The notes under the pieces were generated by a model that saw only the letters and a list, made by a program, of their open reading frames with translations, searched no databases and was not told where the DNA came from. From Lachnospiraceae bacterium (GTDB lineage Bacteria; Bacillota; Clostridia; Lachnospirales; Lachnospiraceae), in the NCBI GenBank assembly GCA_024698555.1, contig JAILRI010000202.1:1-37554 (forward strand): a DNA stretch of 37,554 bases, written 5' to 3'. A program made the translations under genes and the position numbers. Below, in pieces: positions 1 through 37,554 of this stretch; position 1 is the stretch's first letter; every line of letters begins with the position of its first letter.

Positions 1-557
1 CTCTTCAGGGTACTGAAAAACCCCTTGAATACTGCCTTGTTGTGTTCCGTCCTTACGGGATCCGCCGCTTCGATGAGAGGCTTGTCATATTCATCGACGA
101 GGACGACCGCATTCTTCCCTGTCTGCTCCGCAGCCATGACAAGGAGCTTCTGGAAGCGCTCTTCAAGCGGGCATTCCTTATATTCCTCACCGTAAATTCT
201 CTCCCATTCTTTAAGGTGAGATACCAAAACTTCTTCCAACGCGGTATCGGTCCTGAAATTCTTTTTATTGAAATCAAAATAAAACACGGGATACTTCTGC
301 CAGGAATCCGGGCCGTTCCCCTCAAGCGTTTCTATCGCAAGGCCGTTAAACAGATCCTTCTGCCCTTCGAAATACGACCTTAAGGCCGAAAGAAGCAGGC
401 TCTTACCGAAGCGCCTGGGGCGGCTTAAAAAATAGCTCTGTTCGCTCTGTGCAAGACGATAGATATATTCAGTTTTGTCAACATAAAGAAATCCATCTTT
501 TCTCAGGCGTTCAAAATCCTGCACCCCGATGGGCAGTTTCCTTATCATTTCTCCCAT
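1..557 (-). CDS. AAA-ATPase-like (DUF1703-type) domain protein, truncated by the window edge
   Basis: My minus-strand translation from ATG at 557: MGEMIRKLPIGVQDFERLRKDGFLYVDKTEYIYRLAQSEQSYFLSRPRRFGKSLLLSALRSYFEGQ...NAVVLVDEYDKPLIEAADP... Typical AAA-ATPase-like family motifs (SRPRRFGKSLLLS Walker A; VVLVDEYDKPL Walker B). Absent from the ORF track because it runs off the edge. Confidence 0.85.
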   Translation of the reverse strand, partial: MGEMIRKLPIGVQDFERLRKDGFLYVDKTEYIYRLAQSEQSYFLSRPRRFGKSLLLSALRSYFEGQKDLFNGLAIETLEGNGPDSWQKYPVFYFDFNKKNFRTDTALEEVLVSHLKEWERIYGEEYKECPLEERFQKLLVMAAEQTGKNAVVLVDEYDKPLIEAADPVRTEHNKAVFKGFFSTLK

Positions 558-606
558 ACCTCGTTCCCACGCTCCTTTCAAAAGAGTCAGCCTAAATACG
601 ATATTT

Positions 607-1158
607 TTACAGTATGCCCTTCCGGTCCCAGGTAAGGACTGTTTTGTAACCGAGCTTCGCATACCACTGCGGGACGCCGGTATAGTGGATATAGCTTAGG
701 TCATAGCCCCTTTTTTTGAAGATCTGCGTGACATCTCTGACCATCGAAAGCCCTATTCCCAAATTGCGGAACTCCGGCAGAGTACCCACACAGCCCGGAC
801 CGCCGATCTTACAGGTTACGCCGTTTTCTTCGTAAGTTCCCATATCCTCGATCATACAGAAGCTGGCGATGTGCCCGTCTACGTAGCCACAGTATACTTC
901 CGATGCTTCGGTGAAGAAGGGTATCCAGTGAGGGATGACCTTTTCCACCGCATCGTGCAGTTCGGTCAGATCGCCGTTATATTTGCCAAAAGTAATATTA
1001 TCCGCAAACTGTTTTCCATATATGCCGCTATCGAAAGAGGACGGATCCAACACCATCTCCGAATAAACCTCACCCCCGGGGATATTGCGGATATGCTCCT
1101 TTTCGAAGAAATCCGGGTGCATATGTTCAAAAAGACTCTTATAATTGATTTCTGCCAT
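607..1158 (-). CDS. GNAT family N-acetyltransferase
   Basis: 183-aa ORF; GNAT-like core CVGTLPEFRNLGIGLSMVRDVTQIFKKRGYDLSYIHYT...WYAKLGYK; start ATG preceded by GGGGAT. Confidence 0.75.
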   Translation of the reverse strand: MAEINYKSLFEHMHPDFFEKEHIRNIPGGEVYSEMVLDPSSFDSGIYGKQFADNITFGKYNGDLTELHDAVEKVIPHWIPFFTEASEVYCGYVDGHIASFCMIEDMGTYEENGVTCKIGGPGCVGTLPEFRNLGIGLSMVRDVTQIFKKRGYDLSYIHYTGVPQWYAKLGYKTVLTWDRKGIL

Positions 1159-1235
1159 ATTTTTATCCCCTTCTGCAACTCCGCTTCCGTCTTTATTTCA
1201 AAAGCGTTTTTTATCCTCGCCTTTCATTGATGATA

Positions 1236-3233
1236 TCATATTCTGACAGCTGCATCAAGCAAAAGTGATCTATTCACACAGGGGAATCTTAATATCGCCT
1301 TGAACAGATCGCCGTCGATGTCCAGGCGCAGCCACCCGCCCTGCAGTTCGGCCAGGCTCTTTGCTATGGAGAGCCCTAAGCCGTTACCCTCGGTATTTCG
1401 CGAGACATCGCCCCTTACAAAGCGCTCCATCAGCTCTTCCTCACTGATGTTCAGGATATCGCGTGATGTGTTTTTAAATGTAAACTGAGCCATTTCCCCG
1501 TCTTTTACAAGTTCCAGGTAAACTCTCGTTCCGGGCTGCGAATATTTACAGATATTACCCATCAGATTGTCAAATATACGCCACATGCGCCTTCCATCCG
1601 CCATGATCGTAACAGGTTCTTCAGGTAGTTTCTGTATCAGGGTCAGTTCCGCTGCCCGAAGTTTCTCTTCATATTCTCCCGCGGCCTGTGTAACAAAAAG
1701 GGCTGCGTCACAGGGCTCGGGATTTACCTCCAGCACCCCTGAAGATGCCTTTGAAGCTTCCACCAGATCTTCTATGAGTTTTTTCAGCTTTCCGGCCTGC
1801 CTTATCAGCACCTCACAGTACTCCGCATGCTTCGGATTATCACACTTTTCAGCATTCATGAGGTCGGCGTAATTGATGATAGAAGTAAGCGGAGTTTTGA
1901 TGTCATGTGAAACATTCGTGATCAGCTCGGTCTTCATGCGTTCGCTCTTTAACCGCTGTTCAACGGCTGTCTGAAGTATGGAAGAGATACCCGCCAGATT
2001 CTGCGCGTGAGTCTTAAGATCGGACGGCATACCCTTAGTATCTATGACATAACCCAAGTTGCCTCCGGCCATCTCCTCTCCCGCCTTTTGCAGGGATTTC
2101 AGCTTGACAGCCAGATCGATAACCACTATCGCAAATACCGCGCGGCTTAGCAAAAACCAGACCGCCAGTCCCCGCACTCCGGATGAAGCCGCCAGGGCAG
2201 CCACGATCCCCAATGCATCCAGACATATGATCCCGAAGAGGATCAACGCGCTTTTCCACACGAACGGCAGCTTTACAAAAAGGTAGACGAGTCGTATGAC
2301 GAATTTGCCCAAAAGCCCGCAACACCTGTATATGACAGTGTTTTTAAAAATACTCTTCTGTTTTATCCGGGCGGCAATATCCATGCACAGCCCCAGTGTA
2401 AGTGAAAGCAGGAAGATTCCGCATATAAGCAACAATATGGCATCATACAGATCCGATGACCCCAGTCCTTCCAGTTTATCCGCAACCAGCACCGTAAACG
2501 CGGTAATACAGCTATATGCCGCAAGTACTATATCAAACGGTACTTTGGTCAAAATGCCCGGATGCAGATCTTCATCATCCCTGCGCCTTGCGCTGGCGCA
2601 CATCAGAAGTATAAACCATGTAAATGCCAGTAATCCGAAGAATATGGCGATAAAGTATATCGCGTATTTTAACTGATAGCCGAAATAAAACAGCCAGTAA
2701 TCGAGAGCATAGATATCCATACAGGGAAAAGTACACTCAAAACCTGCTTCAAGCGTATACGTGATAAGCTCCCGCGATCCGAAACTCTCATAGTCGCAGT
2801 CATAGTAGTCAGAACTGATCGATCTGATATAGTAACGGCCGCTGCCGGTTCCCATATCGTACATCTCTATTGTATAGATTATCGAAAGCCCGGGCTCCAG
2901 ACGCGTTTTAACGTTCTTAGTCCTGAAAAGCACCTCACCGTCATCATCCGCCGCGACTGCTTTGAAGACCAGATTTCCGGTATCGTTACGGAAAACCTTT
3001 GTCCCGTCCTCATTTTCATCCGCGATGCCGCTGTTTATGAGCTCTTCCCAGTCATTGATGACCATATCGCTCACAAAACGTTTATAGTTATCCTGCATGG
3101 GCAGCCCCGAATAAAATCCCAGATCATGCATAATGACCGCCCCGATGCCTGCAGCCGCGCACATGGCCGCAGCTGTTACGCACAGTATGAAAATAATGAC
3201 CTTTACGGCCGTAGTCCTGTATATCTTTCCCAT
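1236..3233 (-). CDS. Membrane sensor histidine kinase
   Basis: 665 aa; N-terminal TM and extracytoplasmic region, multiple TM segments, HisKA motif NVSHDIKTPLTSI, HATPase motifs (NLMGNICKYS, GNGLGLSIAKSL). Directly follows the response regulator gene. Confidence 0.92.
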   Translation of the reverse strand: MGKIYRTTAVKVIIFILCVTAAAMCAAAGIGAVIMHDLGFYSGLPMQDNYKRFVSDMVINDWEELINSGIADENEDGTKVFRNDTGNLVFKAVAADDDGEVLFRTKNVKTRLEPGLSIIYTIEMYDMGTGSGRYYIRSISSDYYDCDYESFGSRELITYTLEAGFECTFPCMDIYALDYWLFYFGYQLKYAIYFIAIFFGLLAFTWFILLMCASARRRDDEDLHPGILTKVPFDIVLAAYSCITAFTVLVADKLEGLGSSDLYDAILLLICGIFLLSLTLGLCMDIAARIKQKSIFKNTVIYRCCGLLGKFVIRLVYLFVKLPFVWKSALILFGIICLDALGIVAALAASSGVRGLAVWFLLSRAVFAIVVIDLAVKLKSLQKAGEEMAGGNLGYVIDTKGMPSDLKTHAQNLAGISSILQTAVEQRLKSERMKTELITNVSHDIKTPLTSIINYADLMNAEKCDNPKHAEYCEVLIRQAGKLKKLIEDLVEASKASSGVLEVNPEPCDAALFVTQAAGEYEEKLRAAELTLIQKLPEEPVTIMADGRRMWRIFDNLMGNICKYSQPGTRVYLELVKDGEMAQFTFKNTSRDILNISEEELMERFVRGDVSRNTEGNGLGLSIAKSLAELQGGWLRLDIDGDLFKAILRFPCVNRSLLLDAAVRI

Positions 3234-3262
3234 TTATGCTCTATCTCCTGTAATATATGATC

Positions 3263-3949
3263 TTACCCCTGACACACGTACCCCTGTCCGAACACAACCT
3301 TGATATACCTCGGTTCGGCGGGATTTATCTCGATCTTTTCCCTGATATGCCTGATATGCACGGCAACAGTGTTCTCGTCTCCAAAGGCTTTCTCCTGCCA
3401 TACCGACTCATATATCTGCTTCGGCGAAAACACCTTTCCCGGCTCTGACATCAGGAGCTTTAAAATCTCGTACTCTTTGGGTGTGAGTAAAACCGGCGTA
3501 CCGTCACACGTTACGGTCTTGGCGCGGTCATTCAGCTCCAGTCCGCCGATAATGAGAGCTTCCGGCTGAGTATTTCCACCGCCCAGATAGAGATAACGTC
3601 GCAGAGCCGACTTAACTCTTGCGCACACCTCCATCGGGTTGAAAGGTTTGGTGATGTAGTCGTCGGCACCAACGCTTAAGCCCAGTATCTTGTCCGAATC
3701 CTCGGATTTGGCGGTCAGCAGCAGGACAGGAACATTGGAAAACTCCCTGATCTTTGCCATAGCCGTGATCCCGTCCATGACCGGCATCATGATATCCATC
3801 AGTATGAGATCCATCCGGGTATTTTTCACCATTTCCACCGCCTCAGCACCGTTAAATGCCTCATATAAGACATATTCCGGATCATTCAGATATATCTTCA
3901 GCGCTCCGACGATATCCTTATCATCATCACAGATCAAAATGTTATGCAT
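3263..3949 (-). CDS. OmpR/PhoB-family response regulator
   Basis: 228 aa; receiver (ICDDDKDIV, LILMDIMMPVMDG, KPF) plus winged-helix output (LTPKEYEILKLLMSEPGKVFSPKQIYESVW). Good RBS AGGAG upstream. Confidence 0.95.
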   Translation of the reverse strand: MHNILICDDDKDIVGALKIYLNDPEYVLYEAFNGAEAVEMVKNTRMDLILMDIMMPVMDGITAMAKIREFSNVPVLLLTAKSEDSDKILGLSVGADDYITKPFNPMEVCARVKSALRRYLYLGGGNTQPEALIIGGLELNDRAKTVTCDGTPVLLTPKEYEILKLLMSEPGKVFSPKQIYESVWQEKAFGDENTVAVHIRHIREKIEINPAEPRYIKVVFGQGYVCQG

Positions 3950-3985
3950 AACAAAAACTCCTGTTTCTTCTCTTTGGCAAAAATT

Positions 3986-4025
3986 ATTATAGCGAACGAC
4001 ACATTTCTTTGCCGTTCGCTATAAT
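3986..4025. promoter_or_regulatory. Perfect 13-bp inverted repeat ATTATAGCGAACG-N14-CGTTCGCTATAAT upstream of the response regulator
   Basis: Direct sequence reading; lies between the ABC permease stop (4100) and the response regulator start (3949). Could be a leader hairpin, a terminator (minus strand followed by AATTTTTG) or an operator. Confidence 0.6.
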
Positions 4026-4042
4026 ATCATACCACCGTGAGC

Positions 4043-4082
4043 ATTAAGAAGAAAGAGGCAAGGTGATTAAGATTTAATTAAG
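4043..4082 (-). promoter_or_regulatory. Candidate response-regulator boxes: three ATTAAG (minus CTTAAT) hexamers at 4043, 4066 and 4077
   Basis: Two copies are exactly 11 bp apart and the third lies 23 bp away, a spacing typical of OmpR-family direct repeats; located upstream of the response regulator. Confidence 0.4.
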
Positions 4083-4099
4083 GTTTTTAACTTTCGTTT

Positions 4100-6808
4100 T
4101 TACTCTGCGTTTTTGAGGGCTACGTCCGTCGGGATGTGTCGTATCCTCAAGTAATCTATCACGGAAACAAAAGCGTACCCGATGAGCAGGAAGAGGACGG
4201 AACCCACCATTGACGCGGGTGTCATGTAAAACGCGAAATAACCGTCCATCTGCAGCAAAAATACTTTGAAGATCCAGAGCATCAGGTAATAACCGAGTCC
4301 GAATCCGATGACGGAGAACAGGATTACAACAAAGGCTGTAGGCGTGATATACAGTGATCCGATCTCGCCGTTCTTAAATCCCAGTATCTTCGCCATGGAT
4401 ATCGATTGCTCGTTCTTCTCGATGATGATCTTCGCAAGAAGGTAGATCAGAGCTGCGGCAAGGACTACGAGGGCGTATTTGAACACATCGATGATCCCGC
4501 CCAATGAGTGGTCAAGCTGTTTCGTGACCTTCAAAAGGTCGTCGGAGGTGATCACGGCCGCGATGTACTGGTTGTCTATATCCGTTATCTCACGGCGTGA
4601 AAAGTATCCGGAAAAGTCATCATCTTCTTTGTCAAAGACGCTGTTAAAGCTTTCATGATCCATAAAGGCCGCGATGCCACCGTCATATTCGACTTCCCCG
4701 GTCACTTTGAAGCTGTATGACCGGTTCTCGTACTCCTCATTTAAAGTAATGGTATCTCCCGCGGCCAATCCGAATTTTGACGCAAATGCGCTGGAGATGA
4801 ATACTTCCCCTTCGCCGGTTTTGCGTAAGAGACTGACATAGGAACTGTCATCGGTTATCCCGTAAACGGTGACTTTTTCATCGCCGCCGCTTCCCATGCC
4901 GATACGGAACGAGCTTTTGGCCTTAGGATACATGAGCGAGACGACAGCAAACCTTTCGGCGCTTTTCTCATTGGTTACAAGGGGGCTGCCGTCACTGTCG
5001 GTGCTGTCCATGAGCATATACTGGTAATCGGCAAACATCATGTATGGAGCCTCGTCCGCATAGTGATCAAGCGAATCGGGCAGCCCGAACGCGAAGCACA
5101 GCATCAGTTCTATGAACACGACTCCGAAGATCAGTATCGCGTAATTGGGCATATTCTGGAACAGGATCCTTAACCGGAAGCGCCCAAGGAACGACCATCT
5201 CGGCAGCCTTCTGGCCTTTGTCCTTTTTGTCTTTGAAAGATCATGTCTTAAAAACTTAAGCGGGCTCAGCTGCAGTTTTTTCACTATAACGATCAGGTTT
5301 ATGAAAAACATGAGCACCAGAGGGATGATAGTCGTTTTTACCAGGGCGGTGAAACTCCATACCGGGTAAAAAGCGGGAAGGCTGTAGCTCTCGTAATAGA
5401 GGTTCACAGCGATATTTCTGAAGGCCGTGTAGCCAAGTACATTACCTATCAGGGCGCCGACGAGCGTAACAATGAGAGGCATGGACATATAGTGAACTAT
5501 CAGTTCCCGCCTGCTGTAGCCTGAAGCCCGCAGGGTGCCGATAACGGTTGCTTCTTTTTCGATCGTGTTGCTGATCGTGACCGCGAATATAAACGCGATC
5601 ACGCCTATGAGGATGTAGCACAGGATAGCAGTGCCGGCAGTGTCGCCCTCGATATCGGAAACCGCGAAATTGCTGGCCTGTCTTAAATATTCGGGCAGAT
5701 AATCCTTGATCTCATTGTCATGGACAAGAGTCTGCGTGATCAGCGCCTTGAGTAAATTTCCGGAGTGATCGGCTTCCTCTACCTTGTCTTCCGGCTCGTC
5801 AATATATTTAAAAGCGTAGTTATAATGAAGCCTCGAACCAAGAGAGTCAAATGCGCGGGGCGTGACCATAGCCACATCAAAGCCGAAGGCGTCAAACATC
5901 AGATCTGTGTTGGATTCGTGCAAGGTCAGATAATTCACGTAGGATAGCAGCCCTACGACCTTGAAACTGTGCCCGCCCACGGTAATGCTGTCACCTATCT
6001 TTATGCCGAGATTATCGGCATGCATCCTGTCGATGGCGATCTCGCCGTCTGCTTCGGGAGCCCGTCCGGCGATAAACGAGGCCTTGTCTATGGACGAGTC
6101 GCTGCGGTATATCCTCACCATGGCGTCCTCGGTACCATCGTTATCGCTGTCCTCGGATTCCTCCCTGTAAAAATGCTCGTATATGTCAACGGGAACCGTT
6201 TTGAAGGCATCGTTCAACCCGTATCTGTCCGCAACCTTGCCCCATTCCTCGTCAACCTTTTCGGTTACCTTGTCATGGGCTTCCCTGTACGCGTCACTCA
6301 CGGCAGTCTTGAATTCATCCGATTCCCTTGCTTCCTTTACGGCAGCGTCAAAATTATCCCTGACAGCCGCGTCTGTCTGCTCGCGGATCATCTCCTCGTC
6401 CGTGATCCCAAACGCTTCGCACTGTGCACGCACGCCGTCGCTGATCGCCGCGGTCACTTCCCCGGCAAGCTTTTCCTCGACCGCGCGGGCGACTTCCTTT
6501 TCCGCTTCCTTAAAGCCTTTATCGATATAATAGCTCCTTACGTCGGCCATATTTCCGCCGCTTATATCCTCAAGAAGGCTTTCCGATGCGCGTTTTGCCA
6601 GTTCGAAGCAGCCATCTTCAAGATTAAGCTCATTTCTGCCGGAATATACGGCTTCAAGCATGCCGTCGTGGCCCACGTACATTCCGGAAACCACGCCGAT
6701 CATGACTACCATGAAAATGATGATAACGAGGTACTTGTGCCAGTCAGACTTAAGCTCCCTCGGAATCCTTTTGATCAATGGGTTTTTCATCAGAATCCTC
6801 CTTACCAT
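4100..6808 (-). CDS. FtsX-like ABC transporter permease with a large extracytoplasmic helical insertion
   Basis: 902 aa; two FtsX-type TM modules (AILCYILIGVIAFIFAVTISNTIEKEATVIGTLRASGYSRRELI; VLAAALIYLLAKIIIEKNEQSISMAKILGFKNGEI). Start overlaps the upstream ATPase gene stop. Confidence 0.93.
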   Translation of the reverse strand: MVRRILMKNPLIKRIPRELKSDWHKYLVIIIFMVVMIGVVSGMYVGHDGMLEAVYSGRNELNLEDGCFELAKRASESLLEDISGGNMADVRSYYIDKGFKEAEKEVARAVEEKLAGEVTAAISDGVRAQCEAFGITDEEMIREQTDAAVRDNFDAAVKEARESDEFKTAVSDAYREAHDKVTEKVDEEWGKVADRYGLNDAFKTVPVDIYEHFYREESEDSDNDGTEDAMVRIYRSDSSIDKASFIAGRAPEADGEIAIDRMHADNLGIKIGDSITVGGHSFKVVGLLSYVNYLTLHESNTDLMFDAFGFDVAMVTPRAFDSLGSRLHYNYAFKYIDEPEDKVEEADHSGNLLKALITQTLVHDNEIKDYLPEYLRQASNFAVSDIEGDTAGTAILCYILIGVIAFIFAVTISNTIEKEATVIGTLRASGYSRRELIVHYMSMPLIVTLVGALIGNVLGYTAFRNIAVNLYYESYSLPAFYPVWSFTALVKTTIIPLVLMFFINLIVIVKKLQLSPLKFLRHDLSKTKRTKARRLPRWSFLGRFRLRILFQNMPNYAILIFGVVFIELMLCFAFGLPDSLDHYADEAPYMMFADYQYMLMDSTDSDGSPLVTNEKSAERFAVVSLMYPKAKSSFRIGMGSGGDEKVTVYGITDDSSYVSLLRKTGEGEVFISSAFASKFGLAAGDTITLNEEYENRSYSFKVTGEVEYDGGIAAFMDHESFNSVFDKEDDDFSGYFSRREITDIDNQYIAAVITSDDLLKVTKQLDHSLGGIIDVFKYALVVLAAALIYLLAKIIIEKNEQSISMAKILGFKNGEIGSLYITPTAFVVILFSVIGFGLGYYLMLWIFKVFLLQMDGYFAFYMTPASMVGSVLFLLIGYAFVSVIDYLRIRHIPTDVALKNAE

Positions 6809-7509
6809 TCAAGCTCGGAAGCAGTGATCTTACTTTCGTTAATGTCATTATGGCGGACTACGCCGTCTCTTAGCTTGATCACGTGGTCAGCCATATTTTT
6901 GATGGCCTCGTTGTGCGTTACCATGATAACGGTGTTGCCGTATTTTTTATTGCAATCCTCTATGAGGGCAAGTATCTCCTTGGAAGTCTTGTAATCAAGG
7001 GCACCGGTCGGTTCGTCACACATGAGGATATCCGGATTCTTGACAACGGCCCTTCCTATGGAGACCCTCTGCTGCTGCCCGCCGGACAACTGGTTGGGGT
7101 ACTTGTACTTGTGATCCTGAAGCCCAAGCGTTGTCAGGACTTCTTCGACATCGAGCGCCTTGTCGGACAGGTACGCCCCGACCTCGATGTTTTCCTTCAC
7201 GTTAAGGTTAGGGATGAGGTTGTACATCTGGAAAACATATCCTAAGTGTTTGCGCCTGTAGAGGGTCAGCTGTGCTTCATTCATCTCCTCTAATTTATCC
7301 CCGTTTATGCTCACAAATCCCGAATCCGGCGTGTCTATGCCGCCGATGATGTTGAGCAGGGTCGATTTACCGGAGCCTGAAGGTCCGAGCAGCACACAGA
7401 ACTCGCCTTTCTTTACGGTGAAGTTCATGCCGCGCAGTACCTCCTGCCTGGCCTCTCCGGTCCCGAAACTCTTTTTCAGGTCTTTGATCTCAAGAAATTC
7501 CTCTTTCAT
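6802..7509 (-). CDS. ABC transporter ATP-binding protein (MacB/LolD-like)
   Basis: 235 aa; Walker A GPSGSGKST, signature LSGGQQQR, Walker B ILMCDEPTGALD, H-loop VTHN; AGGAGG RBS. Confidence 0.95.
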   Translation of the reverse strand: MKEEFLEIKDLKKSFGTGEARQEVLRGMNFTVKKGEFCVLLGPSGSGKSTLLNIIGGIDTPDSGFVSINGDKLEEMNEAQLTLYRRKHLGYVFQMYNLIPNLNVKENIEVGAYLSDKALDVEEVLTTLGLQDHKYKYPNQLSGGQQQRVSIGRAVVKNPDILMCDEPTGALDYKTSKEILALIEDCNKKYGNTVIMVTHNEAIKNMADHVIKLRDGVVRHNDINESKITASELEW

Positions 7510-7605
7510 AAAAATCCTCCATGCCGAGTGTTATACACGAGGCAGCGCACGAGAAATCCGCGAAGGCAAGGTCTTGTCATGCATCGTGCCCTTTGTGTAC
7601 CACAT

Positions 7606-7625
7606 GTTAGTTAGCAATAACTAAC
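7606..7625. promoter_or_regulatory. Candidate operator: inverted repeat GTTAGTTA-GCAA-TAACTAAC
   Basis: Perfect 8-bp half-sites, 4-bp spacer, located about 7 bp downstream of the -10 of the promoter at 7633-7661. Resembles MarR-type operators. Confidence 0.6.
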
Positions 7626-7632
7626 CAAAAAC

Positions 7633-7661
7633 ATTATAGATAGTCAACGCTAACTTGTCAA
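7633..7661 (-). promoter_or_regulatory. Consensus sigma-70-type promoter TTGACA-N17-TATAAT driving the FtsX-type ABC operon
   Basis: Minus strand reads TTGACAAGTTAGCGTTGACTATCTATAAT; exact consensus hexamers with a 17-bp spacer. Confidence 0.8.
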
Positions 7662-7752
7662 TCAATATTTTATACAAATTTTGACCCCCCAATAAAAAAA
7701 CACATTCTGATATGCTTGCAAGAAACACCATGCCTCATATCAAAATAATACA

Positions 7753-7780
7753 TTGTGATTTCCGCAAACAGTAATATAAT
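7753..7780 (+). promoter_or_regulatory. Sigma-70-type promoter TTGTGA-N16-TATAAT upstream of the ABC exporter pair
   Basis: Positions 7753-7758 and 7775-7780, upstream of AGGAG (7816-7820) and ATG at 7829. Confidence 0.55.
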
Positions 7781-7828
7781 AACATACAATCGGAAATGAA
7801 GGTTATTGTTTTTACAGGAGTCAGCGAT

Positions 7829-9613
7829 ATGAGTGATATCAAGACCACCCGCATGAAGTGGCTGTGGGAAAACATGAAGGGAAAACACGGGCTGTATATC
7901 TTCGCCATCTTAGGGACAATGGTTTATAACGTCCTGCAGCTTGTAGTGCCCTTTTTTTCCGGAAAGATCGTCGATCTGTTCATGTCCTTACAGGACGAAG
8001 GCAAAGCCATCAGCGAAGAAGCTCATACTTTCTATGTTTACATAGGCATTATGGTAGGACTTACTTTGCTGCGCGTGACTATCGTGTACCTTGACTGTAT
8101 GGCCTACGAGAATGTTTCGCAGTACACATTGTTCAAGATCAGATATTACCTGTATGACAAGATCCAGCGTCAGGACATGAAATTCTACAGCACTTACCGT
8201 ACAGGTGACCTTATGACGAGAGTTACCGGCGACCTGGACGCCGTCCGGCACAATATCGCCTGGGTCACACGAAGCATCGTGGAATCCTTTACGCTTTTCG
8301 GGGCAACGGCAGTCTACTTCCTCATCATGGACTGGAAACTGGCGCTTTCTGTGCTGCTCATCTCACCCTTCATTTTCATCATCATATTCAAATTCAAAAA
8401 GACTGTGGCTCCCAAGCACGCGCTCTTACGTGAGAAGCTCGCCGGCATGAACACCTACGCTCAGGAAAACATCTCCGGAAACCGCGTAGTAAAGGCCTTT
8501 GCACGGGAGGACTACGAAAAAGATAAGTTTGATAAGGCCAACAGAGACTATGCCGAAACCAATATCGATACTCATTTTACCTGGCTGTCCTTCTACCCTT
8601 ACGTTGAATCCATTGCCAATCTGATGCCGGTGGTGCTGTTGATCGTAGGCGGCATCTTCATCATCAGCAAACAGATCACCATGGGCGAATATGTTTCGTT
8701 CTCCGGCCTGATATGGGCACTTGCCAATCCCATGCGTCAGATGGGCAATATCATGAACGAGTTCCAGCGGTTCCATGCGGCTTCCGCCAAGGTCATGGAA
8801 ATCTACTATTCCGAGCCCGAGATCGTGGATAAGCCTGACGCGCTGTCGCATCCGGAACGCTTCAGGGGCAGCATAGAGTTCGATCATGTGTCGTTCCAAT
8901 ACTCGGACGGCAAGCTTCCGGTGCTTAAAGACATCTCATTTACCGCGAAACCCGGCGAAACCATAGCCATCATCGGTGAAACAGGCTGCGGCAAGACTTC
9001 ACTGATACACCTGATCCCGAGGTTTTATGAACCGACAGCCGGTACAGTAAAGATCGACGGTGTGGACGTAAGCTGCTACAAGCTTGAAGATCTGCGTAAA
9101 AACATTGGCCTGGCCACTCAGGACGTGCTGCTCTATTCCGATACTATCGAAGGCAATATCGCGTACGGCGTATCACATCTGACGGCACAGGAAATAGTCA
9201 AGTTCGCGAGGTACTCCGCGGCAGAGGAATTTATCCTCAAGATGCCCGAGGGGTACGATACTATAGTAGGCGAGAGGGGCGTGGGTCTTTCCGGCGGGCA
9301 GAAACAGCGTATATCGCTGGCCCGGGCCCTCGCCATCGAGCCTTCGATCCTGATACTCGATGACACCACCTCGGCCGTCGACATGGAAACGGAGAAGCAT
9401 ATACAGCACGCCCTGCGCGACCTCGATTTTAACTGCACGAAGATCATCATCGCGCAGCGTATTTCCACCACGAAATTCGCGGACAAGATCCTCGTCTTAA
9501 AGGACGGGCAGATCATCGAGGAAGGCACGCACGATGAACTCGTCGCAAAGGGCGGGTATTACCGCGAACTGGTAGAACTGCAGGTAGGCGAGAGTTTAGA
9601 GGCGGTAGGATAA
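7829..9613 (+). CDS. ABC exporter half-transporter (TMD-NBD), degenerate-site subunit
   Basis: Track ORF starts at 7796; ATG at 7829 (MSDIKTTRMKW) has AGGAG with an 8-nt spacer. Walker A GETGCGKTS, signature LSGGQKQR, Walker B ILILDDTTSAVD, H-loop IIIAQRIST. Confidence 0.93.
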   Translation: MSDIKTTRMKWLWENMKGKHGLYIFAILGTMVYNVLQLVVPFFSGKIVDLFMSLQDEGKAISEEAHTFYVYIGIMVGLTLLRVTIVYLDCMAYENVSQYTLFKIRYYLYDKIQRQDMKFYSTYRTGDLMTRVTGDLDAVRHNIAWVTRSIVESFTLFGATAVYFLIMDWKLALSVLLISPFIFIIIFKFKKTVAPKHALLREKLAGMNTYAQENISGNRVVKAFAREDYEKDKFDKANRDYAETNIDTHFTWLSFYPYVESIANLMPVVLLIVGGIFIISKQITMGEYVSFSGLIWALANPMRQMGNIMNEFQRFHAASAKVMEIYYSEPEIVDKPDALSHPERFRGSIEFDHVSFQYSDGKLPVLKDISFTAKPGETIAIIGETGCGKTSLIHLIPRFYEPTAGTVKIDGVDVSCYKLEDLRKNIGLATQDVLLYSDTIEGNIAYGVSHLTAQEIVKFARYSAAEEFILKMPEGYDTIVGERGVGLSGGQKQRISLARALAIEPSILILDDTTSAVDMETEKHIQHALRDLDFNCTKIIIAQRISTTKFADKILVLKDGQIIEEGTHDELVAKGGYYRELVELQVGESLEAVG

Positions 9614-9703
9614 AGAGATTTCTTAGTTATATTGTCAGTTGGACATTATTTAGTTCCCTAAACGGAAATAGAGGTTTTATAGAATACAGAAAGGATCCAC
9701 ATC

Positions 9704-11488
9704 ATGGCTGACCAACGAAACACCTACCGCCAGGACGAGCGGCTGGATGAGCCCTTTGACTTAAGGCACCTGCTGCTGGCATCGGCGTACATAAAGAAAT
9801 ATACAGGCAAGATGGGGCTGGCCATACTGCTTAGCGCCGTTGGCGGCGCGGCAGGTCTGCTCTCGCCCATGATCACGCGTAAGGCTCTCGATGAAGCGAT
9901 CCCGCAGGGAAACACTCCTTACCTGCTGCAGCTGGCAGGCTTGCTGGTCGCGGTATTCGTGGTAAGCGTCATTTTCACCACCATACGTTCGCGTATCATG
10001 ACGAAGGTATCGCAGCACATCATCTATGACATCCGCAAGGATCTGTTCGCCCATCTGCAGCGCTTAAGCTTTAAGTATTTCGACGACCGCCCTCACGGCA
10101 AGATCCTGATCCGTGTCGTCAACTATGTAAATTCCGTGTCCGACATGCTCTCCAACGGTCTGATCAACGTGATCCTGGAGACCTTTAACCTGATCTTCAT
10201 CGTCATTTTCATGCTGATGGTGGATGTGCAGATGTCGCTCGTGGTCATGTGCGGCGTACCCGTGCTGGCCGTGTTCATGTTCTGGATCAAACAGAAACAG
10301 CGCAAGGCCTGGCAGACGGTTTCCAACAAAAACTCGAACCTTAACGCCTATCTGCAGGAAAATATAGTAGGCGCGCGTATCACGCAGATATTCGCCCGTG
10401 AAAATGAAAATGCCGAGATCTTCTCCGGACTGGCTGATGACTGCCGCAGGACCTGGATGAAGGCCGTCAGCTACAACAACCTGGTATGGCCCGGTATTGA
10501 CGGGATCTCTGTACTCATCCGCGCCGCCATCTTCATCTTCGGAATGGTCGTGTTCGGACAGGGCGCGAAGACTGTCGGTACCATCATCGCCATTTCAAGC
10601 TATGCCTCCAGATTCTGGCAGCCCATCATGAACATGGGCAATATCTTCAACAACTTCCTGAATAACATGGCTTATCTCGAGCGTATCTTCGAAACCATGG
10701 GCGAGAAGGTAGAAGTCGACGATGCTCCGGATGCCGCTGTCATGCCTCCTATAGAGGGAAGGGTTGAGTTTAAAAATGTCAGCTTTTCCTACGAGGAAGG
10801 CAAAGAGATCCTGCATCACGTATCATTTACCGTTGAACCCGGCATGAGCGTGGCGCTCGTCGGACCTACAGGAGCCGGCAAGAGCACCATCGTAAATCTG
10901 GTCTCCAGGTTCTACAACGTTGACAGCGGCCAGGTGCTCATCGACGGACAGGATATCTCAAAAGTTACACTGCACTCCCTTCGTTCCCAGATGGGCATCA
11001 TGCTGCAGGACAGCTTCATTTTCTCAGGTACCATTAAGGATAATATTCTTTACGGCAAGCTTGGCGCAAGCGATGCCGAGGTGAAGGAAGCCGCTGAAAA
11101 AGTCTGCGCGGACAGCTTTATCTCGCGTATGCCCGACGGCTACGATACTGAGGTCAAGGAAAGAGGATCACTCCTCAGCCAGGGACAGAAGCAGCTCATA
11201 TCCTTCGCCAGGACTCTGATCTCGAATCCTTCGATCCTGGTACTTGACGAGGCCACCTCCTCTATAGATGTACAGACAGAAAAGGCCCTGCAGCAGGGTC
11301 TCGAGACCATGCTTCACGGCAGGACTTCATTTATCATCGCTCACAGGCTTTCCACCATCCGAAGCTGTGACCTGATCATGTATATCGACGATGGCGGCAT
11401 ATTAGAAGCCGGTACTCACGAGGAGCTTATGAAAAAGGGCGGCGCGTATTTCCACCTGTATACTGCGCAGCTGGAAGATATTGCCTGA
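9704..11488 (+). CDS. ABC exporter half-transporter (TMD-NBD), catalytic-site subunit
   Basis: 594 aa; Walker A GPTGAGKST, signature LLSQGQKQ, Walker B ILVLDEATSSID, H-loop IIAHRLST. Confidence 0.93.
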   Translation: MADQRNTYRQDERLDEPFDLRHLLLASAYIKKYTGKMGLAILLSAVGGAAGLLSPMITRKALDEAIPQGNTPYLLQLAGLLVAVFVVSVIFTTIRSRIMTKVSQHIIYDIRKDLFAHLQRLSFKYFDDRPHGKILIRVVNYVNSVSDMLSNGLINVILETFNLIFIVIFMLMVDVQMSLVVMCGVPVLAVFMFWIKQKQRKAWQTVSNKNSNLNAYLQENIVGARITQIFARENENAEIFSGLADDCRRTWMKAVSYNNLVWPGIDGISVLIRAAIFIFGMVVFGQGAKTVGTIIAISSYASRFWQPIMNMGNIFNNFLNNMAYLERIFETMGEKVEVDDAPDAAVMPPIEGRVEFKNVSFSYEEGKEILHHVSFTVEPGMSVALVGPTGAGKSTIVNLVSRFYNVDSGQVLIDGQDISKVTLHSLRSQMGIMLQDSFIFSGTIKDNILYGKLGASDAEVKEAAEKVCADSFISRMPDGYDTEVKERGSLLSQGQKQLISFARTLISNPSILVLDEATSSIDVQTEKALQQGLETMLHGRTSFIIAHRLSTIRSCDLIMYIDDGGILEAGTHEELMKKGGAYFHLYTAQLEDIA

Positions 11489-11506
11489 GAAATCACTGAA
11501 TAATAA

Positions 11507-11538
11507 GAGCCGGGGACTGCACCCCGGCTCATTTTTTT
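11507..11538 (+). terminator. Rho-independent terminator after the ABC exporter pair
   Basis: GAGCCGGGG-loop-CCCCGGCTC followed by ATTTTTTT. Confidence 0.85.
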
Positions 11539-11540
11539 CT

Positions 11541-13094
11541 TTAATCTTCTCTTACGGCCTTCATGGCCTTTTTATTTTCATACATGATGGCATCCGCCCG
11601 TTTAAAGGTATCTGAGATCGACTTGTCGACAGCAGGGTCGAACCGGGCGAAACCGACGGCAGCGGAAGTTCTTCTCCAGGGCTTTAAGCTCTCGTCCTTT
11701 GACAGCGCGTCGATCCTGCGCCTGAACGCCTCCTCGTCCTTTTCGGCATTGTCAAAGCTGTTTCCTACCAGCACCGCGACAAATTCATCTCCGCCTATGC
11801 GGTAAACATTTTCAGCGGGATAAATATCACATACCAGCTCGTAAAGGTTGATGAGAGCGGCATTTCCTTTGGAATGACCGTATGTATCGTTGATCTTTTT
11901 CAGGTAGTTCAGATCGATCATGGCGATACCGAATTCGGTATTGCCGCTGTTGATCAGATTGTCGATATTGCCGCACATACTGTCGTAAGCGGTCTTGTTG
12001 TAGGAACCCGTCAGCGAATCCTTCATGGCCAGCTGGTTGACTACCACTTCACGGGCCTTTGAATCGGTATACAGTGACTGCGCCTCTGAATATTCATCCA
12101 GATATTTCTTCAGTTCACGGATCATCTCAGCGACCTGGGCAGTCAGGCTTTCCATCTCTATCGAGGTGCAGGAGGCCGGATTGAGCCTGTCTGCTATCTG
12201 ATAATCCTTGGTAACGCTGAACTCATGCACCGCATTGTTCAGTTTGGTTATATTGTTAACATAACGGCGCTTGATAATGAGAAACATACCAACACCGCAA
12301 AGTAAGTATACCAGAGCAACCACCGCGCCCAGCAGGATCGCGTTCCATGCCGCGGCGGAATTGACAGCGCTTATATCTATCTCGCTGACTATCAGACCCA
12401 TCTTCTCCCCGTTTATGATCACAGGAGTATAGTAGGAATAAGTACGTCCGTTCTCATTGTCCCATTTCTGGAATTCGTCCAGCTCCTCACCGAGCTTCCA
12501 GGTATTCCACATAATGGGCACTTCCTCAGGATCATTTTCCTCCGGCGAGTCCGAAAAATATACGACCATTTCATCAGGATTGTCTTCTTTTGGGCTCTTC
12601 CAGACATCCACGATATAAGATACGCTTGAGTCGTCATTCGGCACGATCATGTAAAAATATGTAAGCTTAAACTCATCCTTTACCGCCTGAAACATATTCC
12701 ACCAATATACGGTATCGTACTCCAGATATTTTATCAGAGCGTCACCTTCCAGGTCGTCAATGGTTATATCCGTCCCGAAATTCTTGCCCGGATAATCGGC
12801 GGAAAATATTTCCAAAAATCGGTTGTACTCATCCTGACTGTTTATATCGTTCATGGAAATATGCATCTGATCGCCATATTCCTTAAGATATTTGGCAAAC
12901 CGGTAAAAATCATTGCTGTCTGCAAGGATCTGGTGCCTCATATATGCGTTTATATTCTTCAATTCAAGTAGATGAAGATCGCGGTGCACTCCATACTCGT
13001 TCCTGTATGCTATTGCAACGAACGTACATATCGAAATGATCCCGAATATAATGAAAATGACGGCAAATTGTACGGCCAATGTCCGTTTCTTCAT
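11541..13094 (-). CDS. Membrane-bound GGDEF diguanylate cyclase with a Cache-like extracytoplasmic sensor
   Basis: Track ORF extends to 13166; ATG at 13094 (MKKRTLAVQFAVIF) is preceded by GGAGG. Two TM segments flank a ~220-aa extracytoplasmic region; YRIGGDEFVAVL intact. Confidence 0.9.
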   Translation of the reverse strand: MKKRTLAVQFAVIFIIFGIISICTFVAIAYRNEYGVHRDLHLLELKNINAYMRHQILADSNDFYRFAKYLKEYGDQMHISMNDINSQDEYNRFLEIFSADYPGKNFGTDITIDDLEGDALIKYLEYDTVYWWNMFQAVKDEFKLTYFYMIVPNDDSSVSYIVDVWKSPKEDNPDEMVVYFSDSPEENDPEEVPIMWNTWKLGEELDEFQKWDNENGRTYSYYTPVIINGEKMGLIVSEIDISAVNSAAAWNAILLGAVVALVYLLCGVGMFLIIKRRYVNNITKLNNAVHEFSVTKDYQIADRLNPASCTSIEMESLTAQVAEMIRELKKYLDEYSEAQSLYTDSKAREVVVNQLAMKDSLTGSYNKTAYDSMCGNIDNLINSGNTEFGIAMIDLNYLKKINDTYGHSKGNAALINLYELVCDIYPAENVYRIGGDEFVAVLVGNSFDNAEKDEEAFRRRIDALSKDESLKPWRRTSAAVGFARFDPAVDKSISDTFKRADAIMYENKKAMKAVRED

Positions 13095-13293
13095 TTCAAA
13101 CCTCCGCTTGTTACAAAACTGCCCTGAACAGCAGCTTTTTTGCCCCCTCTCGGTTTTTACCCACACACAATTAGAGGTATTATAACATCATTATCCGAAA
13201 TATACAACTTTTTTCAAAAAATGACTTCATTTACTTTTATACATATGCTATGATACGTGTCGGATCAAATTCCTTATAAGGGAGCAGGAAGAC

Positions 13294-13827
13294 ATGAAAG
13301 GTGAAAAGACACTCAGTACCAAAGAGATCTTTACAGGCCGGATAATAAAGGTTCATGTAGATGATGTGGAGCTGGAAAACGGTAAAAAAGGCTATCGTGA
13401 GGTGGTAGATCACCCCGGCGGAGTATGCGTAGCGGCGGTAACCGCCTGCAAGGAACTGCTCTTTGTGCGCCAGTTCCGCTATCCGTATCATGAGGTATGC
13501 TTAGAGCTTCCGGCGGGTAAGCTTGAGCCGGGCGAGGATCCTGCGGACGCGATCAAGCGGGAGCTTAAGGAAGAGACCGGCTGCACAGGAAAAAACTGGC
13601 AGTTTATGGGCAATCTTTACCCTTCTCCGGGATATTGCGGCGAGATCATCCGTTTATGGATGTGCGAAGTGGATACCGAATCCTCCGAACAGGATCTGGA
13701 TGAAGATGAATTTGTGGAATGCGAACGCATAAGCATCGAGAAAGCCATGGATATGGTCATGAAAGGCGAGATCCCTGACGCCAAAACCCAGGTACTCATC
13801 ATGAAAGCAGCAAAGCTGTACATATAA
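13294..13827 (+). CDS. NUDIX hydrolase, ADP-ribose pyrophosphatase-like
   Basis: 177 aa; Nudix box GKLEPGEDPADAIKRELKEETG; GGGAGCAGG upstream. Confidence 0.9.
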   Translation: MKGEKTLSTKEIFTGRIIKVHVDDVELENGKKGYREVVDHPGGVCVAAVTACKELLFVRQFRYPYHEVCLELPAGKLEPGEDPADAIKRELKEETGCTGKNWQFMGNLYPSPGYCGEIIRLWMCEVDTESSEQDLDEDEFVECERISIEKAMDMVMKGEIPDAKTQVLIMKAAKLYI

Positions 13828-13831
13828 TACA

Positions 13832-13865
13832 GCCGCCGCACTTTTACAGGTGCGGCGGCATTATT
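13832..13865 (+). terminator. Probable (bidirectional) terminator hairpin
   Basis: GCCGCCGCAC-TTTTACAG-GTGCGGCGGC, perfect 10-bp stem between convergent genes; weak T-tract. Confidence 0.65.
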
Positions 13866-13883
13866 ATCTCTGAAAATCAGGTT

Positions 13884-15029
13884 TTATTTGGCATTGTAAA
13901 TATTCAGCGGGTAATATCTCATATATCCGTCCCAGGGATCTGTGATACCGAAGGGAATATTCTTGGGCAGGCAGATCGCTTTCAAAGCGGGCAGATTGCC
14001 TTTGTGATACTCTCTGTTCAGGATATCGACCATATATTCAAAATCAAGCTTGCACAGCCCCTTTAAGCCGCTTAAGTCGATCTGTTCTACTTTCTTGGCA
14101 TTCTTGGCGTTAAATTCAGCGCCTTCCTCCCAGTAAACCGAATGATAATTGTAGTAATACGACTCGTATACGGTCATCTTTCCGAGTACCTTTTTCCCGC
14201 TCTTGATCGTAACTGTTCCATAGCATTCGGAATCATCGGAAAAGCTCTTCTTATAGGTTGCGACAGCTGTAGTCTTATATTTCTCAGCCTTCTTGCTGCC
14301 GGCCTTCTTTGAGGTGATGGAAAGAACAGCCTTATTGACAGTGTCTCCGGCATCATCATCATACATGCCGTAAATGCTTACCTTCGCGCTTCCGTCTGTA
14401 TTGTACTCATAAGCGTAGCATCCTTCTTCATCGCCTACAGACCCTAACTCGTAGCCATCCTCGAAAACACATCCGACTCTGATATATCCGCCCGAAAGAC
14501 CTGTAGCCTTGTTGATCACGTATGAGGTCTGGCCAACGGGAAGAGTATTGTTGATATCTCCTTCAGGAGAACCGATCACTATGCTCTTGACATGCTTGTC
14601 AGCTTTGATCTTCAGATCAAAGGTCATGGTGCCATAAGCATTGATGACGAACACGCCCTTATTGGGAACCGTGATGAACGGGGTTGAATTGTCCTCGTCA
14701 AAATAAAGATCCTGATAATCGTTGTAATAGTCCGAATCCTCGCTATCGTAAGTGTAGAAATAGATCACGGATTCATCTGTAATCTCGTAGCCTTCAAGTG
14801 GAGTCACGATAAATCTTATCTGTGATCCGCCGGGAACCGATGCGCCGGGTTTGATAACCTCACCCTTCGCATTGTAAGCTGTTACATCAACTCCTCTTCT
14901 GGTATGCAGATATTCATCATAATAATACTTACAGGTGCCTTTGGCTGCCGCTTCAGCTCCTGCCGGAACCGCAAATACTACCAGCGACGCGATAAGCAGC
15001 AAAGATAATAAAGTCTTTAATCTTTTCAT
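13884..15029 (-). CDS. Secreted Tyr/Asp-rich protein of unknown function
   Basis: Signal peptide MKRLKTLLSLLLIASLVVFAVPAGAEA from ATG 15029 (the track extends to a GTG at 15122). No family recognised. Confidence 0.75.
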   Translation of the reverse strand: MKRLKTLLSLLLIASLVVFAVPAGAEAAAKGTCKYYYDEYLHTRRGVDVTAYNAKGEVIKPGASVPGGSQIRFIVTPLEGYEITDESVIYFYTYDSEDSDYYNDYQDLYFDEDNSTPFITVPNKGVFVINAYGTMTFDLKIKADKHVKSIVIGSPEGDINNTLPVGQTSYVINKATGLSGGYIRVGCVFEDGYELGSVGDEEGCYAYEYNTDGSAKVSIYGMYDDDAGDTVNKAVLSITSKKAGSKKAEKYKTTAVATYKKSFSDDSECYGTVTIKSGKKVLGKMTVYESYYYNYHSVYWEEGAEFNAKNAKKVEQIDLSGLKGLCKLDFEYMVDILNREYHKGNLPALKAICLPKNIPFGITDPWDGYMRYYPLNIYNAK

Positions 15030-15170
15030 AGAACCATCAGGCAGGGAACCCCCTGCGCTCCTCCTTGTATTATTGAACGGAAGTCTTAAAAATCCGCTTC
15101 CGAACGAAACTGATTCTACCACATTCGTAAAATAAAATCAAGTGATCAAAAAGAATGGGCAAAGTATAAG

Positions 15171-15199
15171 TTGTCAAAAAGTGAAGTTGGTGTTATACT
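15171..15199 (+). promoter_or_regulatory. Promoter TTGTCA-N17-TATACT upstream of the hybrid histidine kinase
   Basis: Direct reading; ~70 nt leader before ATG 15271. Confidence 0.5.
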
Positions 15200-15270
15200 G
15201 TATAATAGAAGGATATGCAAAAGCAACTGTCGTTTCTGCTTTTATTCCTCTCCTTAAGCGAGGTTTGTAT

Positions 15271-17502
15271 ATGTATACAAAGGTCATTTATGTGCTGGTG
15301 GACAGCCTGGCGATCATCGCCATTTTACTCACCTACGGGGCATTACGGAAGCTGAGCACGGAATACGCCCGGCTTTTGCGTCACGCTCTTATCTTTGGCG
15401 CCTTTGCGATCTTTACGAATATCCTGATCGCCGTAGCACCAAACCCTTCGTTTGCAAATCATTCCTATTCATTTTATTTTGCCTCTATTGACTGGATACT
15501 GTTGTATCTCACGGGCTTCTGCCTTTCCTATACCGATCACGAGAAATCTCTGCGCGTATTGCGTATACCTGCTCTCATCATCATGATCGCCGATTCGGTC
15601 GCCATATTGCTGAACCCCTTGTTCGGTCACTGTTTCAGCATCTACGAAAAGATCCATTCGGATGCCATATTCTATCAGACTACGTTTAAACCTCTGTATT
15701 ATGTGCATCTGGGGATCGACTACATAGCGGTTCTTATCACTATGTTTTTCATCATCTACAGGATCAGCAAAAGCTACGATCTGTACCGCCAGAAATATGT
15801 CATGATCCTGGCTGTGCTCCTGCTCGTAGTAATCTTAAATCTCCTGTATATGACACTGTCTCTGGTACTCGACGCGTCAGTCATCTTCTACGCCGTGGCA
15901 GGAACTCTCATATATTTCTGTATCGTACGTTTCGTGCCCAAAAAACTTATGACCGACTCCATAAGCATGGTGGCGGACGACATGAAGGAAGGTCTGGTCC
16001 TGTTCGATCTCAAGGAAGAATGCATTTTCGCGAACGATTTCTTTAAACGCCGTTTCGGTCTGAATGAGTCCACCATCTCATTTTCATCCGAGCCCATGTG
16101 CTCCGTGATCCGGTCGCTCAAGGACAAAGGTGAGGAATTCGGCAAAACTACTTACCTCAACATGCGTGAAAGCGAAAAAGGAATAGAGGAAGAACACTAT
16201 CAGATACGCTATAACCAGTTAAAAGATAAGAAAGGCAGGGGTATCGGCACTTACCTCCTGGTCGAGGACGATACCGAGGAAATGTCTTATCTGAAGCAGA
16301 TCAGGGCTGCCCGTGATGAGGCCAACGAAGCCAATCGTGCCAAGAGCATATTCCTGGCCAATATGTCCCACGAGATCAGAACCCCGCTCAACGCCGTGCT
16401 GGGTATGAATGAGATGATCCTGAGGGAATCGAAGGATCCACAGCTGATCAGCTATGCCCGCAATATCCGGACTTCAGGCAATTCGCTCCTGCACCTGATC
16501 AATGATATCCTCGATTTCTCCAGGATCGAAGCCCGCAAGATGGATATCCTGCCGTCTCAGTACAATCCCCACGACCTGCTTCGCGAATGCTACGACAATT
16601 TTGAAAAGTCCGCTGCCGGAAAAGGGCTGTCTTTCAAGATCGAATGCAATACCAATATCCCTAAATCTCTTACGGGTGATTACCGGCATATACTTCAGAT
16701 ACTTTCAAATCTGGTTTCAAATGCCGTTAAATACACAAAAACCGGTTCAGTCATTATCTCCATGGGTATCCTGGAAGCCAGCGCCAGAGACAGGAAACGT
16801 GTAACGCTCATGCTGACCGTAACCGACACCGGCATAGGTATCGCCCGGGAAGATATCCCGCAGCTGTTTAATTCTTTCCAGCGTGTCAATGAAAAAGAGA
16901 ATGCCACCATTCAGGGTACAGGACTGGGGCTGGCCATCGCCAAAGAGCTGGTGGAACTGATGGGCGGAAGTATAAGAGTAGACAGCATACTGGGTAAGGG
17001 CAGCCGTTTTACGATCTCTGTTCCCCAGCTTGTTGCCGATCCTACACCCATCGGTGAATTCAGAAAGGATATCCTCGAAGAAGAGAAAGCCTATCATGAA
17101 AGCTTCCGTGCTCCCGACGCGCATGTACTGGTCGTGGATGATGTGGATGTCAATATTGTGGTAATCTGCGAGCTGCTCAAAAAGACCGAGATCCAGGTAG
17201 ATACCGCCTCCAGCGGTGATGAAGCCATCGCCATGTGCACCGTAAGGAAATACGACCTGATCCTGCTCGACCACAGGATGCCCAATAAAGACGGCATCGA
17301 AACCTTCCATGAGATCAGGCAGGACGGACAGAACACGGACACGCCTGTGATCATGCTCACGGCCAACGCATTGTCCGGCGCAGCTGAGGAATATCAGAAA
17401 GAAGGCTTCATTGACTATCTGACAAAGCCCATTGACAGCAAGGCACTGGAGCAGTCACTCGCGAAATACCTGCCGAAAGAGAAGGTGCTGAGAGAAAAGT
17501 AA
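15271..17502 (+). CDS. Hybrid sensor histidine kinase / receiver with a multi-TM N-terminal sensor
   Basis: ATG 15271 (MYTKVIYVLVDSLAI) preceded by GCGAGG; track ORF starts at 15142. About 7 TM segments, PAS-like region, NMSHEIRTPLNAVLGM, HATPase motifs GTGLGLAI, REC domain DLILLDHRMPNKDG. Confidence 0.92.
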   Translation: MYTKVIYVLVDSLAIIAILLTYGALRKLSTEYARLLRHALIFGAFAIFTNILIAVAPNPSFANHSYSFYFASIDWILLYLTGFCLSYTDHEKSLRVLRIPALIIMIADSVAILLNPLFGHCFSIYEKIHSDAIFYQTTFKPLYYVHLGIDYIAVLITMFFIIYRISKSYDLYRQKYVMILAVLLLVVILNLLYMTLSLVLDASVIFYAVAGTLIYFCIVRFVPKKLMTDSISMVADDMKEGLVLFDLKEECIFANDFFKRRFGLNESTISFSSEPMCSVIRSLKDKGEEFGKTTYLNMRESEKGIEEEHYQIRYNQLKDKKGRGIGTYLLVEDDTEEMSYLKQIRAARDEANEANRAKSIFLANMSHEIRTPLNAVLGMNEMILRESKDPQLISYARNIRTSGNSLLHLINDILDFSRIEARKMDILPSQYNPHDLLRECYDNFEKSAAGKGLSFKIECNTNIPKSLTGDYRHILQILSNLVSNAVKYTKTGSVIISMGILEASARDRKRVTLMLTVTDTGIGIAREDIPQLFNSFQRVNEKENATIQGTGLGLAIAKELVELMGGSIRVDSILGKGSRFTISVPQLVADPTPIGEFRKDILEEEKAYHESFRAPDAHVLVVDDVDVNIVVICELLKKTEIQVDTASSGDEAIAMCTVRKYDLILLDHRMPNKDGIETFHEIRQDGQNTDTPVIMLTANALSGAAEEYQKEGFIDYLTKPIDSKALEQSLAKYLPKEKVLREK

Positions 17503-17520
17503 AATATCCGCACAAAAGAT

Positions 17521-17562
17521 AACCGGGGCATTGCATGTTTAAAGTGCTGTACCCCGGTTTTG
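17521..17562. terminator. Bidirectional terminator between convergent genes
   Basis: AACCGGGG...CCCCGGTTTTGT stem-loop between the histidine kinase stop (17502) and the minus-strand gene stop (17569). Confidence 0.7.
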
Positions 17563-17568
17563 TCATCT

Positions 17569-18969
17569 TCACTTTATATCTATTCCGGACGCGATCAGCT
17601 CGTCCCTGTACATATCTACCTGTGCCTGCATCTCATCATCGGAGATCAGAGTGATACGGCCGTTCTCGTATTCCTTATCCACCCACACCTTGATCTTCTC
17701 GCAGACCGGATGCTTCTTGCTGATGGCCTTGTCAAAATTCAGATGGTAGCGGCGGTTGATCCAGCAAGCTATGCCCGCGATACCTGATGAATTATTGACC
17801 GAAACCGCGGCCGGACGGCCGAGTATCTTCTCGGTATCAAAAATATTGTAGATCTCCTCGTCCTTTAAGAGTCCGTCGGCGTGGATACCGGCTCTGGTCA
17901 GGTTGAAATTACGCCCTACGAAAGGTGTCATGGGAGGCAGGTCATACCCCGTCTCATTTACTATATAATCCGCAAGCTCAGTGATGACCTTGGGATCCAT
18001 GCCGTTAAAATGTCCCCGCAGCGAGGCGTATTCCATGACCATAGCCTCGGTAGGCACATTGCCCGTACGCTCACCTATGCCGAGCAGAGAGCAGTTTACT
18101 GCCGAGCATCCGTACATCCAGGCTGTCGCCGCATTGACCACGCCCTTGTAAAAATCATTGTGTCCGTGCCACTCCAGCATTTCGCTGGGGAAACCCGCAT
18201 AGTGCGTAAGACCGTAAATGATACCTGAAATGGAACGGGGAAGCGAAACTCCCGAATAAGGAATGCCGTAACCCATGGTATCGCACACACGCAGCTTGAT
18301 CGGAACTCCGCTCTCATCGGAAAGCTTGCGTAAAGCGCCGGCAAAAGGAATAACAAATCCGTAGAAGTCAGCTCTCGTGATGTCCTCCAGATGGCAACGG
18401 GGACGCAAGCCCGCCTCTATGCACTCCTTCGCGATCCCCATGTATTTATCGAGCGCCTGCTTACGGGTCAGTCCCATCTTGTTGAAAATATGGTAATCCG
18501 AAGCACTCATGAGCACGCCTGTTTCCTTGACTCCTAAGTCCTTCACCAGCTCAAAGTCCTTTTTCGATGCCCTGATCCAGGTCGTGATCTCGGGGAACCT
18601 GTAATCCAGCTCCATGCACTTCTCCAGCGCATCCCTGTCCTTCTTTGAATAAACGAAAAACTCGGTCTGGCGGATCATGCCCTTAGGTCCTCCCAGACGG
18701 TTAAGCATCTTATATATCTCAACCATCTGATCCGTCGTATACGGCGTGCGGGACTGCTGGCCGTCGCGGAAGGTCGTATCGGTGATGAAAATGTCTTCCG
18801 GCATGTTTGCCGGTACCTTACGGTAGTTGAATGCCACCTTCGGAACATCGGTGTAGGGATATATCTCACGGAAAAGCTCAGGCTTTTCAACATCCTGCAG
18901 CTCATAGGCGTAAGGATCCTGCTCCAGGAGATTGGTGTTGGGATTCAGATAAAGTTTGCTGTAAACCAC
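17569..18969 (-). CDS. DRE-TIM metallolyase (2-isopropylmalate/homocitrate synthase-like; possible Re-citrate synthase)
   Basis: 466 aa with GTG start preceded by AGAGG; ITDTTFRDGQQSR metal/catalytic motif, HGHNDFYK, GERTGNVPTEAMV, RAGIHADGLLK. Confidence 0.85.
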   Translation of the reverse strand: MVYSKLYLNPNTNLLEQDPYAYELQDVEKPELFREIYPYTDVPKVAFNYRKVPANMPEDIFITDTTFRDGQQSRTPYTTDQMVEIYKMLNRLGGPKGMIRQTEFFVYSKKDRDALEKCMELDYRFPEITTWIRASKKDFELVKDLGVKETGVLMSASDYHIFNKMGLTRKQALDKYMGIAKECIEAGLRPRCHLEDITRADFYGFVIPFAGALRKLSDESGVPIKLRVCDTMGYGIPYSGVSLPRSISGIIYGLTHYAGFPSEMLEWHGHNDFYKGVVNAATAWMYGCSAVNCSLLGIGERTGNVPTEAMVMEYASLRGHFNGMDPKVITELADYIVNETGYDLPPMTPFVGRNFNLTRAGIHADGLLKDEEIYNIFDTEKILGRPAAVSVNNSSGIAGIACWINRRYHLNFDKAISKKHPVCEKIKVWVDKEYENGRITLISDDEMQAQVDMYRDELIASGIDIK

Positions 18970-19036
18970 GATGCTACCTCTTTTCGGTATAATTTACTCT
19001 GATGCTTTATTACTTTAACGCAGAAAATCAAATTTG

Positions 19037-20422
19037 TCAAGCGCTGCCGGCTACTATTCTGTTTACCCATACACCCTTTTTGATCAGGAAAATGCCGAAC
19101 GCCGCCTTGATGATCTCGCTGGCCTGTACACAGGCAATGACAGGAAGTATCGAAAGGGAGGTAAAATGGGTAAGAATAAACGCCAAAGGCAACATGATGA
19201 TCCACTGGTATCCGCTGTCAAAAAGGAATGTGATCCCGGTCTTGCCTCCGGCACGCAGCGTGAAATAAGCCGCGTTTTCAAAGCCGAACAGCGGCGTGAA
19301 GCAGGCCGATATGGTAATGATGCTGCTTGCAAGGCTTCTTACATGATCCGTTGTATTATACAGCAGCGGGAAAACATGCGCAGTCGATGCCATGATGATC
19401 CCCATTGCCACGCACCCCATCAGGGAAAATACTATCATCTTGCGGGCTGTTTCCTTTGCTTCCTCCATTTTACCGGCTCCCAGAAGAGGTCCGACAATGA
19501 TCGCAATGGACGCTCCCAGCTGCAGATAGACAGTATTGAACAGGTTGGAAATGGTGGAGGAGATATTCTGCGCCGCCACGACCTCCAGTCCCTTTAAGGA
19601 GTAACACTGGGAGAGGATCGCCAGGCTCCCGGCCCAGAAGGTCTCATTGATCAGGAGCGGCATGCCCTTGGTAATGATCTGTTTTGCCAGAACACCGGGA
19701 ACTTTCAGGGTCCGGTAAGCCCCTGTGATATAAAAATACTTCCCGCGATGGATATGAGTCCAGACGATCACTATCAAACATTCCACAAATCGTGAAATGA
19801 CCGTAGCCGCGGCCGCGCCGTACACTCCCATGGCGGGAACCCCGAATTTACCGAATATCAGGATATAATTGAACACCAGATTCGTAAAGACCGCGATCAC
19901 CGATGCAGTCATAGGCACACGCGTATCCGTGATCTCTCTCATGGAGCTGACATAAACCTGCGTGACCGAATAAGGGATCATGCCGATGAGCATGACCATG
20001 AGGTATCCGTTTCCGGAAGCAAGCGTCAGCGCCGCGTCTCCTTCGCTCTCTGTAGAAAGCAGATATCGCGAGATCAGGAAATCGCCCCCGAAAAAGAAGA
20101 TCGACATGGCGACCAGCGCTAATAACACGCAGGTGATCAGTTTAAACCGGAATACGTTCCTTAAGCCTTCCGTATCCTTCAGTCCATAGAACTGGGATCC
20201 GAATATGCTTGCCCCCGAAACTGCCCCGAACATACACAGATAGAATACGAAATTCAGCTGGTTGACGATCGCCACACCGGACATCTGCTCGGTTCCGATA
20301 CGTCCTACCATGATATTGTCCAGGAGGTTTACAAAATTCGTGACCAGATTCTGTATGATGGCCGGGATCGCCACCGTCAGGACCATTTTATAAAACTTTT
20401 TATCTCCGAAATATTTACTCAT
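19037..20422 (-). CDS. MATE family efflux transporter
   Basis: ~461-463 aa with 12 predicted TM segments; N-terminal VAIPAIIQNLVTNFVNLLDNIMVGRIG. The track start at 20428 would be a TTG; ATG 20422 is an alternative. Confidence 0.9.
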   Translation of the reverse strand: MSKYFGDKKFYKMVLTVAIPAIIQNLVTNFVNLLDNIMVGRIGTEQMSGVAIVNQLNFVFYLCMFGAVSGASIFGSQFYGLKDTEGLRNVFRFKLITCVLLALVAMSIFFFGGDFLISRYLLSTESEGDAALTLASGNGYLMVMLIGMIPYSVTQVYVSSMREITDTRVPMTASVIAVFTNLVFNYILIFGKFGVPAMGVYGAAAATVISRFVECLIVIVWTHIHRGKYFYITGAYRTLKVPGVLAKQIITKGMPLLINETFWAGSLAILSQCYSLKGLEVVAAQNISSTISNLFNTVYLQLGASIAIIVGPLLGAGKMEEAKETARKMIVFSLMGCVAMGIIMASTAHVFPLLYNTTDHVRSLASSIITISACFTPLFGFENAAYFTLRAGGKTGITFLFDSGYQWIIMLPLAFILTHFTSLSILPVIACVQASEIIKAAFGIFLIKKGVWVNRIVAGSA

Positions 20423-20424
20423 AC

Positions 20425-20850
20425 TCAAGACATCTTCGATATTCTGCGTACATGATTTGTACCGTTCGAGAAAGGTGTATCAAGGAAGGTGTCCACTATC
20501 TTAAGCGCCAGTCCTTCGCCTACAACTCTTGCGCCCATGGCCAGAACATTGGCATCGTTGTGCTGACGGGTCGCCTCAGCGCTAAAACAGTCGCCGCACA
20601 CGGCTGCTCGTATCTCACGGTGACGGTTTGCCGCTATCGAAATACCGATGCCGGTACCGCAGATCAGAATTCCCCTGTCTGCCTCGCCACCGATGATCGC
20701 CTGCGATACCGCCTCCGCAAAGTCGGGGTAGTCGCAGCTTTCCTCCGTATAAGTTCCGTAATCCTTAAACTCGATCCCTCTTTCCTTTAAATGAGCCATT
20801 ACTGCCTGCTTCAGTCCGAAGCCCGCATGATCACTTCCAATTGCCAGCAT
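20425..20850 (-). CDS. rpiB: Ribose-5-phosphate isomerase B
   Basis: 141 aa; MLAIGSDHAGFGLK, CDYPDFAEAV, GILICGTGIGISIAANRH, HNDANVLAMGARVVG. Confidence 0.95.
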   Translation of the reverse strand: MLAIGSDHAGFGLKQAVMAHLKERGIEFKDYGTYTEESCDYPDFAEAVSQAIIGGEADRGILICGTGIGISIAANRHREIRAAVCGDCFSAEATRQHNDANVLAMGARVVGEGLALKIVDTFLDTPFSNGTNHVRRISKMS

Positions 20851-20941
20851 ATCCTTTTCCTCCTATTTTATCTGTACTTTGCTATAACTATTCGTTCCAT
20901 ATATCTTTCCTAAACGCCGCATCTGCCATTTCAGGTTGCGC

Positions 20942-20983
20942 AGAAAACCGCATAGTAAAGGCACTTCGTGCCTGCGGTTTTCT
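20942..20983. repeat. Nested hairpin element between sua5 and rpiB
   Basis: AGAAAACCGCA-TAGTAAA-(GGCAC-TTC-GTGCC)-TGCGGTTTTCT; 11-bp outer stem and 5-bp inner stem, both perfect. Confidence 0.65.
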
Positions 20984-21022
20984 AAAATCAGGCATTCGCT
21001 GCATCAGTCTGGTTATCTCCTG

Positions 21023-22264
21023 TTACACCTTCACCACCCGGTATCCTGCAGCTTTTATGAGCCGGTTCATGATGGCTGCGCCTAAGTCGCCGTCGGTAAA
21101 GCACTCTCCAAATATAACCTGTGTTCCGTCCGCGTCAAAGCTGCGCAGGGCATCAAAGAGATGAGCTGCTATCTCGGCCTCGTTATCGCGGGAACCGAGT
21201 ATCCTGATATTTCTACAGTTGTAGTCCGAAGCATACTCGCTGCTGGCAAGCACGCCAACTTTACAAATGGTATCAGTTCGCGTCTTTCCCTCACCGGATG
21301 CTGCCGTTTTGCGGGATGCTACCACCCCACCGGGCGCTACCTCTTCACCAGGCGCCACAAATTCGCCGGAAACTGCCACATCCCCGAGTGCTGCCGTTTT
21401 GCCGGACACCGCCGGCTTCGACTGATATTTCTCCAGCTCCTTATTTATCGCCTTCACCACGGCTTCATGAGTCCCCTCGAATATGGTGAGCTCTCCCTTT
21501 GGCGCATAGTGCCGGTACTTCATGCCCGGAGCCTTCGGAGGCGCGTCGGGACGAGCATTCCTGCCGGTTACGTCAGGATCGTGGACAATGGCCGGATCGT
21601 AATCAATATCCGGCAGAACTTCCCTTAACTGCTCGATAGAGATATAGCCCGGTCTTAATATCAACGGCGGCGAACAGGTCAAATCTACAATTGTAGACTC
21701 AAGTCCTATCTGCGACGAGCCACTGTCTATGATCATGTCGATCCGCCCGCTTAAGTCCTCTATCACATGCTCAGCCTTCGTGGTACTGGGCCTGCCCGAC
21801 AGATTCGCGCTGGGCGCGGCTACAGGGAGCCCTGCAGCCTTTATGAGCATGCGTGCCACCGGATGTGACGGAAGTCTCACCGCGACCGTATCCAGCCCTC
21901 CCGTAGTCTGCTTCGGAATACTGCTGCCCCTCGGAAGTACCATGGTCAGAGGTCCCGGCCAGAAGCGCTGTGCCAATGTAAGAGCCGTCTCACGGATACC
22001 CGGCTGAACGCTCCCGTCCCACCCGCAGACGCCGTCCAGTTCACTTACCTCAGCGATATGTACGATCAACGGATTGTCCGACGGCCTGCCCTTCGCGGCG
22101 TAAATCTTCGCTGAAGCCTCCGGATTCCGGGCATCTCCGCCCAATCCGTATACTGTTTCGGTCGGAAACGCTACCAGTCCGCCATTTCGTAAAATATCAG
22201 CCGCCTCGGCAAAATCAGCGGCTGACATATTTTCCTTATCTATTTTTTTTATAATCGTCTTCAT
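21023..22264 (-). CDS. sua5: Sua5/YciO/YrdC threonylcarbamoyl-AMP synthase with an expanded inter-domain linker
   Basis: 413 aa; GGLVAFPTETVYGLGGDA, KGRPSDNPLIVH, PSANLSGRPSTT, C-terminal Sua5 domain PGMKYRHYAPKGELTIF. Confidence 0.93.
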   Translation of the reverse strand: MKTIIKKIDKENMSAADFAEAADILRNGGLVAFPTETVYGLGGDARNPEASAKIYAAKGRPSDNPLIVHIAEVSELDGVCGWDGSVQPGIRETALTLAQRFWPGPLTMVLPRGSSIPKQTTGGLDTVAVRLPSHPVARMLIKAAGLPVAAPSANLSGRPSTTKAEHVIEDLSGRIDMIIDSGSSQIGLESTIVDLTCSPPLILRPGYISIEQLREVLPDIDYDPAIVHDPDVTGRNARPDAPPKAPGMKYRHYAPKGELTIFEGTHEAVVKAINKELEKYQSKPAVSGKTAALGDVAVSGEFVAPGEEVAPGGVVASRKTAASGEGKTRTDTICKVGVLASSEYASDYNCRNIRILGSRDNEAEIAAHLFDALRSFDADGTQVIFGECFTDGDLGAAIMNRLIKAAGYRVVKV

Positions 22265-22280
22265 GTGCTAGAGTATATCA

Positions 22281-22308
22281 AAAAAAAGGGCTTATGACAA
22301 GCCCTTTT
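22281..22308 (-). terminator. Rho-independent terminator on the minus strand
   Basis: Minus strand AAAAGGGCTT-GTCAT-AAGCCCTTTTTTTT; lies downstream of the remnant ORF ending at 22324 and upstream of sua5. Confidence 0.8.
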
Positions 22309-22323
22309 CTATCGGCAAACTAT

Positions 22324-22465
22324 TCAGTTCTTACCTTTCCTATGCGTTTTTCTGCTCAAGGTCTGCCTGATCTCATCAGCCAGTTTCTTCGAATTGTCAG
22401 TAATAACTACCTGTGTAATGGATTTCCTTGAAAAAACAGCAACTCTGTGGTATGATCTGTGATGC
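22324..22465 (-). pseudogene. 3' remnant of a truncated gene
   Basis: Open minus frame ...HHRSYHRVAVFSRKSITQVVITDNSKKLADEIRQTLSRKTHRKGKN* has no start codon and runs into the restriction-modification gene's 5' end, but is followed by a strong terminator. Upstream limit is approximate. Confidence 0.4.
22428..22456 (+). promoter_or_regulatory. Promoter TTGAAA-N17-TATGAT for the restriction-modification gene
   Basis: Direct reading; followed by GGAGG-ATAATA-ATG at 22487. Confidence 0.65.
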
Positions 22466-22486
22466 GGAGTAGAACGGAGGATAATA

Positions 22487-25400
22487 ATGCACGAAAGTGA
22501 AAAACGCTCGGCAGCGGCTGCATTTGCCGGCTATTGGAAAGGTAAAGGAGACGAGAAGGGAGAGTCACAGAAATTCTGGCTGTCCCTTTTAAAGGATGTG
22601 CTGGGAGTAGAGCATCCGGAACAGTTTATCCGCTTTGAGGACAGAGTGTTTTTAGGACACACGAGCTTCATAGACGCTTATATTCCTGAAACAAAGGTAC
22701 TGATCGAGCAGAAGAAGCTGGGAAAGGATTTAAGGGAACCTGTACGTCAGTCGGACGGGACGTTACTTACGCCATTTTCACAGGCCAAGAGATATGCCGC
22801 AGAACTGCCTTACTCGCAAAGGCCGCGGTGGATCGTAACCTGCAATTTCAGCACTTTTCATGTATATGACATGGAGTTGCCGGGCGGGGATCCTGAGGTC
22901 ATTGAACTGGAAAATCTGGAAAAAGAATATTACAGACTGAACTTTCTTGTAGACAGCGGCAATGAGAACCTTAAAAGGGAGATGGAGGTTTCCGTTGCTG
23001 CAGGCGAACTCGTGGGAGTACTGTATGATGCCCTGCTTAAGGAATACAAGAATCCGACGAATCCTGAAAGCCTTCGCAGTCTGAACAAGCTTTGCGTTCG
23101 TATTGTGTTCTGCCTTTACGCAGAAGACGCGGGTATTTTCGGGAACCGCACTATGTTCCACGACTATATGGAAGCGTTCGATGCAAGGAGCAGCCGGAAG
23201 GCTTTAATTGAGCTTTTCCGCGTACTGGATGAGAAACCTGAGGAACGCGATCCGTATTTGGACGAGGCTCTTGCGGCATTCCCGTATGTAAACGGTGGAT
23301 TGTTTTCTGATGAACAGATAGAAATCCCAAATTTCACGGATGAAATACGTCGGATCATCCTGTCAAAAGCGAGTGAGGATTTTGATTGGAGCGAGATATC
23401 TCCGACTATCTTCGGTGCGGTATTTGAGAGTACACTTAACCCTGAAACCAGGCGTTGCGGTGGCATGCATTATACCAGTATAGAGAATATACATAAAGTA
23501 ATTGATCCGTTGTTTCTTGATAGTCTGAAGGAAGAGTTTGAAAATATAAAGTCTACCGCTGTAGAAAAGACTAAAAAGCAGAATTTACATACATTTCAGG
23601 ATAAGCTGGCGTCTTTTAAGTTTTTAGACCCGGCCTGCGGTTCCGGAAATTTCCTGACCGAAGCGTTTCTGTCTATCCGACGTTTGGAAAATGCTGTCTT
23701 AAACGAGCTTCAGGATGGACAGATCACTCTGGGTGATGTTATTAATCCTGTAAAATGTTCGATACGGCAATTTTACGGGATCGAGATCAATGATTTTGCT
23801 GTAACGGTGGCCAAGACCGCACTTTGGATCGCCGAAAGCCAGATGTTAAAGGAGACGGAATCCATTGTCCATAAACATCTGGATTTCCTGCCCCTTAAGA
23901 CCAACGCTCATATAGTCGAGGGGAACGCGTTAAGGATGGATTGGACCCTGCTTCATGACAAAACTGTAATTCCGGTGATCCGCGCGAAGAAAGCGCATCT
24001 GATTACTTACGGGGACGCGCTGAAAAAAGGGATATTAAGCGAAACCGGTGAAGTCCGGGAGTCTCCGTTTGATTATACACTGAAAGGCAAATATGACGAG
24101 ATAAACCTTATAGTGGATGAGATGGACATGGAAGAACCTGTTCCTGCCGTGGAAGAGGTTCATTATGACTACATCATGGGAAATCCTCCATTTGTGGGAT
24201 ATTCGTTCCAAAGCCGGGAGCAGAAAGAAGACATCCTGTCCGTTTATCTGGATGAAAATGGACGTTCTTATAAAACAGCCGGGAAGATGGATTATGTAGC
24301 GGGTTGGTATTACAAAGCGGCGAAGCTTATGCAGGGGACTAATGTGAAAACCGCGTTTGTATCCACGAACTCAATTACTCAGGGCGAGCAGGTGGCCTCG
24401 ATATGGAAACCGCTTTATGAATTGTTCGGGATACATATCGATTTCGCCTATAAAACATTTCGATGGGATAGCGAGTCAAGTTCAAAAGCACATGTTCATT
24501 GTGTCATCGTAGGTTTTAGCTGTGATATTGTTCCGGAAAAGCGAAAAATATATACTTCAGAACGTTTCAATTATGTTGAAAATATCAATCCTTATCTGAT
24601 CGATGCTCCGGATATTTTTATCGAATCTCGGAAACAGCCGTTGGGAGATGTGCCTGAGATGACTACCGGAAACAGACCGGCCGATGGAGGCAATCTTATT
24701 ATCGAAGCAGATGAATATGATGATTTCATATGCAGGGAACCGGAATCCAGAAAGTATATAAAGAGGCTGGTAGGATCAGAAGAGTTCATAAACAACAAAA
24801 AACGATACTGCCTGTGGCTGGTCGGAGTTTCGCCTACGCAACTGCGTTCTATGCCGCTGGTCATGAAGAGAGTAGAGGCTTGCAGGGCTGACAGGCAAAA
24901 AGGTGCTCCTGACAGACAGAAATTAGCGGATACACCGATGCTGTTCCGGGAAACAAAGAATCCGGATATGTGCATCATTGTTCCGGCTACAAGCTCGGAG
25001 AAAAGAAGATATGTTCCGATAGGATTTTTGGATAATTCAACAATTACAACAAATTCCTGTCTGATCATCCCGAACGCGACACTGTACCATTTCGGTATCC
25101 TCACCTCCAATGTCCATATGGCATGGATGCGGACTGTCGCCGGAAGGCTGAAGAGCGACTACAGATATTCCAAAGAGATCGTGTACAACAACTTCCCTTG
25201 GCCCGAACCAAACGATGCGCAAAAGGTTGAGATAGAGGCCGCCGCGCAGATGATCCTTACTGTACGCGCAAAGTATCCTGACTGTTCGCTGGCGGATCTG
25301 TATGATGACATAGCTATGCCTCCGGACCTGCGTAAGGCACATCAGGAAAATGATAAGGCAGTTATGCGAGCCTATGGTTTTTCCATAAGGGACACCACTG

Positions 25401-25510
25401 AGGCAGGGTGTGTCGGAGAACTCATGAAGCTGTACCGGATGAAGGCAGACAGTAAGCACACGAACAGTTCTATGCTCTATAGTGAGGATAAAGAGAAAAA
25501 TGTTAAATAA
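22487..25510 (+). CDS. MmeI-like (type IIL) single-chain restriction endonuclease/N6-adenine methyltransferase
   Basis: 1007 aa; nuclease motif D-X10-EQK (FIDAYIPETKVLIEQKK), helical spacer, motif I FLDPACGSGNFL, motif IV GNPPFVGY, C-terminal target-recognition region. Confidence 0.87.
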   Translation: MHESEKRSAAAAFAGYWKGKGDEKGESQKFWLSLLKDVLGVEHPEQFIRFEDRVFLGHTSFIDAYIPETKVLIEQKKLGKDLREPVRQSDGTLLTPFSQAKRYAAELPYSQRPRWIVTCNFSTFHVYDMELPGGDPEVIELENLEKEYYRLNFLVDSGNENLKREMEVSVAAGELVGVLYDALLKEYKNPTNPESLRSLNKLCVRIVFCLYAEDAGIFGNRTMFHDYMEAFDARSSRKALIELFRVLDEKPEERDPYLDEALAAFPYVNGGLFSDEQIEIPNFTDEIRRIILSKASEDFDWSEISPTIFGAVFESTLNPETRRCGGMHYTSIENIHKVIDPLFLDSLKEEFENIKSTAVEKTKKQNLHTFQDKLASFKFLDPACGSGNFLTEAFLSIRRLENAVLNELQDGQITLGDVINPVKCSIRQFYGIEINDFAVTVAKTALWIAESQMLKETESIVHKHLDFLPLKTNAHIVEGNALRMDWTLLHDKTVIPVIRAKKAHLITYGDALKKGILSETGEVRESPFDYTLKGKYDEINLIVDEMDMEEPVPAVEEVHYDYIMGNPPFVGYSFQSREQKEDILSVYLDENGRSYKTAGKMDYVAGWYYKAAKLMQGTNVKTAFVSTNSITQGEQVASIWKPLYELFGIHIDFAYKTFRWDSESSSKAHVHCVIVGFSCDIVPEKRKIYTSERFNYVENINPYLIDAPDIFIESRKQPLGDVPEMTTGNRPADGGNLIIEADEYDDFICREPESRKYIKRLVGSEEFINNKKRYCLWLVGVSPTQLRSMPLVMKRVEACRADRQKGAPDRQKLADTPMLFRETKNPDMCIIVPATSSEKRRYVPIGFLDNSTITTNSCLIIPNATLYHFGILTSNVHMAWMRTVAGRLKSDYRYSKEIVYNNFPWPEPNDAQKVEIEAAAQMILTVRAKYPDCSLADLYDDIAMPPDLRKAHQENDKAVMRAYGFSIRDTTEAGCVGELMKLYRMKADSKHTNSSMLYSEDKEKNVK

Positions 25511-25513
25511 TGG

Positions 25514-25542
25514 TTGAGTATCAAAAGGTTCTGTGATATCAT
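25514..25542 (+). promoter_or_regulatory. Promoter TTGAGT-N17-TATCAT for the tRNA-Val gene
   Basis: Direct reading, ~40 bp upstream of the tRNA 5' end. Confidence 0.5.
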
Positions 25543-25584
25543 TATACGCAGTTGAGGTTTCGGGTACGGTATCCGCAGCTTCAT

Positions 25585-25656
25585 GGTTCCTTGGCGCAGC
25601 GGGAGCGCACCTGCATCACAAGCAGGGGGTCGCCGGTTCGAACCCGGCAGGGACCA
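25585..25656 (+). tRNA. tRNA-Val, anticodon CAC; CCA not encoded
   Basis: Cloverleaf: acceptor GGTTCCT/AGGGACC, D-arm GCGC/GCGC, anticodon arm CCTGC-ATCACAA-GCAGG, T-arm GCCGG-TTCGAAC-CCGGC, discriminator A. Confidence 0.95.
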
Positions 25657-25658
25657 CT

Positions 25659-25703
25659 AAAAAAAGGGCCGCCGCACTTTAAGTGCAACAGCCTCTTTTT
25701 TTT
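25659..25703. terminator. Bidirectional terminator between tRNA-Val and the SBD-GGDEF gene
   Basis: A-run, GC-rich stem region with inner GCACTT-T-AAGTGC, then T8 tract; convergent configuration. Confidence 0.6.
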
Positions 25704-25707
25704 CGGT

Positions 25708-27624
25708 TTAATTTGTACGTTCCTTCTTCCTCGCGTGTTTGTCGAGATACATGGCCTCATCAGCCTTCTTCAGCACCTGATCGAAATCGGGAAAAGAATC
25801 GATCTTTACGCATTCCTGGCCGATACTTGCAGAAATGCTGTAGGGCTTGGCCGAAATATCTTTTCTTCGTGAAAGAGTGTTCTCCAGACGGTTTCTTGCG
25901 GTATCGGGCGAGAGATAGATCGGCTGGTCGGTGATCAGGGCGCATACGAACTCATCGCCGCCGAAACGCGCGCATATACCGTTTCTTGCGGAGAAATTCC
26001 TGATAGCCTCAGCCATGGCACTGATCGCGATATCACCTTCATTGTGCCCGAAATTGTCATTTATATATTTCAGACCGTCCATATCCACGGAAAACAAGGA
26101 AATATAGCGTCCGATGGAGGCTTTAGTGATCCTGGCAAGCTCGTCAAAGAAACCGCGTCTGTTATAAAGACCGGTCAGATGATCGTGTATAGCAGCCTGT
26201 TCCATTTCCTGATTCATCTGTCTCAGCTTTTCATTGAACCAGAAAAGCTTGCCGTTCTTCAAGATTTCACTGATCACGGTGGATACGAACATACCGAACT
26301 CGTCGCAGCGCCGCATGGAGCGCATATCTATGCCGTTAAAGCCCTCCATCAGATACCCGTAGATCTCTGAATCGGTAAACAGGAGCCTTAGCATAAACAG
26401 ATCATATCCGTTATCCTCTTCCAGAAGCCTTTCAAAATCAGGAATTGCTATATTTCTTTCATACGAATCTCCGACTTTTAATGGCTGCCCGTGCTCCATG
26501 CGCAGAAGCGTCGTAAATCCGGAACCGGAATAATAATCGGGATAATTTACCAGTTCTGAGCGAACTCCAATGAAATAAAAATAATTGACCCACATCTCAA
26601 CAGAGTATTCCAGAAGGGGTGTAAGTTCCTGAAGGTGTTGTTTGTCAGCGGCTGCCAGCATCATGGAATTCATGGCCGAAACCTGCCATTTCTGGTCGTT
26701 GAACGCGAAAGAAAGCTTGTTGATCAATTCCTTCGTAGAACTGTCGTCAGCATCTCCGCAGCCGCAGGAGGAATTTTCCCTGACAATATAGTCGATAGAT
26801 ATCGTTTTTCCGTAATCCGGCTTGTTCCCTGCCTCCCATTGCTCCATAAGCTCCAGCAGTACGCAGACTTCTTTGTCGTAGTCGGGGGCTACGGTGGAAA
26901 TAGGAGGAAAATTGAGCATTCCGCTCATGATCCCGTCAAATCCGGTAACGATCACGTCACCGGGAACCTGATACCCGGCTTCCTTAAGTACGGCGCAGGC
27001 AGCGATGGCCATGGTATCATTGGCGCAGACTATCGCATCCGGGATATCTCCCGACTCAATGAAGCGGGCAGTGGCTTCGCGTGCAGGTCTGTCCCAAAAA
27101 TCACCGTAAGCCAGCCTTTCGGGCTCAAAGGGTATATCATGCTCGGCAAGAGCCTGTTTGTATGCTTCGATACGTTCTTCGGAGAAATCATTGCCGAGGA
27201 AGCCGGCGATCATATTGATCTTTCTGCATCCATGATGGTCGATCACGTGACTGAGCATATTTTTGAAGCCGTCACCGAATTTGGATGCTATATTGATACA
27301 GCCTTCAATGTACCGGTCCATAGCAAAAACAGGGATATTCATGCCATCGGCGGAAGCTTTGATCAGTTCACGCATGCGGGGCGTCTTTATAGTCTCGCCC
27401 AGGATGACCAGCGCGTCTATGGGGAATTTGGATATCATTTCCACCAGAGACTTCTCGTTCATGATCTCGTCGTCATGCTTTAACGGGTCAGTGGACAGGT
27501 TAAAGATCATGACCGCATAGCCCTTGCCGCGGCAGAATTGATTAAGCCTGCTGATAAAGCTGTATTCCTTTTCCTCGTAAACCTGAGCGCCGCACACGGC
27601 GATGATCTTTTTGCGCTGCCCCAT
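25708..27624 (-). CDS. Cytoplasmic LacI-type substrate-binding domain fused to a GGDEF diguanylate cyclase
   Basis: 638 aa; periplasmic-binding-like fold without HTH (IPDAIVCANDTMAIAACAVLKEAGYQVPGDVIVTGFDG), middle region, then DHLTGLYNRRGFFDEL...CARFGGDEFVCAL. Confidence 0.93.
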   Translation of the reverse strand: MGQRKKIIAVCGAQVYEEKEYSFISRLNQFCRGKGYAVMIFNLSTDPLKHDDEIMNEKSLVEMISKFPIDALVILGETIKTPRMRELIKASADGMNIPVFAMDRYIEGCINIASKFGDGFKNMLSHVIDHHGCRKINMIAGFLGNDFSEERIEAYKQALAEHDIPFEPERLAYGDFWDRPAREATARFIESGDIPDAIVCANDTMAIAACAVLKEAGYQVPGDVIVTGFDGIMSGMLNFPPISTVAPDYDKEVCVLLELMEQWEAGNKPDYGKTISIDYIVRENSSCGCGDADDSSTKELINKLSFAFNDQKWQVSAMNSMMLAAADKQHLQELTPLLEYSVEMWVNYFYFIGVRSELVNYPDYYSGSGFTTLLRMEHGQPLKVGDSYERNIAIPDFERLLEEDNGYDLFMLRLLFTDSEIYGYLMEGFNGIDMRSMRRCDEFGMFVSTVISEILKNGKLFWFNEKLRQMNQEMEQAAIHDHLTGLYNRRGFFDELARITKASIGRYISLFSVDMDGLKYINDNFGHNEGDIAISAMAEAIRNFSARNGICARFGGDEFVCALITDQPIYLSPDTARNRLENTLSRRKDISAKPYSISASIGQECVKIDSFPDFDQVLKKADEAMYLDKHARKKERTN

Positions 27625-27642
27625 ACAGAACCTCCGACAGTT

Positions 27643-28998
27643 TTACTTCAGATCCGAAAAGAAGGTATAGGAATTCTTCCCGCGATCCTTTGATGTATAC
27701 ATGGCGGCGTCGATCTTTTCGAAAAGATTGTCCGCGCCGCCGGCCTGCTTCCCGTGAATGATACCCACGCTGACGGAGAAGGGAACCGTTCCGTCGGAAG
27801 TATCCTCGAGTTCTTTGCTGATCTGCTCCATCTTTGCCGAAACGAGCTTTTTCTGCGCGTTGTTGGTATGAACCATAAAGACGATAAACTCGTCTCCGCC
27901 GATACGGCAGATACAGTCGTCATCCCTGAAAACGCTTTCAAGTACGTGTACGAGCTTGATCAGAGCCTTATCACCGGCTTCATGTCCGTAATTATCGTTG
28001 ATGGTCTTGAAATTGTCCACATCAAAAAGCATTACGTAGGTGGAGTCAAGGTCAATACTCGAAAGCAGCAGATCATACCCCGAACGGTTATAGGCGCCTG
28101 TCAGCTCGTCATGAGAGGCTTTGTATTTCAGATGATCAAGACTGTGTCTGTAGCTGGAATACATCTTGTTGTAGGCCTTGGCCAGATAACGGAATTCGTT
28201 GGCGCCCTTTTCCGGGATAGGTGAATCGGATCTGATCATGTCCACAGCCCGCAGGACCGGATTGATTCCGAGGAGTGACGTCATGATCACCATGAACAGG
28301 ATAAACAGAGTCTGGATCACTATGACTATGCGTACTATGGTCAGCTCGCGGCTGAGGGTGGTATGTTCCTCAGCTTCTGTATTCAAGGCCATCTCATCGA
28401 TAGCGGCCAGGCTTTCCCGCATGTCGGTCCTGATACGGTCTTTACGGGCATAATAGTCGTTGTTCAGTACCATGTCAGTTGCCCGCCTCATTTTGTCCTC
28501 AGGAGCAAGAGCGGCATCTTCGTCACTGAGCCGGATGCTTTCCAGCAGTTCGGGATAATCTGTGTACCCCTTAGCTTCGATCACCAGCTTCATGGCATAG
28601 TATTCGGTATCCATAAGGATCACCGAATTATTAAGGGCTTCCTGAAGCTGCTTCAAGGCCTCGGAGGACTCTTCACCGGTACTCATCTTTGCGATCGCAT
28701 CTTCACGGCGCTGTGATCTGAAGGCCTCGTCAAAATAGTCATTCAAAAACTGCATGTCGCCGTCAAGCGTAAAACGCTGAACCCGCTCTGTCAGATAATC
28801 CGATGCGTCCATGAGCTCGTAGGCGGCCTTTGCCAGCTCGGTATGCTGTTCATGGGCATGGGTCAGGCGTGAAAATGTATTGGTCAGCCAGAATGTGGAA
28901 AACAGCACTATCACAGACATGATCACAGTGATGACTATCTGCCAGACCTGTATCCTTCGCAGGGACACTCCTTCTTTAATGATCCCGTTCATGTACAT
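27643..28998 (-). CDS. Membrane GGDEF diguanylate cyclase with an extracytoplasmic helical sensor
   Basis: ATG 28998 (MYMNGIIKEGVSLRRIQVWQ) preceded by AAAGGA; track ORF extends to 29106 into the upstream gene. Two TM segments, HAMP-like region, CRIGGDEFIVFM. Confidence 0.9.
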   Translation of the reverse strand: MYMNGIIKEGVSLRRIQVWQIVITVIMSVIVLFSTFWLTNTFSRLTHAHEQHTELAKAAYELMDASDYLTERVQRFTLDGDMQFLNDYFDEAFRSQRREDAIAKMSTGEESSEALKQLQEALNNSVILMDTEYYAMKLVIEAKGYTDYPELLESIRLSDEDAALAPEDKMRRATDMVLNNDYYARKDRIRTDMRESLAAIDEMALNTEAEEHTTLSRELTIVRIVIVIQTLFILFMVIMTSLLGINPVLRAVDMIRSDSPIPEKGANEFRYLAKAYNKMYSSYRHSLDHLKYKASHDELTGAYNRSGYDLLLSSIDLDSTYVMLFDVDNFKTINDNYGHEAGDKALIKLVHVLESVFRDDDCICRIGGDEFIVFMVHTNNAQKKLVSAKMEQISKELEDTSDGTVPFSVSVGIIHGKQAGGADNLFEKIDAAMYTSKDRGKNSYTFFSDLK

Positions 28999-29009
28999 AT
29001 TTAATCCTT

Positions 29010-29759
29010 TTACTCGTAATCTACCACATCTACCCATTTCAGCAGGAAATCGCGTTCCTTCTTGATAGCCTTGACAGACTGTGAGGCTGCGACGATGGGC
29101 ATCCATTTCTGGACGTACTGTCTGGCCGTATCGCTCTTTAAGCAGAACAGATCGAGATACATCTCGGCCTTCTTTGTATCACCCTCAAGGCTGAACAGAA
29201 GGTAAGTACGGGCCGCGTCCGCGGAGGCGTTACCCTGGGTCACGTGCGCCCAGTCAATGACAAAAGGCACATCGTCCTTGGTAATGATCACGTTGGAAGG
29301 GTTAAAATCACCATGGCAAACCTTATTGTGCGTAGGCATGCCCTCCAGCCTGGTGTGCAGCTCATATCTGGTGGTGGCATCGAGCTTGGTCTGGCTGATC
29401 TTGCCCTGCATTTTATCCTTCAGCTTATTCAGCATGGGACAGGTATGAGCCTGTATGGAAAGCTGTATATCCACCAAACGTTCCATGTATTTCTTCAGAT
29501 GTCTCGGATCTTTTTCCATCATTTCGGCGAGAGTCACGCCTTCGATATATTCGTAAACTATAGCCCATTTGCCGTCTATCGTTGTAACCTCAAGCAGCTT
29601 GCCGACATTGATCCCGGTCTGCTCGATACGGGCTAAGTTGAGAGCCTCGTTTAAGACATCGGCTTTGGAATATGATTCGTCGAAAAGCTTTATGCACTTC
29701 TTACCGTCGCGGTAAACCGTTTTGTTTTTTCTTGTTGCAATGACATTATCCAGTTTCAT
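29010..29759 (-). CDS. APH/choline-kinase-fold phosphotransferase
   Basis: 249 aa; catalytic loop HGDFNPSNVII and metal-binding VIDWAHV; N-lobe KKCIKLF. Confidence 0.85.
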   Translation of the reverse strand: MKLDNVIATRKNKTVYRDGKKCIKLFDESYSKADVLNEALNLARIEQTGINVGKLLEVTTIDGKWAIVYEYIEGVTLAEMMEKDPRHLKKYMERLVDIQLSIQAHTCPMLNKLKDKMQGKISQTKLDATTRYELHTRLEGMPTHNKVCHGDFNPSNVIITKDDVPFVIDWAHVTQGNASADAARTYLLFSLEGDTKKAEMYLDLFCLKSDTARQYVQKWMPIVAASQSVKAIKKERDFLLKWVDVVDYE

Positions 29760-29770
29760 GATGTACCCCC

Positions 29771-32700
29771 TTAGCGCTTATTACGGCTGTTGCCGGTAGA
29801 TTTCTTTGATGTGCTCTTTTTAGGCTGTCTTCCTGCCTTCCTGCCCGGTTTTTCTGCCTTTTTTATCGCTGTCGCGGTATTATTATCTGTCAAGGCTGCT
29901 TTAGCCGGTCTGCCCCGTCTCTTTGACGCGGCGGGAACTACAGCCTCGGTTTCCTCACTAACTGCGGCCGGTGTTTCTGCGACTGCCGGTGCGGGTGAAA
30001 TACCTGCTTTAGCTTCCGATGCCGCAGTGTTAACTGTCTTAGTCTCAGGTACTGCGGCGGTGTTACCGGTACCGGCAGCATCAGAAGCCGTCTGTCCTGC
30101 AGCGTTCGGTCTTCTCCCGGGTCTCCTTTGTACTACAGGCGTAGTCTTGCCATCCTTAGAATCCGCTGTTTTACCGTAATAAGCGTTCAGATACATTTGC
30201 TTTATCTCGCTCATCAGCGGATATCTGGGGTTCGCGCCGGTGCACTGGTCATCAAATGCCTGCTCGGTCATGGCATCGAGTCTGTCCAGGAAATCCTTTT
30301 CATCGGGCACATAATCACGGATGGTGGGCTTGATGCCGATTCTTGCCTTCAGCTTGTCAATGGCCTTGATGAGATTGTTCAGCTTTTCTTCGTCAGTTCT
30401 GCCGCCCAGCTTCAGGTGATCGGCTACCTGTGCGTATCTGGCCAGCGTATGAGGGTAGCTGTACTGCGGGAAGGTTCCCATCTTCGTCGGAACCTCGGCA
30501 GCGTTGAAACGCAGCACTTCATCGATCATAAGGGCATTGGCAACGCCATGCGCTATATGATGGAAGGCGCCGAGCTTGTGAGCCATGGAATGGCATACAC
30601 CGAGGAACGCATTGGCGAAAGCCATACCTGCCATAGTCGCAGCATTGGCCATCTTCTCTCTGGCGACCTCGTCCACTGTACCGTTATCGTAAGCTCTGGG
30701 AAGGTATTCGAAAATGGTGTCGAGAGCCTTCAGAGCCAGTCCGTCCGTATAATCGGTCGCCATCATGGAAGCGTAAGCCTCGAGAGCATGGGTTACCGCG
30801 TCGATACCGGATGCGGCTGTCAGACCCTTCGGAGCTGTCATATGGAAATCGGTATCGATAATGGCCATCTTGGGTAACAGCTCATAATCGGCCAGAGGAT
30901 ACTTGATGCCGGTCTTTTCGTCTGTAATTACCGCGAAGGGAGTAACCTCCGAGCCTGTACCCGCAGAGGTGGGAATGGCGATGAAATACGCCTTTTCGCC
31001 CATCTTCGGGAAAGTATAGATCCTCTTCCTGATGTCCATGAAGCGCATGGCCATATCCATAAAATCTACTTCGGGATGCTCATACAGTACCCACATGATC
31101 TTGGCAGCATCCATGGCTGAACCGCCGCCTAAGGCAATGATCACATCCGGCTTGAAGGACGTCATGGCCGCGGCTCCGGCCTTGGCGGAGACAATCGTCG
31201 GGTCGGGCTCGACATCAAAGAAGCAGTTATAGGCAATCCCCATCTCTTCGAGCTTGTCGGTTATGGGCTTTGTATTGCCGTTGTGATAAAGGAAATTGTC
31301 GGTTACGACAAACGCGCGTTTCTTGCCCATTACAGTTTTAAGCTCATCAAGAGCAACGGGCAGACACCCTTTCTTGATATATATCTTTTCAGGCGCTCTG
31401 AACCAAAGCATGTTTTCTCTCCTCTCAGCGACCGTTTTGTAGTTAAGCAGATGCTTGATGCCGACATTTTCACTTACGGAGTTGCCGCCCCAGGAGCCGC
31501 AGCCCAAAGTGAGAGAGGGTCTGAGCATAAAATTGTAGATATCGCCGATACCGCCCTGTGAGGAAGGCGTGTTGACCAGGATACGGCAGGTCTTCATCCT
31601 TTCGGCAAATTCATCCAGCTTATCCTTGGCAGTAACAGTATTTAAGTAAATAGAGGAGGTATGGCCGTAACCGCCGTCGGCGATCAGGCGCTCAGCCTTT
31701 GAAAACGCGTCTTGAATATCCTTCGCTTTGTACATGGCCAATACCGGAGAAAGCTTCTCATGGGCAAATTCCTCGGAAAGCTCTACTGACCTTACTTCGC
31801 CGATAAGTACCTTGGTTGTCTCGGGAACCGTGACACCGGCAAGTTCAGCAATGGTCGCGGCCTTCTGCCCTACGATCTTCGCGTTGAGCGCGCCGTTGAC
31901 AAGGATGGTCTTACGCACCTTATCCTTTTCGGCGGGCTTTAAGAAATAACAGCCTCTTTTCGAAAATTCATTTTTAACTGCGTCATAAACCTTGTCAAGA
32001 ACGATGACTGACTGCTCGGAGGCACATATCATACCGTTGTCGAAGGTCTTGGAATGTATGATGGAGTTGACAGCGAGTACGATATCTGCGCTGTCATCTA
32101 TAATGGCGGGAGTGTTGCCGGCGCCTACGCCCAAAGCGGGCTTGCCGCTGGAATACGCGGCCTTTACCATGCCGGGTCCGCCGGTAGCCAGGATTATGTC
32201 GGATTCCTTCATAACGAGATTGGTCATCTCCAGGCTCGGAACATCGATCCATGCGATGATCCCTTCAGGAGCTCCGGCTGCCACGGCCGCTTCCAGCACG
32301 ACCTTTGCTGCCGCAATGGTTGAGAGCCTGGCTCTGGGATGAGGACTGATGATGATACCGTTTCTCGTCTTGAGTGCTATCAGAGTCTTGAAAATAGCGG
32401 TAGATGTAGGATTCGTGGTAGGAATGACCGCACCGATCACGCCGATGGATTCGGCAACGGTTTTGGTTCCGAATTCCTTATTTTCAGCGATCACCCCGCA
32501 GGTCTTCACATCACGGTAGGCATTGTAGATATATTCGGCGGCGTAGTGGTTCTTGATCACCTTGTCCTCGACAACTCCCATGCCGGTCTCTTCCACTGCC
32601 AGCTTCGCGAGCGGTATTCGCTCCTTGTCAGCGGCGGTCGCTGCCGCAAGGAATATACGGTCAACCTGTTCCTGTGTATATTCCGCAAATACGCGCTGTG

Positions 32701-32773
32701 CCTTTTTTACCTGTGTGATGGCGGCTTCCAGCTTATCTACGCTGTCTACCACCGTATACGTTACATTTTTCAT
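29771..32773 (-). CDS. adhE: Bifunctional acetaldehyde-CoA/alcohol dehydrogenase with an extra C-terminal basic AT-hook-like tail
   Basis: ALDH half (NNGMICASEQSVIV, GHTSSIY) plus Fe-ADH half (ALGGGSAMDAAKIMW, GIDAVTHALEAY, CHSMAHKLGAFHHIAHG). ATG 32773 preceded by AAAGGAG; the track start is 32797. Residues after NAYYGK form a ~132-aa tail (29771-30169). Confidence 0.96.
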   Translation of the reverse strand: MKNVTYTVVDSVDKLEAAITQVKKAQRVFAEYTQEQVDRIFLAAATAADKERIPLAKLAVEETGMGVVEDKVIKNHYAAEYIYNAYRDVKTCGVIAENKEFGTKTVAESIGVIGAVIPTTNPTSTAIFKTLIALKTRNGIIISPHPRARLSTIAAAKVVLEAAVAAGAPEGIIAWIDVPSLEMTNLVMKESDIILATGGPGMVKAAYSSGKPALGVGAGNTPAIIDDSADIVLAVNSIIHSKTFDNGMICASEQSVIVLDKVYDAVKNEFSKRGCYFLKPAEKDKVRKTILVNGALNAKIVGQKAATIAELAGVTVPETTKVLIGEVRSVELSEEFAHEKLSPVLAMYKAKDIQDAFSKAERLIADGGYGHTSSIYLNTVTAKDKLDEFAERMKTCRILVNTPSSQGGIGDIYNFMLRPSLTLGCGSWGGNSVSENVGIKHLLNYKTVAERRENMLWFRAPEKIYIKKGCLPVALDELKTVMGKKRAFVVTDNFLYHNGNTKPITDKLEEMGIAYNCFFDVEPDPTIVSAKAGAAAMTSFKPDVIIALGGGSAMDAAKIMWVLYEHPEVDFMDMAMRFMDIRKRIYTFPKMGEKAYFIAIPTSAGTGSEVTPFAVITDEKTGIKYPLADYELLPKMAIIDTDFHMTAPKGLTAASGIDAVTHALEAYASMMATDYTDGLALKALDTIFEYLPRAYDNGTVDEVAREKMANAATMAGMAFANAFLGVCHSMAHKLGAFHHIAHGVANALMIDEVLRFNAAEVPTKMGTFPQYSYPHTLARYAQVADHLKLGGRTDEEKLNNLIKAIDKLKARIGIKPTIRDYVPDEKDFLDRLDAMTEQAFDDQCTGANPRYPLMSEIKQMYLNAYYGKTADSKDGKTTPVVQRRPGRRPNAAGQTASDAAGTGNTAAVPETKTVNTAASEAKAGISPAPAVAETPAAVSEETEAVVPAASKRRGRPAKAALTDNNTATAIKKAEKPGRKAGRQPKKSTSKKSTGNSRNKR

Positions 32774-32813
32774 TCTGACTCCTTTCCAAAATGACATTTT
32801 CCCCCAACATTAC

Positions 32814-32842
32814 ATTCTAGCACAGTTTCGATGATAATGCAA
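32814..32842 (-). promoter_or_regulatory. Promoter TTGCAT-N17-TAGAAT upstream of adhE
   Basis: Minus-strand reading TTGCATTATCATCGAAACTGTGCTAGAAT. Confidence 0.55.
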
Positions 32843-32852
32843 TGAGGCTGAG

Positions 32853-32880
32853 AAAAAAAGGACTGTCGCCCGGACAGTCC
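32853..32880 (-). terminator. Rho-independent terminator of the surface-protein gene
   Basis: Minus strand GGACTGTC-CGGGC-GACAGTCC followed by TTTTTTT; immediately downstream of the stop at 32900. Confidence 0.85.
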
Positions 32881-32899
32881 CTTAACTTCTCTTTATGCC

Positions 32900-35800
32900 T
32901 TATTTTTTTATCCTCTTCACCTTCACTCCCTCGGGGAGACCGGATGCTTCGATGAGAGCCTTTGCCTTATCGAATTCTTTCTTCGTTGCAGTCTGGATCT
33001 TTATGACCGCATTGGGAGCAATATCGGCAAATGCGCCCGTGCTGACCTTCTTCAGGTTCAGTGAATAGATCAGTACGCTCTTTAGGTTGGACGCGCCCTT
33101 AAAAGCATTCTTTCCGATGGTATCGATAGTGCTTGATATCTTCACCTTGGTGATATCCGTGTTGCCGGCAAAAGCTTTCGCGCCGATAATGGATACCGGC
33201 TGCTTTGTGCCGTTGGATTCCACTGACTCGGGTATTGTAGCCGTACTGCCCTGTGTCTCATAGGAGGTAAGCTTGACCTTGCCCTTTGCGGATACGTCGT
33301 AGGTCTTGGTCACGCTGTCACCGTTGGACTTGGTGGTTGCCTGTATGAGAGTACCGCTTCCGTCAGCTTCAGTCTTCAGGGACTCTGCTACGACCTTGCC
33401 CTTTGTGGTAGTCTTGACCACGCTGGACTCGCTGCTTCCGTCGGCGTAAACCGTTGCGGACTCTACGATCTCAGTACCTCGTGAATTATAAGAACGCTCG
33501 GTCTCGGTAGCGGAAAGAACTTCGCCTTCCGTATCCATGACTACTGTGCTGGCAGTCATGCTCCCGTCGCTCTTTTCCTCCATCTTGGTCTCTGTGGTGG
33601 TCACCTGGCCGTCAGCGCCGGTCTCTACCTTGGTTTCCTCGGTAGTCTTTGTTCCATCGCTGCTCTCTTCGATCTTCGTTTCGGTGGTGGTCACCTGGCC
33701 GTCCTCTCCCGTCTCCATCCTGCTTTCGGTGGTCACGGTCAAGCCGTCCTCAGTCTTCTCCACTTTCGTCTCAGTAGTGGAAAGGACTTCTCCGTTCTCA
33801 CCCGTTACCGTCTCAGTCTTCTCAAGCGACCCGTCGGCATTTTCCTTAGTTTTGGCTGTGGTCACCGTGCCGTCTGCTGTTTTGGTCTCTTCTTTGGTTA
33901 CGGTGGATCCGTCGGCATTTTCAACAGTTTCAGTCTTTGTCGTGGTTCCGTCGGCCGTTACGGTTTCTTCCTTCGTGGTGGTTGATCCGTCGGAATTCTG
34001 TTCTACGGTTGTAGTAGTGGTAGATCCGTCTTTGTTCTCCGTAACCGTAGTCTCAACCGTACCTGCAGTATCGGTTGGTCCGCCGCCGTTGGCAGAACCT
34101 TCTCCCATGCTGCTTTCGCCGCCTGCGGTCGTTCCGCCGTCGGAAGTTGTTTTCCCCGTGGTCGTATCACCCTCAGACACTGCTCCACCCGTGGTCGTCC
34201 CTTCACCTGCAGTTGTTCCGCCGGTAGTTGTGCCTCCATCGATCGGCGTACCGCCACCAGTAGTTGTTCCGCCTGTGGTCGTCCCGTCGGTGCTTGTACC
34301 TCCACCTGTGGTTGTTCCTTCATCTATGGACGTTCCACCGCCTGTGGTGGTTCCGCTGCTCTGCTTATTTTTATAAGTTGCTGTTACCGTAACTGCCTTC
34401 GCAGGCATCTTAAACGTAGTAGTCGTGGAAGCTGCGTCAGCAAACTCCACGCCGTCGCTGCCCGTCCACCTGTCAAATTCCTGTCCGTCAGGGGCCGCAT
34501 CCGCTGTGATCGTTACTACAGCGTTTTCTTCATAGCTTCCGGATGTCACGGCTGTATCGCCGCTTCCTGCCTTGCCCTTTACGACATTGGCTGTATATAC
34601 CGGTTTGGGCGTTATGGTCAGAGTTCCGGTCCGATAAGCTACCGTATAGTTACCCTGTACCGTGTCACCCGCAGGTGTGATCACATAAGTGCCTGAAGTC
34701 TCGCCGGACGCTCTTGAAATGTTATAGGAGATCACATCATTTCCTATAACACCCGATACAGAGGCGGTAAAGGAAGGATCAGCCCCGCCCTCTGTTTTGT
34801 TTTTATCTTCGGCTGTGACTGTCGCATCCTTTCTTGCTATCGCAGCGGTTACAGAACCGCTCATTCCTTCATAATACTCAGTTCCTGCCAGTCTGTAATA
34901 TACCGTATAGCTGCCTGCGTTTACAGCGGCCGGTACATTATCCGAATAATCCCTTCCGTTAAGGCTGTATTGCAGAGTGCCATAATTACTGCTGCCCGCC
35001 GTTACCAGCTGCAGCGACTCTCCGTTATAAGTGAGGTTCTTTGCAACAGGAGCTGTAACAGCTGGAACAGCCTTATTTACCGTGAGCCTGATAAAGCTCT
35101 CGCCAATAGTCGTCTCCGATTCGTATTTTGCCGTGATGACTGCGGTTCCGGGCTTAAGGATGCTCACAACACCCGTACTGCTTACCGTCGCCACAGCTGT
35201 ATTATTGCCGGACCAGCTCCATGAAGCGGTACCCTCACCCGGAGCCGTAACACTGCCGCTCAGAGTAAAGGCGGCTTCTCCATAAACTGCGGTTCTGTCG
35301 CCACCTGCGATGCTTACCCCGGCATCAGACCTCTCTACGAAACGTACTACCACATTTACGGTAGAGTCCTCATAATTTTGGGAAGAGATGATCACCGGAA
35401 GGGTTATGGACGAACCGGTTGCGGCGCCTGCAAGTGAAACCGTTACCGTACCGGTAGCGCTGTCCACGCTCCAGGAGTTGAGAGACACATTGCCTGTAAT
35501 GCTTTCGGTACCCTTCGCATAGGAGGACGTTCCCGCGTCTGACGGCATCCTTCCTGCCGCAGACGTGGTGAAGGAGGTTAAGGTATATGCCTTGTCCAGA
35601 GTAACAGGGGTTAACGCCGACGTCTTGCTTCCGGCCTTCGTGATCTCAAAATCCACCGTTGCCGTTTTGTCGGTATCTACGGTAATACTTGCGGTATACG
35701 TTCCAGCGTCCGTCGGTGCTGTCGTACTCTTCGTATAGCTTGTTTGTCCGCGTCCCGCGTACTCTATCACGGGAACTGTCAATCCCAGCGATGTCCATGC

Positions 35801-37519
35801 CGCCTTATCCGCGATAACTGCACCTGTGTACGCGCTGCCGTTATATGTCGCATCCGCAGCGCTAATGGTCAGTGTAACCCTGCCATCAGTCAGTCCACAG
35901 GACGATACTGTTGAGGAACATGCTGCCGTGACAGTAGCGCCGCTTGCAGAGTAATCAAAGCTGTGCACATGTTTCGAAATAATAGTCAGCGCGTTACTTA
36001 TTTCACTGATATCAAAATAATCATCGTTGTTTTCACTGACATTTTCTGTTCCGAACATATAGACAATGTCATCACGGTTCTTTATGCCTGATGCCTCAAG
36101 TTTCACAAGCCCGTGATAAACTGTCAATGTGCCGATCGTACCGGTACATCCGTTTTCAGTCGTTCCGATCCCGATACCGTCCGCCCCCGACCCGCCGGTT
36201 GCAGTAATGGTTCCACCCTTGATGACTATATCGCCACCGGTAGTGTCAACTGCCAAAGCGCCGTTCAGGCCGATACCGGCTGAATATGTGCCGCCGGTCG
36301 CGCTAAGCGTTCCGTTTCCCTTGATGGTAAGGGTGCTTGCCAGACCGCCGAGCTGTATGCCTGCTTTTAAGTCTGCCCCTGTCACGCTGTTATCTCCGAC
36401 AAGGGTAATATCTGCTGTTCCGTCGCAAACGATACCGCCATTGATGGTTGCGCCGCTGAGCGTGATGTCTGCTCCGTCGGCAATTGTCACAGTGTGGCTC
36501 GTCGAGCCTGTCAGCACATCTTTATCGATGGCGGTAACGTCACCGGAAATTTCCGATAGATCAATCGTTGCGCCCGCCGTAACTGTCACATTGACGTTAG
36601 GCATGACAAAGGTGTATTGTCTGTTTCCGATATCGGTCAACGTCAGGTCGTTGTTGCCATCGTTCACACGCAGAGTAGACGCGTCAACTGCCGTACCGAG
36701 TGTCAGTGTGACCGTCGCACCCGGAAGCGCGGATGCAGCGCTTGCATTAACACTGGCAGTAATTTCATTTCTGATCGTAATATTGTGTTTTTGAGTATTT
36801 ACGGTAAACTTTGCGGTTGAGGCAGCGCTGGCGCCATCAGGATCCGTTGCCTTAAACGTAACCGTGGCAGAACCGTACCAATCCGGGTCCGGGATAACGA
36901 TACTCGCTACACGGTTGGGATCGATTACCACGCTCAGGTCACCATCTGCCCGATCATCGCCAATGGGAGTGATAACGCATTCCCAGAGGATCCGGTTTTT
37001 CGGATGATCGAGATCGTTGACGTAATCATCAAGCCAGATCTTGGCGAAGGTTTTACCTTCGTCTATCGTCTGGTCCGGGATCTGCCTGACTGTCGGCACA
37101 TTGTTCACAGATTCAACGTTGAAGTTCACTGTTTCAGAACCCTTGGCGCCCTTGGTGTCTGTCGCGGTAAAGGTAATGTCTTCGGAACCGTTCCAGTATT
37201 CGCTCGGAATTTCTATCGTCGCGACACGCTCGGGAGAAATAGACACCCTGAGTTGCTTATAGCCGGAAGCCGTCCACTGGATTTTGGATGGTTGATCTTC
37301 ATCGGTCACATACCTGTCCAGATTGATCGGGGCAAATCTTCCGCCTTCATTAATACTTTCTCCCGGAATTCCATCCACGACAGGAGCGGTGTTCTCTGCT
37401 TCCTCCGCCCGCACCACCATCGTAAACTGTGGCAGCGGCATAGCTGACAGCACCATCGCGGCTGTCAGTATAAATGTCGTTATACATTTCACCAGGCTCT
37501 TGCTTTTTCGTTTCATCAT
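32900..37519 (-). CDS. Large mosaic secreted/cell-surface protein
   Basis: 1539 aa with signal peptide. Two cadherin-like repeats, a Cthe_2159-like beta-helix region, Big_2-like and MBG-like domains, a Bacterial-repeat-like module, a Gly/Thr linker, a DG/TTET repeat stalk, and a C-terminal leucine-rich-repeat (LRR_5-like) segment. Confidence 0.9.
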   Translation of the reverse strand: MMKRKSKSLVKCITTFILTAAMVLSAMPLPQFTMVVRAEEAENTAPVVDGIPGESINEGGRFAPINLDRYVTDEDQPSKIQWTASGYKQLRVSISPERVATIEIPSEYWNGSEDITFTATDTKGAKGSETVNFNVESVNNVPTVRQIPDQTIDEGKTFAKIWLDDYVNDLDHPKNRILWECVITPIGDDRADGDLSVVIDPNRVASIVIPDPDWYGSATVTFKATDPDGASAASTAKFTVNTQKHNITIRNEITASVNASAASALPGATVTLTLGTAVDASTLRVNDGNNDLTLTDIGNRQYTFVMPNVNVTVTAGATIDLSEISGDVTAIDKDVLTGSTSHTVTIADGADITLSGATINGGIVCDGTADITLVGDNSVTGADLKAGIQLGGLASTLTIKGNGTLSATGGTYSAGIGLNGALAVDTTGGDIVIKGGTITATGGSGADGIGIGTTENGCTGTIGTLTVYHGLVKLEASGIKNRDDIVYMFGTENVSENNDDYFDISEISNALTIISKHVHSFDYSASGATVTAACSSTVSSCGLTDGRVTLTISAADATYNGSAYTGAVIADKAAWTSLGLTVPVIEYAGRGQTSYTKSTTAPTDAGTYTASITVDTDKTATVDFEITKAGSKTSALTPVTLDKAYTLTSFTTSAAGRMPSDAGTSSYAKGTESITGNVSLNSWSVDSATGTVTVSLAGAATGSSITLPVIISSQNYEDSTVNVVVRFVERSDAGVSIAGGDRTAVYGEAAFTLSGSVTAPGEGTASWSWSGNNTAVATVSSTGVVSILKPGTAVITAKYESETTIGESFIRLTVNKAVPAVTAPVAKNLTYNGESLQLVTAGSSNYGTLQYSLNGRDYSDNVPAAVNAGSYTVYYRLAGTEYYEGMSGSVTAAIARKDATVTAEDKNKTEGGADPSFTASVSGVIGNDVISYNISRASGETSGTYVITPAGDTVQGNYTVAYRTGTLTITPKPVYTANVVKGKAGSGDTAVTSGSYEENAVVTITADAAPDGQEFDRWTGSDGVEFADAASTTTTFKMPAKAVTVTATYKNKQSSGTTTGGGTSIDEGTTTGGGTSTDGTTTGGTTTGGGTPIDGGTTTGGTTAGEGTTTGGAVSEGDTTTGKTTSDGGTTAGGESSMGEGSANGGGPTDTAGTVETTVTENKDGSTTTTTVEQNSDGSTTTKEETVTADGTTTKTETVENADGSTVTKEETKTADGTVTTAKTKENADGSLEKTETVTGENGEVLSTTETKVEKTEDGLTVTTESRMETGEDGQVTTTETKIEESSDGTKTTEETKVETGADGQVTTTETKMEEKSDGSMTASTVVMDTEGEVLSATETERSYNSRGTEIVESATVYADGSSESSVVKTTTKGKVVAESLKTEADGSGTLIQATTKSNGDSVTKTYDVSAKGKVKLTSYETQGSTATIPESVESNGTKQPVSIIGAKAFAGNTDITKVKISSTIDTIGKNAFKGASNLKSVLIYSLNLKKVSTGAFADIAPNAVIKIQTATKKEFDKAKALIEASGLPEGVKVKRIKK
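33253..34060 (-). repeat. In-frame degenerate tandem repeat (~12-15 aa units, consensus-like xxxDGxxTTxET)
   Basis: Units such as VENADGSTVTKEET / RMETGEDGQVTTTET / KIEESSDGTKTTEET / KVETGADGQVTTTET read directly from the protein. Confidence 0.85.
34085..34358 (-). repeat. In-frame Gly/Thr-rich low-complexity repeat (TTTGGGT)n
   Basis: Protein SSGTTTGGGTSIDEGTTTGGGTSTDGTTTGGTTTGGGTPIDGGTTTGG... Confidence 0.85.
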
Positions 37520-37554
37520 ATGTTATCTCCATTCATCTTTATCCGTACTCTCAA

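Follow-up and report, generated by a model that had tools for sequence, protein, structure and literature searches.

AdhE is one of the best-studied enzyme filaments, and basic C-terminal tails on it are already known in kind from Escherichia coli. The enzyme of E. coli K-12, which a preliminary description of the present locus held to be without an extension, ends in a disordered Lys/Ala-rich tail of 26 residues after YYGR (DYVEGETAAKKEAAPAKAEKKAKKSA), and a crystal structure of its ADH domain has no electron density for the last ~20 residues (PMC7470043). One study reports that E. coli AdhE sits on the 70S ribosome, close to where mRNA enters, and that it unwinds RNA in vitro (PMC4731797). 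Disordered, Lys/Ala/Pro-rich C-terminal extensions on proteins of large assemblies are also found in PhaF and AlgP of Pseudomonas: the disordered H1-like tail of PhaF binds DNA, with PhaF driving granule location and segregation (PMC3574117), and the KPAA tail of AlgP is required for even spacing of polyphosphate granules (PMC9239181). No paper on the function of an AdhE tail was found in searches of open-access literature. Here, we describe an AdhE, the main ethanol-making enzyme of a gut-type bacterium, with a tail of 132 residues, an extreme, long variant of this kind, encoded in 37,554 nt of contig JAILRI010000202.1 (hereafter the window) from a Lachnospiraceae bacterium (GCA_024698555.1). 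The source assembly is fragmented (275 contigs) and has an estimated contamination of 7.85%, so the species assignment of the contig is not certain. The features of the locus are as follows.

29771 to 32797, minus strand: adhE open reading frame, a single uninterrupted frame of 1008 aa.
30170 to 32797, minus strand: AdhE core (ALDH + Fe-ADH), residues 1-876, ending in IKQMYLNAYYGK, from NF010378 and PDB alignment.
29774 to 30169, minus strand: 132-aa C-terminal tail, residues 877-1008, predicted disordered, from translation, composition and AF2.
30107 to 30130, minus strand: basic patch 1, QRRPGRRP, residues 890-897, from sequence.
29894 to 29926, minus strand: basic patch 2, SKRRGRPAKAA, residues 958-968, with an AT-hook-like RGRP core, from AT_hook score and shuffle test.
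29774 to 29851, minus strand: basic patch 3, KPGRKAGRQPKKSTSKKSTGNSRNKR, residues 983-1008, the most basic stretch, from sequence.
29771 to 29773, minus strand: adhE stop codon TAA, which overlaps the AAGGGGG ribosome-binding site of the kinase gene.
29010 to 29759, minus strand: APH/choline-kinase-fold kinase of 249 aa (PF01636), its ATG 11 nt beyond the adhE stop.

The protein is a complete AdhE, with a normal core plus a tail. It scores 1373.8 bits with the AdhE equivalog NF010378 (PRK13805; cut-off 951) over residues 14-878, covering the whole ALDH-ADH fusion, and residue 876 marks the limit of alignment with solved AdhE chains. The best PDB match, 8UHW_A, aligns with the core end to end (1594 bits); unlike the window protein, its deposited chain stops ~3 residues after YYG and carries no tail. 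E. coli AdhE, a bifunctional acetaldehyde-CoA/alcohol dehydrogenase (PDB 6AHC, 6TQH), shares the enzyme architecture and a disordered Lys/Ala-rich tail after YYG, but its tail is shorter (26 vs 132 residues), less charged (net +2 vs +15) and without a GRP core.

The basic tail of ~132 aa and the three patches noted in the preliminary description are all present, in one open frame (A27 T16 K15 P11 R11 S10 G10; 26 Lys/Arg vs 11 Asp/Glu). Basic patches occupy both tail ends, with the RGRP patch about two-thirds along; residues 899-942 in mid-tail are close to neutral, and the last 22 residues include 9 basic and 0 acidic ones. An AF2 model of the whole AdhE, of moderate confidence and built on a shallow alignment (mean pLDDT 66.5), has a folded core, with pLDDT <50 and no secondary structure over residues 879-1008, and the charge-hydropathy rule also places the tail among disordered sequences (H 0.393 vs boundary 0.454). 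The tail is predicted to be an intrinsically disordered polycationic extension, and its composition, net charge and low pLDDT make it H1-like in the sense of a disordered, Lys/Ala/Pro-rich, strongly basic C-terminal region; the H1/HMG-like character first proposed for it is real and not an artefact. PhaF and AlgP, which are different proteins, resemble the longest AdhE tails of two other genomes (L212 and L247, below) most strongly. The window tail differs from theirs in having no KPAA-like tandem array, and indeed no tandem repeat to speak of, in being less basic per residue, and in its Arg-containing GRP-like patches.

Patch 2 had also been called a canonical AT-hook core. AT-hooks are defined by a GRP core flanked by basic residues (PMC11354804), an arrangement that SKRRGRPAKAA does have and that exceeds compositional chance: RGRP arises in 0.5%, and [KR][KR]GRP[AKR] in 0.1%, of composition-preserving shuffles of the window tail. 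The word canonical does not hold, since the match to Pfam AT_hook (PF02178; tail residues 83-92) reaches 13.5 bits (E 0.07) against a gathering threshold of 17.4, and a canonical AT-hook domain was rejected on this score. Like HMGA- and WhiB7-type AT-hooks, the window tail has an RGRP core with basic flanks; it differs from them in scoring below the Pfam cut-off, in having one full core only, and in its non-canonical patches PGRRP and PGRKAGRQP. From its residues we treat patch 2 as AT-hook-like rather than as an AT-hook domain, and AT-hook-specific reading of DNA by the tail is unsupported. A search of the window's own genome with the RGRP-tail pattern gave five matches with one other real case, a 32-aa fragment at a contig end that has two AT-hook cores, and a lineage-wide fashion for RGRP tails in that genome was rejected. 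The protein at G000:C228:3934-4029 (L143, L204) is truncated by the end of its contig; it terminates in two canonical AT-hook cores (KKRGRPRKHPVDEKPRRPRGRPRKES) and has weak matches in G017 and G019.

For comparison, AdhE C-termini were gathered by homology searches at genus, family and class level and from 80 named genome contigs, with one genome per species and with order-level matches screened solely by open-frame length. Of the 230 distinct C-termini, 127 extend 0-5 residues past the core, 37 by 6-19 (164 by <20), 14 by 20-29 and 48 by 30-45; four are longer (52, 69, 88 and 132), the window tail being the longest. The sample over-represents close relatives and frames that lack a stop where the core ends, so these proportions do not estimate population frequencies. 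Most sampled AdhEs are tail-less, and the function of the tail is hence dispensable to the enzyme; shorter basic tails are common, including in E. coli, which makes the window tail the extreme of a trend rather than unique. Extensions of >100 aa with GRP cores, a search for which had been suggested, are confined to the window in this sample, and [KR]GRP (or GR[KR]P) recurs in a single other C-terminus, the 34-aa tail of the sister genome G010; the core called canonical is kept in just this one relative.

G010 is the nearest relative (ADH half 91%, whole AdhE 89%, kinase 92% identical) and has the same gene order. Its AdhE frame runs past YYGR for 34 residues (KFVEEKKPSQVTAPTKSVKRGRPAGKTAAKKNRK) in the same location as the window tail, ends likewise before the kinase gene and contains KRGRP, with RGRP in 0.1% of shuffles of this tail. 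The flanking genes share ~80% DNA identity between window and G010, and conservation of the motif amounts to one core in two species, because the two tails align barely above shuffles (protein P about 0.07, DNA P 0.02). The G010 tail retains the start KFVEEKKP, and SVKRGRPAGK replaces, for example, the AVKAIYRRDKK of other tails, from which we infer that the RGRP patch arose by divergence from the basic end of the 30-45-aa tails.

These 30-45-aa tails mostly follow one layout, YYGK-HFxE-xxMP-x8-12-D-x-(V/F)-K-x-x-(Y/F)-R-x-x-K, and the final decapeptide is net positive in 47 of 48. A peptide of 30-37 aa (HFxE..MP..D.(V/F)K..(Y/F)R..K) is found in L043, L045, L032, L062, L099, L208, L215 and others, from gut and rumen Clostridia. 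This conserved peptide is likely ancestral to the long tails. H1-like AdhE tails with an F-x-E start followed by PAAKK-type repeats occur in L247 (G873; 88 aa, net +24) and L212 (G784; 69 aa, net +21), whose genomes belong to another family and share the class with the window; G784 encodes a second AdhE with the short conserved tail. Within the window's genus, a five-member clade has KST/KAA-rich tails of 30-52 aa (52 in L018; 38-41 in L012, L014 and L019), and the H1-like Lys/Ala/Pro tails of 52, 69 and 88 aa have net charges of +14 to +24. On a tree of the ADH half, made before inclusion of L212 and L247, the K/A-rich tails require a minimum of 3 changes when well-supported branches are counted and 5 on the best tree, which makes repeated gain probable. 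The window tail was rejected as a homologue of the tails of E. coli, L018 and L212, as alignments were no better than shuffles; the score with the L247 tail beats shuffles (P 0.005), which is not taken as homology because shuffling destroys charge clustering.

By analogy with PhaF and AlgP, nucleic-acid tethering appears to be the best-supported function of the tail, and we tentatively propose, with confidence a little short of an even balance, that it is an electrostatic tether of AdhE, probably as spirosomes, to nucleic acid. Because AdhE enzymes form spirosomes, many tails would be exposed on every filament, and the window AdhE presumably behaves as its family does. Clustered Lys/Arg patches, RGRP among them, could then bind nucleic acid weakly, multivalently and mostly independently of sequence, the ligand being nucleoid DNA and/or RNA and ribosomes. 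Just as the H1-like tails of PhaF and AlgP control where storage granules lie, such binding might place the filament within the cell or distribute it; both the binding and any benefit of positioning are proposed from the analogy. The earlier suggestion that the tail might make AdhE a redox-responsive regulator is unsupported. Nucleic-acid binding by the tail, if real, could partly account for how AdhE comes to be at ribosomes, and a central metabolic filament would join the few nucleoid-tied assemblies. On a wider and more doubtful view, some anaerobic Clostridia may have made their main fermentation filament nucleoid- or RNA-attached through H1- or AT-hook-like tails evolved repeatedly from a short ancestral peptide, coupling ethanol fermentation spatially to the chromosome or translation. 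The relatives offer a natural series of one enzyme with 0, 34, 69, 88 and 132 extra residues, in which the tail's role can be tested directly.

The tail may instead act on the filament itself, as a disordered, charged linker or brush through which spirosome length, extension or compaction, or solubility is tuned, or which contacts acidic protein partners or polyphosphate; we consider this possible, if on balance unlikely. The layout of the short tails (F-x-E, MP, D-x-V/F-K-x-x-Y/F-R-x-x-K), present on many AdhEs, resembles a protein-contact motif more than a nucleic-acid grip, the E. coli tail is disordered beside the ADH domain (PMC7470043), and association with polyphosphate granules is within the reach of such tails, as AlgP shows (PMC9239181). 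Against this, the window and H1-like tails have mostly lost the layout and taken on a more general basicity, which points to a non-specific polyanion as the ligand.

Rather improbable is a third reading, that the tail is recent, lightly constrained low-complexity growth between the core and the kinase gene, tolerated at an exposed C-terminus with no selected function. Tail length among relatives varies from 0 to 132 aa, and the window and G010 tails are hardly alignable between flanking genes that are far more alike, as expected of such growth. Sense frame 0 of the tail is stop-free and the most coding-like of the six frames. Its synonymous codon choice scores -0.002 vs 0.05 to 0.11 in core windows and lies between uniform (P 0.04) and genomic (P 0.03) usage; it falls in the low part of the range of other genes, with 7% of 132-codon stretches from other window genes scoring as low. 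Such weak adaptation of the codons is in keeping with a young segment under light constraint; the tail is presumably translated in vivo. Searches of the own genome and 24 genus genomes for a source of the tail DNA returned only chance matches of 18-35 nt, plasmids had no protein match to the tail, and a mobile or duplicated source was rejected on these two results and on the lack of any notable tandem repeat. Neutral growth accords poorly with a basic character that the sister species shares and that other tails have come to more than once, nor would random growth be expected to stay in frame, to end just where the next gene has its ribosome-binding site and to show RGRP in the two species alike.

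The adjacent gene raises the further idea that the kinase modifies the tail as a regulatory site and would thereby switch AdhE assembly or binding. The kinase has a confident AF2 model (pLDDT 93.7) and intact catalytic residues (H149, G150, D151, N156 and D169 invariant), has no sequence match in PDB, and shares 13-17% identity with its best Foldseek matches, APH(3')-Ia and LicA. Across many Clostridia, the gene after adhE encodes an APH-fold kinase in which the HGDFNPSNV/IDW motif is intact: this holds for 132 of the 163 sampled loci whose downstream sequence was long enough, and the median gap is 15 nt. The tail is rich in Ser/Thr and Lys. Regulation through the tail is nonetheless very unlikely: the kinase is equally present beside tail-less AdhE, so the tail is not needed for the adhE-kinase pairing, and the nearest structural matches of the kinase phosphorylate small molecules. 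The kinase need not be a drug-resistance enzyme, and the pair, on which searches of open-access literature found no paper, may be a more general finding than the tail.

Least probable of all, and rejected on the comparison with G010, is an artefact, whether a frameshift replacing the normal stop (a refuting outcome named in the preliminary description), a chimera or a lost stop, since, for all the fragmentation and contamination of the assembly and an antisense frame likewise open across the tail, no stop interrupts the 132 codons before the one that overlaps the ribosome-binding site of the kinase gene, and two separately assembled genomes have at one site, before the same neighbour, an in-frame basic tail with KRGRP/RRGRP.

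Other genes of the window include a complete MmeI-type (type IIL) restriction-modification enzyme with all five MmeI Pfam domains (22487-25510, plus strand). Upstream of adhE on the same strand, a 1539-aa protein with bacterial Ig, MBG, InlB B-repeat and BspA-type LRR domains (32900-37519, minus strand) is probably a surface protein. Three GGDEF proteins, one of them fused to a LacI-type periplasmic-binding domain, are encoded within the 37 kb (25708-27624, 27643-29106 and 11541-13166, all minus strand), two of the three genes lying just downstream of the adhE-kinase pair.
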